63,876 nucleotides of DNA, taken from contig JAFGCN010000010.1 of NCBI GenBank assembly GCA_016932615.1, positions 1 through 63,876 on the forward strand, given 5' to 3'. Numbering within the stretch: the stretch's first letter is position 1; every line of letters begins with the position of its first letter. Source of the stretch: Candidatus Aenigmatarchaeota archaeon. Lineage in GTDB: Archaea > Aenigmatarchaeota > Aenigmatarchaeia > QMZS01. The notes beneath the pieces were generated by a model. The model saw nothing but the letters and a program-made list of their open reading frames with translations, was not told the DNA's origin and searched no databases. Below are positions 1 through 63,876 of the stretch, in pieces. A program made the position numbers and the translations under genes.

Positions 1-102
1 AAGCATGTTGCATCCACTGCCTTCGCATGCCAGAGTCAACCCTAGGGATACCTGTATCACTAGTACTAGCGCTGCCATTTCCAAAATGTTTTTGTTTTGC
101 AT
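1..102 (-). CDS. Secreted or lipid-anchored protein, N-terminal fragment
   Basis: The first 34 codons of a gene that runs off the left edge of the window. The ATG is at 102. The peptide starts with a short polar segment (MQNKNILEM), then a hydrophobic stretch (AALVLVIQVSLGLTLA), then a Cys and small residues (CEGSGC). That is the layout of a signal peptide, with LTLAC resembling a lipobox-like cleavage site. The mature protein is not visible, so no function can be given. Confidence 0.6.
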   Translation of the reverse strand, partial: MQNKNILEMAALVLVIQVSLGLTLACEGSGCNML

Positions 103-317
103 ATTTTTTTAGAGTTTTGCCAAAAGATTCGGGTTGCCCCTTTAATCTTTAGTTTCTGACTCTTGAATTTACTACACTTTGATTTTATATATTCTCTTTT
201 CAGATTGTAAGCGTAATGTAATTGTTTCGTATATTTAGGTTATTATTTTTAGATACTCATAAGATATAAACGGCTTAGAATATGCACGTATTCCTCAAAA
301 AATCCAATTGTAATGGC

Positions 318-325
318 TTTATATA
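318..325 (+). promoter_or_regulatory. TATA box of the ribbon-helix-helix gene
   Basis: TTTATATA lies 27 nt upstream of the ATG at 345. This matches the spacing seen at many genes in the window and supports a leaderless mRNA starting at 345 rather than at the upstream in-frame ATG at 282, which lies on the wrong side of the box. Confidence 0.55.
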
Positions 326-344
326 TTTTACTTATAGTTATTAT

Positions 345-554
345 ATGGAAGTAGTTCAAGTTAGGTTACCGGAGAAACTCGTAAAGAAGATAGATGAGCT
401 TGTTGCGCAGGGGTTTTACTCTTCCAGGTCCGACTTCATAAGGACAAAGATCAGGAGGGTTTTGGAAGAACAGTTGGCAAGCCAGAATCATGGCGCCCAG
501 CCGCACACCCAGCAGCGGCTTTTGAGAAGGGATGATGCTAGGGCAGGTATTTGA
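345..554 (+). CDS. Ribbon-helix-helix (CopG/NikR-like) DNA-binding protein
   Basis: A 69-residue protein. The N-terminus MEVVQVRLPEKLVKKIDEL is a ribbon-helix-helix signature: a beta strand with alternating polar residues that reads the DNA, then helix 1. A GFYSSRSDFIR turn and helix 2 follow. Such proteins bind DNA as dimers, often repressing their own gene or a toxin partner. No toxin lies next to it; argS follows 90 nt downstream. The ORF stays open upstream to an ATG at 282, but the TATA box position favours 345. The C-terminal 25 residues are polar and probably disordered. The target is unknown. Confidence 0.75.
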   Translation: MEVVQVRLPEKLVKKIDELVAQGFYSSRSDFIRTKIRRVLEEQLASQNHGAQPHTQQRLLRRDDARAGI

Positions 555-644
555 TTGCCTATGGCTTTTTGCCGTTAAAATTCCTTCTCTCTATCACTGG
601 AGAGTTGCGTAGTTCTTACCATATTTTTACTAACTTAGCTTATT

Positions 645-2309
645 ATGATTGGCTCAATAATCGATTCCCTGGTTTTGAAGCTGAAACCTGACTTTCCCGG
701 ATCCTTGAGGGAGAACTTCCAGTTTCCAGGCAAATTTGGAGACCTTTCCTGCAATATTGCCTTTGCAGCGTCCAAAGCAAGCGGGAAAAGCCCGGCCGAG
801 ATTGCAGAGGGGATTGCATCAAAGAGTTCAGGAGACCTGCCCGAGTTTGTCGAAAGAGTGGAGAGCAAGGGCGGTTACGTGAATTTTTTCCTGGATTACT
901 CTAAGCTCTTTGAATCTGTCGTTGCCCCGGAAAAGCGGGCGGCTTCCGGAGAAAAAGTGCTTGTGGAATTTTCAAACCCTAACCCGTGCAAGGCGATGCA
1001 CATAGGAAACTCCCGGACGACGCTTCTTGGGGACTCGATATGCGAGATTCTTTCAGCGTGCGGGAAAACCGCCATAAGGGCAAACTATTACAATGACCTT
1101 GGAAAGCAGTTTGCCAAAGTCCTTTTTGCGGTGCAAAAATATGGCTTTAAGGAAGGCGGCAAGCCCGACCACGAGCTTGCCCGGCTCTATGTGGAGCTTC
1201 ATAAAGACTTGAAGGAGCACCCCGAATGGGAAGGGGAAATCCAAGTGCTTTTGAACCGGCTTGAGGGAAAGGACCCCGCCCTGGAAACCGACAGAAAGTT
1301 CGTCCTCGAAAAGGCAACCCGGGGCTTTGAGGAAACTTACCGAAACCTTGGGGTGAAGTTTGACACTTACTTCTATGAAAGCGACTTTAGGGAAAAAGGG
1401 AAGGGGATGGCTAGAGACCTTGAAAAAAAAGGCCTTGCATTTGTTTCGGATGAAAGGACTCTTGTTGCAAACCTCGAAAAGTCAGGGCTTCCAAACACGG
1501 TTCTTATCAGGTCTGATGGGACGGGGCTATATATAACTTCCGACCTTGCCCTGACGGTTCACCGCTTTGAGTCACTTGGGCTTGACGAGTGCGTCTGGGT
1601 CGTTGGCTCGGAGCAGAACCTGCACTTCCAGCAGCTTTTCAAGCTGCTTGAGCTTTTGGGCTACGGTTTTGCGGACAAGTGCAGGCACATGTCTTATGGG
1701 CTTATCACACTTCAGGGCTCGAAAATGAGCTCAAGGTCTGGCGAATTCATCCTTCTTGACGAGGTTGTTGATGAAGTCATCGAGAAGGCAGGAGAAGAGG
1801 TCAGGAAAAGGCACCCCCTTCTAGAGGGGGAAAAGCTTGACGAGCTGTCGAGAAAAATCGGGATTGGCGCGCTCAAGTACGACCTTCTGAAGGTCGACAG
1901 GAACCGGGGAGTCGATTTCAACCCCGCTAAAGCAGTTCAGTTCGAGGGGAACACCGGGCCATACATTCAGTACATGGCTGTCCGGTGCGGCTCGATTCTT
2001 GCCAAAAAAAGCCCTTCCCCGGCTTTCGCAAATGAGAGGCAGTATGTCCTGGGAGAATACGAAAAAGCACTTCTCAGAAAGCTGATGGAGTTTTCCGGGG
2101 TCTGCCAGAGGGCGGCTTCGGAGCTTAAGCCAAACCTCATCTGCAATTATGCTTTTGAGCTTGCAACCACATTTTCCCAGTTTTACGAGAACTGCAAGGT
2201 AATCGGAAGCGCGGAAGAAGGATACAGGATTAAGCTTGTAGAAAAGACCAAGGCGATGCTTGAGGAGTGCCTGAAGCTTCTCAGAATCGAAGCGCCGGAG
2301 ATGATGTAA
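645..2309 (+). CDS. argS: Arginyl-tRNA synthetase
   Basis: A 554-residue class I synthetase that charges tRNA-Arg with arginine. Visible parts are an N-terminal Add1-like domain (residues 1-95), the HIGH-type motif HIGN at 119-122, the KMSKS-type motif KMSS at 360-363, and a C-terminal DALR anticodon-binding helical domain that starts around the conserved GPYIQYM stretch. Length is normal for archaeal ArgS. An AT-rich box (CCATATTTTT) about 27 nt upstream of the ATG fits a leaderless start. The gene is monocistronic; the next gene is convergent. A G5 run inside the gene (codons GAG GGG GAA) is in frame. Confidence 0.96.
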   Translation: MIGSIIDSLVLKLKPDFPGSLRENFQFPGKFGDLSCNIAFAASKASGKSPAEIAEGIASKSSGDLPEFVERVESKGGYVNFFLDYSKLFESVVAPEKRAASGEKVLVEFSNPNPCKAMHIGNSRTTLLGDSICEILSACGKTAIRANYYNDLGKQFAKVLFAVQKYGFKEGGKPDHELARLYVELHKDLKEHPEWEGEIQVLLNRLEGKDPALETDRKFVLEKATRGFEETYRNLGVKFDTYFYESDFREKGKGMARDLEKKGLAFVSDERTLVANLEKSGLPNTVLIRSDGTGLYITSDLALTVHRFESLGLDECVWVVGSEQNLHFQQLFKLLELLGYGFADKCRHMSYGLITLQGSKMSSRSGEFILLDEVVDEVIEKAGEEVRKRHPLLEGEKLDELSRKIGIGALKYDLLKVDRNRGVDFNPAKAVQFEGNTGPYIQYMAVRCGSILAKKSPSPAFANERQYVLGEYEKALLRKLMEFSGVCQRAASELKPNLICNYAFELATTFSQFYENCKVIGSAEEGYRIKLVEKTKAMLEECLKLLRIEAPEMM

Positions 2310-2335
2310 CCGGCCAGAGTGGAACTGCGCGTTTG

Positions 2336-3034
2336 CTATTCGGTATCGAATAATTTGAACGGAATCTGGTACTTATAGGTCTGAATGCTTTCCGGGTCAA
2401 TGAGACTTGGCGAACATTGAGGCAGGCGGTATTTGTCTATGGAGTCACTGCTTCTCCGAGGTATAAGGATCTCTACGACCTCCTTATCGAAATTTGAGTA
2501 TATGGAGCTACCGGGTTTTTCAATATCGGCTGTTACTAATTGAGGCTTGTAGAATCTGTCCTTTATGAGGGGCTGGATTGAAAGAGGTTGTACTTCTTCC
2601 AGACTAGGTCCTTTGAGTGGATCATAGGTTGGTTCAAGCAAACAAAGCAGATCGAGTTGTTTTAGACCCGGGGGTAATGGTTCCATCATTCTTCCTGTGT
2701 ACACATTGGCTCCCTCAAAGCAAACACCTTCCCTCAGGATATTCACTGCGTTTACTGCCTCATGTTTGAATTCGTGCGTAACTTGGTTAATCTTTTTTTG
2801 CGTCCAGGGAGCAACCTTTCTTCCTCTTGGCTTTTCTAAATCCCACCAGTAGTTGCTATGGTATCTTCTTGGAGGACTCCTTACTCCAGGCCGTATTTTT
2901 ACAGAGTACCAAATGTCCTCTTCTTTCATAATTACCCTAAGATTATAAATAGGATTTTTAGGGCACCCGTCACTTGGAAGGATATCAAAGCTTCGGGGAT
3001 CTGGACAAGATTTTGATAGATCAGAAACTGCCAC
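2336..3034 (-). CDS. Hypothetical protein
   Basis: Up to 232 residues, not recognised. Rich in Pro, Arg and aromatic residues with no membrane segment or signal peptide, so probably a soluble cytoplasmic protein. The start is uncertain. The longest form begins at a GTG (3034) without a clear TATA box. An internal ATG at 2929 (197 residues) has AT-rich boxes 20-30 nt upstream. The extra N-terminal stretch (containing PKNPIYNL) reads like coding sequence, so the longer form is listed. Convergent with argS. Confidence 0.6.
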   Translation of the reverse strand: MAVSDLSKSCPDPRSFDILPSDGCPKNPIYNLRVIMKEEDIWYSVKIRPGVRSPPRRYHSNYWWDLEKPRGRKVAPWTQKKINQVTHEFKHEAVNAVNILREGVCFEGANVYTGRMMEPLPPGLKQLDLLCLLEPTYDPLKGPSLEEVQPLSIQPLIKDRFYKPQLVTADIEKPGSSIYSNFDKEVVEILIPRRSSDSIDKYRLPQCSPSLIDPESIQTYKYQIPFKLFDTE

Positions 3035-3224
3035 CTCATAAGAGCGCTCATGGAAGTTCCCGGGAAAACAAGTGCCCTTATTTTAAAAGGGTTGGAGATT
3101 ATTTTCGTTACTGGGCCGTATTACAAAACTTGCTGCATTTATAACGGAAGCTTGAAACCGCAGATAACGCTAGATGGGGTTTAATTTCCGTCCGCTAAAA
3201 AGCAAGAGCCCCTGATTTGGAAAC

Positions 3225-3683
3225 CTATTGATTTTCGCTGGCGGAAGCGGTGTTTTCTTGTTTTCTGCCAAAAACCTTTTCCTTTATCTGGTCTCTGTAG
3301 GCATAGGCAAGCCCCAGAGTAAGAGCACCCAGGGCAAGGTATTTTGCTTCTTCTGGCATGCCAATTTCCGTAAGGAAAGCGGTTGCTTCTGCTCCATAAA
3401 TTGGGTAGACTGGAATTGGCACGCCAATTCCAAAATTTCCTTTGTGAACACCTACGCTGGCGGCCAGAAAGCCGTTTGCGCCTGCAAGGACTCCTGCGCC
3501 AAAATTCACTCCCCAGTCTTTGTATAAGTCAAGGTAAACACCGGGCCCGACATAGCCGCCAAGCTCGATAGGCCCTACACCAATCAGGCCATTATAGGAC
3601 TCCTCATTTGTTGCGCTGGCTCCGAGTCCCACCTCATCACGTCCGGAAAAAACCGGGCCAAAATCCAACCCCCACACGAGCAT
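3225..3683 (-). CDS. Hypothetical Gly-rich protein, start disturbed
   Basis: A 152-residue protein dominated by alternating Gly/Val/Ala strands (for example GVNFGAGVLAGANG and GNFGIGVPIPVYP), with a hydrophobic segment (YLALGALTLGLAYAY) before a charged C-terminus. It could be a membrane-associated or porin-like beta protein, but no family is recognised. A TATA box near 3721-3730 and an AGGTGAT ribosome-binding site point to an ATG at 3690, which is out of frame. Loss of one G from the G5 run just downstream would join that start to this ORF, giving MVNARVGLDFGPVFSG. As sequenced, translation must start at 3683. Confidence 0.6.
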   Translation of the reverse strand: MLVWGLDFGPVFSGRDEVGLGASATNEESYNGLIGVGPIELGGYVGPGVYLDLYKDWGVNFGAGVLAGANGFLAASVGVHKGNFGIGVPIPVYPIYGAEATAFLTEIGMPEEAKYLALGALTLGLAYAYRDQIKEKVFGRKQENTASASENQ

Positions 3684-3834
3684 TTACCATATTTATCACC
3701 TAAATATAGTAGTAAATGGTAGTATATATAGATTATTGTTCTACAGAATATATTTTTAAGGATAGTTTAGACCTGTCCAGATTTAGCGAAACTGAAGAAA
3801 CAATTTTTATTGTTAAGTAGTTTAGTATATTTAG

Positions 3835-4353
3835 ATGGCATCGATTTCACAAAGAAGGGTTGATGAGGTTGCTTGGAGGAGCTATTTTTCAGAGCCACTT
3901 GTCCCTCCAAAAACTTGGGAGGACCTGGCAGGTTTGGCCAAAGAGTACTGTAAGTCGGGTAGTGTCACCTGCAGCACACCTAATTGGAATTATAGGGGTG
4001 GGCTTGGGTTTTACGCAATTAGCGGCGACCTGAAGAATGGCTCCGACCCAAAGCCGATTACAATTATAGGTACGCCTCATGAGTTGGAGGTTGATTCGGG
4101 AGGATATGCCCCCGAACTTCTGATGAGCATTTCCAGAGCAGTTGGCTGCAATCCCCACACTCTAGGTTACTGGCCAATAGGAGGCACCGATATATTAAGA
4201 GATGAGCCAGAACGAGTGGTTTATGGTGCAGTGTGGGGCTGTGAATCCAGCCCTCTAAAGAAGATTCCAATGGAGCTAAGCCAAGTGCCGCAGGTTACCT
4301 TTTCGCCAGGTCTTGAATGCCTGCGTGCGGGTCATCCAAGTTTACGCAGATAG
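3835..4353 (+). CDS. Hypothetical protein
   Basis: A 172-residue soluble-looking protein with no recognised family. It contains several Cys (around residues 40-46, 102 and 132) and a GGYAPELLMSISRAVG helix. A TATA-like TTTTTATTG at about 3804-3812 lies 28 nt before the ATG, so it is probably leaderless. The next gene, in the same direction, has its own promoter, so the two are transcribed separately. Confidence 0.65.
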   Translation: MASISQRRVDEVAWRSYFSEPLVPPKTWEDLAGLAKEYCKSGSVTCSTPNWNYRGGLGFYAISGDLKNGSDPKPITIIGTPHELEVDSGGYAPELLMSISRAVGCNPHTLGYWPIGGTDILRDEPERVVYGAVWGCESSPLKKIPMELSQVPQVTFSPGLECLRAGHPSLRR

Positions 4354-4355
4354 AT

Positions 4356-4365
4356 ATTTATATAC
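4356..4365 (+). promoter_or_regulatory. TATA box pointing to ATG 4386
   Basis: ATTTATATAC sits 28 nt before an ATG at 4386, the spacing used by most genes here. That ATG opens a 26-codon frame that stops at TAG, while the long ORF lies in another frame. The box therefore marks the true start of a gene that looks frameshifted. Confidence 0.6.
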
Positions 4366-4398
4366 TTAAACTAAGTAACCCCTTTATGGACGGAACAG

Positions 4399-4788
4399 TT
4401 GAAGTCAGTGCAATACGTTCGACCAGTTCCGGGAGCCCCTTGTTCGGGGGTTGTCCCGTCTGGTAGAGAGATAATCAGTTCTAGCGAAGATCTAATATGC
4501 CCCTATTGTATATTCTATAAGGAGTTCGGCATATATAGTCAACCAGCAATAAACCAGGTAATCGGACAAGCTGGGAGCATACTTGGAGGAAATCCCAAGA
4601 TAGTCTCAATGGACAGAATTGGGCCAGGCCATTACAACATCGGGTTATCGAATGATAAGGACTCAATTGGACTCGGCGTGAACGTGTGCGACTTTAGGGA
4701 ACCTCTTCGGCCGGGCTATGACGGAAGGCCAGACCCGAAAAGCCCTCCCACAGGCATAGGTTACGACGGAAGGCCTCTAAAAAGGTAG
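4399..4788 (+). CDS. Hypothetical protein with GYDGRP repeats, start disturbed
   Basis: The open frame begins at a TTG (4399) and gives 129 residues. It has a CPYC motif near residue 34 that could bind metal or form a disulfide, and ends in two copies of GYDGRP separated by a Pro-rich linker. No family is recognised. The promoter points to an ATG at 4386 in another frame. Dropping one G from the G5 run at 4446-4450 would fuse that start to this ORF (MDGTVEVSAIRSTSSG onward). This is either a sequencing indel or a real frameshift. T-rich terminator-like tracts follow the stop. Confidence 0.5.
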   Translation: MKSVQYVRPVPGAPCSGVVPSGREIISSSEDLICPYCIFYKEFGIYSQPAINQVIGQAGSILGGNPKIVSMDRIGPGHYNIGLSNDKDSIGLGVNVCDFREPLRPGYDGRPDPKSPPTGIGYDGRPLKR

Positions 4789-4799
4789 CTTCCCGGCAA

Positions 4800-4820
4800 T
4801 TTTTTGATTTTTGATTTTTT
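4800..4820 (+). terminator. T-tract terminator
   Basis: Three T runs (T6, T5, T6) separated by GA lie 12-32 nt after the stop at 4788. Archaeal RNA polymerase terminates at such T-rich tracts without needing a hairpin. Confidence 0.5.
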
Positions 4821-4834
4821 AACCCGTTTAGAGT

Positions 4835-5047
4835 TCAGTATCTTCGCTTGTGTGGCAGGCGCATATCTTTGTTATGGGGGAGTAAGGGTTTATCTACTTC
4901 AAGCTCGGGTGGACCTAACTGGTGTGTTTCTGGCAGGTGAAGCGGGCCCTTATATTTTGGGTCAAGCTTGTTTCTATCCGGGTCCAGGTCTGGATTGAAG
5001 GGCCCTCTATGTTGCTTTTTCTTCCCTAAATAAAAATCCTCAACCAT
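4835..5047 (-). CDS. Small Pro/Lys-rich hypothetical protein
   Basis: A 70-residue basic, Pro-rich protein (starts MVEDFYLGKKKQHRG, ends RLPHKRRY), likely disordered. A TATA-like CTATTCTAG about 28 nt upstream of the ATG at 5047 supports this start over a longer frame from 5119 that would overlap fba. It lies 34 nt downstream of fba on the same strand. The opposite-strand ORF here has no such support. Function unknown. Confidence 0.5.
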   Translation of the reverse strand: MVEDFYLGKKKQHRGPFNPDLDPDRNKLDPKYKGPLHLPETHQLGPPELEVDKPLLPHNKDMRLPHKRRY

Positions 5048-5081
5048 AATTTGCTTTTTTCTGTTCTCTAGAATAGACCCC

Positions 5082-5948
5082 TTACTTCTTCCCGCCAAAC
5101 ATCGCCATTTTTGCCTCAACGGCTTTCCTGACCTCCTCGACCGCCAAAGGCATGATTATCGGGGGGGCAACTTCTCCGGCATTTATCTTCATGCTCTTTT
5201 CAACTGCGCTTCTCCAGGCAAACCGAAGCTCAGTGTTGACATTGATTTTGGTGATGCCTTCGCTTATCGCCTTTCTGATTTGCCCTGCTGGAATCCCGGA
5301 TCCGCCATGAAGTGTCAGGAAGGCGCGACCCCTTAGCTCCTTGTGTATGGCTGAGAGCCGCTTTATGTCGAGCTTTGGCATCTGGGCGCAGACGCCATGC
5401 ACATTTCCAATTGCTATTGCCAGCAGGTCAACTCCGGTTTTTTCTATAAAGCCCTTTGCTTCTTCGGGGTGGGTCATGTCCTCGGGGCGGATTTTCAGGG
5501 CTTCCTTGTGTATTTTGGATGAGCCCCCAAGGTAGCCGACTTCTCCTTCCACAATGACTCCTTTTTTGTGTGCGTATGCAACAACTTTCTTTGCGATTTT
5601 GATGTTCTCGTCCAATGGCAGCTTCGAGCCGTCAAAGTGCACCATTTCGTAGCCGGCGTCAACTGCTCCCTTTATGTACTCAAAGGACTTTCCGTGGTCC
5701 TGGTTTATAATCAGGGGGCAGCCAAGCTCTTTTTCGGCTGCAGTCTTCAGGGCATAGGAGTAATCAAGCCCCAGATACCTGCTTTCAGCTTCTGAGGTCT
5801 GGACAATGAAGGGTTGGCCGGTTTTTTTGCCGGCAGCGATAATGCCTTTGAGCTGTGAAACTTCAGAAAAATTGAATGCTCCGACTGCCACGCCCTTCTT
5901 TCTTGCCTTAAGAAAGATAGCCTTCTTTTTATTGAGTTCAGCGGACAT
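5082..5948 (-). CDS. fba: Class II fructose-bisphosphate aldolase family protein
   Basis: A 288-residue zinc-dependent ketose-bisphosphate aldolase. Family-typical residues are visible: the D84-H85 pair (NQDHG), the zinc His in GNVHG (H184) and the zinc/phosphate loop LHGGSGIP (H214), followed by KINVNTELR. It would interconvert fructose-1,6-bisphosphate with DHAP and glyceraldehyde-3-phosphate, though tagatose-type substrates cannot be excluded. Its start overlaps the end of the pfkB-type kinase by 11 nt, so the two are translated together. Most archaea use a class I-type or bifunctional aldolase/phosphatase, so a class II enzyme is notable and may be of bacterial origin. Confidence 0.88.
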   Translation of the reverse strand: MSAELNKKKAIFLKARKKGVAVGAFNFSEVSQLKGIIAAGKKTGQPFIVQTSEAESRYLGLDYSYALKTAAEKELGCPLIINQDHGKSFEYIKGAVDAGYEMVHFDGSKLPLDENIKIAKKVVAYAHKKGVIVEGEVGYLGGSSKIHKEALKIRPEDMTHPEEAKGFIEKTGVDLLAIAIGNVHGVCAQMPKLDIKRLSAIHKELRGRAFLTLHGGSGIPAGQIRKAISEGITKINVNTELRFAWRSAVEKSMKINAGEVAPPIIMPLAVEEVRKAVEAKMAMFGGKK

Positions 5949-6912
5949 AGTTATACTTTGCGTTTTTCATATATTTGATAGCTTCTTTCTCTGTAGGAAG
6001 GTCGGTGCTTGCCCCAGGAGTCAAAATGTTCAGCGCCGCAACTGCGCCCGCAAACCTGACCGCTTCGAGCGTGTTAAATCCCCTGGCCTTTGCATGAACA
6101 AAGCCAGCGGTGAAGCTGTCCCCTCCCCCGGTGGTGTCCACAACTTTCACCTTGAAGGCAGGCACGTGAAAGGCCGCTTCCTCATCATAGACAATGCAGC
6201 CCCTTACATCAAGCGTGACAATTATCGTCTTTGCCCCGTAGGACTTTAGCTTTTCAAGGGCGGCCTGCGGGCTGTTGCAGCCAGTAATCTTCTGTGCTTC
6301 CTTTCCGTTCATTATAATCACCTGGCTCTTTTTCATGACGTATTTCAGGGCTTCCGGCTGATGGTTTACCATGCTGATGCTTGGGTTTGCGACTATCTCT
6401 ATTTTTCTTTTTTGCGCCTCGTCCACGAGCCGCTTGGTGATGCGAACATTCTCCGGGCTTATCATGCTTGTAATCACAACTGTTCCGATTCCATTTAGTA
6501 TTTTTGAGTTTAGCTTTTCCTCACCCAAATAATCATTTGCGCCTCTGTAGGTAAGAATTGTCTTTTCGCCCTCGTGTATGAGGACAACGGACATCCCGGT
6601 CATGTCCTTTACCTTGGAAACGTATTTTGTGTCTACATTGTAGGTCTTGAGGTTTTGAATTGCCATTTCTCCATACGGCTCATCTCCGATGCAGGCAAGA
6701 ATGTAGGTCTTGCTGCCCAAGGACGAAGCGTTTGCGGCGACATTATGGGCAGAGCCCCCGATGTCAAAAGTAAACTCCTCGACCTGAAGCTTGGAGTCAA
6801 AAGGAAAGCAAAGGTTTCCGTTAACGACCCGGAACTGGTCCGGGGAATGCATGATGAGGTCAACAATAACTCCCCCCACGGCTAAAATTCCCTTCCCCTT
6901 TGGGGCTGGCAT
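5938..6912 (-). CDS. PfkB-family sugar kinase
   Basis: A 324-residue ribokinase/PfkB-fold kinase. The N-terminal GGSAHNVAANASSLG substrate-binding motif and the C-terminal DTTGGGDSFTAGF motif near residue 260 (anion hole and catalytic Asp) are intact. It transfers phosphate from ATP to a sugar or nucleoside. Its position directly before a class II aldolase suggests a fructose-6-phosphate or fructose-1-phosphate type kinase feeding upper glycolysis, which is inference. It starts the pfkB-fba-small gene transcription unit, with an AT-rich box about 25 nt upstream of the ATG. Confidence 0.88.
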   Translation of the reverse strand: MPAPKGKGILAVGGVIVDLIMHSPDQFRVVNGNLCFPFDSKLQVEEFTFDIGGSAHNVAANASSLGSKTYILACIGDEPYGEMAIQNLKTYNVDTKYVSKVKDMTGMSVVLIHEGEKTILTYRGANDYLGEEKLNSKILNGIGTVVITSMISPENVRITKRLVDEAQKRKIEIVANPSISMVNHQPEALKYVMKKSQVIIMNGKEAQKITGCNSPQAALEKLKSYGAKTIIVTLDVRGCIVYDEEAAFHVPAFKVKVVDTTGGGDSFTAGFVHAKARGFNTLEAVRFAGAVAALNILTPGASTDLPTEKEAIKYMKNAKYNYVR

Positions 6913-6936
6913 AATAGGACTAGTATGCTTTTTAAG

Positions 6937-7362
6937 CTATATTTTTTGCTTGTCAAGCCGGGACAAGACAATCCCTCCCGCCAGATACTGGGCAAGAACG
7001 CTTACAGTCCAGCTCAAAACCAGGGCTGATGAGACATTGAATGTGCTTAGTGTCATAAGCATTCCCGGGATGCCGAATATTGCCCAGATGGCAAGGCCAA
7101 ACTTTGCGCCTTTCTTCAGAGTACTTTTGCCTTTGATAAAGCCCCTGCCGTAATTCCAGACAAAGGCGAGTAGAAAGCCCATGAGAAGGGGGTGCAGGTA
7201 CATGTAGTACATTGCGGGGTCTGACAAAGGCCTGAAAATGGCTTCGTTTTGGTATTCCAGAGCGAGTTCCGGAAAAGCTGCCGAACTGATAAAGCCGAAC
7301 GCCATCATAACCGCAAACATCGAGATTCCCGCAAGAATTCCCTGAACAAGGAAGCTCCTCAT
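6937..7362 (-). CDS. Four-helix membrane protein
   Basis: A 141-residue protein with four predicted transmembrane helices (about residues 5-30, 55-72, 88-105 and 112-135) and a short charged loop RGFIKGKSTLKKG on the positive side. This layout resembles small DUF1761-like membrane proteins, but I do not recognise a specific family. Same strand as pfkB, 24 nt upstream of it. Function unknown. Confidence 0.7.
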   Translation of the reverse strand: MRSFLVQGILAGISMFAVMMAFGFISSAAFPELALEYQNEAIFRPLSDPAMYYMYLHPLLMGFLLAFVWNYGRGFIKGKSTLKKGAKFGLAIWAIFGIPGMLMTLSTFNVSSALVLSWTVSVLAQYLAGGIVLSRLDKQKI

Positions 7363-7383
7363 AAGCTCTTTTGTTTTGCTAGC

Positions 7384-7392
7384 AATATATAC
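7384..7392 (+). promoter_or_regulatory. TATA box of first tandem membrane gene
   Basis: AATATATAC starts 28 nt before the ATG at 7412. The same 9-mer starts 28 nt before the paralogous gene at 7859, so promoter and gene appear to have been duplicated together. Confidence 0.65.
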
Positions 7393-7411
7393 AATACCTT
7401 CGTTCTAGATT

Positions 7412-7771
7412 ATGGGGTCGGGCATGGTTTTTTTCATTTCAGTAATTTCACTTGTGGCTCTGATGGGTTTTGCTACGGTGGTTCTCAAGTGGGGCAGGAA
7501 ATCGAGGCCGGACTACCATACTCTTTTTCTTGTAGGCCTCCTGTGGATTCCCCTGGGCATGGCTGCTTCTGACCTGCTCCTGACCCTCCTGGGAGTGGTT
7601 CTTATAGGAATAGGCGCCTCAAAGAGAAGCCAGTGGATTTACATTCCAAAAAAGGGAAAGCGGCTAACTGCCGAGGAGAAGAGGGAGATTTTCTATGCAC
7701 GGCTGATTGTGCTGGCTATGGCTATTATCGGCATCGCGTCTTTCTATCTTTTTGAGTGGGGCCTGATTTGA
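7412..7771 (+). CDS. Small membrane protein, tandem paralogue 1
   Basis: A 119-residue protein with three to four hydrophobic helices and a central cytoplasmic loop rich in Lys/Glu (KKGKRLTAEEKREI). It shares its layout with the next gene: an RPDYHTLF-like motif after helix 1, helix 2 ending in GxxLxxxG, then W, a basic loop and a final helix ending near the C-terminus. The two are tandem duplicates. Leaderless start at ATG 7412. Function unknown. Confidence 0.7.
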   Translation: MGSGMVFFISVISLVALMGFATVVLKWGRKSRPDYHTLFLVGLLWIPLGMAASDLLLTLLGVVLIGIGASKRSQWIYIPKKGKRLTAEEKREIFYARLIVLAMAIIGIASFYLFEWGLI

Positions 7772-7830
7772 TTTGTTGCCGTTCTGGATTTGCCTTCTGC
7801 TGGCTTGTAAGTTCTCCGCCAATAATCTGC

Positions 7831-7839
7831 AATATATAC
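7831..7839 (+). promoter_or_regulatory. TATA box of second tandem membrane gene
   Basis: AATATATAC, identical to the box of the preceding paralogue and at the same 28-nt distance from its ATG (7859). Confidence 0.65.
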
Positions 7840-7858
7840 CCCGCGAAGCCATACAGTT

Positions 7859-8236
7859 ATGGCAGAAGTACCCTGGCTTTTGGTGGCAATTCTGACACTT
7901 CTGGCGGTTCTTGCAGTTGCAGCAGTCATTTTCAGAAGGAAGGACAACTCCCCGCCGGACTACTACTCTTTTTTCATAATGGGCATTGTCTGGCTTGCGG
8001 TGGGGCTTCCTCTGGCGATATTCTCCTCAAGCTACGCGCTTCTCCTGATGGGCATAATCTTTACGATAGTAGGCCTTGGCCACAGGGACGAGTGGAAAAA
8101 GAACCGGAAAAAATGGGAAAAATTAAAGCCCGAAGAAAGAAAGACCTGGATACTTGTCCTGGCTCTGCTGGGGTTTATTGTGCTTCTGGCCTTTATCGCC
8201 TTTGTTGTCTTCAGGTGGAATCTGGTCTTGTTTTAG
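7859..8236 (+). CDS. Small membrane protein, tandem paralogue 2
   Basis: A 125-residue paralogue of the preceding gene: an N-terminal hydrophobic helix, PPDYYSFFIMGI after it, a second helix pair, a basic loop (KKNRKKWEKLKPEERK) and a C-terminal helix. It keeps its own copy of the promoter, so the pair need not be one operon. Function unknown; the conserved PDY motif and basic loop are the parts to compare with homologues. Confidence 0.7.
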   Translation: MAEVPWLLVAILTLLAVLAVAAVIFRRKDNSPPDYYSFFIMGIVWLAVGLPLAIFSSSYALLLMGIIFTIVGLGHRDEWKKNRKKWEKLKPEERKTWILVLALLGFIVLLAFIAFVVFRWNLVLF

Positions 8237-8304
8237 CTTTTATCCTGGAGAGATTGGCAGAGCAGAGGAAAAATCAAAAAAATCAAAGAAGTGCCCTTGG
8301 CAGT

Positions 8305-10125
8305 CTAGTTGGTTCCCGTAAACGGCAGGATTAAAAATGGCTGCGTGTATGTTGCGGTTGGTTTCACTATGCTGGCTCTTATGCTGCTGATTATGCCAAA
8401 CACGTTGTCAAGTGATAGGGCTGAGCTAGTGGCTTGGCAGCTGCTGAGGGATGTGTGGGTGGTCCAGCCAGAAGGAGCGCTGCACGGGTTTCCGTAAAAG
8501 CAGCACTTTCCTGTAGTGGGGTTTTTGGCATAAACCCTGTATTGGGCACAACTGGTCCCTGGCCTGAGGGTTTTTGGCGCAGGGCACTCTACCTTAGAGG
8601 TGCAGTCTGCAGGGCAGTTGCACTTGTTTTCTTTTCCATCACAGACCCCGTTTCCGCATTTTGTAGTGCAGACATAGCCAGTCCACCCGACTTTTGGCCT
8701 GCAGTTGTTCGAAGGGTCGAGAGTTAAGCTCAGTGCCTGAAGTCCTCCACAGCAAGGAATTGGCTCCGGGCTGTAGGGCGTTACCGCCGCTCCCCAGGTT
8801 TGCCCTTCAGTCAGGCATTCAGTCTCTCCGCAATCCTCCGGACAGTTGCACTTGTTTTCATAGCTTGTTCCACAGTCCATGCCTGGAGCGCAGTCAAATA
8901 GAGAGGCGCAGATTCCGTCACCGCAATACTCGCAGTACCTTCTGCTGTCATCGGTTCCGCCTGTGCAGACACCTGTGGCGGGGTCCGGGAAGTCATTGCT
9001 GATTGCAGTAAGCCCTGGGCAGCAGTTCTCCTCACCGTAATAGGTCACGCCTCCCTGCGGCACGCACTCGCTTGCCGGGCAGTCAGCAGGGCAATTGCAC
9101 TTGTCTTCGCCTGCGCCGCATACTCCGTTTCCGCACGAGACGTCCCAGCCCTCAACACAAGTCCCTCTTGACCCGTCATTTGGTGCCATGCAGTATCCGT
9201 TAACCGGGTCGAGAAACGCATTTGGCTTTATTCCCGCGGTCGGGCCGCAGCATTCGGTCGGGCCAAAGGAGACAATGCCATAGACAATTTCCCCATTCTC
9301 CGCGCATTCTGTTTCACCGCAATCCTGCGGGCAGTTGCAGACATTTTCAATGCTTTCGCATATGCCATTCCCGCAGTTTATGCATGTTCCGACTGGTGAG
9401 CCTGCCGCAAGTCCGGTTTCAACGCATACGCCGTCGACGACCTTTCTCGTGTCCATCCCGCTCATCCATTCGGTAAGCCCCGGGCAGCAGTGGTCCGGGT
9501 ATTCAGAGAATACCATCGAGAAGTGCTCCCCCTCTTCTGCGCATGCAGGTGTATCTGTGCAGTCTTCAGGGCAGTTGCACTTGTTCTCGCCAAGTCCGCA
9601 GACACCGTTTCCGCAGTTGGCGCAAATGCTTGCCCCTACACAGAACTCCGGGCAGTTTCCTTCAGAGTCCGGCTGGGTGCAGCTGATTTTTGACAGGCCG
9701 GCGCAGCACTCGGGCGCTCCCGGAACGACCGGGACAGACTCGCCTTCCTGTGCGCAGGTTTCCGGGTCTGGAACGCATCTTGCCTGGGGGTTGCAGCTTT
9801 CACCGCAGCCGTAATATTCTGCATGGTAGCCGGATGCACAGTCGATGTTTATGCTTTGGCAGGAATCGCCAAGGCAGCAGGAGTTTCCTCTTTGCACGCA
9901 CTTTGGTTTTTCAAGGCAGGTTGGGCAACTAGGGGTTGTGTCAGGCCATTGAAAAGTTGAGCCACCGCCAGCAATAGAAGGTAATCCCGGGTTTTCAAAG
10001 TCAATTCCTGTCTTCCAGCACTCGCCTGTGAGTGGATTTTTTGGGCATTCGGCAAGGGCCAGGGAAACTACTGAGAACATCAGAGCCATTGAAATTACTA
10101 ATCCTAGATAGTTTTTGCTTTTCAT
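8305..10125 (-). CDS. Secreted Cys-rich repeat protein
   Basis: A 606-residue protein with an N-terminal signal peptide (MKSKNYLGL, hydrophobic core, cleavage near ALAE). The rest holds five copies of a CGNGVCxxxENxCNCPxDC module, separated by about 60-70 residue spacers that each hold a CCPGL or CCGG motif. Such modules occur in secreted archaeal and bacterial proteins and probably fold through disulfides or bind metal. The fourth copy carries an insertion (CAPGMDC). No C-terminal anchor is obvious. A TATA box (ATTTATATACC) lies 28 nt before the start. Likely an extracellular structural or binding protein. Confidence 0.8.
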   Translation of the reverse strand: MKSKNYLGLVISMALMFSVVSLALAECPKNPLTGECWKTGIDFENPGLPSIAGGGSTFQWPDTTPSCPTCLEKPKCVQRGNSCCLGDSCQSINIDCASGYHAEYYGCGESCNPQARCVPDPETCAQEGESVPVVPGAPECCAGLSKISCTQPDSEGNCPEFCVGASICANCGNGVCGLGENKCNCPEDCTDTPACAEEGEHFSMVFSEYPDHCCPGLTEWMSGMDTRKVVDGVCVETGLAAGSPVGTCINCGNGICESIENVCNCPQDCGETECAENGEIVYGIVSFGPTECCGPTAGIKPNAFLDPVNGYCMAPNDGSRGTCVEGWDVSCGNGVCGAGEDKCNCPADCPASECVPQGGVTYYGEENCCPGLTAISNDFPDPATGVCTGGTDDSRRYCEYCGDGICASLFDCAPGMDCGTSYENKCNCPEDCGETECLTEGQTWGAAVTPYSPEPIPCCGGLQALSLTLDPSNNCRPKVGWTGYVCTTKCGNGVCDGKENKCNCPADCTSKVECPAPKTLRPGTSCAQYRVYAKNPTTGKCCFYGNPCSAPSGWTTHTSLSSCQATSSALSLDNVFGIISSIRASIVKPTATYTQPFLILPFTGTN

Positions 10126-10182
10126 AAGCTAACTGGCAGGAGGTATATAAATGGCAAACTGTGGACGGCCGCTTCGGATTGT

Positions 10183-11634
10183 TTAGGTTGCCTGTAGGTC
10201 GGCGATGGCGCTTTCTGTTGCCACGCAGCCCCTCAGAAGGTCCTTGCTGCACTGTTCGAGAAGAGGGCATTTTCCACCGTCGCTCATGAACTGCGGGCAA
10301 GGGTGGAGGAGGGACAGGTCTTCGGTTTTAATCGCCTTTTCGAGGCTGTCCAGTATTGAGCGGGCGTATTTCAGCACCCCGTTTATGTTGTTGAACGTAA
10401 CTTCATACGCCCTGATAGAGTCGCCCATTTCAGGGTAGATTGCAAATATCATGCCCCGGGATTTTCCGTAGGCAGCGCAGGTTATGGCAAGCTCGGTCAG
10501 GTGGTAATCTCCAGGCCTTGTTGCCTGCTTTTTGTCCTTGACAGAGCTAACCTTTACGAGGTAGGGCACGATTTCCCCGTTTTCCTTCCCCGAACTTTTG
10601 AGCTTCATCCACTTCTGAGGGATTCTAAGCCGCTTTTCCTTCATCTGCCCAGCCACTTCCCTGATTTCCTCGTTTGTCGGGTTTAGGGAGAGCTTTCGTA
10701 TCACATTTCCCAGGGATGCCAGGTATTCTTCTTTTCTTGGGTCAGATGTCCAGTTTGAGGAGTCTTCAAGGTCTTTATGGGCAAGGTAGGCCTTTCTTGG
10801 CGCAATTACGTCCCTTATCGAAAACGTGCTTCCGTCTTTTTGGGCGTTTTTGGCCTTTTCAAGTTCGCTTGTAAACTTCTCATCAAAGGAAATTTCAACT
10901 GCTTTTCTCAGGCTGTCTGTGGAAAGTGGCTCGCGCTTTGAGCACTCGCATATTCCCTCGTCGCAGTATTCGCAGCCGCTTTCGTAATACCTGCACCGGC
11001 CAAGCATCGAGGAATTGTCTTCGGCAATTGCTTTTTTCAGCAAACCCAGCCGCCCTTTTAGGAGCGTCTTGATGCGCCCGTGGTCAAGGATAGTTATTTT
11101 GAATGCCCTTAGTTGGTAGGGCTTCGTGTTGTTCATGAATACGAGGTAATTTTCTTTTGGGTTGTCGGGGTGGAGAATGGAATAGAAGCAGAGCTGCTCC
11201 AGGTCCTGGGGGTACTTTTCAAGTATCGTTTCAGCGCCTTCGGGGAGCGCGTCTTTTGTCTTGAATTCGACTATGGACTCGCCAATGCGGTAGTCCACGC
11301 TGCCCCTGACTCCTGGAATATCCACCCAAACTCCGTCAAGAACGCCTTCTTCTACGGAAAAATCAGGAAGGGAGCGAAACCAGGAGTTTGCAATTCTTTC
11401 GAGCCGCTTTCCAAGCAGGAGCTTTCGGTTCACCTTGTCGGTCTTTTCGACCTGGCTGTGCTTTTGCTCCCAGTAGAACTTTGCCGGGTTTGCAGCGTGG
11501 GTTACATAGAAATAATTCTTTGGAATGGCCCTTAGCCCCTTTTCTGCCTTAAGCTTTTGCTTCAGGATGGCTGATAGCGACTCCTCGACACGCGCATCTT
11601 TAACAAAACTCGAGATATTCCTGAGGATGGACAT
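10183..11634 (-). CDS. RecB/Cas4-like PD-(D/E)XK nuclease, tandem domains
   Basis: A 483-residue protein. The first half has a PD-(D/E)XK nuclease core: D114 in GSVDYR, E123 and K125 in VEFKTK, and the RecB-type motif QLCFYS with Q147. A Cys cluster follows (C214, C221, C224, C229, C231) like the Fe-S-binding tail of Cas4 or AddB. The second half repeats the plan: a strand-rich segment, YHLTELAITCAAYG resembling the Q-Y helix, and a final Cys group (CPQF, GKCPLLEQCSKDLLRGC). The second copy lacks an obvious D/ExK triad. Probably a DNA repair or processing nuclease; there are no cas genes nearby. Confidence 0.75.
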   Translation of the reverse strand: MSILRNISSFVKDARVEESLSAILKQKLKAEKGLRAIPKNYFYVTHAANPAKFYWEQKHSQVEKTDKVNRKLLLGKRLERIANSWFRSLPDFSVEEGVLDGVWVDIPGVRGSVDYRIGESIVEFKTKDALPEGAETILEKYPQDLEQLCFYSILHPDNPKENYLVFMNNTKPYQLRAFKITILDHGRIKTLLKGRLGLLKKAIAEDNSSMLGRCRYYESGCEYCDEGICECSKREPLSTDSLRKAVEISFDEKFTSELEKAKNAQKDGSTFSIRDVIAPRKAYLAHKDLEDSSNWTSDPRKEEYLASLGNVIRKLSLNPTNEEIREVAGQMKEKRLRIPQKWMKLKSSGKENGEIVPYLVKVSSVKDKKQATRPGDYHLTELAITCAAYGKSRGMIFAIYPEMGDSIRAYEVTFNNINGVLKYARSILDSLEKAIKTEDLSLLHPCPQFMSDGGKCPLLEQCSKDLLRGCVATESAIADLQAT

Positions 11635-11760
11635 CTATAATAACTTCGGATTTAAGGTATATAGTAGGATTGCGGGTGCAGGGATTAATCAATAGATAGT
11701 CAATTCCTGCTATTATGCACAGGAACTTTCTCTGTGTATAGAAATACTTCTAATACTCTT

Positions 11761-12315
11761 ATGGGTTTTAAGGACTTATGCGTGAAGCTTGGCTCTCTTT
11801 TCGTAAAAAAGAAAGTCCGCATTTCTGACATTGACAAGAAAAACATCACGACAACTGTTGACAACATAATGAACAAGGGGACCCTTGTGACTTCGGAGAC
11901 CGGCTCGGTCAATATAAGCTTGACTCGAAAGCCCCCCGAGGAGACAGACAAACTTGAAAAGCTTGCAGGGATGTACGTGCCAGACACTGAAAGAAAGGAG
12001 TTTCTGGGGTTTGTAATCGAGAAGATTACTTCCAAGGAAGACGTTTACATAAGGAACGCTTTTCTTGACCTGGCGGACTTCGAGTGGAACGAGAATTCGA
12101 TAAGGCAGAATGTTTCCACCTGGCCGCTTGTGATGAACCACTTTCTCATGCTCGGCCAGTCCATGCCATCTGAAACCAGCGTTGCAGTGATAAGAGGCAA
12201 GCTTCAGATTGCCCCTGATGAAGCAGACTTCCTTGCAAAAAAGCAGATTATCTTCAAAAAGTGGAAGGACGAGCTTTGCGGCAGGGCTCGAAGGGCAAAG
12301 GAGCGGCTTAAGTAA
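11761..12315 (+). CDS. Hypothetical helical protein
   Basis: A 184-residue soluble, mostly helical protein with a basic C-terminus (CGRARRAKERLK). Not recognised. The first third (KKKVRISDIDKKNITTTVDN) could be a winged-helix-like region, but this is weak. The ATG at 11761 lies 28 nt after a TATA-like TGTATAGAAATA, so it is preferred over the GTG at 11734. Convergent with uvrA. Confidence 0.6.
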   Translation: MGFKDLCVKLGSLFVKKKVRISDIDKKNITTTVDNIMNKGTLVTSETGSVNISLTRKPPEETDKLEKLAGMYVPDTERKEFLGFVIEKITSKEDVYIRNAFLDLADFEWNENSIRQNVSTWPLVMNHFLMLGQSMPSETSVAVIRGKLQIAPDEADFLAKKQIIFKKWKDELCGRARRAKERLK

Positions 12316-12332
12316 GTGTGCCGATAAGCGGA

Positions 12333-15149
12333 TTATTTTTCCAAAACTTCCTTTAGGTATTTCCCAGTATGGCTCCTGGAAACATTTGCCACCTCCTCAG
12401 GCGTCCCCTCTGCGATTATCTCTCCGCCTGCATCTCCCCCTTCGGGGCCGAGGTCAATAATCCAGTCAGCGGACTTTACGACGTCGAGATTATGCTCGAT
12501 TACGACAACCGAGTTTCCTTTCTTTACAAGCTCCTGGAGCACATCAATGAGCTTTTTTACATCGTGGAAGTGAAGCCCCGTTGTCGGCTCGTCAAGAATG
12601 TAAAGAGTCCTTCCGGTTCCCCTTTTTGACAATTCCCTTGTGAGCTTTATTCTCTGGCTTTCCCCTCCAGAAAGAGTTGTGGAGCTCTGGCCCAGCTTAA
12701 TGTAATCAAGCCCAACCTTTACGAGGAGGTCCAGCTTGTTTTTTATCGAAGGAATGTTCTGGAAGTGCTCTCTTGCCTCCTCAATAGTCATGTCCAGGAC
12801 GTCAGCAATGTTTTTTCCCTTGTACTTTATCCCAAGGGTTTCTGCATTGTACCTTTTTCCCTTGCACTCCTCGCACTCGACATAAACGTCCGGCAGGAAG
12901 TTCATCTCGATTTTTATGAGCCCGTCCCCGGAGCAGGCCTCGCACCTGCCGCCACGGATGTTGAAGGAAAACCTTCCTGGGTCGAAGCCCATCAGCTTTG
13001 CTTCAGGCGTTCCCGCAAAAATCTTCCTTATCTCATCGAAGACTTTCGTGTAGGTTGCAGGGTTGCTTCTTGGAGTCCTTCCAATTGGCGACTGGTCGAT
13101 TACGATCACCTTGTCAATTTCCGTATCAGCTTCAAGTTTTTTGTGCTTGCCTGGAAGCTCCTTTGAGCCGTAAACCTGCTTCATCATCGCCTTGTAGAGC
13201 GTCTCGTTTATGAGGGTGGATTTGCCGCTTCCTGATACCCCAGTTACTCCGGTAAGTACGCCAAGTGGGATTTTTACGTTAACATCTTTCAGGTTGTTTT
13301 CGCTGCAGCCAAGAAGCTTTATGAAGCCCTTTGGCTTTCTTCTGCTGGCAGGAACCTCTATTTTAAGCTTTCCTGAGAGGTACTGCCCGGTAAGCGAGTT
13401 TGGGTTTGCCTCCACCTCTTCAGGGGCTCCTTTGGCAACTATCTCCCCGCCATGCCTTCCTGCTCCAGGCCCCATGTCGACCAGGTAGTCCGCTTTTTTC
13501 ATGGTTTCCTCGTCATGCTCGACGACTATTACCGTGTTTCCGATATCCCTCAGACGGCAGAGCGTTTCTATGAGCTTTCTGTTGTCTCTCTGGTGAAGCC
13601 CGATTGACGGCTCGTCAAGGATATAGAGGACTCCCATCAGGTTTGCCCCAATCTGGGTTGCAAGCCGGATTCTCTGCGCTTCTCCACCCGATATCGTCCC
13701 CGCGCTTCTCGAAAGCGTGAGGTAGCCAAGCCCAACGTCACTTAGGAACCTGAGGCGCTCCCTTATTTCCTTTAGGACCTGCTTTGCTATTTCCTGCTCC
13801 TTTTCGGTAAGCTTTAGCCCTTCAAAAAAGCTTATGGCGTCCTTTATGGATAGGTCGGTTGCGTCAATTATCGAAAGCCCTCCCACCTTTACGGCCAGGA
13901 CTTTTTCCTTGAGCCGGCGGCCCTTGCAGACAGGGCAGGGGGAGACGCGCATGAACTTTTCAAGCTCGCTTCTCCTGTATTCTGATTCGGTCTGGTGGTA
14001 CAATCTGTCTGATTGCGGGATAAGCCCTTCCCAGCTTCCGCTGTGAGACCAGTAATCTTCGCCGCCGTTCATTTTCATGTTAAACCTGATTTTGTCGTTG
14101 CTTCCGTACATAAGGGCGTCGAGTTGCCCTTTTTTGAGCTTCTCTATTGGCGTAAAGATGTCAAAGCCGAGGTGCTTTGCAACTGCTCCAAGGTGCTGGA
14201 TTCTCCACCCGTCGACCACATTCCGGTAAAGGGCAATCGCCCCGTCGGCAATCGAAAGGGACTTGTCGGGGATTATAAGGTCTGGGTCGAATTCCATCTT
14301 TATGCCAAGGCCGTGGCATTCCTCGCAGGCGCCAAAGGGCGAGTTAAAGGAAAACATTCTTGGCTGCAATTCCTCGAAGGCAAGCCCGCATACTGGGCAG
14401 GACCTTTGAGATGAATAAAGCGTTTCCTTTCCCTTTTCATCGAGGACAATTATAAGCCCGCCGTCAGACTTTTTGAGCCCATTCTGGACTGCTTCTGCCA
14501 GCCGGGCAGTTTCGCTCGTTTCTATTCTGTCAAGGACAATTTCGATATCGTGCTTTACGTACCGCTCCAACTTTATTTTTTCGTCAGTCCGGTAGATTTT
14601 CCGGTCAACCCTGACCCGGGAGTATCCTTCCCGGTTAAGCTCGGCGATAAGCTGCTCGTAAGTGCCCTTTTTCTGCCTTATGATTGGGGATAGGAGAGTT
14701 ACCGTTCCCTTGTGCTCCCCGGCGATTCTCTGGGATATTTTCTGCGGGGACTGGGACTCTATCCTTATGTTATGAACCGGGCAGTAGGGAACGCCCACCC
14801 TTGCAAAAAGAAGCCGGAGATAATCGTAAATCTCGGTTACTGTTCCGACAGTGCTTCTCGGGTTCTTGCTTGTGGTTTTCTGCTCTATTGAGATTGCCGG
14901 GGACAGGCCGTCAATCGAGTCAACATCCGGCTTGTTCATCAGCCCCAAAAACTGCCTTGCGTAAGCCGACAGGGACTCGACATACCTTCTCTGCCCCTCC
15001 GCGTAGATTGTGTCAAAGGCCAAAGTTGACTTCCCGGAGCCGGAAAGCCCGGTTATGACGATAAGCTTGTCCCTTGGAAGGTCAATACTTATGTCTTTCA
15101 AGTTGTGTTCCCTTGCGCCCCGGACCGAAATGAATTTAGCCATATCCAA
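12333..15149 (-). CDS. uvrA: Excinuclease ABC subunit A
   Basis: A 938-residue UvrA, the ATPase that finds bulky DNA lesions and loads UvrB. Two ABC ATPase halves are present: Walker A GLSGSGKSTL near residue 35 and GVSGSGKSTL near residue 640, each with an ABC signature (TISGGEAQRI, TLSGGESQRI) and a Walker B ending in LYILDEP. Cys pairs for zinc fingers are intact (CPVCG and CEEC in the first half; CEAC and CEEC in the second). Length is normal. Archaea usually acquired uvrABC from bacteria. uvrB and uvrC are not in this window. A TATA box (AATATAAAAG) lies about 28 nt upstream. Confidence 0.97.
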   Translation of the reverse strand: MDMAKFISVRGAREHNLKDISIDLPRDKLIVITGLSGSGKSTLAFDTIYAEGQRRYVESLSAYARQFLGLMNKPDVDSIDGLSPAISIEQKTTSKNPRSTVGTVTEIYDYLRLLFARVGVPYCPVHNIRIESQSPQKISQRIAGEHKGTVTLLSPIIRQKKGTYEQLIAELNREGYSRVRVDRKIYRTDEKIKLERYVKHDIEIVLDRIETSETARLAEAVQNGLKKSDGGLIIVLDEKGKETLYSSQRSCPVCGLAFEELQPRMFSFNSPFGACEECHGLGIKMEFDPDLIIPDKSLSIADGAIALYRNVVDGWRIQHLGAVAKHLGFDIFTPIEKLKKGQLDALMYGSNDKIRFNMKMNGGEDYWSHSGSWEGLIPQSDRLYHQTESEYRRSELEKFMRVSPCPVCKGRRLKEKVLAVKVGGLSIIDATDLSIKDAISFFEGLKLTEKEQEIAKQVLKEIRERLRFLSDVGLGYLTLSRSAGTISGGEAQRIRLATQIGANLMGVLYILDEPSIGLHQRDNRKLIETLCRLRDIGNTVIVVEHDEETMKKADYLVDMGPGAGRHGGEIVAKGAPEEVEANPNSLTGQYLSGKLKIEVPASRRKPKGFIKLLGCSENNLKDVNVKIPLGVLTGVTGVSGSGKSTLINETLYKAMMKQVYGSKELPGKHKKLEADTEIDKVIVIDQSPIGRTPRSNPATYTKVFDEIRKIFAGTPEAKLMGFDPGRFSFNIRGGRCEACSGDGLIKIEMNFLPDVYVECEECKGKRYNAETLGIKYKGKNIADVLDMTIEEAREHFQNIPSIKNKLDLLVKVGLDYIKLGQSSTTLSGGESQRIKLTRELSKRGTGRTLYILDEPTTGLHFHDVKKLIDVLQELVKKGNSVVVIEHNLDVVKSADWIIDLGPEGGDAGGEIIAEGTPEEVANVSRSHTGKYLKEVLEK

Positions 15150-15234
15150 GTTTAGTAAAAGAATGCCTGACTTTTATATTCATTTTGTAAGCTTAAATAC
15201 ACCTGGAGATATTGCTATCTTATCAAAGTGATAA

Positions 15235-15244
15235 CTATTTATAG
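15235..15244 (+). promoter_or_regulatory. TATA box of the LbH acetyltransferase gene
   Basis: CTATTTATAG with its core 28 nt before the ATG at 15264. This decides the start in favour of 15264 over the upstream in-frame GTG at 15228, which lies before the box. Confidence 0.55.
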
Positions 15245-15263
15245 AGGGGAGTTATATACTGAT

Positions 15264-15926
15264 ATGGTGTCAGATTTTTCCGAAGGGGATGGAGTGGCCA
15301 CGCAGGCATATTTTTCTGGAGAGACCGGCTTTTCGGGCTCTGAAGGCACGGTTTTGATTGATTATCCCTGGTATCAACTCAAGGCCAGAGAAGAGTTTTT
15401 GGCTCAGAAGAGGAATTATGTGTCCGATACCGCGAAAATAGGCGCAAATGTGGTTATTGAGAATTCTTATATCGGCGAAAATGTAAGGGTAAGGGAAAAT
15501 TCGGTAATAGAAAATTCTTATATTGGGGATGATTCTATGGTAGGTAACTTTTCGCTGGTCCGGGATTCGATCCTTGGCGCGGGCTGTATGGTTGGAGCTT
15601 ACGCTGAAATTGCAAGATCAGTTCTTAAGGATGACGTAAGCATGCATTCTGGCTATATTGGGGATACTTTGGTTGGAGCCCACTCTAAAATCGGGGGAAG
15701 CTTTGCAACTGCGAATGTCCGGATTGACAGGGGGGAGATTTACTTGGATTTGGATGGAACCTCTGTAGGGACTGGCCGCCGCTCGTTTGGCAGCATTATT
15801 GGCGAAAACGCGCGATTTGGGGGCGGTGTTGTGATCATGCCCGGTATCATCATAGGAGACAATTGCACAATTGGGCCGGGGGTGATGGTAAGGGCAAACG
15901 TTCCTGAAGGGACAACTTTGTACTGA
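15264..15926 (+). CDS. Left-handed beta-helix acetyltransferase, GlmU C-domain-like
   Basis: A 220-residue protein made mostly of hexapeptide repeats (for example IGENVRVRENSVIENS) that form a left-handed beta helix. The C-terminal part (GGSFATANVRIDRGE, then TGRRSFGSIIGENARFG) closely resembles the acetyltransferase half of archaeal GlmU-type enzymes, which acetylate glucosamine-1-phosphate. The nucleotidyltransferase half is absent, so this is a stand-alone acetyltransferase candidate. With glmS and UDP-sugar genes in the same window it may supply N-acetylated amino sugars; the exact substrate is inferred. Confidence 0.78.
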   Translation: MVSDFSEGDGVATQAYFSGETGFSGSEGTVLIDYPWYQLKAREEFLAQKRNYVSDTAKIGANVVIENSYIGENVRVRENSVIENSYIGDDSMVGNFSLVRDSILGAGCMVGAYAEIARSVLKDDVSMHSGYIGDTLVGAHSKIGGSFATANVRIDRGEIYLDLDGTSVGTGRRSFGSIIGENARFGGGVVIMPGIIIGDNCTIGPGVMVRANVPEGTTLY

Positions 15927-16012
15927 GCTAGTGGCTGATCCAGTAATATTGTTACTCTTAACTGGTAACAAAAGTATTTATATGTACAGTACTATTATAT
16001 TTAGGTGGTAAG

Positions 16013-16426
16013 ATGATTGACTACGATGCTTGTCGGGAGGAATTCAACCTTATGGATAAGGATCAGAGAACTCTGTTATTTAATGGTGTGAATACCTTAC
16101 TTGGGGCTTGTGGAGAATGTAAGGCCCGGCATGGAAAACCAGTGCATTCAATGCTGGGCGCGAAGAAGTTTCTTGACCCTCATGAAATATCTTATAGCGG
16201 TGATTTTGGTAGGGTGGTAACCACCCTTTTGGACTACCAATTGCCTCCAAATCTCAGGGGGTTGGTTAATGAGCTCAGGATGAACCACTTGAATTACGAT
16301 CCTCTAGCCTGCCAAAAGAATTTTAAAACGCTCGGCGAGATATATGGTACCCTGGAGCCAGTGGCGATGGGCTGGAATAACTCTGGCAATGGCTCTAAAC
16401 ATAACCTCGATCCTTCAAACAGGTGA
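16013..16426 (+). CDS. Hypothetical protein
   Basis: A 137-residue soluble protein with a short CGECKARHGK segment, not recognised. An upstream TATA box (TATTTATATG at 15975-15984) would give a leader of about 10 nt that carries AGGTGG, a ribosome-binding site 4 nt before the ATG. The next gene starts 4 nt after its stop, so the two form a transcription unit. Confidence 0.65.
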   Translation: MIDYDACREEFNLMDKDQRTLLFNGVNTLLGACGECKARHGKPVHSMLGAKKFLDPHEISYSGDFGRVVTTLLDYQLPPNLRGLVNELRMNHLNYDPLACQKNFKTLGEIYGTLEPVAMGWNNSGNGSKHNLDPSNR

Positions 16427-16430
16427 AACT

Positions 16431-16763
16431 ATGGACGCCGAAACGTACGGAGGGGCTGAGGGGTATTCCCAAAATCAGGAGGAAAGCTATGCAGAAAAGT
16501 ACGACCTGAAAAACCTTGCAATAAGCATGGGAATTGACGCGCTTGGCATGGCAAGCTATCTTTTTCCCGGAATCGGGGAAACCTCAGACCTTGCATTTGC
16601 CCCTCTTCAGGCGTACTGGATTAAGAGGACTTACGGGTCTTCATCTCTTGCAGCCCTTGGTTTTGGAGAGGAAATACTGCCTGGAACCGACATAATCCCG
16701 ACCTGCACAATCGCCCACATTATGCACTACAGGGACTCAAAAAAGCGAAAAAGCCGAGAATAA
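16431..16763 (+). CDS. Small membrane-associated protein
   Basis: A 110-residue protein with an acidic/Gln-rich N-terminus, then two hydrophobic segments (LAISMGIDALGMASYLFPG and SSLAALGFGEEI) and a motif EEILPGTDIIPTCTIAH, ending in a basic tail (KKRKSRE). The ILPGTDIIPT motif recurs in small archaeal and bacterial membrane proteins of unknown role. The start at 16431 has the ribosome-binding site AGGTGA and follows the upstream stop by 4 nt. Confidence 0.65.
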   Translation: MDAETYGGAEGYSQNQEESYAEKYDLKNLAISMGIDALGMASYLFPGIGETSDLAFAPLQAYWIKRTYGSSSLAALGFGEEILPGTDIIPTCTIAHIMHYRDSKKRKSRE

Positions 16764-16778
16764 AGAGTAAATTTCGGG

Positions 16779-16785
16779 TTTTTTT
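16779..16785 (+). terminator. T7 tract after the 16431 gene
   Basis: A run of seven T residues 15 nt after the stop at 16763, suitable as an archaeal intrinsic terminator. It touches the end of the convergent gene at 16784. Confidence 0.35.
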
Positions 16786-17308
16786 AAGGCAACTCTTTTT
16801 TCTTTCTCTGGTATTTTTTATTTGCAATGCTCCTTTTCTCCCTGTGTTCCGGGTCGCTTCGGTATTTCTCTACTTGGCGGTTCCTGCGCCGTTCTTTTTC
16901 CTTTAGGTAAGCATCGGGGTGAGTATATCTGTAAACAGTATCGGGGTTGACGCCAAGCTCAGAAGCAATCAAGCTATGGCTCTTTCCATCCAGAAGCCCC
17001 CCGGCAATTTCCCAAACCAGGTTCTTTTCTAGGCCCGAACCTTGGGGAGAATAGGCAAAAGACAATATTCTGTTTATCTTTTCATAGGGGGGCTTTTTTT
17101 GCTCCAGATAAAGTTCAGGATTGGTGTATTTATGAAGGAGCCGGTCTATATTCCGGCCATTTTTCCTTTCAAGTATCCCTTCGGCAATTTCCCCCACTCT
17201 TTTCTTATCAAGGAAGAAACCTTTGGGAGAATAGGCAAAAGAAACCATTCTCTCTATCGTTTCGAGGTCTTCGAAAAATCTCCGGGGATAATTAGGTTTG
17301 CGTCCCAT
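16784..17308 (-). CDS. Putative DNA-binding protein with duplicated HTH-like unit
   Basis: A 174-residue basic protein built from two related units of about 60 residues: FAYSPKGFFLDKKRVGEIAE...LHKYTNPELYL and FAYSPQGSGLEKNLVWEIAG...VYRYTHPDAYL. The second contains HSLIASELGVNPDTVYRYT, a helix-turn-helix-like sequence. The tail (residues 140-174) is strongly basic. A sequence-specific DNA-binding role is likely but unproven. The ATG at 17308 is 28 nt downstream of an AAAAATAAAA box, so it is preferred over the GTG at 17317. Confidence 0.6.
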   Translation of the reverse strand: MGRKPNYPRRFFEDLETIERMVSFAYSPKGFFLDKKRVGEIAEGILERKNGRNIDRLLHKYTNPELYLEQKKPPYEKINRILSFAYSPQGSGLEKNLVWEIAGGLLDGKSHSLIASELGVNPDTVYRYTHPDAYLKEKERRRNRQVEKYRSDPEHREKRSIANKKYQRKKKELP

Positions 17309-17358
17309 TTTACTCACAAATAGTGGTATTTTTTATTTTTAATATCCTTTCCGTTTAT

Positions 17359-20300
17359 CTACTTGCCGTGCTGGATTACGGCGATTTCCTCCACATTTTC
17401 CCCGATAACCTCTCCATTTACAAGGGCATCAACGTGGAAAATGCCTGTTCCCGGGACCTTGAAGTTGTACATGCACGTGAAGCGGTTTTGGGCCTGCTCC
17501 GGGAGGCAGACTCTTGAATCAAAAATCTCTGAGAAGCCGTTTTCATCATGCACCCTGACCGAGGAATCCATAAGCTCTATGTCCGAAAGGGAGCGGATTT
17601 TCATGAAAAGCACGATTGTTGAGCCCTTCTGGCTTGGGGAGTGCGCTGTGAACACGTCATCCACCAAAAAGCCCCTCTGGCATTTATGGCTCGTGTTGCA
17701 GAAGCTTGCCGGGCCGCACTCATCATCCCTGATGCACTCATAATCGATTTCAAAGGAAACCGATTTTTGGGCTGCGTTTCCTGCATTGTCTGTGGTGGAA
17801 ATAAGGACTTCATACTGGCCTTCCGTATCGAAAAGGGTGTTATTCGGGTAGTTGGATCTGATGGTCGGGCTTGGGTCGAAATTGTCGTGAACTGAATAAT
17901 TGAGATAAACTTCCTCGTCGTAAACGGTTCCTTCGGTTGGGGAAATTACCTCTATCTCAGGAGGAGTATTGTCCACAAGCGCGAATTTCGTGTCTGTTGC
18001 CACGTCTCCATCAACTCCTTCTACAGAAAGGTCAAGCCGGTGTAGCCCGTCGCTGCAGCCAGTAGAGTCCCAATCATAAGGTAAACTTTGGGAAACTTCA
18101 AGCCCGTCTATAAGGAGCAGGGTTTCGGTAATCTGTGAACCTTCTATGTTTCCTGCCACTTCAATGTTGCCGCTGACAAGGGCTGGAACAATCAGGGTTG
18201 CCTTGAGAGGGATATTCAGGACTTCCAGCGTTGCGTAGCCGGAGTCCCCAAGCAATTCAACTGTTTCTTCAAATACGGCCCCAAGAAGGTGCCTTCCAGC
18301 TTCAGCGCTTACCAGGTAGTCTATGGAGGCAATCCCGTCATCGTCTGCTACTCCCCGCCCGATTTCCTGCCCGTCAAGATAGAAGATTATCTCTTTCCCC
18401 GAAAGGGCGCCTTCTGCGGAATAAAGCGTTGCGTTTATTTCGATTGTTTCGCCGTAATGCCCATATGTGCTTTCAAGCCCGATTATTGCTGGCTCTTTTG
18501 TGATTCCCTGGTTGGTCACAACCAAATTCTCAAGCGTTTCCCGGATTGCAGTTTCGATATCTGCGCCTTTCGAAATTTTCTGGTTTATTTCCCACTCGAT
18601 TGCGTAAAAGTCAAAACCGTAATAGTCTTTTCTTCCCTCAAGAGTCGAAACCTCATCAGCCAGGTAGGTGATTTCGGCCAGTATAATGCTTCCGTTGGGG
18701 GCGGTAATCTGGACTGGCCTTGTTACCTCAAGCCCATAATTGCCGCTTTCGGTTCCTTCGACAATTAAGAAAAACTTGTTATTTGTCGTGGGAAAGTTGA
18801 TTTCCCCTTCTTCCAGGGCAGAGCCGATTATCTCTCCGGAAATTCCGTATGCGTTTACCTGGACGGGTGAGCGCAACTTTATCACGGTCTGGCCGACATA
18901 AGTTTCCCATGCCGGAAGGGCCAATATTTCGCCCTGTGTTATGCACTGGCGGCAGTCAAAAATCCCTCCGCAGGGAAGGCCGAATTCATCGAGGTTGATG
19001 CACATTCTTGAGCTGACTGTGGCCTCTGACCCTTCGAAGCGGAAAACAACCGACCTTTCGCCGAGGTTGTGGTACTCGACTTCCATTCCGTCAGAAAGCC
19101 GATTGTAAGGGGAAGCAATGTAATCGCCTTCTTCAAACTTTTCAGGGGAATATGCGGCTTCCCCAAGTATCCTAAAGTCATCGATATAAATCGGCTCAAG
19201 GGAGAGATTTATATTTTCATAGCAGCCATTTGCAGTGCAGGCAGTGCCTTCCAGCTGGGCAGTGGAATTGATTTCCCCGCTGGCCATTGCGCCCCCGACA
19301 AGCGCCTGAGGCCTTGACAGGTGGAAGTTTCCGCCCAGGTCAACGTTTGGCTCGATTTCGGTGCTGGCAAACAGCTCTCCAGTAAAGGAGATTGCTCCAA
19401 GGTCAATTTTTGCCTCTCTTGTATACGAAATGGCGGTTTTGTCCAGGCCAAGGTTTCCAGAGCAGCCGGTGCTTTCGAAAAAAGTGTCTTTGAGAACTCC
19501 GTCGGAAAGGTCATAGTATTTTTTGTATCCGCCGCCGCAGTCCAGGTCGACTGAAGGCCCAGGGGTGATCCCTTTTGCTTCCAGGAAGCCCTCCATTTCT
19601 GGGTTTCCGTCCTCGTTTATCGAAATTTGCCCTCTCGTGTAGATTCCTGGACTTTCAAAAGAAATCTCAAGGGCGCTTAGGAAGGCGTGGAGGTTTTGGC
19701 TAAGCATGCTGGAGCTTTTTACAAGAGGCAGGTTTCCTATGGCCTCTTCCAGGTTGATTGTGCCTTCAGGGTATTTCTGCTGGATTGCGATTCCTTCGCC
19801 TGGGATTAATGTGGTGATGACAGCGCTTTTTTCATACCAGCTGTTAAAGTCATAGCCTGCTTCAGGGCCGAGGAGCGACAGCTTGAAGGGGTAAAACGCG
19901 CTTGAACTTCTCCTTACCCTTACAAACCAGACATTATTCTCGCTCAGGTCCGTGTAGCAAAGCTTTGGCGCGTCAGGCGAAACCGCGTCATTGTTATGGC
20001 TGGAGTAAGTTTCATAGTAGTCGTAAGGAAGCGTGTTTATCGCTTCCAGCATCTCCTGCTCAGGAGTGTCCGGGCAGGTGTTTATGGGGACTGAGTAGGC
20101 GTAGCCAATCCTTTCTGTTCCCAGTGCGTCAACGCCGACAAACCAGATTTTGTAAGTTTCGCCGTCTTTCATGGCAAAGGGCATTTTGACCCCATTTTCG
20201 TCCCAGGAGCCAGCTTCCCCTTTGGTTAGGATTGGGTTTTCGCCTGATGGGGTCCACGCTATTCCGTCAGGAGAAGTCGCGTAGCATATTCCGCTTCCTT

Positions 20301-21072
20301 CACCCTGTGACGGGCGGCAGTCATAAAACATGAGGTAAGTGTCTCCATCCTTTATGACGCTTGGCCTTGTGCCGTGCACATCGGCTGCAAAAACGGGGTT
20401 TCCGGGGTGTTTTTCCCAGTCAATTCCGTTATCTGAAGTCGCGTAGCCGATTCCTGCTGTCAGTGGGCTTCCGCTGTTTAACGGCGCTGCACCGAAGTAC
20501 CACATCTTGTAAGTGTCCCCGTCCTTTATGACGGAAGGGTCCATGATGAACCGCTCATCCCATTCAGAATAGTTTCCGGTAAGCACAGGGTTAAAATCGT
20601 ACTTGTCCCAGTCGACTCCGTTATCTGAAGTCGCGTAGCCGATGCTTGCGTTGATTCCACCGTCGTAGCCAGAGTACCATAGGGAGTACCCCTCCTCTAC
20701 GTAGATCATCGCTGCAGCATAGACATGGTAGTCTTCCCAATCAATACCTGCGATTATTCGTGGATTTGTTTCGCATTTTTCCCAAGAAATTCCATCTTGT
20801 GAGTGTGCACATCCAAGAGTTTCATACCAACGAAGGGGGTCTTTTTTGATTCCAGAATATACCGCCATGTATCCTTCGTCTGATTTTAGAACTGCGGGGT
20901 ACTGAAGAGATCCTCCATCCCATTGCTCTGGATATCCTAAGTCTATGACTGCTCCGGGATGCTTTTCCCAACCAAAATTTAGGTCACCGAGGGAAGGAGA
21001 AAGAAATAGGAGTAAGGAGAGCAGAATTGAATTGATCGCATGCCTTCTTTTTTTGTTCCCAAAAAGAACCAT
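17359..21072 (-). CDS. Large secreted beta-propeller and Ig-like protein
   Basis: A 1237-residue secreted protein with a signal peptide (basic start GNKKRRH, hydrophobic core, cleavage near SLGD). Residues about 30-330 hold repeated GYATSDNGIDWEKHPGNPV units with DGDTYKMWYFG strands, the five-bladed propeller pattern of GH43/GH130-like glycosidases; repeats are spaced about 55-60 residues. A beta-rich middle follows, then Ig-like folds near residues 840-940 (YGHYGETIEINATLYS) and 1010-1110 (NTPPEIEVISPTEG, a HYR/cadherin-like strand). A small Cys motif (CIRDDECGPASFCNTSHKC) lies near the C-terminus. No C-terminal anchor. Probably a cell-surface or secreted glycan-binding or hydrolysing protein; catalytic residues were not identified. 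A TATA box lies 28 nt upstream. Confidence 0.75.
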   Translation of the reverse strand: MVLFGNKKRRHAINSILLSLLLFLSPSLGDLNFGWEKHPGAVIDLGYPEQWDGGSLQYPAVLKSDEGYMAVYSGIKKDPLRWYETLGCAHSQDGISWEKCETNPRIIAGIDWEDYHVYAAAMIYVEEGYSLWYSGYDGGINASIGYATSDNGVDWDKYDFNPVLTGNYSEWDERFIMDPSVIKDGDTYKMWYFGAAPLNSGSPLTAGIGYATSDNGIDWEKHPGNPVFAADVHGTRPSVIKDGDTYLMFYDCRPSQGEGSGICYATSPDGIAWTPSGENPILTKGEAGSWDENGVKMPFAMKDGETYKIWFVGVDALGTERIGYAYSVPINTCPDTPEQEMLEAINTLPYDYYETYSSHNNDAVSPDAPKLCYTDLSENNVWFVRVRRSSSAFYPFKLSLLGPEAGYDFNSWYEKSAVITTLIPGEGIAIQQKYPEGTINLEEAIGNLPLVKSSSMLSQNLHAFLSALEISFESPGIYTRGQISINEDGNPEMEGFLEAKGITPGPSVDLDCGGGYKKYYDLSDGVLKDTFFESTGCSGNLGLDKTAISYTREAKIDLGAISFTGELFASTEIEPNVDLGGNFHLSRPQALVGGAMASGEINSTAQLEGTACTANGCYENINLSLEPIYIDDFRILGEAAYSPEKFEEGDYIASPYNRLSDGMEVEYHNLGERSVVFRFEGSEATVSSRMCINLDEFGLPCGGIFDCRQCITQGEILALPAWETYVGQTVIKLRSPVQVNAYGISGEIIGSALEEGEINFPTTNNKFFLIVEGTESGNYGLEVTRPVQITAPNGSIILAEITYLADEVSTLEGRKDYYGFDFYAIEWEINQKISKGADIETAIRETLENLVVTNQGITKEPAIIGLESTYGHYGETIEINATLYSAEGALSGKEIIFYLDGQEIGRGVADDDGIASIDYLVSAEAGRHLLGAVFEETVELLGDSGYATLEVLNIPLKATLIVPALVSGNIEVAGNIEGSQITETLLLIDGLEVSQSLPYDWDSTGCSDGLHRLDLSVEGVDGDVATDTKFALVDNTPPEIEVISPTEGTVYDEEVYLNYSVHDNFDPSPTIRSNYPNNTLFDTEGQYEVLISTTDNAGNAAQKSVSFEIDYECIRDDECGPASFCNTSHKCQRGFLVDDVFTAHSPSQKGSTIVLFMKIRSLSDIELMDSSVRVHDENGFSEIFDSRVCLPEQAQNRFTCMYNFKVPGTGIFHVDALVNGEVIGENVEEIAVIQHGK

Positions 21073-21149
21073 AACTATATCTATAAACAGATATATATTT
21101 CAACTTTCAATTCTGATAGGGCGTTTAAAAGTCTACCTTTACTATTTTT

Positions 21150-22708
21150 ATGAATCTCCTCTCTCTACAGTTAGGGCATAACGCAAGCATAGCTCTCTAT
21201 AACAAAGGCCTTTTGGGGGACGTAATCTCTCAGGAGAAGTTTGACAATATCAAGAATTCTTCGACTTTCCCCCAAAAAGCTATCATCTATGCCCTTAAGA
21301 GGAACAAGCTAAAGGTGGTGGACAAGGTGCTTGTTTCCGGGCTTACCGTTTACCCTCAGCAGGTTTCGATGACTACTGAAAAGCCGGTTTCCCAGCCAGG
21401 TATTACGGCTAAGATGAGGAAAAATCTCGTGAAATTCCTCTTCCGCCACAACAGGCAGATGCTTTACCTTATAAGAGATAACCTGGAGAAAAGCGTCAGC
21501 AAAAAGGCGGGAAAGGAGCTTAGGGAAACGCTTGGGAAGATGGGGCTTAATTCCGACGTGGAGTTCGTGGAGCACCATCTCGCCCATGCCTACTCGCCGA
21601 TTACGTTTTACGGGCTTTGGGATACAAAAGAGCCGGTTCTTGTCCTTACGCTTGACGGCTCAGGCGACAAGTACGCGGCAACCGTCAACATCTGGGACGG
21701 CAAAGAAATGAAGCGCATTTCAGGCACAAGGTGGGAAAGCTCGCTTGGCTACATCTACTCGAAGGCGACTGTCTACATGGGCATGAAAGCCCTTGAGCAC
21801 GAGTACAAGGTGATGGGGATTGCCTCTTACTCCAAGAAGGACTACTTCATGAAGACTTACAACAAGCTTTTCAAGGGCAAAATGTGGGTGAACAAGAAAG
21901 ACCTTACATTCGAGTCGGACGAGCCGACACCCTACTTTGATGATTTCCTTGTGAAAAACGCCGCCTTTGAGAGGTTTGACAACCTTGCGGCAGCCCTTCA
22001 GTACTTCACTGAAGACCTCGTCCTGGAGTGGATAAGAGCTGCCGTAAAGAAGACCAGGATAAGCCGGATTGCGGTTTCCGGCGGCGTGTTCATGAACGTT
22101 AAGCTTAACAAGAAGATTCAGGAACTGCCTGAAGTCAAAAAGGTCTACTTTATGCCTTCATGCGGCGATGAGTCAAACGTAATCGGGTGCCTTGGCTACT
22201 ACGGGCACCAGAAAGGGGAAAAGGTGGACATGAAAGGCGATATGTATTTGGGCATGGGCTTTTCCAACAGGGAGGTCGAGCAGTTCATAAAGTCGAAGAA
22301 GCTTCGGCGCAAGTACAAGATTACAAAAGTCAAGGACATCGAGGAGAAAGTTGCTGATTTGCTTTCCAAAAACGAGGTTGTCGCCCTTTTCCGGGGAAGG
22401 GGCGAGTGGGGCGCCAGGGCTTTGGGAAACAGGACTATTGTCGCAAACCCATAACTCAGCTAAGGGCGGCCATCCACCAGGGCGACAAGTCCTGCAGGCC
22501 GCAGGTGGTCACAAAGGACCACAATCCCGATTATCACAAGCTTATCAGCTTGTTTAAGGAGAAAACCGGAATCGGCGCAGTCCTTAACACCTCATTAAAC
22601 ATACATGGCTACCCTCTTGTCGGGTCGCTTGAGCAGGCATTATTTACTTTCCAGAACTCCGGGCTGAAGTACATGGCCTTGGAGAATTATCTGGTTGAGA
22701 AGATTTAG
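21150..22708 (+). pseudogene. NodU/CmcH-type carbamoyltransferase, internal deletion and frameshift
   Basis: The first frame (21150-22454) encodes a NodU/CmcH-family O-carbamoyltransferase: N-terminal LGHNASIAL, HHLAHAYSP metal-binding His, LTLDGSGD, SGGVFMNVKLN, and the YrdC-like part up to EWGARALGNRTIVANP, where it stops. A second frame continues as LRAAIHQGDKSCRPQVV, TGIGAVLNTSLNIHGYPLV and a normal C-terminus at 22708. Family members carry roughly 50-60 residues between these blocks (the K-RE-x-RPFAP region), which are missing here. So there is a deletion as well as a frame change. The gene is probably inactive as read. It would modify a sugar or small molecule using carbamoyl phosphate. 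A TATA-like GTTTAAAAG lies 27 nt upstream. Confidence 0.85.
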
Positions 22709-22712
22709 CTGC

Positions 22713-24548
22713 TTATTGGCAAAATTCCTCAAACCAGATTGCAACTATTAGAATCTCCATCAATTCTTTGCTATGGTCTTTACCGTTAAGGTGTTCAAAA
22801 TACATGTTTTTAATCAAATTACAATCATAGAGTTCTATTTTTGGGATGGTTTCGTTAAGATATTTTTCGAATAACCTACGATTTTTTAAGATAATGTTGC
22901 CAAGATTGATGTTTGAGAAAATGTTGTAACCGAAGCCCATTTTTTTCGCATAAATAGTCTCCTTGGGCAAGTATTTTTCAAGTACTTTTTTAAGGGCATA
23001 TTTGTTGTTCTTTTTAGAAAAAACTGATCTAACTTTGTATTTGGCAGGTATATTTTGAGCAAGATATATAATCTCTTTGTTTAGGAAAGGGGTTCTGAGT
23101 TCCATTCCGTTTTGCATACTAGAGAAATCTGCCACCATTGTGACAGAATGTTCATTTTCTATTCTCAAACCAATCCAATTAAAAACGTCTATTAGACTTT
23201 TTGAGGGTATTTCTTTGGAAACTTCCTCGAATGAACTAGATAGCAAGAATTTTCGGTAAATTGGGTTTATATATGTCTTGTGAGACATTTGTTTTTCATA
23301 GATATTGGACTTTAATTTCCAGCTCTCTCGGTGGACTTGGTCCAAGAAGGGTAGTTTATTGAGGAGGGCAGGCATTGGCAAGGTGCTTATTGTGTCCTTT
23401 ATTTTGGAAAGAAAAAGCATTTGATTTGAGCCATCATAGCCATAGAAGAGTTCATCAGCACCATTGCCACCAATAACTACTTTGATGCCATCCTTTTTCA
23501 TAGATTTTAGTATTACCTCGGAGTATATAATTTGGAAGAGATTTATTGGTTCACCATATCGTTTCACAATGCTTTTTATACTTCCAATGGGATTTTCACA
23601 AAAGTTTTGATTCTTGAGGAAAATCTCTTTTAGGGTTAGACCGAGTTGCTTTGCCGCATTTCTCGCTCGGATGATTTCGGGGTCTTTTTCGTCCCAACCA
23701 AAGCAGTAGGCATGGATATTTTTATCCCTTAGCATAGCTGCAATAAGTGAAGAGTCGACCCCTCCAGAGAACAGAATGCCTACAGGAACATCCGATATGC
23801 ACGTTTGTTCTACGGAGGATTTCATCGTTTTTTCAAGCGCTTTTAGGGGTTTTTCTATTTTTTTCTTTGGTATTCTTAGATATTTTCTGAGCTTGACAAC
23901 ACCACCGTCAATTACTAGATTATAACCCGGTTTTAGCTTATAGATGTTTTCAAAAGGGGTCAAGTCATAGGGCATGTGTTTGAAATTATTTAGATTAAAT
24001 TGGGCTAATCGGAAATAATCTACGTTTTTTTCTCTTTTGTCCAGTATTTTTAATAAAGACGGAAGTTCGGAGGAAAATGCAATGCGATTCTTGTTTGAGT
24101 AGTAATACAGAGGTTTTTCCCCAATCCTGTCTCGAGACAGGATTACCCTTTTAAATCGCCCATCATATATGCAAAAGGCCCAGCAACCATCCAGATGTTC
24201 CACGAAGCTTAGACCCCATCTAATATATGCTTTTAGCAAGACTTCTGTATCAGAGGTTGTCTTAAATCGGAACCCCTTTGATTCCAGGGTCTTTCTGAGT
24301 TTAAGAAAATTATATATCTCTCCATTAAATACCAAAGCGCAGTCTGAATCAAGCATGGGTTGGTTTGAACGACTTTCTAAATCAATAATAGACAATCTCC
24401 TATGACCCAAAAAAATATCTTTTTCCAAAAACGTCCCTTCAGAATCAGGACCTCGATGGCGAAGCATAGAGAGCCCTTTTCTGAGTCTTGTAGTCTCTTT
24501 TTTACTGAGGGGGGCGTTAAGATTAATCTGGCCGAGTATTCCGCACAT
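22713..24548 (-). CDS. asnB: Asparagine synthase (glutamine-hydrolysing) family
   Basis: A 611-residue AsnB-type amidotransferase. N-terminal Cys2 (MCGILGQ) is the glutaminase nucleophile, with RHRGPDSEG and the HRRLSIIDL block of the Ntn domain. The C-terminal synthetase domain has the PP-loop FSGGVDSSLIAA and a GGNGADELFYGY motif. It could make asparagine or, given the sugar genes around it, amidate a uronic acid in a glycan (WbpS-like), which is inference. Codons are more AT-rich than the neighbouring housekeeping genes, suggesting transfer. Last gene of an operon with the dehydrogenase and GT4. Confidence 0.9.
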   Translation of the reverse strand: MCGILGQINLNAPLSKKETTRLRKGLSMLRHRGPDSEGTFLEKDIFLGHRRLSIIDLESRSNQPMLDSDCALVFNGEIYNFLKLRKTLESKGFRFKTTSDTEVLLKAYIRWGLSFVEHLDGCWAFCIYDGRFKRVILSRDRIGEKPLYYYSNKNRIAFSSELPSLLKILDKREKNVDYFRLAQFNLNNFKHMPYDLTPFENIYKLKPGYNLVIDGGVVKLRKYLRIPKKKIEKPLKALEKTMKSSVEQTCISDVPVGILFSGGVDSSLIAAMLRDKNIHAYCFGWDEKDPEIIRARNAAKQLGLTLKEIFLKNQNFCENPIGSIKSIVKRYGEPINLFQIIYSEVILKSMKKDGIKVVIGGNGADELFYGYDGSNQMLFLSKIKDTISTLPMPALLNKLPFLDQVHRESWKLKSNIYEKQMSHKTYINPIYRKFLLSSSFEEVSKEIPSKSLIDVFNWIGLRIENEHSVTMVADFSSMQNGMELRTPFLNKEIIYLAQNIPAKYKVRSVFSKKNNKYALKKVLEKYLPKETIYAKKMGFGYNIFSNINLGNIILKNRRLFEKYLNETIPKIELYDCNLIKNMYFEHLNGKDHSKELMEILIVAIWFEEFCQ

Positions 24549-24578
24549 AGTTCTATTGGTTTTGAAGAGATATATGTT

Positions 24579-25745
24579 TCATGATTGGTCTAGGCAATGC
24601 TTATATGCTTTGTAAATCCTTCCCTTCCTTACTCGTTCTGAGAATCTGCCAGACTCTACCAATTCTCGAGACACTTTAGACATAGATTGTCTTAGTCTTT
24701 TATCAGAAATTAACCGGTCTAACTTTTCGCTTAGTTGCTTCACCACGCTTGGATAATTGCCCTCCTTAGCTGCTTTTGTTGTGTCTGTTTGCCACCAATA
24801 GTTATTAGGCGTATAGTCTTCATTGAAGTACTTGATGGGAGAATCAATTAAAAATCCATTTTTACCTTCCAGTACCATTTCATTAAGTGCAAACATATTT
24901 GTTGAAATTACGGGCAATCCCGAAGAAATGGCCTCTAAGAATACCAATCCAAAACTATCCTGGTATGTTGGAACTACAAATATATCTGCTTTTGGATAGA
25001 ATTCCCTGTAGAGTTCTTCTTTTGTATATCTTGCTTCTAAAAAATGAATCTTTCTATTTTTAGAATATCTCCTGAGGAGTCCAGAGTCTATGTGGGCTAT
25101 CTTAGTTATGATGGTAAGCTCAAGGTTCTTATATTTTTTGCACAATTGGTCGAATACTCTCAGAAGTTCCTTACCCCCTTTTTGATAGAAATTGGTGCTT
25201 ATAAATAAGAGTCTTATTTTATCTGAATCGATTTTTTTATTTGGATTTGGTTTGACATAGGGGTAGATTACCTCTATTTTTTTGTTTATACTCTGATCCC
25301 GTAGCGTGTTCTCCACGCTTTTCCTTGCTGCTTCGCTTATGCACAGGATACCTTTGCAGTACCCAGATCTCAAAAACTTTTTCATTAGCCATCGACCGGA
25401 AGTGCTATTGAGAATTTTTATCCGGTAATAACTCATACCCACAACATTGTCTACTTCAACCACCCACGGTATTTTATTGATGAGTAATTGTCCCGGTGTG
25501 TGTATGAGGTCTATGTCTTTAAGTAAGGTGGGGGATACATATCGAATATTGGGTATGCGGAAGGTTTCTAAAATTGCCAGTGGATTTACTAGCTCTGGTT
25601 TTTTGGGTGAATAAGAAATCTTATAGTCTTCACCCATGCTTTTGAGAGGGGTTTTGGTGAAATACTTTACGCCTTTTGGTGGATTGCAAATGGTTTCCCT
25701 TCTTCGTTGCCTTAACTCGGTTCCTGAGTAGAATACCTTAATCAT
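24579..25745 (-). CDS. Glycosyltransferase family 4 protein
   Basis: A 388-residue GT-B fold transferase. Visible GT4 hallmarks are the hinge strand KIRLLFISTNFYQKGGKEL and the donor-binding block PTYQDSFGLVFLEAISSGLPVI with the EX7E arrangement (E-A-I-S-S-G-L). It adds a sugar to a growing glycan, likely on the cytoplasmic face. AT-rich like asnB. It lies 30 nt upstream of asnB and 14 nt downstream of the UDP-sugar dehydrogenase on the same strand. Donor and acceptor are unknown. Confidence 0.88.
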   Translation of the reverse strand: MIKVFYSGTELRQRRRETICNPPKGVKYFTKTPLKSMGEDYKISYSPKKPELVNPLAILETFRIPNIRYVSPTLLKDIDLIHTPGQLLINKIPWVVEVDNVVGMSYYRIKILNSTSGRWLMKKFLRSGYCKGILCISEAARKSVENTLRDQSINKKIEVIYPYVKPNPNKKIDSDKIRLLFISTNFYQKGGKELLRVFDQLCKKYKNLELTIITKIAHIDSGLLRRYSKNRKIHFLEARYTKEELYREFYPKADIFVVPTYQDSFGLVFLEAISSGLPVISTNMFALNEMVLEGKNGFLIDSPIKYFNEDYTPNNYWWQTDTTKAAKEGNYPSVVKQLSEKLDRLISDKRLRQSMSKVSRELVESGRFSERVRKGRIYKAYKHCLDQS

Positions 25746-25759
25746 TAGTGATTGATTTT

Positions 25760-27022
25760 TTACAACCCCCAGTACACAAACCCTCTGGACTCGACATCTT
25801 CTCGCTTGAACTTCCTCTTGATGTCGATGAGGATTCCCTTGTCCCTGAGGTGGCTTAACACGTCAAGGTCTTTGAACTTCTTGTGGTTGACCGCATAGAC
25901 GATTACGTCATACTTGTCGAGGGCTTTGGTGTTTGGAGCGCTAAAAACGGTGTCTTTGCAGAAAAGCATCGGCTCGTGGACGGTTACCCCGGTTATCCCG
26001 AAATCCTTCAGCTCGTTTATCAGGATTTCCACCTTGCTGTCCCGGAGGTCAGGCACGTTTTCCTTGTAGGTGGCTCCCAGCATCAGGACTTTGGCGGTTT
26101 TTAGCGGCTTTCCGGTCTCGACTAGCAATTTCACGATTTTTTTGGCGACAAACGGCGCGACAGACTCGCTTACTCCCCTGCCTGCAAGTATGAGGTTTGG
26201 GTAATACCCGACTTCAACCGCCTTTTCAGCCAAATAATAAGGGTCCACTGGTATGCAGTGCCCCCCGACAAAGCCGGGGTAGAACCGCAAAAAATTCCAT
26301 TTTGTGGCGGCTGCCTTGAAAATCTCCTCGCTGTCAAGCCCCATCCTGTCGAAAAGCATGGCAAGCTCGTTAAAAAGGGCGATGTTGACGTCTCTTTGCG
26401 TATTTTCAATAACTTTTGCCGCTTCGGCTATTCGAATCGACGGCGCCTTGTAAACATTGGTTACAACACTGTAAATCTCCACAAGCGTATCAGCAACCGA
26501 ATCATTGCACCCGGCAACGACTTTGTAAATCCGGTCAATTGTGTGCTCCTTGTCACCGGGGTTGACCCTCTCCGGGCTGTAGCCCAAAAAGAATTCTCCA
26601 AGCTTCATGCCGCTTTCTTTCTCGAGAATCGGCAGGCAAAAGTCCTCGGTGCACCCGGGGTAGGTGGTCGACTCGTAAACGACAATCGCCCCTTTCTTAA
26701 GGTTTCGCCCGACAGTGCGCGAAGAGCTCTCCAAATAACTTAAATCCGCCCTGTTTCCCTTAAGTACGGGTGTGGGAACTGCAATAACGACAATATCCGC
26801 CCCGGAAATTACCTTTTCGTCGCTTGAAAACTCGATATTTCCCGAAACATCCTCGAACTCTTTTTTCTCTATGTCGAGGTTTCGGTCATACCCGCGTTTA
26901 AGCTCCTCGACCCTTTCCTTTTTGATGTCAAAGCCGATAACCTTGTATTTCCTGGCAAATTTCAAAGCTAGAGGCAAACCAACATAACCAAGCCCGGCAA
27001 CGCAGATAACCCGTTCAGCCAT
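25760..27022 (-). CDS. UDP-sugar 6-dehydrogenase (WbpO/TviB/WecC type)
   Basis: A 420-residue nucleotide-sugar dehydrogenase that oxidises a UDP-sugar to the uronate with NAD. Motifs: Rossmann GLGYVGLP at 10-17, ESTTYPGCTED, GYSPERVNPGD and the catalytic Cys256 in GGHCIPVDPYYL, then GATYKENVPDLRDS in the C-domain. The FYPGFVGGHCIPVDPYYL form is typical of UDP-N-acetyl-galactosamine/mannosamine dehydrogenases (WbpO, TviB, WecC) rather than UDP-glucose enzymes. First gene of the operon with GT4 and asnB. A TATA-like CTATTTAAG lies about 28 nt upstream. Confidence 0.92.
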   Translation of the reverse strand: MAERVICVAGLGYVGLPLALKFARKYKVIGFDIKKERVEELKRGYDRNLDIEKKEFEDVSGNIEFSSDEKVISGADIVVIAVPTPVLKGNRADLSYLESSSRTVGRNLKKGAIVVYESTTYPGCTEDFCLPILEKESGMKLGEFFLGYSPERVNPGDKEHTIDRIYKVVAGCNDSVADTLVEIYSVVTNVYKAPSIRIAEAAKVIENTQRDVNIALFNELAMLFDRMGLDSEEIFKAAATKWNFLRFYPGFVGGHCIPVDPYYLAEKAVEVGYYPNLILAGRGVSESVAPFVAKKIVKLLVETGKPLKTAKVLMLGATYKENVPDLRDSKVEILINELKDFGITGVTVHEPMLFCKDTVFSAPNTKALDKYDVIVYAVNHKKFKDLDVLSHLRDKGILIDIKRKFKREDVESRGFVYWGL

Positions 27023-27091
27023 TATAACAATAACCGCTTCAAAACTTAAATAGTGGCAAACTCCTAAAGAATATTACCTAGAACAAATATT

Positions 27092-27415
27092 ATGGAAAGA
27101 ATAACCCAAAAAGCGGCCGAGCCAAAGCTGACTGCAGAGAGGATTTTATCCTTGATGGAAAGGAAAAAAGAGGACCTTGATAGGCTGGGGGTAGTGAGGA
27201 TTGGCGTATTTGGCTCATTTGCAAAGAAAAAACAAGGCCCGAAAAGCGACGTGGATGTTTTAGTGAAATTCAGGAAACCCAAGTTTGGAGGATATATGGA
27301 CCTTAAGTTTCTCTTGGAAAAGGAGTTCAAGAGGAAAGTTGACCTGGTCACTGAAGGAAGCCTCAAACCCGAACTCAAAGATATACGCAGAGAAGTAAAA
27401 TATGCGAGATTATAA
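27092..27415 (+). CDS. mntA: MntA-type nucleotidyltransferase antitoxin
   Basis: A 107-residue minimal nucleotidyltransferase. The GSX10DXD motif is complete: G41-S42, D53 and D55 in [20 protein letters not shown], with a third acidic residue (D) in KVDLVTEG. MntA antitoxins attach AMP to a Tyr of the partner HEPN toxin and so neutralise it. Its last 14 nt overlap the start of the HEPN gene, the usual order for this system. A distinct small module between the glycan operon and the HAD gene. Confidence 0.88.
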
Positions 27416-27743
27416 GGTCTATATTGGAGACATTTTGCGCTCGATTGAGAAAATTGATAAGTACACAAAGAATATCGGTTCTGGAAAAGATTTGTCCAAA
27501 AACGAAATGGCCTTTGATGCAGTGGTAAGAAATCTGGAAATCATTGGTGAAGCGACAAAAAACCTCCCGCAGGAGCTGAAAAGAAAGCGTCCAGAAATTG
27601 AGTGGAAAAAGATTGCAGGCATGAGGGATATTCTGACTAACGCCTATTTCGGAGTCGAAACGGGTATCATCTGGGACATACTTGAAAATTACCTTCCCGC
27701 CTTCAAACAGGCGATAGTGAGCTTAATTGATGAAGAAAGATAA
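27402..27743 (+). CDS. hepT: HepT-like HEPN toxin with His-to-Asn change
   Basis: A 113-residue all-helical HEPN protein of the HepT/DUF86 family ([11 protein letters not shown], then [14 protein letters not shown]). In this family the RX4HXY motif forms the ribonuclease site and the Tyr is AMPylated. Here the motif is R75-DILT-N80-A-Y82: Arg and Tyr are kept but the His is Asn (codon AAC). It may be an inactive toxin, a decayed module, or a HEPN protein with another role. It overlaps mntA by 14 nt. Confidence 0.88.
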
Positions 27744-27908
27744 GCTTCAAAGCACGATATCTTCCTTTACGGCAGTTTGCACTCTTCCGATTGGCTTTGC
27801 CCCTCTCTCAAATGAATATTTTTGAGATAGGAAAATGTCAAAAGATGTAGATACTACTCTAATGTAATAAACTATTTAAAGAAAGCTAGTTTATATATGG
27901 TAGGCATT

Positions 27909-28052
27909 ATGGGGGGTTTCACTGCGTGTGGAAACAAGGCAAATATTGGCCTGGAGAGCATATCTTGCGTCGAAATTTTAGGGCTTTTGGTGGGAGCCAG
28001 ACCAAGTTGTCTAAAGAGGCCGTTTTTGGTGGGCCTTTCCCTTTGGAGGTGA
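27909..28052 (+). CDS. Possible short upstream ORF
   Basis: An ATG at 27909 opens 47 codons (starts MGGFTACGNKANIGLES, ends LVGLSLWR) and stops 5 nt before the next ATG, overlapping its ribosome-binding site. It might be a small gene or a leader ORF that couples translation to the HAD-like gene. Neither nearby TATA-like box has the usual 28-nt spacing to it, so support is weak. Confidence 0.25.
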   Translation: MGGFTACGNKANIGLESISCVEILGLLVGARPSCLKRPFLVGLSLWR

Positions 28053-28053
28053 T
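28045..28053 (+). promoter_or_regulatory. Strong ribosome-binding site deciding the 28058 start
   Basis: GGAGGTGAT, a near-perfect complement of the 16S 3' end, ends 4 nt before the ATG at 28058. It selects this start over an upstream in-frame GTG at 27926. Confidence 0.7.
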
Positions 28054-28057
28054 TATA

Positions 28058-29314
28058 ATGGATAAGATTGCGCCTAAAATAATGAAACTGGCAAAAAGTT
28101 GCGGCATTCCAAAAGTATACTTTCAGGAAAAGTCTGAGCGGCTTGCTGAAGAAATAGAATCAAGATTTAATCCGGACTATCCTGTCCTTTTTGCCAGTGA
28201 TATCATGGGTTCGCAGGCTTACCCCGATAATACTGATCTTAGGGTACCCAGCTCTCTTCGGCCTTCTCTTCAGATTTTGCCCGTAGGAAAATTTTTTCAG
28301 AAGGCTACTGCAACTGGGTGGAATGAGGGGGCTGCAGGCAGTTACGCAAATCGCCGGCTTGGAATGCCGCAGATGCCAGGAGTCTACGAAATGGGTGCAA
28401 CAATGAAGCACGGTGGAACTGTCTGGGCAGTGAATGAGGTTGAAGATCCTTATATATACCCGGAAATGATGCGCTCTGTTTTTGAGGCGGCAAGTGAAGA
28501 GGGAATTGAGCTTGAGCTTCAGGGAAATAATACTGACAAGGTAAATTGCCTGTATGTCCAGGGCTATGGAAGCGATACCGGAAATTTGAGAAAAAGCTTT
28601 TTATTGGAGGGAGTGCTGACGAGCACAGATGGCATGTATAGGCAGATGAAACATGACCTTCCCGAAACCGATCTTGTGCTGGATAAGGGATATATACTTT
28701 TCGACCCTACGTTGGAAAACGCAGGCACCCTTTCCAGATATCTTAAGGCACACTATCCCTTGCATCCATTAACTTTCGGAAAATGTGGCAAAAAAATAGG
28801 TTTTGCTGCAAGGCCTTCACATAGGCCGGGATTCGGCATCGATGAAGCGAGAAGATTTATGAAAGATATTGACCTCAAGGGTTTTGAGCTTAGCCACAAT
28901 GAGGATTACAGTACTGACCTCATATATGTTGGGGATGGCAATCCCGTGTCACTAGAGAAGACCTTAAGATATCTTGGCAGTGAGATCTTCTCGACGGAAC
29001 CCGGGGAAATCAATCTTCTGTCGATTGGGGACAGCAGATCAAACATTGTCAGCGGAAATAATTCCCATTTTATGCCTCAAACTGGCTCATCCGCGCACCG
29101 CTACTGCGCTAATAACAGAGTGCCTCATGTTGATATCCTAAATGATACTGCCGCCAATCTCGCCGTTGCAGGTTGCCTTCGCAAACCAGGCATTATTTCT
29201 GACGGGCCCTCTGGCCGCAAACCTAGGCCGTATGTTCCAAGGAAGAGCCATGAGAGAACCGATCTTGGCCCCGACAAACCACAAGGAATATCAAAGTCTA
29301 TTACTGTACTGTAG
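28058..29314 (+). CDS. Degenerate HAD-like protein carrying a GlmS-like C-terminal tail
   Basis: A 418-residue protein. The order of elements resembles Cof/sucrose-phosphatase type HAD proteins: FASDIMGS (48-51) where motif I DxDGT is expected, MPGVYEMGATM like the ExGA strand, YVGDGNPVSLEKTLRYL, and SIGDSRSN (324-329) at motif IV. Key acids are changed (second Asp of motif I is Met50; GDxxxD ends in Asn329), so phosphatase activity is doubtful. The last 16 residues, LGPDKPQGISKSITVL, match the catalytic tail of GlmS (DxPxxLAKSVTVE), which the convergent glmS lacks. The real C-terminus may have been exchanged. Family assignment is tentative. Confidence 0.5.
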   Translation: MDKIAPKIMKLAKSCGIPKVYFQEKSERLAEEIESRFNPDYPVLFASDIMGSQAYPDNTDLRVPSSLRPSLQILPVGKFFQKATATGWNEGAAGSYANRRLGMPQMPGVYEMGATMKHGGTVWAVNEVEDPYIYPEMMRSVFEAASEEGIELELQGNNTDKVNCLYVQGYGSDTGNLRKSFLLEGVLTSTDGMYRQMKHDLPETDLVLDKGYILFDPTLENAGTLSRYLKAHYPLHPLTFGKCGKKIGFAARPSHRPGFGIDEARRFMKDIDLKGFELSHNEDYSTDLIYVGDGNPVSLEKTLRYLGSEIFSTEPGEINLLSIGDSRSNIVSGNNSHFMPQTGSSAHRYCANNRVPHVDILNDTAANLAVAGCLRKPGIISDGPSGRKPRPYVPRKSHERTDLGPDKPQGISKSITVL

Positions 29315-29396
29315 CTTTTGCAATCCATTACCTCACACCCATAAGCCATAGGTTTGAAGTATCCGGGCCATCACCTCTGCGGCAGCCAATGAGGCC

Positions 29397-31331
29397 TTAT
29401 GCGGTGCAGTATTTTCGGCTTGACTCCCCCATACTGTAGGCAGTGGAAGCGGCAAGTTGCTGGAGAGGCACTACAGACATGATTTCATGAGCATGGGTTT
29501 TAGGGACAGGTATCCGTGTCAGATAACTTTTGGTTTCGTCAGCGCCTGTGCCACCAAGACAATAATCTTTTGGCGTTACTATAAAAGACGCGCCTCCATG
29601 AGCGGATATCTGGGAAAGAGCCCGATAGGTTGTGTCAAATGACTCATCATCAGGGGCAATGCCAATCAATACCACATTCTTTTTATATTGGTCGTCAGGT
29701 TGGTGCACCATTGCAAGAGGCCCATGCTTGAACTCACTGCTTAGGTATGCTTTTGAAGGCTTTCTTGTAAGCTCTTCAAACTTAAGGGCGGCCTCTTTTG
29801 CAACAGGAATGCTCAATCCGGAGCCCAGAATTGCAATTCCATCTGCCATTTTAAGGCTGTTGCAGAACTTGCCAAGGTCGCTTTCGGAAAACGTTCTTAG
29901 ATAGTTGCCAATGTCTTCTGCAGAGGAGCCAAGGCGGTTCACGACAACATCCAGATCTTCTGAAATCCCTTCCGAAAGCATTCTCAAAATCGCCTGCTGG
30001 CCGGTGTATGATTTTGTAGCGGCAACTGCAAACTCGGGGCCACATTTTAGTGGAATATTCAGGTCGGCGATTTCGCAAGGGATTGTGGACAGGGGAACAT
30101 TTGAAATGCTCACTATAGGGGTTCCGTATTGATGCTTGATGTCCTTAAGGGTCTTATAAAGTTCCATAGTCTCTCCTGACTGTGTAAGGGCTATTATAAG
30201 AGAATCATCAGAAAATATCTTTTCATGGCTTTTTATCTCGGAGGAGCATACCGTGCGGGCGTCTTTTCCCTGGAGGCGAAGGAGATATTCTCCGCATTCT
30301 GCGGCATTAAGGGAACTTCCTGAACCCACAAGAAATATTCTGTCTGCATCACGAATACCTCCTATCACATGCTCTATGAGCTCAGGATCTTGGTCCAGCG
30401 TGGATCTGAGCGACTGGTCCTGCATTCTCACCTCTCGGAGAGTAGTGTAGGGGTAGATATTTGCCTCTTTTTTGATTCTTTCCCAATAGGTCTCCCCTCG
30501 GTCATGACAGGTTCTTCTTATATTTCCCAGTGCCTCTCCGTCAATGGACAGCTTTCTCCAGTCCCAAAGGCCCGGAATCTTAGTGGCCTCTCTGCTGACG
30601 CTTTTGTGGTCATTATGTATTGATATTCCATCTGCTCTTATTGTGGCTATATCTTTATCCTGAAGCCGTATGAAACTATCCGCATATTCGCTTAGGGCTA
30701 TGATATCGCTTGAGGCAAAGGCTTCGTTTTTGCCTATGCCGATTACAAGCGGTGAATCCTTTCTTGCGGCCATAATTGTGTCCGGCCGTGAGGCGTCGAT
30801 GGCCAGCAGGGCGTATTCTCCCTGGATTTCATCAACTGCCTTTCCGAATGCCTTATCAAAAGGCAAGCCTTCTGCCTTGAAACTTTCAATCAGATGAGGC
30901 ACCACCTCTGTGTCTGTTTTCGATTCGAAAATGTGCCTTATGCCGCCGTAATAGCCGGTTTCCAGGCCACTACGAAGTTCTGCATGGTTGTGCACTACCC
31001 CATTATGGACCACAGATATCGTGTTTGAGCAGTCAGTATGGGGGTGGGCATTATTCTCGCTAACTCCTCCATGGGTCGCCCAGCGCGTGTGCCCTATACC
31101 CATGTGGGAAGCTGAACTGGCTCTCGGAAACCTTCTTCGGAAATCTTTTTCGAGTTCTGGTATTGACCGAATGCTTTTAAGGGTATCCATTGTTTTAGTC
31201 CCCTCGGGGTTTACTCTCAAGGTGGATATTCCGCAGGAGTCATGCCCCCGGTATTCCACTCCGGTGAGATTTCTGAATAGTATTGGCACAGCTTTTCCTT
31301 TTTCCCCTATATAGCCAACTATTCCACACAT
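29397..31331 (-). CDS. glmS: Glutamine-fructose-6-phosphate aminotransferase, C-terminal tail missing
   Basis: A 644-residue GlmS that makes glucosamine-6-phosphate. Cys2 (MCGIVGYIG) is the glutaminase nucleophile, followed by EYRGHDSCGIS and GHTRWATHGGVS. Two SIS isomerase domains follow (FLVGSGSSLNAAE; LTQSGETMELYKT; AILGSGLSIPVAKEAALK; SSEFKHGPLAMV). The sequence ends VPLQQLAASTAYSMGESSRKYCTA, whereas family members continue G-x-D-x-D-x-P-R-N-L-A-K-S-V-T-V-E, whose Lys is catalytic. A matching tail is found on the other strand at 29264-29314. As written the enzyme should be inactive. A TATA-like AAATAAATA lies about 25 nt upstream. Confidence 0.9.
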   Translation of the reverse strand: MCGIVGYIGEKGKAVPILFRNLTGVEYRGHDSCGISTLRVNPEGTKTMDTLKSIRSIPELEKDFRRRFPRASSASHMGIGHTRWATHGGVSENNAHPHTDCSNTISVVHNGVVHNHAELRSGLETGYYGGIRHIFESKTDTEVVPHLIESFKAEGLPFDKAFGKAVDEIQGEYALLAIDASRPDTIMAARKDSPLVIGIGKNEAFASSDIIALSEYADSFIRLQDKDIATIRADGISIHNDHKSVSREATKIPGLWDWRKLSIDGEALGNIRRTCHDRGETYWERIKKEANIYPYTTLREVRMQDQSLRSTLDQDPELIEHVIGGIRDADRIFLVGSGSSLNAAECGEYLLRLQGKDARTVCSSEIKSHEKIFSDDSLIIALTQSGETMELYKTLKDIKHQYGTPIVSISNVPLSTIPCEIADLNIPLKCGPEFAVAATKSYTGQQAILRMLSEGISEDLDVVVNRLGSSAEDIGNYLRTFSESDLGKFCNSLKMADGIAILGSGLSIPVAKEAALKFEELTRKPSKAYLSSEFKHGPLAMVHQPDDQYKKNVVLIGIAPDDESFDTTYRALSQISAHGGASFIVTPKDYCLGGTGADETKSYLTRIPVPKTHAHEIMSVVPLQQLAASTAYSMGESSRKYCTA

Positions 31332-31450
31332 AATATATATTGACTATTTATTTGTAGTTATTGATTAGGAAACAGTGTTTTCCGAAACTACCCAAGTATT
31401 TTTTTGAAAAGGACAGCTTAAAATCCCAATTAGAAGAATATATAAGCCCT

Positions 31451-32389
31451 CTAATACCCATGCATTTCCCTGTGCCACTGGACTGTTTCCTTCAGCCCTT
31501 CTTCCATTGAAGTACTTGCCTCAAAACTTAATATTTTCTTTGCCTTGCTTACGCTGGCAAGGTTTGCCCTGATTTCGCCTTTTATCTCCGGCGTGTGCTT
31601 TACGATTGCCTTTTTCCCGATAAGTTTTTCCAAGTTCCCGATAAGCCCGTTGACGCTGATTTCCTTTGAGGCGCATATGTTGATTGTTTCCCCGTACGCT
31701 TCCTTGGTCCCTGCGGCTTTTATTGTCCCCTCGACCACGTCGCCTACATAGGTGAAGCTTCTCGTCTGCTCCCCATCGCCGTAAACCTCGATTTCCTCGC
31801 CACGGGAAATCTTGTGTATGAATTTTGGGATAACCGCAGCGTAATCGATTGTCCCAAGCTGCCTTGGGCCATATACGCTAAAGTACCTCAGGACCACGTT
31901 GTCCATCCCGAAAAGCGAGTGGTAGACGTTGGTATAGTACTCGGCAGCGATTTTTCCGACGCCGTACGGGTGGGATGGAATCGGCCGGTCATCCTCGACC
32001 CTTGGAAAGGCAGTTGAAAGCCCGTGCACGGAGGAGCTTGAGGAAAACACGACTTTTCCGACCCCGTTTTTCCTGCATGCTTCAAGGATGTTAAGCGTGC
32101 CGTTTATATTGACCGCATTTGCCCGAAGGGGGTCTTTTATGGACTTTATCGCCCGGTTCATGGCCGCTAAGTGAAAGACAACATCGAACCCCTTTACTTC
32201 AGCCATCATCCTGTCAGTGTCAGTAATGTCTGCAATTATCGCTTTTATTCCTTTTTTCTTCAAATCTGGCAGGTTCTGGCCGGTTACGCTTAGGTTGTCA
32301 AGAATCGTGACTTCATAACCCATTTCAACCAGTTTATCCGCCAGGTGGCTTCCGATAAAGCCAGCCCCGCCGGTTACAAGCGCTTTCAT
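31451..32389 (-). CDS. NAD-dependent nucleotide-sugar epimerase/dehydratase
   Basis: A 312-residue extended short-chain dehydrogenase. N-terminal GGAGFIGSHLA (8-18) binds NAD; FSSSSSVHG supplies the catalytic Ser, and the YxxxK motif is Y-G-V-G-K in HPYGVGKIAAEYY; GPRQLGTIDYAAVIPKF and YGDGEQTRSFTYVGDVVEG are substrate-side motifs of UDP-glucose/UDP-GlcNAc 4-epimerases. It probably interconverts UDP-hexoses for the glycan operon. Same strand as glmS, about 120 nt upstream of it. Substrate not determined. Confidence 0.9.
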   Translation of the reverse strand: MKALVTGGAGFIGSHLADKLVEMGYEVTILDNLSVTGQNLPDLKKKGIKAIIADITDTDRMMAEVKGFDVVFHLAAMNRAIKSIKDPLRANAVNINGTLNILEACRKNGVGKVVFSSSSSVHGLSTAFPRVEDDRPIPSHPYGVGKIAAEYYTNVYHSLFGMDNVVLRYFSVYGPRQLGTIDYAAVIPKFIHKISRGEEIEVYGDGEQTRSFTYVGDVVEGTIKAAGTKEAYGETINICASKEISVNGLIGNLEKLIGKKAIVKHTPEIKGEIRANLASVSKAKKILSFEASTSMEEGLKETVQWHREMHGY

Positions 32390-32481
32390 AAAATAAAGAT
32401 TGAAAAAAGGGTTTATACTACAGGACTTTTCAGAAAAGATGTAACCTGGGGGTAGTATTTATTCTCGAGGAGCATTTATTT

Positions 32482-33081
32482 ATGAGATACATTCCTGATC
32501 CCGGGGTAACTTCAAAATACGCCCAACTTCATGAGAGGGGAGTAGACTTAAGCGATGCAGAAATAGGATTTATTGTAGGGAATGTTTCTGATGGCCGAGA
32601 AATGGCTATGCGATGGTTGGATAGGGTAGAGGACGCGCCAATTGGGATTATCTCTTCGGAAAATCAGTTCAGTATAGGATATGCATCCAAAGAACAAGCC
32701 ATAAATATACCCGTTTACTACCTGAACACTTTTGTTGCTAACACTGGTCCGCCTTCAGGCACGAGAATTGCCATTGGCCTGCCCCATGGTTATAGTTACG
32801 AAGTTCCTATGGATTTGTATCTAAAGTCTGCCGGTGCAGAAGCAACGGTGTTTCATTATCAGCACTTGGGGCATCCAAATTTGAAAACTAGGCTTGTCAC
32901 AGACCAAGCTATTTTAGACAAGTACACCTCCGAGGAGGTCCAGCTTAGCGATTTCTTTGTAGAGGCGAGAAAGACTACAGATAAAATTCTTGTTGATAAT
33001 AATCTTAGGCCTGTGTACTTCATCTACGATACGGTTATGCGTGAAGATTGTCCCAATATATACGGAAGAAAACTCATCTAG
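32482..33081 (+). CDS. Hypothetical protein
   Basis: A 199-residue soluble protein, not recognised. It starts MRYIPDPGVTSKYAQLHERG and has a GLPHGYSYEVPMDLYLKSAG segment in the middle. No transmembrane helix or signal peptide. A GTATTTATTC box about 27 nt before the ATG supports a leaderless start. Transcribed away from the epimerase and upstream of the Nudix gene, which has its own AT-rich box. Confidence 0.65.
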   Translation: MRYIPDPGVTSKYAQLHERGVDLSDAEIGFIVGNVSDGREMAMRWLDRVEDAPIGIISSENQFSIGYASKEQAINIPVYYLNTFVANTGPPSGTRIAIGLPHGYSYEVPMDLYLKSAGAEATVFHYQHLGHPNLKTRLVTDQAILDKYTSEEVQLSDFFVEARKTTDKILVDNNLRPVYFIYDTVMREDCPNIYGRKLI

Positions 33082-33116
33082 GGCATCTTTTTATCAGCTA
33101 GTGCTTAACTAATTAT

Positions 33117-33665
33117 ATGCCCACCCAAAACGGCCCCTGGACGATAAAGGGGAGCAGGAATGCCTACAAAAACCCCTGGATTAGCGTAAGGGAGGATTCA
33201 GTCATTGACCCTAGCGGAAAAGACACAATCTATGGGGTGATTGAGCTTCATGAATGGCTATTGATTCTCCCCGTAGACAAGGACAGAAACGTTTACCTTA
33301 CAAAGCAATTCAGGTACGCTTTAGGCGCCGACAGCATTGAAGTCCCTGCTGGCTGCGCTGACCCTGGTGAAGATCCGCTCACCGGCGCAAAAAGAGAACT
33401 TAAGGAAGAAATGGGAATAACCGCCAAAAAATGGACGCTTCTGGGGAAGTCAAAAGCCGCCCCGGGCGGAATCAACAACACGATTTACCTCTTCCTGGCT
33501 GAAGATCTGTCATTTGGAAACACAAAAATGGACGAAACTGAAAATATCACTTCCCTGAAAGTGCCGCTTGAAAAGGCCTTGAAAATGGTCGAAAAAAATG
33601 AAATACTGGACGTGTCTTCCACAGCCCTGATTTTGAGGGCGAAAAGGTTTTTGGATAAAAGATGA
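33117..33665 (+). CDS. Nudix hydrolase (ADP-ribose pyrophosphatase-like)
   Basis: A 182-residue Nudix protein. The box GX5EX7REUXEEXGU is complete: G-CADPG-E-DPLTGAK-REL-K-EE-M-G-I (residues about 79-101). The flanking ITKQFRYALG and APGG turn after the box resemble ADP-ribose/ADP-sugar pyrophosphatases. It would cleave a nucleoside diphosphate linked to another group, using Mg. Substrate is inferred only from the family look. Confidence 0.9.
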   Translation: MPTQNGPWTIKGSRNAYKNPWISVREDSVIDPSGKDTIYGVIELHEWLLILPVDKDRNVYLTKQFRYALGADSIEVPAGCADPGEDPLTGAKRELKEEMGITAKKWTLLGKSKAAPGGINNTIYLFLAEDLSFGNTKMDETENITSLKVPLEKALKMVEKNEILDVSSTALILRAKRFLDKR

Positions 33666-33677
33666 CCTGAGGTAGGG

Positions 33678-33815
33678 CTAGTAGCCAATTTCTCGGTTAA
33701 GCTTCTCTAATTCTTGTCTGCAAACTTTCGCGAAGTCAGGCGGAGCTCCATAATAGAGCTGATTTGAATCTTGTAAAATCTTTGGCTTATCAAAACAGGC
33801 CTTACTGGATACCAA
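33678..33815 (-). CDS. Small hypothetical protein, 45 residues
   Basis: The gap between the Nudix and ychF genes holds a minus-strand frame from a TTG at 33815: it reads MVSSKACFDKPKILQDSN, then a YYGAPPDF segment, a VCRQELEKLNREIG helix and a stop. Composition and the amphipathic helix look like real coding sequence. A TATA-like TTTAAATA at 33846-33853 lies about 31-38 nt upstream. It may be a complete small gene or the 3' remnant of a longer one, since a stop codon lies just upstream in frame. Confidence 0.45.
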   Translation of the reverse strand: MVSSKACFDKPKILQDSNQLYYGAPPDFAKVCRQELEKLNREIGY

Positions 33816-33969
33816 TAATTTTCAAAATCGTTAAAAATACGGGTCTATTTAAACAAAACCAAATCTTATTAAAATTTTATGCCCTTTTCTTTAATAACGG
33901 ATTTTGTTGTTAAAGTGACCGTTGCTAGGGAAAACTAAAAATAACTTAATTCAAAAACCCAATTAGTTT

Positions 33970-35118
33970 ATGAAAATCGGCCTCGTGGGAAAACCCAATG
34001 TCGGAAAATCCACCTTTTTCAGGGCGGCTACACTCATTGACGTAAAGATTGCAAACTTTCCGTTTACCACAATCGACCCGAACGTGGGATTCGGCTTTGT
34101 AAGGGTCGAGTGCGCCGAAAAGTTCTTCAACGTGAAATGCAACCCCCGCCAGGGCTACTGCATAGACGGAAACCGCTTTATTCCTGTCGAACTTATTGAT
34201 GTTGCAGGGCTTGTTCCGGGAGCTCACGAGGGAAGGGGAATGGGAAACAAGTTTCTTGACGACTTAAGGCAGGCAGATGCGCTTATCCATATTGTTGACG
34301 CTTCCGGCACAACTGATGCTGAAGGGAAGGACTGCGAGGGCGGCCATGACCCGCTCGAGGACATAAAATTCCTCGAGGACGAGCTGAATTACTGGTTTTT
34401 GGGGCTTTTGGAAAAAAACTGGAAGAAGATGAGGGCGCCAAAAGACGTTGCAACACAGCTTTCGGGGCTTAAGGTTTCCGATGATGATGTGGCAGTTGTA
34501 ATCGCCAAATTGTCCCTGCCTGAGAATGTTTACCAGTGGGACAGCAGCCAGAAAATGGACTTTGTAAAAACCTTAAGGGAGCGCGTCCAGCCGATTCTCG
34601 TCGCTGCAAATAAAATTGATAAGCCCGGGGCGGAGAACTACCTGCCAAAGCTTATCGAAAAAGGCGCAGTCCCCTGCGCGGCTGACCTTGAGCTTGCCCT
34701 GAAGTCCGCCGACAAGGCGGGGATTATCAAGTACATTCCCGGAGACGCCGAGTTTCATATAATCGGGGAAGTAAGCCCCAAGCAAAAGGAAGCCCTCGAC
34801 AAGATTCAGGAAACCCTAAAAAAATGGGGCTCTACGGGCGTCCAGACAATCCTTAACAAGGCGGTTTTTGAAACTCTTGGATACCTGGCGATTTTTCCCG
34901 GAGGAATGAAAAAGCTGGCCGACAAGAACGGAAATGTCCTGCCCGACGCGTTTCTCATGCCGCCCAAATCGACTGCGCTTGACTTTGCATTCCGGCTCCA
35001 CAGCGACTTTGGAAACAATTTCATCTGCGCTTACAACGTGAAGACCCGGCTCAAGGTGGGGAAGGATTATCAGATAAAGAATGGAGATGTCATGGAGATT
35101 GTCAGCGGGAGGGCTTAG
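33970..35118 (+). CDS. ychF: YchF/Ola1-type translation-associated GTPase with TGS domain
   Basis: A 382-residue OBG-family P-loop protein. Visible G motifs: G1 GKPNVGKST (7-15), switch [12 protein letters not shown]3 [17 protein letters not shown], and the NKID-type motif in AANKIDK. A helical insertion and a C-terminal TGS domain ([18 protein letters not shown] to the end) follow. Archaeal members form the group with human DRG/OLA1-like proteins and associate with ribosomes. The family size (about 390) is normal. Universal gene; no unusual feature. Confidence 0.93.
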
Positions 35119-35133
35119 ATGGCTGATTGGTAC

Positions 35134-35400
35134 TTAGTAGGTTTGGGTTGACATATCAGATGCGGGGTTAACTCCAACTGATTTTAATTCGGTTCCCCAG
35201 TGGATGAGAGGGTATCCTTGAATGCCTCTGCTATGGGGAAGCACAAGAAATGCCGTGTGTGCCCGAAAGCGCCAGTCACTGCAGAGTGTGTTTTGGTCAG
35301 GGTAGACTCCCTGGTCGCCCAGTAGATATCCTTTTGAGAGGGCTTCCTCTTTGCTGGTGAGGACTATTGGCGGTTTCTCGCGGGAATAGTTGGCCTTCAT
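35134..35400 (-). CDS. Small hypothetical protein
   Basis: An 88-residue protein, not recognised (starts MKANYSREKPPIVLTSKEEA). Its ATG at 35400 is 27 nt from the ATG of the divergent map gene; its TATA-like CATTATTTAG (35421-35430) overlaps that start codon. Convergent with ychF. No membrane segment. Confidence 0.6.
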   Translation of the reverse strand: MKANYSREKPPIVLTSKEEALSKGYLLGDQGVYPDQNTLCSDWRFRAHTAFLVLPHSRGIQGYPLIHWGTELKSVGVNPASDMSTQTY

Positions 35401-35427
35401 AAGTCCTATTTTTAAAGAAACTAAATA

Positions 35428-36309
35428 ATGGACCAGAAAATCATCGACAATTACGTAAAGGCAGGAAAGATTGCTTCCAAGGTCAGGGAAGAGGCAAAAT
35501 CCCTTGTAAAGCCAGGCATGAAGCTGATTGACCTGGCTGAAAAGCTAGAAAAGAAGATACGGGACCTGGGAGGGGTTCCCGCCTGGCCGGTAAATATCAG
35601 CACAAACGAGATTGCTGCGCACTATTCTCCTGCGAAGGGAGATGATTCAGTATTTGGAGAAAAAGACCTGGTCAAAGTCGATATTGGCGTAGCGGTTGAC
35701 GGATACATTGCGGACACAACAGTAAGCGTCGCCCTTGACAAGGAGGATGCAAAGCTTGTAGAAGCCGCGGAAAAGGCGCTTGACGAAGCCCTGAAGCTTG
35801 TAAGGCCCGGGGCGGATGTCGCTGACATTGCCGCAAAAATTGAGGAAACAATAGTTTCTATGGGCTTCAAGCCGATTGTTAACCTTACCGGGCACGGGCT
35901 TGACCAATACACTGTCCACAGCGAGCCGAAAATCCCCAATCATAAGGGCGACTTCCATTATCTCCTGGAGGAAGGCGAAGCAATAGCGATAGAGCCGTTT
36001 GCCACAAGAGGCAGGAATTTCATCACAGAAAGCGATGAGAATAGGGCTTTGACATACACCGTTCTGGAAGAAAAGCCGGTTCGCTCTATGGAAGCAAGAA
36101 TCATTCTCCAGGACATGAGGAGCCGGGAAGGTATGCCTTTTACGGACAGGTGGCTTAAGGCAGACGGAATCAAATTAAAGCTTGCCTTGAGGGAGCTTAT
36201 GGAGAAGGAGTGCATCCAGCCATACCGGATACTGAAGGGCGACTCAAAGATTTCCCAGGCAGAGCACACAGTTTTAGTCTTGGATAAGCCGATTGTAACT
36301 ACCAGGTAA
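35428..36309 (+). CDS. map: Methionine aminopeptidase, type II
   Basis: A 293-residue type II MetAP that removes the initiator Met. Metal ligands are in place: Asp in KVDIGVAVDGYIADTT, Asp in ADTTVSV, His in NLTGHGLDQYTVH, Glu in IAIEPFATRG and the C-terminal Glu in QAEHTVLV. The helical insertion (about residues 200-260) that defines type II enzymes is present. The substrate His lies in IAAHYSP. Standard length. Confidence 0.95.
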   Translation: MDQKIIDNYVKAGKIASKVREEAKSLVKPGMKLIDLAEKLEKKIRDLGGVPAWPVNISTNEIAAHYSPAKGDDSVFGEKDLVKVDIGVAVDGYIADTTVSVALDKEDAKLVEAAEKALDEALKLVRPGADVADIAAKIEETIVSMGFKPIVNLTGHGLDQYTVHSEPKIPNHKGDFHYLLEEGEAIAIEPFATRGRNFITESDENRALTYTVLEEKPVRSMEARIILQDMRSREGMPFTDRWLKADGIKLKLALRELMEKECIQPYRILKGDSKISQAEHTVLVLDKPIVTTR

Positions 36310-36328
36310 ATTTATGGGTTCCTGCTTG

Positions 36329-36628
36329 CTATCTTAATTTTCTCTTGCCTTTTGTCACTCTCTTTTTGCATATGGGGAGCGTAGGAGGGCCGTAAGGACA
36401 TTCCGGAGGGTAATGGTTTTCAACCCAGCCGATAATTGGCTGCCTGTGCTCAAGAAAGAAGCTTTCTTTAAGGTTTCTATAGAAATTGTCTTTAATTTTT
36501 CTGTAGAAATCGCCAAGTTCGTTTAGAAAGTGGCCCATTGGGTTTGAAAAGCCCCCCATTCCAGTGGTGATTTGCCGGTCGTAATTGTTTCTGGGGGTAT
36601 TTGGGAAATATCCTTTATCCTGTGCCAT
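36329..36628 (-). CDS. Small hypothetical protein
   Basis: A 99-residue basic, aromatic-rich protein (starts MAQDKGYFPNTPRNNYDRQI), ending in KKRVTKGKRKLR. The ATG at 36628 is chosen because an AGGTGA ribosome-binding site lies 5-6 nt before it, the same motif found upstream of the 16431 gene. A longer frame from 36700 would overlap scpB. Function unknown. Confidence 0.6.
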   Translation of the reverse strand: MAQDKGYFPNTPRNNYDRQITTGMGGFSNPMGHFLNELGDFYRKIKDNFYRNLKESFFLEHRQPIIGWVENHYPPECPYGPPTLPICKKRVTKGKRKLR

Positions 36629-36677
36629 AGTTTTCACCTGATTATATTTATCGAGTAATAAAGATATATTTAGCGGC

Positions 36678-37364
36678 TTAATTCTGCTCAAGCTCGTCAA
36701 ATTCGTCAGTCACAGTTTCCTCTCCCCTGATTTCCTCTGCTTCGTCATACATCTCCTGCTCGGCTATCAGCTGGTCGTCTCCAAGGGGCTCCGGCTTTTT
36801 GGTCTTTTTAAGCTTCTCGATTCCTCCCCCTTCAGGCCCTTCCTCGCCCTCAGAAGCGATTTTGTCCAGGGCTTCAGCTGCCTTGGGGCTGTCAAGGAAC
36901 TTCTCCAGGTTTCTCTTCTCCGGCGCCTGGCCGAAGTAATCGACAAATAGCTTTGTAACTTTGAGTATTCTGGTCCTGCCTTCCTTTTTGGCAGTTATAA
37001 GACCCCGTTTCTCAAGCTCGCCGGTGTACTCATAAGCGCGGTTTCCGACAGTGTTTACGAGGAGGGATTGCTTAAGGGGGCCTTTGAAGGCAATAATGGA
37101 AAGGGCTTTTACGAGCCCAGGGGACAGGTCCCTGTAAGGGGAAAGCTGCTTTACCTTGTGGACAATCAGGGGGTTTACGATAAACTGGTAGCTCTGGTTT
37201 GCATCTATCAGCTTTATGCCCGAATCCTCGCCGTATTTCTCCTTTAGCGCCAGGATTTCATCCTCCAGCTCGGCTGCAGAACACTCGACAATACTCACCA
37301 AATCTGCGGCAGTTATGGGGCCCGACGCCAGGAAAAGCGCGGCTTCAACTGTCTTTCTCCTCAT
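36678..37364 (-). CDS. scpB: Segregation and condensation protein ScpB
   Basis: A 228-residue ScpB-type kleisin partner that works with SMC and ScpA in chromosome organisation. It has the two winged-helix domains of the family: residues 1-80 (AALFLASGPITAADL) and 85-165 (LSPGLVKALSIIAFKGPLKQ, ELEKRGLITAKKEGRTRILKVT). The C-terminal 60 residues are acidic and disordered. scpA and smc are not in the window. Confidence 0.88.
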   Translation of the reverse strand: MRRKTVEAALFLASGPITAADLVSIVECSAAELEDEILALKEKYGEDSGIKLIDANQSYQFIVNPLIVHKVKQLSPYRDLSPGLVKALSIIAFKGPLKQSLLVNTVGNRAYEYTGELEKRGLITAKKEGRTRILKVTKLFVDYFGQAPEKRNLEKFLDSPKAAEALDKIASEGEEGPEGGGIEKLKKTKKPEPLGDDQLIAEQEMYDEAEEIRGEETVTDEFDELEQN

Positions 37365-37425
37365 AACTTAAAATTAAAATTAGTAGATAAATCGTTTGGT
37401 AAGCTCCTGCCAGGGATATCAGGGG

Positions 37426-37953
37426 TCAAATCTTCTGTGATAAGAGAAGTTTGTTTGTCTTGACTGCCAGTTCGTCAATCTTAGGCATAATTTTCCTGAG
37501 CATTCTGCCGTGCTTTAATGGACTTGCTCTTGCTACTGGGTCAGGACCCCCCCACCCAAGACCGTACTTAAGCCCATCTCCAACATAGACTTCTATGGGC
37601 AAAACCCGGTATTGTTCGTTTTTATCAAGTATTGCCTCCATGGTCCAGTTGATTTCTTCGCTGGGTAAAAAAAGGCTTCCAAGTGTACTTCGGGGGATTT
37701 TTTTGGTGTCGCAAATCTGGACGCTTTTGACCTCTGGATTATGGTCCCCTGCGGGTTTTCCCTGATAAAGAAAGGGCTTTTCAAATCCCGGGACGGGATA
37801 TATCCTCCACGCCCGGGTTGCCCGGTAGGGATTTGTATCGCGTAAGGGCTTTACCTTTACCCCATACCCAAAGTGCTTTGCAGAATCCTCCAGGGCTTTT
37901 ATTAAATCATCTCCCCAAACAGTCATTGACAGACCAAGACCGTATTCTATCAT
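37426..37953 (-). CDS. Hypothetical protein
   Basis: A 175-residue soluble protein, not recognised. It has a beta-rich N-terminal half (VWGDDLIKALEDSAKHFGYG; TRAWRIYPVPGFEKPF) and a GGPDPVARASPLKHGRML segment before a helical C-terminus. No Cys clusters or membrane segments. It lies between scpB and a UPF0145 gene, all on the same strand, with a small hairpin upstream of it. Confidence 0.6.
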   Translation of the reverse strand: MIEYGLGLSMTVWGDDLIKALEDSAKHFGYGVKVKPLRDTNPYRATRAWRIYPVPGFEKPFLYQGKPAGDHNPEVKSVQICDTKKIPRSTLGSLFLPSEEINWTMEAILDKNEQYRVLPIEVYVGDGLKYGLGWGGPDPVARASPLKHGRMLRKIMPKIDELAVKTNKLLLSQKI

Positions 37954-38011
37954 AAGCTGTAATCAATTAAAACCTTATCTAAAGATGGATTTTAACTACC
38001 TTCCGGTTGGC

Positions 38012-38034
38012 AGAGTGGGTTAACTTTGCACTCT
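38012..38034. other. Small inverted repeat
   Basis: AGAGTG (38012-38017) and CACTCT (38029-38034) form a 6-bp stem with an 11-nt loop just after the stop of the UPF0145 gene. It could act as a transcript end signal. No T tract follows on the minus strand, so support is low. Confidence 0.25.
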
Positions 38035-38036
38035 AC

Positions 38037-38510
38037 CTATACTCCTGTCGCTTTCAGTTCTTCAGGCATGCCTTCCTTTTCTGAAACCTTTGATGTTTTT
38101 TTGCCAGTTTTCTTCACGACAACTGCAGTTCCAGTGACCCGGAATTCTGTCCCGTCGAGCACCGGCTGGTCATCGTAGGTCATGTCAATTATCGCGTTTG
38201 CTCCAAGGTCCCGGGCTTCCTTCCTGCACCTTTCCTCCGCTTCCCTTCTGGAATTGGCGTAAAGCTCGGTATAGCCCTTAAGTTCACCCCCCAGAATTGA
38301 TTTTATTCCCTGCCAGATGTCCTGCCCAAACCACCTTGTCCGCACTGTGTTTCCCATGACGCTTCCAAGAGTATCGACAATCTCGTAGCCGGGCACATAA
38401 AATGTGGTCGAAACAATCATATCTCCATTGTACGCAGGTGCCCCTGTGTACGCAGCACTCAGCATCGCGCTTCCATAACCTGCAGGGTGACCTGACGTTG
38501 TGTTTTCCAT
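38037..38510 (-). CDS. UPF0145/YbjQ-like heavy-metal-binding family protein
   Basis: A 157-residue protein with the YbjQ-family pattern: MIVSTTFYVPGYEIVDTLG, then an IKSILGGELKGYTELYANSR block, the ARDLGANAIIDMTYDD strand and TGTAVVVKK. These proteins form pentamers; the function is unclear. The start at 38510 is supported by TTTATATACT (38531-38540), 28-30 nt upstream; a longer frame to 38627 would run through the divergent neighbour. Confidence 0.78.
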   Translation of the reverse strand: MENTTSGHPAGYGSAMLSAAYTGAPAYNGDMIVSTTFYVPGYEIVDTLGSVMGNTVRTRWFGQDIWQGIKSILGGELKGYTELYANSRREAEERCRKEARDLGANAIIDMTYDDQPVLDGTEFRVTGTAVVVKKTGKKTSKVSEKEGMPEELKATGV

Positions 38511-38530
38511 ATAGTAATTAGAATTTAATG

Positions 38531-38540
38531 AGTATATAAA
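38531..38540 (-). promoter_or_regulatory. TATA box of the UPF0145 gene in a divergent promoter
   Basis: On the minus strand this reads TTTATATACT, 28-30 nt before ATG 38510. It ends 3 nt short of the ATG (38544) of the divergent gene, so TBP bound here would compete with transcription in the other direction. Confidence 0.55.
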
Positions 38541-38543
38541 GCT

Positions 38544-39140
38544 ATGAAATCTGGACTTGGGGGATTTACTGAGGGGCAAGAGCATCTTTACATTCAAGGC
38601 ATAAGGGCAGATATCATAGACGACCATAAGGGCTCATTTTCGATAATCCACAATGCGAGAGTTTCCAAAGGCCATCCATTTGGCGTTATACACATAGACC
38701 AGCATCGCGACCTCGTAGCTAATACCCGGGTATGGGAAGGGGGCACTTCAAAAGATTATGAAAAAATGCTCGAATGCGATAATTATAATTGCCCTCTCTT
38801 TTACAGTGGAGCAGTCGCACTTCTCTATCACCTAAGCCCGCATGAGAAAACCATAAAAGCATATGGTAGGGTTGTTGATGGGAAGCTGAGGAATCCCCCG
38901 AAGTCAGTTCTTTATGAAGATTATTTGCTGCTTTGGGAAAATGACAAATTTGACTGGGGCCTGGGGAAAAACTACCGGAAAGGGCTTGGACTTGTTCCAA
39001 AAGGCAGGGGCGAAAAAATTAGCAGGGATGAACTGGTTAAGGATGTTTTGAGTTTCAACGGCCTTGGTATGTTCTTGAATATTGACTTGGACGCGTTTCT
39101 TTCAGTTTCGATGGATAGGGGGGTCAGGAATCCAAGGTAA
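38544..39140 (+). CDS. UPF0489/arginase-fold-like protein
   Basis: A 198-residue protein. VIHIDQHRDLV (residues about 47-57) and FLNIDLDAFLSV (about 176-187) match the DxHxD and IDLD metal-site strands of the arginase/histone deacetylase fold and the UPF0489 family. The central region carries CDNYNCPLFYSGAV. A manganese- or zinc-dependent hydrolase is therefore likely, with unknown substrate. The next small gene starts 14 nt after its stop. Confidence 0.6.
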   Translation: MKSGLGGFTEGQEHLYIQGIRADIIDDHKGSFSIIHNARVSKGHPFGVIHIDQHRDLVANTRVWEGGTSKDYEKMLECDNYNCPLFYSGAVALLYHLSPHEKTIKAYGRVVDGKLRNPPKSVLYEDYLLLWENDKFDWGLGKNYRKGLGLVPKGRGEKISRDELVKDVLSFNGLGMFLNIDLDAFLSVSMDRGVRNPR

Positions 39141-39154
39141 CTTACCTAAATAGA

Positions 39155-39319
39155 ATGAATTGGGCCAGGGATATCCTGAAAGACCTCCCACGGCCAGAGG
39201 GCATTATAATTGCCCGGTCCCAGAACCCACGGTTTGTGCCGGTAGAGCACGTTGACGAGCTGCAATGCTCGACTCTGGAAATGCTAAACAAAATCTACTC
39301 TGGGCAAACGCCACAATAA
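39155..39319 (+). CDS. Small hypothetical protein, 54 residues
   Basis: A short ORF starting MNWARDILKDLPRPEGIII, with an ARSQNPRFVPVEHVDEL middle and an EMLNKIYSGQ end. It follows the UPF0489-like gene by 14 nt on the same strand and ends 1 nt before the convergent gene. The amino acid mix and tight packing suggest a real gene co-transcribed with its neighbour. Function unknown. Confidence 0.55.
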   Translation: MNWARDILKDLPRPEGIIIARSQNPRFVPVEHVDELQCSTLEMLNKIYSGQTPQ

Positions 39320-39320
39320 T

Positions 39321-39776
39321 CTAGCCGCAGGATTTTACGCTTTTTGGGGTGGCAATTATCCCTCCCGCCCCGGCCGCCGCAATCTGGTGAATCACTCCGG
39401 AAATCATGTTCGAAATGTCCTGGACCTCGCCGGAATTTACCTCGATTTTTGTCGGCTCTATCACCTCGACTGAGCTTGGGCCAAAAGAGATTGAGAGCGC
39501 AATAAGTGTTTTGAGGTCTCTGACCATAAGGCCCATCTCTACAATCTGGGAATATGCCTTTTCGACGCCTTTCATAGGGTTTTCCACTTCGTCAACAGTG
39601 CTGAATTTTGCTTCGTAAACAAAGGCGGTCTTTAACTGCTTCATTTTTTCAACGTGCTCTTTTAAGCTGCTTTTCACAACGTCTTTAGCCATGCCAAGAA
39701 CCTCAAAGGTCATTTCGACCTTCATCCACTTTTCTTCCTTAAGCTCGGATATCTTTTCCTTTGTCTCGCTGTCCAT
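39321..39776 (-). CDS. Hypothetical helical protein
   Basis: A 151-residue protein with a long helical N-terminus (MDSETKEKISELKEEKW) and a beta strand VEVIEPTKIEVNSGEVQD, then a helix and a Gly/Ala-rich AAAGAGGIIATP end. It resembles small conserved archaeal proteins of unknown function, but I cannot name a family. Upstream of it on the same strand lies another small gene. Confidence 0.65.
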   Translation of the reverse strand: MDSETKEKISELKEEKWMKVEMTFEVLGMAKDVVKSSLKEHVEKMKQLKTAFVYEAKFSTVDEVENPMKGVEKAYSQIVEMGLMVRDLKTLIALSISFGPSSVEVIEPTKIEVNSGEVQDISNMISGVIHQIAAAGAGGIIATPKSVKSCG

Positions 39777-39853
39777 AAAGAAAACTTAAAAAAATCCTTT
39801 ATACCCTTGCAATTGCCCGTTTGGGGTTCCACAAGGGATTTTGGAAGGGACAC

Positions 39854-40138
39854 TCAGGACTTAAGGGCAGAGTACCCCTCCTGAACTTTTGAATATGCTT
39901 TTTCGGTTTCCTTGTTCATGGCAACCCCTATCGCTGTGCCGGTAAGGAGAGCTGCCGCCGCTGCATCGTGGTGGCCTCCAAGGTATGCCAGAAGCACGCC
40001 CATAGCAGCGTATCCGGGATGCCGGCCCAAAGTTCTGGCCGCTTTGGCAAGGCCGCTGCTATGCTTTCCCATGAAGGCGTCAGCGGTTTCCATAGTCTGT
40101 GAAGCTTTTTTGTAAGTGGCGTCAATAATCTCCCCCAT
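39854..40138 (-). CDS. Small membrane-associated protein
   Basis: A 94-residue protein with an amphipathic N-terminal half and an Ala/Gly-rich hydrophobic region (YAAMGVLLAYLGG and AAAAALLTGTAIGVAM) that could be a hairpin in the membrane, ending with a helical polar tail. A CTATATAGC box about 25 nt upstream of the ATG supports the start. Function unknown. Confidence 0.6.
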   Translation of the reverse strand: MGEIIDATYKKASQTMETADAFMGKHSSGLAKAARTLGRHPGYAAMGVLLAYLGGHHDAAAAALLTGTAIGVAMNKETEKAYSKVQEGYSALKS

Positions 40139-40186
40139 ATATTAGATTGGCTTGCTATATAGTGGCAGTGATTTTTTTGAGTATGC

Positions 40187-40807
40187 TTACTTTTCAAGTT
40201 CATTTTGAATCACCCACTCCAGGTCTTCCTTTCTCAGCCGCCAGGAAAGCCAGGGCCGGACTGCACGGTTGATTGTCTCTCTGGACCTCAAGAAGTCAGA
40301 AAAATTGCTTAAGTCAAGCGGGGAAATGTCGAGAGGTATTTCGCCATGAAGTGAACTCTTTGGGAAAAACATTTCTGTCAGGTCATCATCCACCCTTACC
40401 TCCAGCCCTTTGGAATAGGATGCCTTGGCCATTTTGTCGACGCAGTCTGGGAGGCAAAAACCGCCGATAACAAGAGGGTCAGGATTTATTATCTGCCCCA
40501 AAACATAATCCGGGTCTGCATACTTTCTCTCCTTTATATGTTCCCGGAAAGTAAAGCCGCAGGAAAAGTATTTATCGTCTTCCCTTGCGCCTACATGCTT
40601 GGAAAGGCCCAAAAACTGCGGCTGAGCGAGGTCTTCTTTTTTTCCAAACATAAGCCAGTTTATCCCGTAGCCCTCTTTTCTATACCTGTGGTCTATCAGC
40701 CGCCCCATGTGGGAGTGGTCAGAGGGTTTCTTTCCAAAATAAGCAAGGCGATTGTCTTCGCTCTTGAAATATGCTTTTACAGGGTACATGAAGAGGAGTT
40801 GTTTCAT
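40187..40807 (-). CDS. Isochorismatase-like paralogue A
   Basis: A 206-residue protein, clear paralogue of the gene at 41224: both start MKQ(L/Y)LF, share the (G)R(L/I)ID(H/E)RYRK motif, INW(L/I)MF and DYVLGQ/EYVLGQ. The strongest family hint is VIGGFCLPDCVDKMAKASYS followed by LEVRVDDD, which matches the cysteine hydrolase strand-loop-helix G-x-x-x-x-x-C-V-x-x-x-A in isochorismatases, with the Cys in place. The usual N-terminal catalytic Asp is not evident, so activity is uncertain. Confidence 0.55.
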   Translation of the reverse strand: MKQLLFMYPVKAYFKSEDNRLAYFGKKPSDHSHMGRLIDHRYRKEGYGINWLMFGKKEDLAQPQFLGLSKHVGAREDDKYFSCGFTFREHIKERKYADPDYVLGQIINPDPLVIGGFCLPDCVDKMAKASYSKGLEVRVDDDLTEMFFPKSSLHGEIPLDISPLDLSNFSDFLRSRETINRAVRPWLSWRLRKEDLEWVIQNELEK

Positions 40808-40858
40808 ATTAAAAGGATTATCTTATGCGCTTAAATCCTAGTTTAAGTAAAATATAAT

Positions 40859-41200
40859 ATGGCGGACGTTAACGCAAAAGACCTTCACAAGAAGCTGAAG
40901 GATTACCTGAAAAAATGCATTATTGTTGACATCAGGAGCCCGGAAGAATACGAGGAGGAGCATATTGACGGGGCGATTAACATCCCTCTTGAAACGCTTG
41001 TCGATAATATTGGAAAGCTCGACAAAAAGAAGCAGATAATTGCAGTTTGCCTCACAGGCCTTCGTTCAAAGCGAGCGGTAAACATTCTCACTCTAAAGGG
41101 CTTTAACGCCGGCATAGTGGAAGGCGGAATGATTGAGTGGAGGCGAGCCCTTGGCCCTGCCTACTTTGCAGCGATGGCTGGTGAAGGGGAGGGAGAATAA
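40859..41200 (+). CDS. Rhodanese-like sulfurtransferase
   Basis: A 113-residue single-domain rhodanese. N-terminal IIVDIRSPEEYEEEHIDGAINIPL is the family signature, and C64 in VCLTGLRSKRA is the persulfide-carrying Cys (loop CLTGLRS). It moves sulfane sulfur between partners. It sits between two divergent paralogues (40187 and 41224), which may be its partners; that is only suggested by position. A CTTAAAT box lies about 27 nt upstream. Confidence 0.9.
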   Translation: MADVNAKDLHKKLKDYLKKCIIVDIRSPEEYEEEHIDGAINIPLETLVDNIGKLDKKKQIIAVCLTGLRSKRAVNILTLKGFNAGIVEGGMIEWRRALGPAYFAAMAGEGEGE

Positions 41201-41223
41201 CCTTGCGGCTGGAGAAATGAAAG

Positions 41224-41811
41224 CTATTGGCTGTACCGCCATGCCAACCAAGGGCGGCTTAGTATATAATCGGTGCTTAGTCCTGTCCTTTGTGGAATTA
41301 CTCTAGAACGGTCAATCTCCAATTCCAGTTCAACGGGTATCTCTCCAGTGCGGGCGGTTATTCTAAAAAAGGCATCTGTGGTGTCCTCATCAACCTTAAC
41401 TTCAACCCCAGCATTGTGAATCTCTTTTGCCAGGCTATCTACGCAATCCTCTAAGTGAAAGCCTCCTAAAACCAGACTCGTGGTGTTTTTTGGCAATTGG
41501 CCTAGCACATATTCAGAATCTGCTCGGGCTCTATACCCTACATGTTCGCCCCAGGTAACACCTGAAAGGATTGGGTAATCCTCTGGCCTTAGATCCACGT
41601 GTGGAGAAATTCCCGTCATGTCGGGTTCAGAACGATCCCAAATCGATTCGAACATTATCCAGTTTATAGCATAATCCTTCTTTCGGTATCTTTCGTCGAT
41701 TATCCTTCCAATATGGTTTGCATTATAACCATTGCTTTGAAAATTCTTAGACCAATCAAGGCACTGGTCAACAAAGGGCTGTACTGGAAATAGGAATAAG
41801 TACTGTTTCAT
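41224..41811 (-). CDS. Isochorismatase-like paralogue B
   Basis: A 195-residue paralogue of the 40187 gene (shared motifs RIIDERYRKKDYAINWIMF and EYVLGQL). VLGGFHLEDCVDSLAKEIHN and VEVKVDEDTTDAFF again match the cysteine hydrolase pattern with the Cys kept. The TATA region for this gene (41829-41840) is formed by the T-rich end of the tRNA-Leu gene, 28 nt upstream. Confidence 0.55.
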   Translation of the reverse strand: MKQYLFLFPVQPFVDQCLDWSKNFQSNGYNANHIGRIIDERYRKKDYAINWIMFESIWDRSEPDMTGISPHVDLRPEDYPILSGVTWGEHVGYRARADSEYVLGQLPKNTTSLVLGGFHLEDCVDSLAKEIHNAGVEVKVDEDTTDAFFRITARTGEIPVELELEIDRSRVIPQRTGLSTDYILSRPWLAWRYSQ

Positions 41812-41834
41812 AACAACAGTTGCAAAGATAATTT

Positions 41835-41840
41835 AAAAAA
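41835..41840 (-). terminator. T6 terminator of tRNA-Leu
   Basis: Six T residues directly follow the discriminator base on the minus strand. The same AT-rich block supplies the TATA element for the gene at 41811. Confidence 0.5.
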
Positions 41841-41854
41841 TGCAGGGGGGGAGA

Positions 41855-41946
41855 CTTTCGCAAAGCAAACTTCAGCAGTAATCTTCCGCGAAGCGGAATC
41901 TGCTTCTTTTTGCGCCTGGGGCTTTTTCTTGCAAGAAAAAGCTTCA
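41855..41946 (-). other. tRNA-Leu intron 2 (T loop, position 59/60), 92 nt
   Basis: A clear bulge-helix-bulge: outer helix GGGAG/CTCCC (exon T stem), central helix TTCG/CGAA, 3-nt bulges AAT and AGT, inner stem GAAGC/GCTTT. Cutting after the second bulge base on each side gives the 7-nt T loop TTCGAAT exactly. The intron holds a second hairpin (CTTTTTCTTGCAAGAAAAAG). Confidence 0.82.
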
Positions 41947-41996
41947 TTCGAACTCCCGAACCGACTAACGGACAGGGTCCTTAGCCCTGCACCTTT

Positions 41997-42051
41997 TTCT
42001 GGAATCCTTTCTTTTGGGGTGTCTTACAAAGTCTTTCCTAAGGAAAGGAAT
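41997..42051 (-). other. tRNA-Leu intron 1 (D loop), 55 nt
   Basis: Between exon 1 (ending GGTC) and exon 2 (starting AAAGG). Exon CTGG pairs with intron CCAG, flanked by bulges TCA(T) and AAA, and an inner 7-bp stem TCCTTTC/GAAAGGA. This is a relaxed bulge-helix-bulge of the sort cut by archaeal splicing endonuclease. Removing it gives a D loop that fits tRNA-Leu. Exact ends may shift by 1-2 nt because of A repeats. Confidence 0.75.
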
Positions 42052-42089
42052 GACCAGGCTTGGCTACCCCTGCATAAAATATACTAGAA

Positions 42090-42104
42090 GTTTATTATTA
42101 TTTG
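42090..42104 (-). promoter_or_regulatory. Probable TATA box of tRNA-Leu
   Basis: On the minus strand this AT-rich stretch reads ATAATAATAAAC, centred about 25 nt before the mature 5' end at 42073. A second AT-rich block (TATATTTTA) lies closer and may contribute. Confidence 0.4.
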
Positions 42105-42126
42105 GTCGGGCACAGTCAAGCATTTG

Positions 42127-42900
42127 TCAGAGTTTGACAGTCTGCTGGTCTCTTGGTATATGGAAATTCTTTGGAAGTTGGCTAAGAATCTCTTCTTCGG
42201 TCTTTTTCATCCAGTGCTCGGACACTGCCATAAGATAGATTTCAGAGGGGCTTATTCTCTGAATCTGACGGATGAGTTCAGGCCCTCCAAGGTGGTCATC
42301 GTCGTCTAGGTACTTTCCAAGTATGTATTGCCCGTCAAGCACAGCGGCATTGGAGTCTTTGAGGAGGTCTGAATCCTTTTCCGGAAGAGACCTGAAGTCT
42401 GGTAGATAGATGAGTTTTTTGCCTTTGGACTGGACTGCAAAGCCGTGCGTGTCTGCCAGACTCGTGTGCTCGACTTTAATAGGGATTATTGTTAGGCTGC
42501 CAAAATGCAGAGCCTGGCTGCTGTTAAATGAAATAAGATCAACGTCAATCCAGGGGTGAGTCTCTTTAACAAATTCCATACAAGCATTGCTTAGGTAAAC
42601 TGGAATCCTTTTTTGCTTAAGATAGCTTGTTACCGACAAGTCAAATATTCCTAACAGGTGGTCAAAATGGCAGTGCGTGATAAATATCGCGTCCAGTTTG
42701 TCAATTTCGTTCCGAAGCATCTGAAGCCGGAAGTCCGGCGAGCAGTCAAAGAGGTAATTTTTCCCGTCTTCCTTTACCAGAATCGAGGGCCGAAGCCGCT
42801 CTTTTTCCGGGTTTTCTTTGGCAGCCGTGCAGAAATCGCATTTGCATGTAAGGCAGGGCATCCCCAAGGGGTCGCCGGTACCAAGAAAGGTAATCTCCAT
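42127..42900 (-). CDS. PhnP-like metallo-beta-lactamase hydrolase
   Basis: A 257-residue MBL-fold hydrolase. ITFLGTGDPLGMPCLTC with further Cys in CDFC is the PhnP-type N-terminus with a structural zinc site; THCHFDHLLG is the HxHxDH metal motif; LPDFRSLPEK and AVSEHWMKKT complete the active site. PhnP cleaves cyclic phosphodiesters such as 5-phosphoribosyl 1,2-cyclic phosphate. There are no phn genes nearby. It lies 19 nt downstream of the thymidylate synthase gene on the same strand. Confidence 0.85.
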   Translation of the reverse strand: MEITFLGTGDPLGMPCLTCKCDFCTAAKENPEKERLRPSILVKEDGKNYLFDCSPDFRLQMLRNEIDKLDAIFITHCHFDHLLGIFDLSVTSYLKQKRIPVYLSNACMEFVKETHPWIDVDLISFNSSQALHFGSLTIIPIKVEHTSLADTHGFAVQSKGKKLIYLPDFRSLPEKDSDLLKDSNAAVLDGQYILGKYLDDDDHLGGPELIRQIQRISPSEIYLMAVSEHWMKKTEEEILSQLPKNFHIPRDQQTVKL

Positions 42901-42919
42901 AACTGTACTTGTGTGCTAT

Positions 42920-44377
42920 CTATAATTCCAGGGGCTGGTCCTGCGTATATTTCAGCCCTTTCTTTATGGCGATTTCCGCTTTCTGAATTTCCTCTCCTAA
43001 GTAAATGCCGTGCGAGACCTGGGAAATCACATCTGCCTGCACTATCTTGTCCCGGAGCTTTCTTGAAGCGTCTTTTTCAAGCCCGTTCTGGGTGAAGGTC
43101 TGCATCCACTTGCCCTCAGGGGATATGTGCTTTATGGCGATGTCGCTTCCCTCGACAGAGATTATGAGGTATCCCCTGGGGTCGGGAGAGCACCTTGGCA
43201 GGTTGCCATAATCCTCAATAATCTTCTGGACGATTTCCCAGTTGTTGTCGTAAATGTGGGCGCAGTTCGAGTAGACTGTCAGGTAGCCAAGCTTTCGCCC
43301 CAGCTTTTCTGCAATGTGCTTTTGAAGCGCCCGAAGGCCGAAGACATTCAGGAGCCACCCCCCGAAAATGTCATGGCTTCGAAAGTAAGCTGTCATCTGG
43401 AGCGCTTCATCCGCGATTGTTGCCTGGAGAAATGTCATGCAGGGGGCGCTTTTTGCTGTGTGGTCCTGGATTCCAAAGAGGCTTGCGCAGGCAGCCCTGT
43501 CGGTTGGGTATCTCGTGAGGTAGTCGATGATTACTTCGTCCACCTGATTATACTTGTAGTTTTGCCCCTCTACTTTAGGAAAATTCCACAGCCGCTCCCC
43601 GTAGGTATAGTCAGCAGTTCCCTTCACCCCAGTCATAATTTTGGGGATGTAGTCCTCTATGTCCTTTTTGGTAATCTGGAAGTAGGGGTACATTTTGATG
43701 TTGTCCGGGTCTTCCTCGGTAACCACCGCAGCAATGTTGAAAAGCTCCCTGCAGCTGTTTCCGTGAAAGCTGGACCTTACCTCCCCGAACTTCATTATCT
43801 TCTTCAGGATTTCAAGCCACACCTCGCCTGCACACTTTCCCCTGATTGGGTAAACTGTCCCCTCAGAAGGCATCGTCCCGTCGAACTCGATTTTTCGTTC
43901 TGGGAAGGTTTCGGGCTTTGCCCAAGGGGCTGTTTTTGGCTTGTGGGACTGTACGCATTCCCTTATCTTTGCGGCGCTGTAGGTTCCGGAGAGGTCAGAG
44001 TAGGCAACGCTTTTCCGGAAAATGTCGATTTTTTCCGCAGGGATTTCCCTGTGAATTCTTGCAAAGTCACTTCCGATGATGTTGTTTTCCTTATCCACGC
44101 CTTTTTCAAGAAGGTTTACCAGGGCTTTACCGCTTCCTGACCGGTCTTCCCCGCAGATTATGAGGCGGCGTATTTTGGGGTTTGAAAAGATGTTTCTCAG
44201 TATGAAATTAATTCCTTCCTTGGAATATAGCTGCCCGCAGACCGCAAAATTCTCCTTCCCAAGCGTTTCGGCGATTTTTTCCTTTGGCGTCCAGAGAGTG
44301 ACAATCCCTATCTCTGACTCGGGGTTTCCGAGTATCAGTTGGTCTTTGAAGTAGAGAGGCCAGCCAGTCATAATCAC
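42920..44377 (-). CDS. thyA: Archaeal thymidylate synthase with MtrA-like N-terminal domain
   Basis: A 485-residue two-domain protein. Residues about 1-165 (GWPLYFKDQLILGNPESEIG, FILRNIFSNPKIRRLIICGED, GVDKENNIIGSDFA) resemble the DUF4346/MtrA-like domain known from methyl-tetrahydromethanopterin enzymes. Residues about 190-485 are the archaeal ThyA fold: the catalytic Cys lies in TAKSAPCMTFLQ near residue 311, followed by FRSHDIFGGWLLNVFGL and SNCAHIYDNNW. It makes dTMP from dUMP. The MtrA-like part may bind a pterin C1 carrier; that is inference. Starts at a GTG that overlaps the upstream stop by 4 nt (GTGA), so it is coupled to the flavin protein gene. Confidence 0.85.
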   Translation of the reverse strand: MIMTGWPLYFKDQLILGNPESEIGIVTLWTPKEKIAETLGKENFAVCGQLYSKEGINFILRNIFSNPKIRRLIICGEDRSGSGKALVNLLEKGVDKENNIIGSDFARIHREIPAEKIDIFRKSVAYSDLSGTYSAAKIRECVQSHKPKTAPWAKPETFPERKIEFDGTMPSEGTVYPIRGKCAGEVWLEILKKIMKFGEVRSSFHGNSCRELFNIAAVVTEEDPDNIKMYPYFQITKKDIEDYIPKIMTGVKGTADYTYGERLWNFPKVEGQNYKYNQVDEVIIDYLTRYPTDRAACASLFGIQDHTAKSAPCMTFLQATIADEALQMTAYFRSHDIFGGWLLNVFGLRALQKHIAEKLGRKLGYLTVYSNCAHIYDNNWEIVQKIIEDYGNLPRCSPDPRGYLIISVEGSDIAIKHISPEGKWMQTFTQNGLEKDASRKLRDKIVQADVISQVSHGIYLGEEIQKAEIAIKKGLKYTQDQPLEL

Positions 44378-44718
44378 AGGACTTTCTTTACCTTATCTAG
44401 GTCGAAAACATCCCAGATGGAAACAAGGATTGCGTTTTTTACCTTATAGTCCTTTGATTTCTCAGAGCACATGTCAAAATACTTTCCCGCGGGAAAAATC
44501 TCTGCCTTTCCCTTCACCCGGAGGTACCCTGAGATAAGGCAGACTTCCGGATTTTCCTGGAGGTTCTTTATCGTGGTGTCCATCTGGCAGTCAGCTATAA
44601 GGAGGCCGCCATCCACGAATCCAAGAGACACGACGATGTTGGCATTTGGCTGCCCGATTTTTGAGCTTGTGGCAAGCACCAACTCTTTTCCTTCGTCAAA
44701 CTCGTATTTCCAGCCCAT
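44374..44718 (-). CDS. Pyridoxamine 5'-phosphate oxidase-like flavin-binding protein
   Basis: A 114-residue split-barrel protein. LVLATSSKIGQPNANIVVSLGFVDGG and NLQENPEVCLISGYLRVKGKAEIF match the PNPOx/FMN-binding fold. Too small for true pyridoxine oxidase, so probably binds FMN or F420. First gene of a unit with thyA and the PhnP-like gene; its stop overlaps the thyA start. Its start codon lies at one end of the inverted repeat promoter at 44716-44744. Confidence 0.8.
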   Translation of the reverse strand: MGWKYEFDEGKELVLATSSKIGQPNANIVVSLGFVDGGLLIADCQMDTTIKNLQENPEVCLISGYLRVKGKAEIFPAGKYFDMCSEKSKDYKVKNAILVSIWDVFDLDKVKKVL

Positions 44719-44744
44719 AATATTCAAGTCCAGGAAATATTATG
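44716..44744. promoter_or_regulatory. Palindromic divergent promoter with both start codons
   Basis: CATAATATT (44716-44724) and AATATTATG (44736-44744) are a perfect 9-bp inverted repeat with an 11-nt spacer. The outer ends are the start codons of the two divergent genes (ATG at 44718 on minus, ATG at 44742 on plus). The AT core of each arm lies about 20-25 nt upstream of the opposite gene's ATG and would be its TATA box. Confidence 0.6.
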
Positions 44745-45143
44745 AAAACAGACGAGGTAATTGTCAAAAAGTCTTTCATACAAGGCAAAGGAATATTTGC
44801 TCTCAGAGACTTTAAGATGGGCGAGATAGTAACTCACTGGGACACCTCAAAAGAGCTCTCAGAAGAAGAATTTGAAAAGCTCTCTGATGAAGAGAGAGAG
44901 TATGTCTCTTTTTTTCAAGGGAAATATGTACTGATGCAGGAGCCAGAGCGGTACCAAAACCATTCCTGCCAGGCAAACACAACGGTTAAGGATTTCTGCG
45001 ATGTTGCTGTCAGAGACATAAGGAAAGGAGAAGAGATTACCGGGAACTATGAAGAGGTTCTTCCAGGAGGGATGGAAATGGAGTGTAGTTGCAAAAGCAG
45101 GGATTGCCGGAAGATTATCAGGCCAAAAAAGCAGCTAAAGTAG
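44742..45143 (+). CDS. SET-domain protein methyltransferase
   Basis: A 133-residue protein that is essentially one SET domain: KKSFIQGKGIFALRDFKMGE, QNHSCQANTTV (the NHSC motif of the AdoMet/pseudoknot site), RDIRKGEEITGNY, and a post-SET Cys group CSCKSRDC. SET enzymes methylate lysines; archaeal targets are mostly unknown chromatin or ribosomal proteins. It is divergent from the flavin protein with a shared palindromic promoter. Confidence 0.88.
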   Translation: MKTDEVIVKKSFIQGKGIFALRDFKMGEIVTHWDTSKELSEEEFEKLSDEEREYVSFFQGKYVLMQEPERYQNHSCQANTTVKDFCDVAVRDIRKGEEITGNYEEVLPGGMEMECSCKSRDCRKIIRPKKQLK

Positions 45144-45164
45144 CAAACTCCCTAATCAAATTAT

Positions 45165-45881
45165 ATGGTCCCCATTGGCTTTACGACCGGGCTTCTATTC
45201 AAGCTTCCCCTCCCATTTGAAGAGAGAGTGAAGCTGATGCACTCCATTGGGACTGAGGCAATTGAGCTTAGCTTTGCGACGCCAAAAGAGCTTTTTGACT
45301 GCCGCCCAAGCGTCGAGATTCAGGCGCTTATGAAGAACTTTCGCTACGTAACCATCCATGCCCCCTGGAAAAATGTTGGCTATGGCAGGGGGATAAAGAC
45401 CGAAAGAATCCTTATCCATCTCAGGTACCTCTGCCAGAAGTTCCCTGTCAAGGGCATAGTTGTCCATCCCGACACGGTTTTTGACTTCCAGAAGCTCGAA
45501 AAGTCAGGCCTTCCCATACTCCTTGAAAACGTGGGGAGGAAAAAGTTCGGGGCGGACACTGAGGTCTTCAGGACAATCAGGGACAGGTTCAATTTCGGCT
45601 TTGTCCTCGACATCGAGCATGCCTATGACAACGACCCGACCATGAAGCTTGCCGAGGAGTTTTATGGGGTAATGGGCGACAGATTGCGGCATATGCACGT
45701 TTCCGGGCACCGCGGCTCTGAAATGCACGTGCCGGTTTTTCTTTCGGACAATCGGGAAACCGTGGCGGAGTTCCTCGAAGAGCATAGCAAACACCCGATA
45801 ATCCTTGAAGGGATAATTTCAAAAGACGTTCAGGAGCGGCTGAGGGATGAGCTTAATTTTGTGAGGAAAGCTAGCCGATAG
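45165..45881 (+). CDS. AP endonuclease 2/xylose isomerase-like TIM barrel
   Basis: A 238-residue TIM-barrel protein of the AP-endonuclease-2/sugar isomerase superfamily: VTIHAPWKNVGYG, GIVVHPDTVFDF, ILLENVGRKKFG, FVLDIEHAYDND, MHVSGHRG and IILEGIIS place His, Glu and Asp metal ligands on successive strands. It could be a sugar-phosphate isomerase/epimerase or an endonuclease IV relative; too short for classic Nfo. Its end overlaps the convergent HIT gene by 11 nt. Confidence 0.75.
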   Translation: MVPIGFTTGLLFKLPLPFEERVKLMHSIGTEAIELSFATPKELFDCRPSVEIQALMKNFRYVTIHAPWKNVGYGRGIKTERILIHLRYLCQKFPVKGIVVHPDTVFDFQKLEKSGLPILLENVGRKKFGADTEVFRTIRDRFNFGFVLDIEHAYDNDPTMKLAEEFYGVMGDRLRHMHVSGHRGSEMHVPVFLSDNRETVAEFLEEHSKHPIILEGIISKDVQERLRDELNFVRKASR

Positions 45882-46323
45882 GAAAATTCGCTATTTTCGC
45901 CCTTCCCTCTCTATCAAGCTCAGGCACGATAAGGTGGGCATGAAGGTGCCTTACGGTCGCCCCGGTATAATTGGCATTGCCAAACCTCATTGCAAAGCCG
46001 CCCCCCGGGATTTTGTATTCTTCGATGAGCCAGCTTAAAAGCCCGAAAATCGCCTCAAAGTCCTTTGGGGATAGCTCCGTGAGCTTTTCGATGTGCTGGT
46101 TCGGGATGAAGACAAAGTGATAAAGCGTGTTCTTGTATGGCCAGTCGTTCTTCTTTACAATCCAGCCGCCAGAGACTTTCAGCACAGGGTTTTTGAAGGA
46201 GCGGTTTTCCGGGCAGAAGGGGCACTTTCCCGACTTTTCAGCCGCCTCTAGAGCTTTCAGGTATTCCCGGGATTTTGCGTATCGAGTGTTTACAAGCTTG
46301 CCTGCTTCTGGATTTTCTGGCAT
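45871..46323 (-). CDS. HIT-family nucleotide hydrolase/transferase
   Basis: A 150-residue HIT protein. The triad HxHxHxx is R-H-L-H-A-H-L (in TVRHLHAHLIVPE), preceded by FVFIPNQHIEKLTELS. A CPFC pair near residue 35 could bind zinc, as in HIT/ApaH-like enzymes. It would cleave a nucleoside phosphate bond (for example Ap4A or AMP-lysine). Convergent with the TIM-barrel gene. Confidence 0.9.
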   Translation of the reverse strand: MPENPEAGKLVNTRYAKSREYLKALEAAEKSGKCPFCPENRSFKNPVLKVSGGWIVKKNDWPYKNTLYHFVFIPNQHIEKLTELSPKDFEAIFGLLSWLIEEYKIPGGGFAMRFGNANYTGATVRHLHAHLIVPELDREGRAKIANFPIG

Positions 46324-46422
46324 AATTAATTGCTGGATTTGGCTTTATGGCTTATGTTGGAGAGAGCATCCTCCCCAATTTCTAAAAATCCAGAAGACTA
46401 AAAAAACAAATTTTGGCTTTTG

Positions 46423-47148
46423 CTATGCGGCTGCTGTTGGCTTTCCAGAATAGGCGTTAAGCTCTTCACGAATGGCGTTTGCTCTTTCCTGGGTGTCGTA
46501 CCTTTTTGACTTTGCGTCGTAAAGGCCATATGCTGCAAACGGAAGAAGTATGATTCCGCCGGCAGGAGTAGTGGCTACGCCTAATGCGCCGAGTGCTGCC
46601 GAAGCTGTGCCGTCAATGTATGTTGCGGCCCGGTTCATGGTTCCCCATTTTCCGAGGTCAAGGTACTCTGCTGCCTGCTGCATCTCTCCCTTTGTTGGCT
46701 TTCCCCTAAGCATCTCTGACGCCTTTTCGAGTTTTCCTGTAACCTTGGTTCTGCTTACTCCATCCAGAATGCTATAGACTCCAAGCCCTGCAAGGACAAG
46801 GCCTGCAGTTACAAGTATGGGTTCCAGTCCGTCAGCATGTTCCAGTGCTTGCTGCAAGGTGTTGGTTACCGCTTCCGTGTCTATGTTCCAGGAGTATGTT
46901 GATTCCATGCCGTTTTGAGCGGAGACCGTACTCCCGCTCATTACGCCAGTATCGCTTATTGAGTCTATGGCTTCAGTTAGGATTTCCTTGTAGGCATCTA
47001 CCATTTTAGGTGCAAAGCCCGCTGTGGCCGCGCCTACTCCAGCTGTAACTACACCATCTATAGTCGCAAGGCCACCCATCACGTTGCCGTATGTTTTGTC
47101 CTGCTCCAGTTGCCAGGCCATTAGTTCCGTATTTGGTTCGTTTGTCAT
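46423..47148 (-). CDS. Membrane protein of unknown function
   Basis: A 241-residue protein with several hydrophobic segments: about residues 25-50 (GLATIDGVVTAGVGAATAGF), 108-130 (LVTAGLVLAGLGVYSI) and 180-205 (SAALGALGVATTPAGG). Soluble polar stretches between them include a QQALEHADGL helix. Not recognised. ATG 47148 preceded by GTGATAAAT and AT-rich promoter sequence (47161-47187). It resembles other small membrane proteins in this window in composition only. Confidence 0.65.
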   Translation of the reverse strand: MTNEPNTELMAWQLEQDKTYGNVMGGLATIDGVVTAGVGAATAGFAPKMVDAYKEILTEAIDSISDTGVMSGSTVSAQNGMESTYSWNIDTEAVTNTLQQALEHADGLEPILVTAGLVLAGLGVYSILDGVSRTKVTGKLEKASEMLRGKPTKGEMQQAAEYLDLGKWGTMNRAATYIDGTASAALGALGVATTPAGGIILLPFAAYGLYDAKSKRYDTQERANAIREELNAYSGKPTAAA

Positions 47149-47239
47149 ATTTATCACTATTATATAATTACTTATTTATATATATAGTTTTTGTAACTCG
47201 AAAGTATATATTGTGGGAGGTTTTTTAGAACAAATGCCC

Positions 47240-48067
47240 TTATTTCACAAAAACCAATTCGATCCCTCTCGACTTGAGTATGCTCTCCCCGTCAAGGGAA
47301 GCGTGTCCCGAAAGGAAGAAAACCCGCCTTATTCCGGAATACGCGATTAACTTGGCGCAGGAGGGGCAGGGAAAGACGGTTAAGTACAGGTCGGTTCCAT
47401 CAAGTGAGATGCCTTTCCTTGTGGCTTCTGCTATTGCTCTCTGTTCGCTGTGGATTGCGCTTGCATATTCCGGGTTTGTCCCCGCTTTTATCGAGTCCCT
47501 TGGGTCGCCGTTTATGTAAGGCGCGTGTTCTGATGGAACCTGGGTATTGTGCGACCTGATTATCACCTTTCCGTCCTTTACGATTACTGACCCAACATGC
47601 CTCCACCAGTCAGAGCTTTTGTCTGCTTCTTTTTTTGCTTCTTCCATCATTTTCCGGTCAAATTCGCTTTCTGATGCCCGGTCGTAGCTTACTGAAGTCT
47701 GGCTCAGGACGTTTGAGGCGTCCCAGCGAAGAAACATGGTGTCAAACTCCACCTTGTTTTTGGGAAGGTATTTCTCGGCAATGCTCCTGGAAACAGTGTC
47801 CGAGCCGCAGATTATTTCCTTATTTTCAAGTTCGCCCAGATTTTCCTTTGAGAGAACTTTTACTTCTTTGAAGGTTTCCATTTTTCCGATAATTTCCGCT
47901 GCAGTTTCAGGAGATAGTGCCCGAATCTCCATATGAAGTTCAGGTATTTCTTCTGCAAGATTTGCTCCAATAACATAAAGCGCCTCAGCATCGCCCTTGT
48001 GCCGCTCGAAAAGCTCAAGGTAGCCCTTGTGTATCACAGGAACGTAAAGTACCATCAGTTTGGGCAT
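47240..48067 (-). CDS. dCMP/cytidine deaminase-family protein with N-terminal extra domain
   Basis: A 275-residue protein. The C-terminal half is a zinc deaminase: the H-x-E motif is H-S-E-Q (residue about 203) and the Cys pair is PCPSC (about 227), with VGSVIVKDGKVI before and VFFLSGHAS after, as in deoxycytidylate deaminases. The first 120 residues (MVLYVPVIHKGYLELFERHK, then a segment with CGSDTVSRSIA) form a separate domain I do not recognise. It likely makes dUMP for the thymidylate synthase 3 kb away. Overlaps the upstream nucleotidyltransferase by 13 nt. Confidence 0.85.
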   Translation of the reverse strand: MPKLMVLYVPVIHKGYLELFERHKGDAEALYVIGANLAEEIPELHMEIRALSPETAAEIIGKMETFKEVKVLSKENLGELENKEIICGSDTVSRSIAEKYLPKNKVEFDTMFLRWDASNVLSQTSVSYDRASESEFDRKMMEEAKKEADKSSDWWRHVGSVIVKDGKVIIRSHNTQVPSEHAPYINGDPRDSIKAGTNPEYASAIHSEQRAIAEATRKGISLDGTDLYLTVFPCPSCAKLIAYSGIRRVFFLSGHASLDGESILKSRGIELVFVK

Positions 48068-48651
48068 TTTTTGTTCCCTTCAAGAATAGTCTCCACGTCG
48101 GTTATGGCGTTTTTCAGCCGCTCCAAAACCCTGCTTCCCCGGATTTTTACTGCCTTTTCGATTGTGTGCGACGTTGAGGTCGTTGCCTGCCGCGGGAGGA
48201 CCTTTAACTCCTTGCAGTGCTTTTTTATCTCCGCTATCTGTTCTGGAGGGTAGCTGTCCTCGACTGCAATGTAAACATCCGGCTTTATCGCCTTCAGGAG
48301 CCCGAACTGCCAATTTCCCTTTTCATCGACATCCTCTATTACGGTTACAAGGTCAACGGGCACCTGGTAGGCAAGCATCTCCATGCGCTCTTCGAGAGGT
48401 ATGATTGGCCTCTCCTCGCCCTTGTATCTCTTTATGGCAGGGTCGCTGTCGGCGCCGACCACCAGAATATCTCCGCTTTGCTTTGCCTTGAGAAGGTACC
48501 TGACGTGGCCTATGTGGAGCATGTCAAATGAGCCGATAGTGCATACAATCCTGTGCTTTAAAACCCTGTGGGCATCGACATACTTTTTCAGCTCATCGTA
48601 ATCTGTGACTATTTTCTTGTGAATCTTGATGTCGATTTCTCCAAGTTCCAT
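48055..48651 (-). CDS. Cytidylyltransferase-like nucleotidyltransferase
   Basis: A 198-residue HIGH-type nucleotidyltransferase: TIGSFDMLHIGHVRYL (H46-x-G-H49) and PLEERMEMLA in the nucleotide site. It resembles RfaE/HldE adenylyltransferases and glycerol-3-phosphate cytidylyltransferases that activate a sugar or polyol phosphate with CTP or ATP. The C-terminal 40 residues (TTSTSHTIEKAVKIRG) contain the ST-loop seen in RfaE-like enzymes. It is the first gene of a two-gene unit with the deaminase. Confidence 0.85.
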   Translation of the reverse strand: MELGEIDIKIHKKIVTDYDELKKYVDAHRVLKHRIVCTIGSFDMLHIGHVRYLLKAKQSGDILVVGADSDPAIKRYKGEERPIIPLEERMEMLAYQVPVDLVTVIEDVDEKGNWQFGLLKAIKPDVYIAVEDSYPPEQIAEIKKHCKELKVLPRQATTSTSHTIEKAVKIRGSRVLERLKNAITDVETILEGNKKCPN

Positions 48652-48736
48652 AAAGCTAGATTAAGCAGACTTATTTAAGTTTGGTTTTCTTGAATATTTG
48701 CAGAACTAAGACACCTAATACTAAAGAATAATTATT

Positions 48737-49143
48737 ATGAACCTCAATAATTCTCTAAATCTTACAGAACTTATAGAAAGAGGCAAAACTGATGGAGCTT
48801 ACCTCGAAGCAGAAATTGCCTGGCATAAAATGGAACCTGAATATCTAGGTCTGAATAACGAAACGGCCCCCAATTACCAGTTTCAACAGGAAACACCATT
48901 TCTTCTTCAGTAAAGAGGTGATTTTGTAATTGATTTAGAAAAAGCCCAGAAAACTTACGGGCTGATTTGCAAGGCCCTTGCCGGAGAGTACGGGCGCCCC
49001 GGCATGAAGGCACAAGAATGCTTGCAACGCTTGAAAGATGGCTTTGGGAAGGGCTAAATCAGAGATATTCTTCACTAGGGCTTGATTTGCATCATCTGTC
49101 TGAAGTTAAACGGCCTGTATTTTCTTACTGGGACCTGGCTTAG
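48737..49143 (+). pseudogene. Decayed gene with in-frame stop and frameshift
   Basis: The plus-strand frame from ATG 48737 reads MNLNNSLNLTELIERGKTD and ends at TAA 48911-48913. The same frame continues after the stop as VIDLEKAQKTYGLICK...GMKAQEC to a second stop at 49055. From about 49018 another frame carries MLATLERWLWEGLNQRYSS to a stop at 49141. All three pieces have protein-like composition. One stop and one frame change would rejoin them into a protein of about 135 residues. Unknown family. An alternative view is two small genes, the second lacking a normal start. A minus-strand ORF here is its shadow. Confidence 0.5.
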
Positions 49144-49661
49144 TTTAGCCAAACCAGTTCGGCCTTGCCAGTTTCCGTGTCATAAACCGCGACGCTTGCC
49201 TTTTCGTAATCCTTGTGGTCCCCAAGAGGGTTTAGAAAACCAGGGTTTACGTGCAGGGTTTTGCCCTTTTGCTCAATAAGCGGCTTGTGGGTGTGCCCTG
49301 TCAAGACAAGGTCATACTTTTCGCACCTCACGAGGGCATCAGTTATTGCCTCGCTCGAGCCGTGGTAAGCCGCAATCTTCTTTCCGTCAAGCTCAATTTC
49401 AAGAATCTCATCGAAAAACTCGATATTCCAACTCTCCAGGTTGCAGTAAGTAAGGAACCTGTACCTGTCGCCATCGTTGTTCCCGAATACGGACAGGGTT
49501 TTCCATGCGGGCTTCTGCTTTAGGTAGAACCTTGGAATGGTTGGAGAAGCCCAGTCCCCACAGTGTATCGCAAGGCCGATTTTCTTTTTCCTGAAGGTTT
49601 CAATTGCCTTTTTCAGGAATTCTGGATTGTCGTGTGTGTCCGAGAGGATTCCAAGTAGCAT
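49140..49661 (-). CDS. YfcE/MJ0936-type metallophosphodiesterase
   Basis: A 173-residue calcineurin-like phosphodiesterase: GILSDTHDN, HCGDW, FGNNDGDR, AYHGSS and LTGHTHKP supply the two-metal site, and VNPGFLNPLGD is typical of the MJ0936/YfcE group. It cleaves phosphodiesters, natural substrate unknown. ATG 49661 is chosen because GCTTATAAGC (49681-49690) lies about 28 nt upstream; a longer start at 49679 would overlap that box. Confidence 0.92.
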   Translation of the reverse strand: MLLGILSDTHDNPEFLKKAIETFRKKKIGLAIHCGDWASPTIPRFYLKQKPAWKTLSVFGNNDGDRYRFLTYCNLESWNIEFFDEILEIELDGKKIAAYHGSSEAITDALVRCEKYDLVLTGHTHKPLIEQKGKTLHVNPGFLNPLGDHKDYEKASVAVYDTETGKAELVWLN

Positions 49662-49680
49662 AAGAATATCAGAACGCATG

Positions 49681-49690
49681 GCTTATAAGC
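49681..49690 (-). promoter_or_regulatory. TATA box of the phosphodiesterase gene
   Basis: GCTTATAAGC, itself palindromic, 20-29 nt upstream of the ATG at 49661 on the minus strand. Confidence 0.55.
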
Positions 49691-49797
49691 AGCAATCCGA
49701 CTGCTCCCTTGTGGGGACGTTGCAGAGGCATTACTAAGGCACCACAAAAGTAGTGGTTTTCAGGATAGGATATATCGGGTTTTGCCCAAGTAGGATT

Positions 49798-50670
49798 ATG
49801 GGCTTCTCCCGTTCTAAAGACCAGGCAGGAAATGAGGTGTTAATCTATGGAGAGAGTAGCATCTATTCGATTCCCTTGTGGAGCACTTCCGAAAGAGGGG
49901 AAGGGGAGATAAAAGGTTATCTACCGACTTCGGCATTCTGGGGCCGCAGGGTTGACAAGGAGCTTGGCACCGTGGTGGGACTTGGGCTCATTAAGCGTCC
50001 GCCAGGAGAATCCCGGGAGATTACCTTTTGCAAGGGGGTCCCTGTTGGTGTAGATTTGGGCGGGGGGAAGGTTGTGCCCTTGAATCGGCCGTATGCAACT
50101 GCTCGGGGAATGGAGTTGCTTGTAAAAATGCTCCAGCATGATTCGATAAATAGAGATTTTGGCTCCCGCTGGGTAGATCCAGACTATCCAAGCAATATTC
50201 CCTGGTATGCAGCGAATGAAACTTTTCCGAAATTTGACTCCGATGGGAAGTATTCTCTTGACTTTCAGCACTGGCTGAATGATAGGATTTGGGGGACCAG
50301 AACGTTTGGCCGAGATGCTTTAGAAAAATCTCTGGATGCTAAGCCAAAAATCATGGCTCAGGCACTGGACGATTTGTACGCTTCTGGGGCTTTTGTGGAC
50401 CCCTGTGAGATTTTAACAGGGATTGAAAGGGGCGGGATTGAGCAGCCAAAGCTAGAGGAAGTTGTGCGCCCAAAAGGAAGTAAGCGAAGTGGCGTTGATG
50501 GATTTCTTCTTCCATACTGCACTGCAATTATTCCTTATGGGGTTACCCTCCCGGACTCCGGCGAAACTATTAGATATGTTCCTAAGCCAAATTTTCCAAA
50601 ATCCTACCGGCTGGCAAGAAAGAAGACACCCCACCAAGACTCTAGTCAAGAAGATTGGGAAGAATTCTAG
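49798..50670 (+). CDS. Hypothetical protein
   Basis: A 290-residue soluble protein, not recognised. Beta-rich N-terminal part (EVLIYGESSIYSIPLW), a WVDPDYPSNIPWYA segment, and a helical part (FGRDALEKSLDAKPKIMAQAL). The ATG at 49798 is 28-29 nt after a GATATATCG box, so it is preferred over the GTG at 49753. The C-terminal tail (about 30 residues) is polar. Confidence 0.65.
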   Translation: MGFSRSKDQAGNEVLIYGESSIYSIPLWSTSERGEGEIKGYLPTSAFWGRRVDKELGTVVGLGLIKRPPGESREITFCKGVPVGVDLGGGKVVPLNRPYATARGMELLVKMLQHDSINRDFGSRWVDPDYPSNIPWYAANETFPKFDSDGKYSLDFQHWLNDRIWGTRTFGRDALEKSLDAKPKIMAQALDDLYASGAFVDPCEILTGIERGGIEQPKLEEVVRPKGSKRSGVDGFLLPYCTAIIPYGVTLPDSGETIRYVPKPNFPKSYRLARKKTPHQDSSQEDWEEF

Positions 50671-50727
50671 CGCTTCCGCCAATTCAGTCTAGAAATGGTT
50701 GTTGACCTTTGAATTTGACCTATTTAG

Positions 50728-51621
50728 TCAAACAAACTCTGGCCAGATAGTTCTGGCTTCTTCCTGCAAGTATTCGTCTGCAATCGGAAAAAAACTCTCC
50801 TGGGCGGTCCAGATTTCACCCAGGTATCTGTCAATCTCAAGACCTTGAGGTATGCGCAAACCTTCAAGATTTAACATGGTACCCAGGAGCATGTTCACGA
50901 TGTTGAGGTATCTGTCTTCGCTGCCAGATATCATGTTTGACAAAGTACCGTGCAAATATCTTGGGGATTCGCCGATTAGCTCCTTCAGTCCTTGAGCATT
51001 ACCTTCTCCATTCAAAAGGTTAGCTATTTCATTCAAGAAGATACGTCGGTCCTCAGTTTTTTCAAAGAAGGGGCTTTTGGAGGAAGGCGTATTCCAGTTC
51101 ATAAATCCCATATAGGCTTCTGGGCTTTCGAAAGCATTTCTTATTGCCTTGTATCGCTTTTTGGTATTTCTGACTGCAGATTTTCCTCCAAGCCGTTCAA
51201 TATTGGTTGTAAGGTTGCTTCTTTGGCTGGCTGTTCTCAGGAGTTCTCTATATGCTCGGGTCAGATCGCTAAAATAACTGGATGTAGCGTCATCTTTGGC
51301 ACCCATTTTATTAGCAACACCCCCCATCAGAGCCAACTCAATTAAAATTATTTCTGGAGGCAAAAGGTAGGTCTTGTATTCTTCTTCTGCTACAAACCTT
51401 CCAAAACTCCTAAGCACGGAGTCCCTGTCGTAGATGGAATTATGTGGTTTGATGTCTGGTTTTTGTGAATACTCTTTCTGAGTAAACCTGCTCAGGTTGT
51501 GAAAATATCTCCCACCTAGTTCACTGGAGGCAAGCTTGATGAATTTGTCGCTATAGCTTGGATGCATCTCAATAGCATAGTCCTTGAGGTCTTCTGCCCG
51601 GACTACAACCAACTCTTTCAA
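50728..51621 (-). CDS. Hypothetical helical protein
   Basis: A 297-residue, mostly alpha-helical protein with many Arg/Glu heptad-like positions (for example TRAYRELLRTASQRSNLTTN). No membrane segment, no known motif. It may be a structural or nucleic-acid-associated protein; this is only a guess from composition. Convergent with the gene at 49798; taw1 follows upstream on the same strand. Confidence 0.65.
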   Translation of the reverse strand: MKELVVVRAEDLKDYAIEMHPSYSDKFIKLASSELGGRYFHNLSRFTQKEYSQKPDIKPHNSIYDRDSVLRSFGRFVAEEEYKTYLLPPEIILIELALMGGVANKMGAKDDATSSYFSDLTRAYRELLRTASQRSNLTTNIERLGGKSAVRNTKKRYKAIRNAFESPEAYMGFMNWNTPSSKSPFFEKTEDRRIFLNEIANLLNGEGNAQGLKELIGESPRYLHGTLSNMISGSEDRYLNIVNMLLGTMLNLEGLRIPQGLEIDRYLGEIWTAQESFFPIADEYLQEEARTIWPEFV

Positions 51622-51677
51622 GAGGGGTTGGTCGAAAAGATTGGCGGGTTCATATATGATAGTTATATACTAAATCA

Positions 51678-52622
51678 CTATTTAAAATGGTTATTGACCT
51701 TAGACTTCTTGTTTTTCAGCAAAACAATCCTCGAAATTGGCTGCTCGTCTTCGTACCGGTAATCGATTCCATCAAGCAGCTTCTTTGCAATATCCTGGGT
51801 TTCCCTGAAGGAGAGCATCTTGTCGTAGGAAAGGCGCTTTCGGGAGTAGCCGATGCTCATGAAGCTTTTGACTTCGACAAAGTCCGCGCCAGACCCTTCA
51901 ATCAGTTTCTGGTAGTCTGGCAGGAATTTAGGGTCGTCATTAAGCCCCCGGATAAATGTCATCCTCAAGACCCGCCTTCCCCTGAAGTTGCTCATCGCGT
52001 CAAGCGAGCCGAGAAAGCGCTTCCAAGCGCCTTTTTTGGAAGGGCGGCAGATTTTCAGGAACATTTCCTCATTTGGGGCGTTGCAGGAGATGTAGAGCTG
52101 GAAGTTCTTGTGGGGCTTTAAGTTCTCCAGAACCTCCGGGTTCGAGCCGTTTGTCACCAGAAATACTGTCCTTGCAGTTTTGCACAGGTTATCTATCAGG
52201 GAAATGATTTTTGGGTATATGGTGGGTTCGCCTGAAAGGGAGATTGCATAGTGGTCCGGATTTACCGCCTCCTCAAAAACTTCTTTTGAAACCGCAGGGT
52301 TTCCCTTGAAGCCCATCAGGAGCTTTTTTCTGATTGGCAGAAGCCCTTCTACAATCTTCTCCGGCTCTTCCACTTTGCTTTCCATATCCTTTTGCATTTC
52401 CTCGTTTGGCCGCCAGCAGAAAACGCAGTTTTGGTTGCAGACAGCGACAAGGGGTGAAAACTGGACACATCGGTGAGTGTTAACTCCGTAAAACTTGTTC
52501 TTATAGCAGGCGCCTTCTCCCTTTAGGCACTTTTTTGTCCACTCGCAGATTTCGACCCCCGCTTCCCCAAAAAGCCCGTAATGCTTTTTCTCGAACTCTT
52601 TTTTGGTTTTATCCGGTAGCAT
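51678..52622 (-). CDS. taw1: 4-demethylwyosine synthase (radical SAM)
   Basis: A 314-residue Taw1/TYW1 that builds the tricyclic wyosine base at G37 of tRNA-Phe from pyruvate and N1-methylguanosine. The radical SAM motif CxxxCxxC is C62-NQN-C66-VF-C69. Further Cys (26, 32, 39, 52) can hold the second 4Fe-4S cluster. ISLSGEPTIYPKI, FLVTNGSNPE and VKSFMSIGYS are typical of the family. Length fits archaeal members, which lack the flavodoxin domain. Confidence 0.93.
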   Translation of the reverse strand: MLPDKTKKEFEKKHYGLFGEAGVEICEWTKKCLKGEGACYKNKFYGVNTHRCVQFSPLVAVCNQNCVFCWRPNEEMQKDMESKVEEPEKIVEGLLPIRKKLLMGFKGNPAVSKEVFEEAVNPDHYAISLSGEPTIYPKIISLIDNLCKTARTVFLVTNGSNPEVLENLKPHKNFQLYISCNAPNEEMFLKICRPSKKGAWKRFLGSLDAMSNFRGRRVLRMTFIRGLNDDPKFLPDYQKLIEGSGADFVEVKSFMSIGYSRKRLSYDKMLSFRETQDIAKKLLDGIDYRYEDEQPISRIVLLKNKKSKVNNHFK

Positions 52623-52697
52623 AAAATAAGCAATAGCGATTCAATACAAGTGGGAACTCTTGTTATGGGATTAATCATTTCTCAGTAGAATTTTGTT

Positions 52698-53087
52698 ATG
52701 GGTGGCATATATGGTAGTCCAGGGCTTTGGTCTGGTCAGGCACATCTGGATAGAGGCATTGGGCTTGAATATGCCTCTACCTTGCCAGCAGATGTGTTCC
52801 CTATAGTCGATGTCTTGGTTGGCGGAAAGGTTCTTGAAAAGTTCAGGTCTAAGATTGAACCTGGACAGGTTTTGAGCCAGAAATGGGCTGTTGGGTATCT
52901 GGACTTGGAGTGCAGAGCATACCTCTCTAGGGACCGCATTCGGTTGGTGGCTTATGGGACTGAAGATGTTGAGTTCGAAAATGGTCTGAGCCAGGATGAG
53001 ATAAGGCAAGAATTGCTTGCTGGACTCTGTCTTGCGTGTGACTCTAATATCGAATTACTTAATCCCTCGGAGAACTACCTCTGGTGA
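52698..53087 (+). CDS. Hypothetical protein
   Basis: A 129-residue protein, not recognised. It contains VDVLVGGKVLEKFRSKIEPG and a segment ECRAYLSRDRIRLVAYGTED with likely beta strands, then a helix LSQDEIRQELLAGLCLA. Only a weak AT-rich box lies about 28 nt before the ATG (ATTAATCAT). Followed on the same strand by a separate hypothetical gene. Confidence 0.6.
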   Translation: MGGIYGSPGLWSGQAHLDRGIGLEYASTLPADVFPIVDVLVGGKVLEKFRSKIEPGQVLSQKWAVGYLDLECRAYLSRDRIRLVAYGTEDVEFENGLSQDEIRQELLAGLCLACDSNIELLNPSENYLW

Positions 53088-53199
53088 CTTGTCTTTCTGG
53101 CTTTCATCCAGCCCTCTTATGGCGGGCAACTTAAGCCAGTTCTTACCGAGGTATCATCAACTAGAATTATTTAAGAGGGGTAACTATCTATGGTGCAGA

Positions 53200-53850
53200 A
53201 TGAAAGTCAATTTTGAAAGACTGTGGGAATACCCAACTGGAACTCTTGATCAGATATATCTTGGGCTTGAAAGGGCAATAAACAATGAGCTTCCGCTCAA
53301 AGATGCAACTTCTAGTGAAGCTAAGGGTGAAAGTGAAAACCTTGCGGAAGTGTACCCTTCGCTACGTAGGGAAAGAGACCTGATTTCCTCGGTGGTTGGC
53401 GAGCAATTCAGGAGATTTTCAGCGGAATATGGGTTCAAAGAGCCAGAGGTGTGTTCTTGTGAAGGTTTGCTTTGCATGTCTGCCAAGGGATATCCTTGGG
53501 GTTATCTTTTTGAGTATTATCCGGAAAATCTGAATTATCTTTGCGGTGTTCAGGATCTGGCTTCTCACAAAAATGAGGCTTCGGCTAGCAGAACCAAGAA
53601 TCTGTTTGCAAACAAGGGAACAGCCAAAGAAGGGGATATTAAAGTGGCCCTTTGGATGTCCGGGTCGCCTTATGCAGTCTTCAGCGACTTTTATTCCTTT
53701 AGTTGCCTGGATGAAGGTACTCGTGGCAGGATAAGGAAGGTATTCGAGAGGCCGGGAGGCAACCGTTCATTGTCTTCTGCCATGGAGGAGTTTTTAAATC
53801 CGGTCAACCAAAGGCGGGGTGTAATTACCCGTGCCCTTACGGGGCGTTGA
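53200..53850 (+). CDS. Hypothetical protein
   Basis: A 216-residue protein, not recognised. The ATG at 53200 is preferred over the longer frame from 53017 because a TATTTAAGA box lies about 28 nt upstream and the longer frame overlaps the previous gene. It has a CSCEGLLCMSAKGYPWGYLF segment with three Cys and a C-terminal helical EEFLNPVNQRRGVITRAL end. No membrane segment. Confidence 0.6.
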   Translation: MKVNFERLWEYPTGTLDQIYLGLERAINNELPLKDATSSEAKGESENLAEVYPSLRRERDLISSVVGEQFRRFSAEYGFKEPEVCSCEGLLCMSAKGYPWGYLFEYYPENLNYLCGVQDLASHKNEASASRTKNLFANKGTAKEGDIKVALWMSGSPYAVFSDFYSFSCLDEGTRGRIRKVFERPGGNRSLSSAMEEFLNPVNQRRGVITRALTGR

Positions 53851-53879
53851 TTTAAGGGGGGCACCTTACTACCAAGTTG

Positions 53880-53890
53880 TTATATATTTT
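53880..53890 (+). promoter_or_regulatory. TATA box of the 53907 gene
   Basis: TTATATATTTT, 27 nt before the ATG at 53907. It overlaps the upstream in-frame ATG (53877), ruling that one out as the start of a leaderless mRNA. Confidence 0.6.
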
Positions 53891-53906
53891 AGACTCATTG
53901 AATATC

Positions 53907-54488
53907 ATGGCAACCGAACTTTATGGAGAAAATGGCAGGATGGTCTACGACCAGCTTCTTGGAAATTATATTGGGAGCATTTACAATCGGCCGCCGGTCT
54001 TGGAAAGTGGCGCTTTTCAGCAGGGAGGCCACTATTTGGCCGATTCTGTTCATGCCATAATGCCTCCAGCTTTCGCTCCAGCAGACATGCGGCTTCTTGC
54101 AGAAGGTTTGGCTGGAGGAGTTGTTGATACTTCCGGGGAGGTTTCAATCTATGTGGGAAGTCTCCCCGGTGCTGAGGCGCCAGCTATCCGGGAAGGGTAT
54201 GAAGCTTCCTTTGCTAGAGCTACCGTAAACGCCCCGGAGGCAGACTTTTCTGGCGTTGAAGGCATAGCCGCTACGAAACTGCCTGCGGAAGTGCCTACCG
54301 AACTGCAGCCAGAGGTAGGTAGCACAGGAACCGGGCCAGGTGCAGACATCGCGCCAGAAGGCATACTTGAGCAGGTTCAGGATTGGATTTCCGGGCACGA
54401 GCCGCTGGCTATTCTTGGCGTGCTTGGCATTGCAGGCGCAGGAATTTATTACCTGAGGCGGAGGCGACAGCCAGCAGAAGCAATTTAA
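53907..54488 (+). CDS. C-terminally anchored membrane protein
   Basis: A 193-residue protein with no signal peptide, a Pro/Ala/Glu-rich middle (residues about 80-155) and a single C-terminal transmembrane helix (PLAILGVLGIAGAGIYYL) followed by RRRR. This is the layout of a tail-anchored protein, with the bulk on one side of the membrane. The next gene starts 21 nt after its stop but has its own TATA-like TTTAAAC. Function unknown. Confidence 0.7.
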   Translation: MATELYGENGRMVYDQLLGNYIGSIYNRPPVLESGAFQQGGHYLADSVHAIMPPAFAPADMRLLAEGLAGGVVDTSGEVSIYVGSLPGAEAPAIREGYEASFARATVNAPEADFSGVEGIAATKLPAEVPTELQPEVGSTGTGPGADIAPEGILEQVQDWISGHEPLAILGVLGIAGAGIYYLRRRRQPAEAI

Positions 54489-54509
54489 ACTTTTGGGTAG
54501 TAGTTTTTT

Positions 54510-55115
54510 ATGGAAAAGCGTGATGATGGGTGGGCGACTCCTGAGGAGGTAAGAAGACATTCTCTCAAAGGAATAGAAATCCCACTGAAGGGGATAGTAA
54601 ATTATGACCCCGAACTCCCGATATCAGAGACACAAGCTTTTGATGAAATAACTGGCTATCCAGGAGCACGAGTAAGGATTGGAAACGATGTATATTCAGG
54701 CAAGCCCTCTCCTAGGGATGCTTTGGTTTTTACTGCTTCTGAACTAAATCTGGGTGGCTTAAAGGAAATTTTAGATAGGGCCTGTTCAAAAAGACCCCAT
54801 ATTGTCAGAAATGGAAACGGCGAGGAATTGTTCCGGACCTACAGTGCCAAAAAAGATTCTGAGGGGACCTATGAGGTTAGAGTAAAAGTTATTCCAACAA
54901 AATTGGAGGGGGGTCTTAATGTGTACCGGGCAGTGACGGATGTTTGTTTTTCCAATGGAATTCGCCCACCAGAATGCAGTATTATTGATATGTCACAGGG
55001 CATGAAGTTGCTCAGGGAGAGGGGGATGTCTGCAGTAAGTTTTGATGAGGTGATGCTTAATGGAGGGCCATATGGCCCCTCATTTGACAGAACTTATGAC
55101 AAGCTTCTTTTATAA
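54510..55115 (+). CDS. Hypothetical protein
   Basis: A 201-residue soluble protein, not recognised. Alternating strand and helix segments (for example GARVRIGNDVYSGKPSPRD and GGLKEILDRACSKRPHI). A TTTAAAC box at 54483-54489 lies 27-28 nt before the ATG. It precedes sepS on the same strand by 14 nt, so read-through into sepS is possible, though sepS has its own AT-rich box (TTTATAATC). Confidence 0.6.
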   Translation: MEKRDDGWATPEEVRRHSLKGIEIPLKGIVNYDPELPISETQAFDEITGYPGARVRIGNDVYSGKPSPRDALVFTASELNLGGLKEILDRACSKRPHIVRNGNGEELFRTYSAKKDSEGTYEVRVKVIPTKLEGGLNVYRAVTDVCFSNGIRPPECSIIDMSQGMKLLRERGMSAVSFDEVMLNGGPYGPSFDRTYDKLLL

Positions 55116-55129
55116 TCAAACCTCTAATT

Positions 55130-56689
55130 ATGGCTGAAAACGCGGTTGATTTTGAGGATATAAAAAGGCGGGCAAAAGCCGACTTTGAGAAAACCTGGAA
55201 AGAGACAGCCAGCCCTCTCTTAGGAAAGGGCGACTTCAGGTACCCTTCCAGGAAGGGAAAAGAGCACCTTCTTATGAAATACGTTTTCAACATCAGAAAA
55301 GCGCTTCTGGATTTGGGCTTTGATGAAGTTATTACCCCGATTATCCAGCCGCCCGAGGAAATCGTAAAGCAGTACGGCCCTGAGTCCCCTGCGATTTTAG
55401 ACAGGATTTACTACCTTGCAACTCTTCCAAGGCCGGACATTGGCCTCCCAAAAAAGAAAAAGGAGCTAATCGTGGGCAAAATCCCGGGCTTCGACAAGTT
55501 CGACAAACTGCAGGAGATTTTGATGAAGTACAAGAGAAGCGAGATAGAAGGCGGAGAGGACTTTACCGAGGCGCTCGTAAAGGACCTGGGGCTGACGACT
55601 CCGCAGGCGCACTTCATGATTGACGAGGCGTTCCCGGAGCTTAAGAACATCCGCCCGGAGCCGCTTAATCTGTCCCTTATTTCACACGCCACAACTGCGT
55701 GGTTTCCAACCCTCTCAAGGATGCTTGACACCTCGGAAATGCCTGTGATGCTCTTCTCGGTTGTCTGGAGGTTTCGGCGCGAGCAAAAGGAGGACAACCG
55801 CCACCTGAGAGCGCACCTTAATTTGTCAATGGTTGTCATGGACCCCAACTTCAAGATTGAAAATGGAAAGGAACTGACTGAAAAGTTCTTCAGGAACCTT
55901 GGCTTTACCGAGGTAAAATTCGAGCCAAAGCCAAACCAGCCCGCCTATTACGCCCCCGGAACAAACTATGAGGTATTCATCAAGCACCCGAAAATCGGCT
56001 GGATTGAGGTTACCGAGATTGGAATGTACTCGCCTGTGGCTCTGGCCAACTACAAGATTCCTTACCCGGTCTTCAACTCAGGTCCGGGCCTGGGAAGGAT
56101 TGTAATGGCCATTGAGAAGATTGACGACATAAGGGCGCTTTACTACCCGCACACCTTTGGCGGGGAGCTTACCGACAAAGATATTGCCGAAGGGCTTGAA
56201 CTGGACAGGGTTCCTATGACAAAGGAAGGGAAAACGCTTGCTAAAATCATCGAGGATGGAATCAGAAAGCACGCAGACGACCTCGGAATTGTCCAAAACG
56301 AGATTTTTTCGGGAGAAATCGGCGGAAAGGCAGTAAAGGTGTTTGTCAGCGAGCCGGAGGAAGGAAAGAAGCTTCTTGGCCCCGGCGGGCATAACGTCCT
56401 GTACGTTCATGATGGAAATATCATGGCCGTAAAGCCCGGCCACCCGAAGTTTGCCGAAGTTGAGGCAAAGGGAATAAAGGTAATCTCCTTTTTGGAAGCC
56501 ATTTCAAATGACTTTGCCTACAGGATTGAAAAGGGCGAGCGGGGAGTGATGACTGTAAAGTATGTCGACACCCTGCCCTCGATGAACATAAGGGCAACCA
56601 AGGACGTCGAGAAGTTCATGCAGGATAGCCAGAAGGAAATCAAGATTGATTCCCCAATTTTCGTGGATGTTGAGGTGGTTAATTTTTAG
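55130..56689 (+). CDS. sepS: O-phosphoseryl-tRNA(Cys) synthetase
   Basis: A 519-residue class II synthetase that attaches phosphoserine to tRNA-Cys; SepCysS then converts it to Cys. Family features: N-terminal LLMKYVFNIRKALLDLGFDE, PAILDRIYYLATLPRPDIGL, motif 2 FRREQKEDNRHLRAH near residue 219, and motif 3-like NSGPGLGRIVMAIE. Length matches known SepRS (about 530). The partner sepcysS is not in the window. The pathway is known mainly in methanogens and some uncultivated lineages, so its presence is informative about lineage. Its end overlaps the convergent TOPRIM gene by 11 nt. Confidence 0.92.
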   Translation: MAENAVDFEDIKRRAKADFEKTWKETASPLLGKGDFRYPSRKGKEHLLMKYVFNIRKALLDLGFDEVITPIIQPPEEIVKQYGPESPAILDRIYYLATLPRPDIGLPKKKKELIVGKIPGFDKFDKLQEILMKYKRSEIEGGEDFTEALVKDLGLTTPQAHFMIDEAFPELKNIRPEPLNLSLISHATTAWFPTLSRMLDTSEMPVMLFSVVWRFRREQKEDNRHLRAHLNLSMVVMDPNFKIENGKELTEKFFRNLGFTEVKFEPKPNQPAYYAPGTNYEVFIKHPKIGWIEVTEIGMYSPVALANYKIPYPVFNSGPGLGRIVMAIEKIDDIRALYYPHTFGGELTDKDIAEGLELDRVPMTKEGKTLAKIIEDGIRKHADDLGIVQNEIFSGEIGGKAVKVFVSEPEEGKKLLGPGGHNVLYVHDGNIMAVKPGHPKFAEVEAKGIKVISFLEAISNDFAYRIEKGERGVMTVKYVDTLPSMNIRATKDVEKFMQDSQKEIKIDSPIFVDVEVVNF

Positions 56690-57290
56690 TAGCTCTTAAA
56701 AACACTTCAAAAACCTCAGAATCTTCTAGCAGACGTGACAATTTTTGGTCAATCTCTCCTTGTGTGTCGTTATTTGTAATGCCTGCCTGTTTTTCCAAGC
56801 TTTCGGTGAAGGCAATAACTTCTAGCTTACCTAGTCTAGTTCCATCATTAAAAAACTCTATCTCGAAATGAACCGCTTTTGAGTTTTGATAGAGTATACT
56901 TCCCTTTTTGCAAGAGAGTTTTGGTTTTGTTTCACCAGCCAATACCTCTACTTTACGAATAAACTCATCTGGGGATTTCCCATCTAAATCTACAGATAAT
57001 CTCGTTTTGAGTTGACCCCCCTTATGTTTGTTCAAAAGATCGCCCAAAAATTCAGAGAGAACGTGAACGGCCTTCCATTTTCCACACTCTCCCTTTACCA
57101 ATATATTTTTATTACTCTTCTGAAAATACCTCAGTTTCCTACTCTCTTCTGAACTAAACCTCCCCGAGGCGGAGGGTCTATCAAATGACCGGGCATCAAA
57201 GGGTTCCCAACCTTGCACACAGGAACTACGAAAAAGTTTGTCGTAAAAGAGTATATCATTAGGTCCCTCACAAATAACCAATTTTTTCAA
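56679..57290 (-). CDS. TOPRIM-like protein next to AAA ATPase
   Basis: A 203-residue protein. It starts KKLVICEGPNDILFYDKLF, the conserved Glu (E8) strand-loop of TOPRIM/DUF3226-like domains, and RLSVDLDGKS gives a DxD pair (D101, D103) as the second metal motif. Such domains are nuclease cores in OLD-family and PARIS-like systems. The start is a TTG at 57290, 1 nt after the ATPase stop, preceded by AGAGGT. AT-rich codons unlike nearby sepS. Effector of a two-gene module is inference. Confidence 0.65.
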   Translation of the reverse strand: MKKLVICEGPNDILFYDKLFRSSCVQGWEPFDARSFDRPSASGRFSSEESRKLRYFQKSNKNILVKGECGKWKAVHVLSEFLGDLLNKHKGGQLKTRLSVDLDGKSPDEFIRKVEVLAGETKPKLSCKKGSILYQNSKAVHFEIEFFNDGTRLGKLEVIAFTESLEKQAGITNNDTQGEIDQKLSRLLEDSEVFEVFLRATKN

Positions 57291-57291
57291 A

Positions 57292-58518
57292 TTAGATACC
57301 TCTTAAATCAGAAAGAATGTCTTTTCTGACAGAACGGGCTTTATCATAGTCTTTGGTGTCTAAAACTACACAATTTCCAATCCGTTCCATCCTCAATATC
57401 AAGAACTCTTTTTGAAGATATACTTTTTCTTCATCTGAAAATGCTTCTAACTCTAAAAAAGAGTCTATGACATCTAGACTGTGGGTAGTTATAAAAAATT
57501 GTAGACCCATATTTTTTGATAGAGTCACGATAATTTTGGTCAACTCTGCCACATATCCCGGGTGCATGTGGCTTTCGATTTCATCAACGAGAACTACCTT
57601 GTTTTTTGTTTCCTTTGAATTCAGTTTCCAGAGAATGGCTACTAGTTGTCTGAAACCATCTCCCATAAAATCAAATGGTATTTGGAACTCTTTTCCGTTA
57701 TCATCTACAAATAAGAGTGCATCCAAATCGAACCGTTCCAGACCTTCTAAAATGTTGTTTTCTTTGATTATCTCTTCTATTCTCTTAACTTTAGATTTTA
57801 AATCGGGATCCTCTGAATTAGGTTCTAAATCTTCTGCTTCGTTAAAATCTATGATTTCTACAGGAGAATCCCGCTTTGCCCTAGTTCTGGCGTCATACTT
57901 TGGTAGATATGAATTAAAGTAGTAGTCCAATATAAAATATTTTGCTCGTTCGCTGTCTTTATTGGACAGTTCGGCAAGCTTACCTATCAAAAGTTCAGAG
58001 AGTTTTAACAATATCTCGAAACCTTTGTTAGGAGAAACAGATAGGTAGGGTTTTTCTACACCTTTGCTTTTAACTAGTAAGGTATATTGAGCCAATCTTA
58101 ATGTAGTTTTATCATCTAGAAAGGTTCCCAGTTCTTGTTCTAGGATTTTTTCAGAAGCTTCAGAAAGACTTGAGCCAATAGCATTTAGGTGAAATCTACA
58201 CGCTTCTCTAACAAAATCCTTGAAATGAGTCTGGACTTGTGCAGTATTAGGTAATGTTAGTATAAGTGTGGATTCATTACCCTCACGATAATTCACCGCT
58301 ATTTTAGCCCCTCGTGAAGCTAGGTTGGTGCTAATCAGCTTAGATAAATTGCCTGAAAATAGCTTCAAGACCTCTGGTTTATAGGAGATGTGTATTGCGT
58401 CAAGTAGGGTGGATTTTCCAGTGTTGTTTTTTCCAACAATTAGGTTTATCATTCTGGGCTCGAAATTTAACGAGTTTATGGCTTTGAAATTCTCGATACT
58501 AATCTTGCTGATTATCAT
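57292..58518 (-). CDS. OLD-type/AAA_15 ABC-like ATPase
   Basis: A 408-residue SMC/ABC-type ATPase: N-terminal IISKISIENFKAINSLNF, Walker A GKNNTGKST (29-37), a short coiled linker (about 215-260), signature-like MGDGFRQLVAILW, Walker B VVLVDEIESHMHPG (near 306) and H-loop FITTHSLDVIDS. This is the N-terminal ATPase of OLD nucleases without their TOPRIM domain, which is supplied by the next gene. Split ATPase plus TOPRIM pairs are known in anti-phage systems. AT-rich, so probably acquired. Confidence 0.85.
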   Translation of the reverse strand: MIISKISIENFKAINSLNFEPRMINLIVGKNNTGKSTLLDAIHISYKPEVLKLFSGNLSKLISTNLASRGAKIAVNYREGNESTLILTLPNTAQVQTHFKDFVREACRFHLNAIGSSLSEASEKILEQELGTFLDDKTTLRLAQYTLLVKSKGVEKPYLSVSPNKGFEILLKLSELLIGKLAELSNKDSERAKYFILDYYFNSYLPKYDARTRAKRDSPVEIIDFNEAEDLEPNSEDPDLKSKVKRIEEIIKENNILEGLERFDLDALLFVDDNGKEFQIPFDFMGDGFRQLVAILWKLNSKETKNKVVLVDEIESHMHPGYVAELTKIIVTLSKNMGLQFFITTHSLDVIDSFLELEAFSDEEKVYLQKEFLILRMERIGNCVVLDTKDYDKARSVRKDILSDLRGI

Positions 58519-58581
58519 AATATATCCTAAAATTGTAAAGAATAGCTTATTAATCTGGATAAACTCTCGCTGTAGGGTAGA

Positions 58582-58695
58582 TTATGGCTTGAAGACCGGA
58601 ATTTTGCCTTCTGAACTAAAATCTTCTGGAAAATTATAAACTCCTCCGTAATAAAATTTCTTGTAAGACTGGGCATTTATTCCTTGCCTGCTCAT
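58582..58695 (-). CDS. Very small ORF, 37 residues
   Basis: A minus-strand frame from ATG 58695 to TAA 58582: it starts MSRQGINAQSYKKFYYGG and ends SEGKIPVFKP. Aromatic and Gly-rich composition looks protein-like, and it fills an otherwise empty gap. Its ATG is 7 nt from the divergent ATG at 58703 and no TATA box fits, so this may be a remnant. Confidence 0.35.
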   Translation of the reverse strand: MSRQGINAQSYKKFYYGGVYNFPEDFSSEGKIPVFKP

Positions 58696-58702
58696 CTCTA
58701 TT

Positions 58703-59464
58703 ATGGACAAGGCCTTTAGGGACCTGATAGGGATTACCGGAATTTTTATCCTGGTAGTGTCCCTGATACTCTTTGTTGCTTCGGCAGCCGAGTTCTACAA
58801 ATTCCTTCTTCTCTTCTCGGTGGGCGTGGTGCTCCTTTCAATCAGAATCTATAACTTCCCCGGAATCCAGCAGTTTCTCGTGGTGGGTTTTGGCTGGGTC
58901 ATGGGCATTTACGCGCTTTCAAGCATCTTTACGCAGTACAGCCAGTTCCCGGTTCCTGGCTTTGAGTGGTCGGGGATTTCTCTTGGCGTGTGGTGCCTGG
59001 CTTACCCTGCCCTCCTGATACTCTATGAGGTCACGCGGCTCTATGAGAACAAGAAATGGCACGAAACTTCGATTGCCGCCCTTGACGCCATGTCGGTTTT
59101 TGGCGCGGCATTTCTTGCAATTTCAGCCATTGCCTGCCTGGATCCCCTGGGATTTTCCGGTGGGATAACCGGCGACTGGCGGGAGTTTTATGTTTACGGG
59201 GTGGCGCTTCTCCTCTACACGATAGACCGGAGGGGAATCTACCTTGAAGGGCGGCTTTTGGAGTGGAATACTGCGTGGAGAAACCTTTCGGGCGGCATTG
59301 CATTCCTGGGGGGGCTTATGATGATATGGCTTTCAATCTCATCTTTTCTTGGAACTGAAGGTGCAAGCGTTCCGGTATTCCTTGCCGAGGCGGTTGGTGG
59401 AGTCTTTGTATGCTTTGTCGTTTACCAGATTTTTCAGAGAGAATATTTTATAAAGGAGCATTGA
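58703..59464 (+). CDS. Polytopic membrane protein
   Basis: A 253-residue protein with about seven transmembrane helices (for example ITGIFILVVSLILFVASAA, KFLLLFSVGVVLLSI, FLVVGFGWVMGIYALSSIF). Loops are short; a DRRGIYLEGRLLEWN loop lies near residue 175. Not assigned to a family. A CATTTATTCC box about 26 nt before the ATG. The next gene begins 2 nt after its stop (plus ATG spacing), so the two form a unit. Confidence 0.75.
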   Translation: MDKAFRDLIGITGIFILVVSLILFVASAAEFYKFLLLFSVGVVLLSIRIYNFPGIQQFLVVGFGWVMGIYALSSIFTQYSQFPVPGFEWSGISLGVWCLAYPALLILYEVTRLYENKKWHETSIAALDAMSVFGAAFLAISAIACLDPLGFSGGITGDWREFYVYGVALLLYTIDRRGIYLEGRLLEWNTAWRNLSGGIAFLGGLMMIWLSISSFLGTEGASVPVFLAEAVGGVFVCFVVYQIFQREYFIKEH

Positions 59465-59466
59465 TT

Positions 59467-59760
59467 ATGGGACTTTCCGGTGAGAAGATTTGGCTCGCCC
59501 TGTTTATCTTTCTTGTGGTTTTGTGCGCCCCGGTCTTTCGGCAGGACCCAGGGCAAACAGCAAGCGAAGCAGGCATAAAGCCACTGCCGGAAAGGTCAGA
59601 AAGCAAAAGCACCATTCTATCCGGCTGCACGGAAACGCAGGCCTGCATCGAGAATGAGGAATGCCTTGGCAGCTGCCGGCTTTGCAGGGTTCGCCTGTGC
59701 CCTCAGGAGGACGGAAGCCAGACCTTTGAGATTTTGTCCTGCAGTTGCAGAAAGGCGTAG
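59467..59760 (+). CDS. Small secreted Cys-rich protein
   Basis: A 97-residue protein with an N-terminal hydrophobic segment (GEKIWLALFIFLVVLCAPVF) acting as signal peptide or anchor, a short linker and a compact C-terminal domain with eight Cys (CTETQACIENEECLGSCRLC, then CPQ and CSC). Likely disulfide-rich and outside the cell. It follows the membrane protein gene directly. Function unknown. Confidence 0.7.
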   Translation: MGLSGEKIWLALFIFLVVLCAPVFRQDPGQTASEAGIKPLPERSESKSTILSGCTETQACIENEECLGSCRLCRVRLCPQEDGSQTFEILSCSCRKA

Positions 59761-59841
59761 CAATCCATATAAGTGCGGACCGTTTCAAAAGGCAACTTCT
59801 CGCATTTGTTAGCTCATTGTGGCCAATAGGGCTTCTATCTC

Positions 59842-60060
59842 TTAACTAGTGAGGCCATCTCTGGAGGTATAGTCTTCCCGCCACATATTGGCGTATTTTA
59901 GAAAGGCAAGATCTTTTAAATGCCTGTAGCTGAGGGTAATCTCTGTTTCTTTCAGTTCGGGAAATCCTGACGCCACGAGACGGTCCTTAAAACGTGGAAG
60001 ATTGTGCATAATAGACCTGTCTTTGTAAATGCAATTTAAGGAGATAGTTGAATGCTTCAC
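59842..60060 (-). CDS. Small hypothetical protein downstream of lutB
   Basis: A 72-residue ORF from a GTG at 60060, 3 nt after the LutB-like stop, or a 55-residue form from ATG 60009 (MHNLPRFKDRLVASGFPELK) with a TTAAAT box about 28 nt upstream. Contains ITLSYRHLKDLAFLKYANMW. It could be the last gene of the redox operon. Not recognised. Confidence 0.5.
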   Translation of the reverse strand: MKHSTISLNCIYKDRSIMHNLPRFKDRLVASGFPELKETEITLSYRHLKDLAFLKYANMWREDYTSRDGLTS

Positions 60061-60063
60061 GCT

Positions 60064-61335
60064 CTAGCAGCATTGCCAGTCGCTCCCTGCATCTTCGCCC
60101 ACTTTTCCAATCGCGCTCGAGTATTTCTGGAGGTTTTCAATCGTCTTTTTTGTCCCTTCCGGCGCCAGGCCCTTTTTCACCAGTTCCCCCCGGACAAGCC
60201 GGACAAGCTCTGGAAGGTCTATTTTTGCGGGGCAGTTATGCCTGCAGCTGGAGCAGCCGGTGCAGTAGAATGCGCCGCCTTCCAGGGATTTCTGAAGCCC
60301 TTCCGAAAACTTTGAAAAGACCACTCCCTTCGCTCCGGCGTATCGGTTGCCGAAGAGATTTTGAATCTGGTGGTAGATTGGGCATAGGTTCAGGCAGGCG
60401 CCGCAGTTTATGCAGTATAAAATTTCCTCGTATGGAGTCCCCAGAATGCCTGACCTGCCGTTGTCGAGAAGTATGAGGTAAACTTCCTTTGCCCCCTGGG
60501 CTCCGGTAATGACTTTGTTTTGTATGTCCGCGGTCTTGCTGGGGCCCGAAATCAAGCTTACGTAAACCGGAAACTTCTGCCCCGTTCCGTAAACCGCCGA
60601 GCATTTGGCGACAAGAAGCGCGTCCTCGACAGTTGGAATAATCTTTTCGAAGCCCGCGACGATAATGTGCTTTTCCGGAAACCTCGAAACAAGGGAGATG
60701 TTCCCCTCGTTTTCCAAAACCATAACGCTCCCGTCAGCGGTTATTGCGTTCGCGCCCGTCAGCCCCACCCTTGCCTCGGCAATCTTCTCCCTTAGCTTGT
60801 TTCTGGCAAAAGAGGCGATTTCAGCCGGCTCCGGCTTTACGGAAACTCCGTACTTTTCTTTTATTGCCTTTGAGATGTCCTTCGGGGTAAGCTTGAGGGC
60901 AGGCAGAACCGGGTGAATCCCTTCGAGATGCGCAACCTGTACGAGAAAGTCTCCCAGGTCAGTTTCGACGACCTCAACTCCCCCAAGCGCTTTTTCAAGC
61001 CCTAGTTCCTTGAAGGCGTTTGACTTTGACTTTACAAGGAGCTTTTCGCCGCCCAAAATTTTCAGGATTGCTTTTTGTGCCTGCTGTGGATTTTTTGCCT
61101 CGATTACCTTTATCCCGTTTTCAGTAAGGTTTTTTATAGCTTTCTTCTTCAGCTCCGAAATGTTTTCAATTGACATTTTCTTCAGCTCCCGCAGTTTTTC
61201 CTTCAGTTCCCCCTCATCCAGGCCGCTAAGCGCGCATTCTCTCTTCTCAAGGTACGAATAAAACACGGGGAGAAGGCACGAAATTGCCTTACTCCTTTGC
61301 CCGACTTCTTTTTCCAGATTTCCCTTCATCTTCAT
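60064..61335 (-). CDS. LutB-like LUD/4Fe-4S protein
   Basis: A 423-residue protein with an N-terminal LUD (lactate utilisation) domain (KLLVKSKSNAFKELGLEKALGG, VGLTGANAITADGSV) and a C-terminal bacterial-ferredoxin-like pair of 4Fe-4S motifs, CINCGACLNLCPIYH and CTGCSSCRHNCPAKIDLPEL. LutB works with LutA and LutC in lactate oxidation in bacteria; in archaea the electron donor is often unknown. The N-terminus overlaps the LutA-like gene by 47 nt. Ends CQWQCC, an unusual Cys-rich tail. Confidence 0.85.
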   Translation of the reverse strand: MKMKGNLEKEVGQRSKAISCLLPVFYSYLEKRECALSGLDEGELKEKLRELKKMSIENISELKKKAIKNLTENGIKVIEAKNPQQAQKAILKILGGEKLLVKSKSNAFKELGLEKALGGVEVVETDLGDFLVQVAHLEGIHPVLPALKLTPKDISKAIKEKYGVSVKPEPAEIASFARNKLREKIAEARVGLTGANAITADGSVMVLENEGNISLVSRFPEKHIIVAGFEKIIPTVEDALLVAKCSAVYGTGQKFPVYVSLISGPSKTADIQNKVITGAQGAKEVYLILLDNGRSGILGTPYEEILYCINCGACLNLCPIYHQIQNLFGNRYAGAKGVVFSKFSEGLQKSLEGGAFYCTGCSSCRHNCPAKIDLPELVRLVRGELVKKGLAPEGTKKTIENLQKYSSAIGKVGEDAGSDWQCC

Positions 61336-62083
61336 CCTCGTCTTTTTCAGTCCTCAGAACCTGCGATAGCTCCACTACCTTAAGCCCCCCTGCGTTTTCT
61401 TTCAGGTTAAGGTAGCACATAGGGCAGCATGTCACCAGCACTCCGGCGCCGGTTTCCTTTGCCATGCCCGCCCGCTCTTTTGCAATCGAGCTTGAGAGAA
61501 TTTCGTGGTTTGACCTTACTCCGGCGCCGCCCCCACAGCAAAGCGCTCGTTCTCTCGTAAGCTTCATCTCCTTTATTCTGCATCCCGCGGCCTCCAGGAC
61601 TTTCCTTGGCTCTTCATAGACGCCAGAGTACCGCCCAAGGTGGCAGGGGTCGTGAAAGGTAACCGTGCCTTTGTAAGTTTTTAGCTTCTTTACGTCCAGT
61701 TTTCCCTCGCCGATTGCCCTTGAAAGAGTATGGCTAATATGCTCGACCTCTATATCCCAGGCGTCGCCGAGGATTTTCGGGTAATCGACGGAGAATACCT
61801 TTGAGCAGCCGGGGCAGGAGGCGATAATCTTTCTTACGCTGCGGCTTTTGAAAAGCTCCAGATTTTTTTGCATGAGCTTTTCCGCTTCTTCGCCTTTCCC
61901 GCAGCTTATCAGGGGGCTTGCACAGCAGATTTCCTTGTCGAAAAGCTCGATAAATTCGATTCCTGCCTTTTTGAGAAGAATCCGGTAATTGAGGCCAATA
62001 TCTCTGGCAGCCGCTTTTGTGAGGCAGCCCTCGTAATAGAGAGTATTTCCTCCCCGGAGTTTCCTGAGCAGGTTTACTTTCAT
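61289..62083 (-). CDS. LutA/HdrB-like CCG-domain Fe-S protein
   Basis: A 264-residue protein with two CCG-type Cys motifs: ICCASPLISCGKG with CPGCSKVF in the first half and LCCGGGAGVRSNH with VTCCPMCYLNL in the second. These bind noncubane Fe-S clusters as in LutA, GlpC and heterodisulfide reductase B. It would pass electrons to or from the LutB-like partner. Charged C-terminus (KDEDEDEGKSGKRSRAKE). Overlaps lutB by 47 nt, so they are translated together. Confidence 0.85.
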   Translation of the reverse strand: MKVNLLRKLRGGNTLYYEGCLTKAAARDIGLNYRILLKKAGIEFIELFDKEICCASPLISCGKGEEAEKLMQKNLELFKSRSVRKIIASCPGCSKVFSVDYPKILGDAWDIEVEHISHTLSRAIGEGKLDVKKLKTYKGTVTFHDPCHLGRYSGVYEEPRKVLEAAGCRIKEMKLTRERALCCGGGAGVRSNHEILSSSIAKERAGMAKETGAGVLVTCCPMCYLNLKENAGGLKVVELSQVLRTEKDEDEDEGKSGKRSRAKE

Positions 62084-62098
62084 AGTGTTATCTTAAGG

Positions 62099-63331
62099 TC
62101 AGATGATCTCGAAGACCATATAGATTCCAAGGGCGATGAGAAGAATTGCTGTTCCAAGCTTCATCCACTTTCTGTACTTGAGCCGGAAGCTGTTAACCTT
62201 CTCTGCCGACTGTTCCTTGTGGAAGATGAGCGTTATGATAAGGAGAGGCAGGACGAAGATGAGGTTATAAAGGATGAGGTAGGGAAGCCCCGCCATAAGA
62301 GTCATGTTGCTGCTCAGAAGCGCAAGTATTGTGAGGTAAACCTCCCCGGTGCACGGAAGCTCGAACAAGCTTACGAGAATTCCAAGAACAATTACCGAAG
62401 GAAGCGTTGCCTTTTCGACGTATTTTTTAATAGTTCCCTTCTTCGATTCCGGGATTTTGAGCGTAAACCCTTTTCCGTACCAGAAGAAGTCCTTGAGGTT
62501 TATAAGCCCCGCAAGTATGGCTATTACTGCCGCAATGGCATAGACCATGCGCGTTATTCCGGCGGTCTGGATTACCGCAAAAAGCCCAAGCCCCGAAAGC
62601 AGGTAGACAAGGAAAACAACCGAGCTGTAGATGAGCCCTACCTTGAGTATTCTGCCCTTGGCGCCAATCGAGCCGAGGTATGTCAGGAGGAAGGCGATTA
62701 CTGCAAAGGCGCAGGGGTTTATGCTGTCGACCACTGCTGCAAGTATTACGGTTGTCAGGGTGAGGTCAGCGAAGTTTATCGGGAAGATATTATGAATGCC
62801 GCCAGACTCCTTGTTGTATTCCAGCGGGCAGACGGGAGGGTTTTCGATAAAGTAGATCATTTCAAGCTCCAGGGAATCGATTATCGGCTTGTCGCCGATT
62901 AGCGCTTTGTTTCCGATAAAGAGCATGGGCACAACTGCATCCTCATCTTCCAGCCCGTACCTTTCCCTAAAGTCATTGTAAAGCTCGAAGTTGCTGAAGT
63001 TTGCGGAAACGTCGATTATCTTTAGCTGATACTGGGGGTACTTGGCAACCAACTCTTCGACAATCGGCTCGGCACGGGCGCAGTGGGGGCAGCCGGGCTT
63101 GTGGAAAAAGTAAACACAGTAGGATTCGGAATAATTCGGGCCGGCAGAAGAAGCGGAGCCGTTTGCAATCAGGGGATTATTCTCCCCGCAGGTGATTTTC
63201 TCGATGTCGCAGGCGCCATCCGCCGCAAAGGCCAAAAAAGGCACGAAAATGGCGGCAAACAGGAGGGTGGCTGCAATAAGAGGCAAAACAGCCATTTCCA
63301 GACCGAAAAATCCCTTAACTTCCACTTTCAT
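62099..63331 (-). CDS. Thioredoxin-CcdA (DsbD-like) fusion
   Basis: A 410-residue membrane redox protein. N-terminal hydrophobic segment (about 10-37), then a periplasm-side thioredoxin-like domain with the active CPHC pair (C81-P-H-C84, in HKPGCPHCARAEPI), then a CcdA-type domain with six or so transmembrane helices (DSINPCAFAVIAFLLTYLG; ELPCTGEVYLTILALL), including Cys for electron relay. It moves reducing power across the membrane to extracytoplasmic disulfides. ATG 63331 lies inside the 3' end of the DUF134 gene (17-nt overlap), so translation is coupled. Confidence 0.85.
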   Translation of the reverse strand: MKVEVKGFFGLEMAVLPLIAATLLFAAIFVPFLAFAADGACDIEKITCGENNPLIANGSASSAGPNYSESYCVYFFHKPGCPHCARAEPIVEELVAKYPQYQLKIIDVSANFSNFELYNDFRERYGLEDEDAVVPMLFIGNKALIGDKPIIDSLELEMIYFIENPPVCPLEYNKESGGIHNIFPINFADLTLTTVILAAVVDSINPCAFAVIAFLLTYLGSIGAKGRILKVGLIYSSVVFLVYLLSGLGLFAVIQTAGITRMVYAIAAVIAILAGLINLKDFFWYGKGFTLKIPESKKGTIKKYVEKATLPSVIVLGILVSLFELPCTGEVYLTILALLSSNMTLMAGLPYLILYNLIFVLPLLIITLIFHKEQSAEKVNSFRLKYRKWMKLGTAILLIALGIYMVFEII

Positions 63332-63617
63332 ACTTATAGCTTCCCCCTTCAATTTTTATAGCCCTTCCGTTCACCAGTGCTTCTGAAATCTTCTTTCTCG
63401 CGGAAAGCAGGAGCCGGTGAAATGTCGGCTGCGAAATATTCATTTTTTTTGCTGCCTTTTCCTGGTCCAGCCCCTCAAAGTCCTTCAGCCGCAGCGTTTC
63501 AAGCTCCTCCATATTCAGCACGACAATTTCCAAATCAGTAAGCTTTATCCCTGCGGGCTTGAAATAGGTCACATTTGGCTGAAAGCCCACACATCGGCAT
63601 ATTTTTGGCCTTACCAT
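63315..63617 (-). CDS. DUF134 helix-turn-helix protein
   Basis: A 100-residue protein of the DUF134 family: MVRPKICRCVGFQPNVTYFKP with the CRC motif, then LEIVVLNMEELETLRLKDFE, then the helix-turn-helix LDQEKAAKKMNISQPTFHRLL. DUF134 proteins are commonly encoded next to DUF5320 and iron-molybdenum cofactor-like genes; the role is probably regulatory. ATG 63617 is preferred over the upstream frame start at 63653. Confidence 0.88.
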   Translation of the reverse strand: MVRPKICRCVGFQPNVTYFKPAGIKLTDLEIVVLNMEELETLRLKDFEGLDQEKAAKKMNISQPTFHRLLLSARKKISEALVNGRAIKIEGGSYKYESGS

Positions 63618-63670
63618 AATCTCTTCATAATATCTCGCCGAATAAAAATTCAAAAAAAGAAAAGAAGGGT

Positions 63671-63876
63671 CTATTTCAGCTCTTTAAGTCGCTCTTCGAG
63701 CGCTTTCTTTTCCCTTTCAAGAAGCTCGAGATCTTCTTTTATTAGCTCTTTCTCCTCTTCTTTTGTAAGGTACCTGGGCCTTTGGCAAAAAAATCCCTGG
63801 CCCCAGCCCATTCCGCGAGCAAATCCTCGCCCGCAAGGGCCGGTACCTCGCCCAATTGCTCTTGGGTTTCTTGGTC
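63671..63876 (-). CDS. DUF5320-type Gly/Arg-rich protein, C-terminal part
   Basis: The 3' end of a gene that runs off the right edge, 67 residues plus stop visible. It has the DUF5320 look: Gly/Arg-rich repeats (GRGTGPCGRGFARGMGWGQG) with scattered Cys, then a charged coiled-coil tail (EEEKELIKEDLELLEREKK). Known neighbours of DUF134 genes. Role probably metal or Fe-S related; unproven. Confidence 0.75.
   Translation of the reverse strand, partial: PRNPRAIGRGTGPCGRGFARGMGWGQGFFCQRPRYLTKEEEKELIKEDLELLEREKKALEERLKELK

Follow-up and report, generated by a model that had tools for sequence, protein, structure and literature searches.

The window, a 63,876-nt stretch of DNA that is contig 10 of an archaeal genome (G000; 1.26 Mb, 97% complete, 29-contig assembly), contains a tRNA-Leu(AAG) gene interrupted by two introns. 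Judged from sequence, this is in all likelihood a functional gene whose introns would be removed by splicing and would both belong to a recently spread family. The anatomy of the gene and its two introns is virtually certain to be real. All of its parts lie on the minus strand. Exon 1 (42052..42073) contains the 5' strand of the acceptor stem, the 5' side of the D stem and the D loop as far as GGTC. Exon 2 (41947..41996) contains the 3' side of the D stem, the anticodon arm, the variable arm, the 5' side of the T stem and T54-59, and exon 3 (41841..41854) supplies T60, the 3' sides of the T and acceptor stems and A73. Once spliced, the predicted tRNA is 86 nt long with A73 counted in. It reads GCAGGGG TA GCC AAGCCTGGTCAAA GGT G CAGGG CTAAGGA CCCTG through the anticodon arm and TCCGTTAGTCGGTTC GGGAG TTCGAAT CTCCC CCCCTGC A after it. 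The acceptor stem, formed between exons 1 and 3, has 7/7 pairs, the anticodon and T stems have 5/5 each, and the variable stem is CCG/CGG. The anticodon AAG (A34 A35 G36; 41980..41982) sits in the loop CTAAGGA (41984-41978). Thus, the gene has what defines a class II tRNA-Leu: a complete cloverleaf, a long variable arm, A73 and a Leu anticodon.

An earlier sequence-only reading had proposed these three exons, a 55-nt insert in the D loop, a 92-nt insert in the T loop at 59/60 and an 86-nt product, and its coordinates were right to the base. Its perfect acceptor stem was also borne out. The AAG anticodon, the splicing motif of the first intron and the family to which both introns belong had been overlooked.

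Because two short introns split the gene, it is hidden from ordinary tRNA finders, as had been predicted for simple scans. ARAGORN found no tRNA in the window, and Rfam did not detect the tRNA-Leu at the gathering threshold or at permissive thresholds around the gene. With a purpose-written finder for interrupted tRNAs, the gene scored 26.2 and nothing else in the window exceeded 22.2; none of 400 dinucleotide shuffles scored 24 or more.

Both introns are of the non-canonical bulge-helix-bulge (BHB) type, and there is no intron at 37/38, in agreement with the earlier reading. Each motif has a 4-bp central helix and two 3-nt bulges across the junctions. For intron 1 in the D loop (55 nt; 41997..42051), CTGG (42057-42054) pairs with CCAG (42002-41999) at 4/4 positions, with TCA and AAA as bulges. 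For intron 2 at 59/60 of the T loop (92 nt; 41855..41946), TTCG (41952-41949) pairs with CGAA (41860-41857), also at 4/4 positions, and the bulges are AAT and AGT, exactly as the earlier reading had it. The tRNA splicing endonuclease EndA would cut the pre-tRNA within both bulges of each motif, and the exons would then be joined by an RtcB-type ligase. EndA of the alpha4 type is held to require a regular BHB. The intron-side helix of intron 2 appears irregular in the predicted fold, where P1 and P2 give a three-way junction. Among the 55 automatically parsed introns of G000, the central helix reached at least 3.6 out of 4 in 44. A group I intron was considered and rejected, since the introns are too short and have no Rfam match; nothing supported self-splicing.

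The sequence-only reading had called two introns in one tRNA with no canonical one uncommon. Within its genome the window's gene is no exception, since most tRNA genes of G000 carry non-canonical introns. The Rfam tRNA model finds 6 genes above the cut-off in G000 and 10 at E<=0.01; for the class members G013, G017 and G018, it finds 31, 41 and 33. tRNA genes were sought in targeted stretches, namely weak Rfam hits and the surroundings of intron-family matches. This resolved 39 genes (33 by the finder and 6 by hand) with about 69 predicted introns, between one and four per gene and approximately 1.8 on average. Intron sites are the D loop, 37/38, the variable arm and T-loop positions from 53/54 to 59/60. 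None of the 39 resolved genes was intronless, though such genes should be the easiest for an Rfam search to detect. At G000:C17:42150-42227 (L008), an intron-free sequence gave a weak tRNA-like hit (28 bits), with a long variable arm and an apparent TTGTCGA loop. Published counts, as far as we found, reach three introns in one gene and, genome-wide, 71 introns spread over 46 genes of Pyrobaculum calidifontis (PMC8450103; PMC3293823). Standard tools badly undercount the tRNA sets of such genomes.

The highest number was predicted in tRNA-Leu(TAG) (L089, G000:C18:43625-43962), with four introns, one each at the D loop, 37/38, the variable arm and position 59/60 of the T loop, the exact variable-arm junction being uncertain. 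In G003, tRNA-Leu(TAG) (L211) has introns in the variable arm and at 37/38. tRNA-Lys(TTT) of G000 (L017, C7 near 126000, minus strand) apparently has two T-arm introns (~53/54 and 59/60) plus one at 37/38, outside the family described below. A tRNA-Ile with the anticodon TAT (L143, G000:C1 near 6220, minus strand) probably has three introns; a review lists Ile-UAU as absent from archaea in general.

The exons and anticodon of the window's tRNA-Leu are maintained in relatives, in which the introns are variable or missing. The tRNA-Leu stems covary across the class, and AAG is kept in four of its families. Among the outcomes that would count against it, the sequence-only reading had named an intact second copy together with exons that relatives do not conserve. 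A search for a second, intact tRNA-Leu(AAG) copy found none, and the exons proved conserved. These data also bear on the idea that this is a decayed gene, broken by small palindromic mobile elements and left unspliced. In favor of decay, related elements do occur outside tRNA genes, between two genes in G000 and next to start codons in both G008 and G011. Against it, relatives retain the three exons, near-perfect stems and the same anticodon, and the BHB motifs of both inserts match their exons. Every other resolved tRNA gene of G000 is interrupted as well, and if interruption meant decay, the cell would have no tRNAs. We regard decay as extremely improbable and continue with a functional, spliced gene.

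Introns from different tRNAs and different sites of G000 align with one another, and many form one sequence family. Its members have a covarying P1 hairpin, then a CCAAAAGAAAG-like motif and, in most cases, another hairpin. The CCAAAAGAAAG internal loop was also read as a kink-turn, an idea dropped because the pairing fit was inconsistent. The family was found in most close relatives of G000. We built a covariance model, R1, from 13 sequences, the window's two introns included. With this model, intron 1 scores 40 bits and intron 2 scores 57.6 bits at 41900..41946 (minus strand), the conserved core that consists of hairpin P1 (GCTTTTTCTTGCAAGAAAAAGC), with its covariation, and the CAAAAAGAAG motif. 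When the best 150 candidates were scored per genome, R1 gave 60 matches in G000 with E<=0.1 (best 4e-12), some of which read a palindromic hairpin already matched, on its opposite strand. On the same basis, there were 3-13 matches in each of the 10 other family members and 36 in G011, which belongs to another family. Four class members had no match among the best 150 candidates scored in each.

The window's T-loop intron shows about 84% identity with the T-loop introns of three tRNA-Val genes of G000 (TAC, 69/82; CAC, 69/80; GAC, 67/82). Compared with orthologous introns at the same tRNA-Leu site in the family, alignments scored low and identity ranged from 33/45 to 49/62. Introns of different tRNAs within G000 are therefore more alike than orthologous introns are, the pattern expected from transposition, which points to recent spread within this lineage. 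We also considered that the introns are old and inherited, with shared splicing constraints accounting for their likeness. It agrees with inheritance that the T-loop site is occupied in G013 and in all the orthologues examined from the family of G000 (f1). However, constraint of this kind does not sit well with the much greater identity between different tRNAs of G000, and the likeness extends to hairpin sequence with no evident role in splicing. The D-loop intron is also patchy: it is present in G000, G006 and G007, replaced by a short insert in G002 and absent from G001, G003, G004 and G005, while the orthologue in G037 has neither intron. Inheritance without spread is accordingly unlikely in our view.

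Spread into the T loop is easy to explain because the nearly invariant TTCR gives one strand of the central helix; TTCR-YGAA pairing was found in most 59/60 introns. From this anatomy, any intron ending in YGAA-NN would be ready for splicing at 59/60 of nearly any tRNA. Movement may have occurred by reverse splicing and recombination, by gene conversion between tRNA genes or as a DNA element.

A few copies of the family lie outside tRNAs, such as one between two genes at C11:42449 (L086) of G000. Family elements were also seen near start codons in G008 (L070) and G011 (L068), the latter apparently between the genes for ribosomal proteins L22 and S3. Yet another copy directly adjoins tRNA-Cys on its 3' side, in G000 (L096, C27:70786-70960) as well as in G008 (L051). 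The ends of this element in G000 are an inverted repeat, TCAGACC/GGTCTGA.

The earlier reading had called for a three-unit or heteromeric splicing endonuclease. The genome search gave a single alpha-type EndA, encoded within L040 905-1867, with N and C domains (PF02778 and PF01974); its N-terminal tail is long and charged. The best alignment is with EndA of Methanocaldococcus jannaschii (1a79). There is no insertion at the position of the crenarchaeal CSL or the ARMAN-2 ASL, as read from alignments to 1a79, 3p1z and 4fz2. A broad-specificity enzyme of the CSL/ASL, heterotetrameric or epsilon2 kind was therefore not recognised in the sequence, where a very divergent second subunit may be missed. 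In the literature, broad splicing specificity goes with heteromeric or three-unit EndA types (PMC12397907; PMC4090602). Thus, either an alpha enzyme can cope with the motifs of G000 by virtue of their regularity, or the enzyme is broader than that literature would suggest.

We consider it possible, though rather doubtful, that the introns are excised by a heteromeric endonuclease of broad specificity whose second subunit went unrecognised. The irregular inner helices of the introns would suit such an enzyme, and the EndA genes of the class members G013, G019 and G020 have two catalytic-domain matches. EndA of G000 also has a short lysine/arginine-rich insertion before the catalytic His, like that of Nanoarchaeum equitans (3iey_A), but the same insertion is found in class members with ordinary tRNAs, for example G017. 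Besides the empty CSL/ASL position, it counts against a second subunit that no further PF01974 match was found in G000, even at E<=10, and that each family genome has at most one. The single alpha-type EndA is the enzyme we favor.

The anticodon was the second unexpected feature of this gene. Two reviews state that ANN anticodons are missing from archaea (PMC8007984; PMC11066159), and one exception through gene transfer was reported, the tRNA-Arg(ACG) of Methanobrevibacter ruminantium (PMC8450103). In the open-licence literature, we found no earlier report of archaeal A34, or of this intron family in DPANN. We ran a Leu-exon pattern that allows A or G at position 34 over 156 genomes of the class; its reversed control gave 0 matches. 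AAG was present in 30 of the 156 (families f1, f4, f10 and f16) and GAG in 24 others, and no genome had both. Since AAG spans four families and never occurs together with GAG, A34 in this tRNA-Leu is, from the sequences compared, very probably real and long established.

We also weighed whether A34 is an error, or whether the tRNA has ceased to read CUU/CUC, a normal tRNA-Leu(GAG) being encoded at another place in the genome. A heavily interrupted GAG gene could evade searches, CUC is a frequent codon in the window, and AAG and GAG genomes could not be separated by codon usage. Codon usage was tried as a test of A34 and set aside: CTT clearly exceeds CTC in G000 but also does so in the GAG-bearing G011, so the excess is not diagnostic. 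What stands against a second gene is the mutual exclusion of AAG and GAG described above. In addition, a search of the family of G000, its ten other genomes included, with the Leu model gave the anticodons AAG, TAG, TAA and CAA, and GAG was not among them. A conventional GAG gene in G000 thus seems improbable, and tRNA-Leu(AAG) may well have replaced it.

A TadA-like deaminase is encoded in G000 (C9:62873-63313, minus strand; L131 1483-1947), next to a Kae1-like gene. It scores 99 bits against a curated cut-off of 150, and the nearest solved structures are TadA. The gene is missing from most family members, and G000 is the only one in its family with a clear TadA homologue. Nearly all other A34 genomes tested had no TadA match, among them the AAG genomes G013, G020, G026 and G032. 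Decoding through inosine-34 would take an A34 tRNA together with TadA; the A34 seen here may be unmodified, inosine or modified in another way. tRNA-Leu-like exons with the loop CCAAGGA, in which AAG is preceded by C instead of T at position 33, were seen at G016:C90:800 and G142:C10:6068.

Taken together, we think it somewhat more probable than not that tRNA-Leu(AAG) replaced GAG in an archaeal clade, in most genomes tested without a recognisable TadA, and that A34 would read both CUU and CUC, either unmodified or altered by an unknown enzyme. In part of this clade, a single intron family would have flooded the tRNA genes, with the invariant T loop serving it everywhere as the place to land and be spliced.

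Short elements that bear a palindrome and occur as scattered copies are known among the IS200/IS605-derived palindromic elements, and the intron family resembles them in all three respects. Unlike those elements, the ends of its copies fit the host exon, and the copies are mostly in tRNA loops. Multi-intron tRNA genes with intron spread are a known kind of system; new here are the lineage, the very high load and an anticodon unexpected in archaea. In Thermoproteales, multi-intron tRNA genes and intron transposition have been described (Sugahara 2008; Fujishima 2010, cited through PMC8450103 and PMC4090602). Pyrobaculum and its relatives share with G000 the presence of BHB introns at 37/38 as well as at non-canonical positions (53/54 and 59/60 among them), several introns per gene, closely similar introns in unrelated tRNAs and a pattern of spread within the lineage (PMC4090602). 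In contrast to Thermoproteales, G000 belongs to another archaeal lineage, every resolved gene is interrupted, one gene has four introns, its family shares hairpin P1 and CCAAAAGAAAG, and no heteromeric endonuclease was found. The load of approximately 1.8 predicted introns per gene compares with 1.54 in P. calidifontis (71 in 46). ARMAN-1/-2 (Fujishima 2011, cited through PMC12397907) likewise combine a small archaeal genome with non-canonical tRNA introns. They have an epsilon2 three-unit EndA, whereas G000 has a single-unit alpha type without the ARMAN-specific loop. ARMAN may nevertheless belong to the class of G000, as EndA with two catalytic-domain matches occurs in some of its members, a feature that would suggest Micrarchaeia. 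A34 tRNA-Leu(AAG) also replaces G34 tRNA-Leu(GAG) in Leuconostocaceae and other Firmicutes (PMC8007984). Those are bacteria, whereas the present case is archaeal and most of the A34 genomes have no TadA match.

These findings extend large-scale tRNA intron spread beyond Thermoproteales, with a load above the highest that we found reported and a predicted four-intron gene, and the A34 result runs counter to the stated absence of A34 tRNAs from archaea. The genomes also form a series for following intron gain, from intron-poor (G017 and G018) through intermediate (G001-G010) to flooded (G000 and G011). In a scan of genome contigs, a neighboring metallo-hydrolase had only bacterial relatives. Beside the tRNA-Leu gene, the window has two paralogous-looking neighbors without a Pfam match, at 41224-41811 and 40187-40807, whose products begin MKQYLFLFPV and MKQLLFMYPV.
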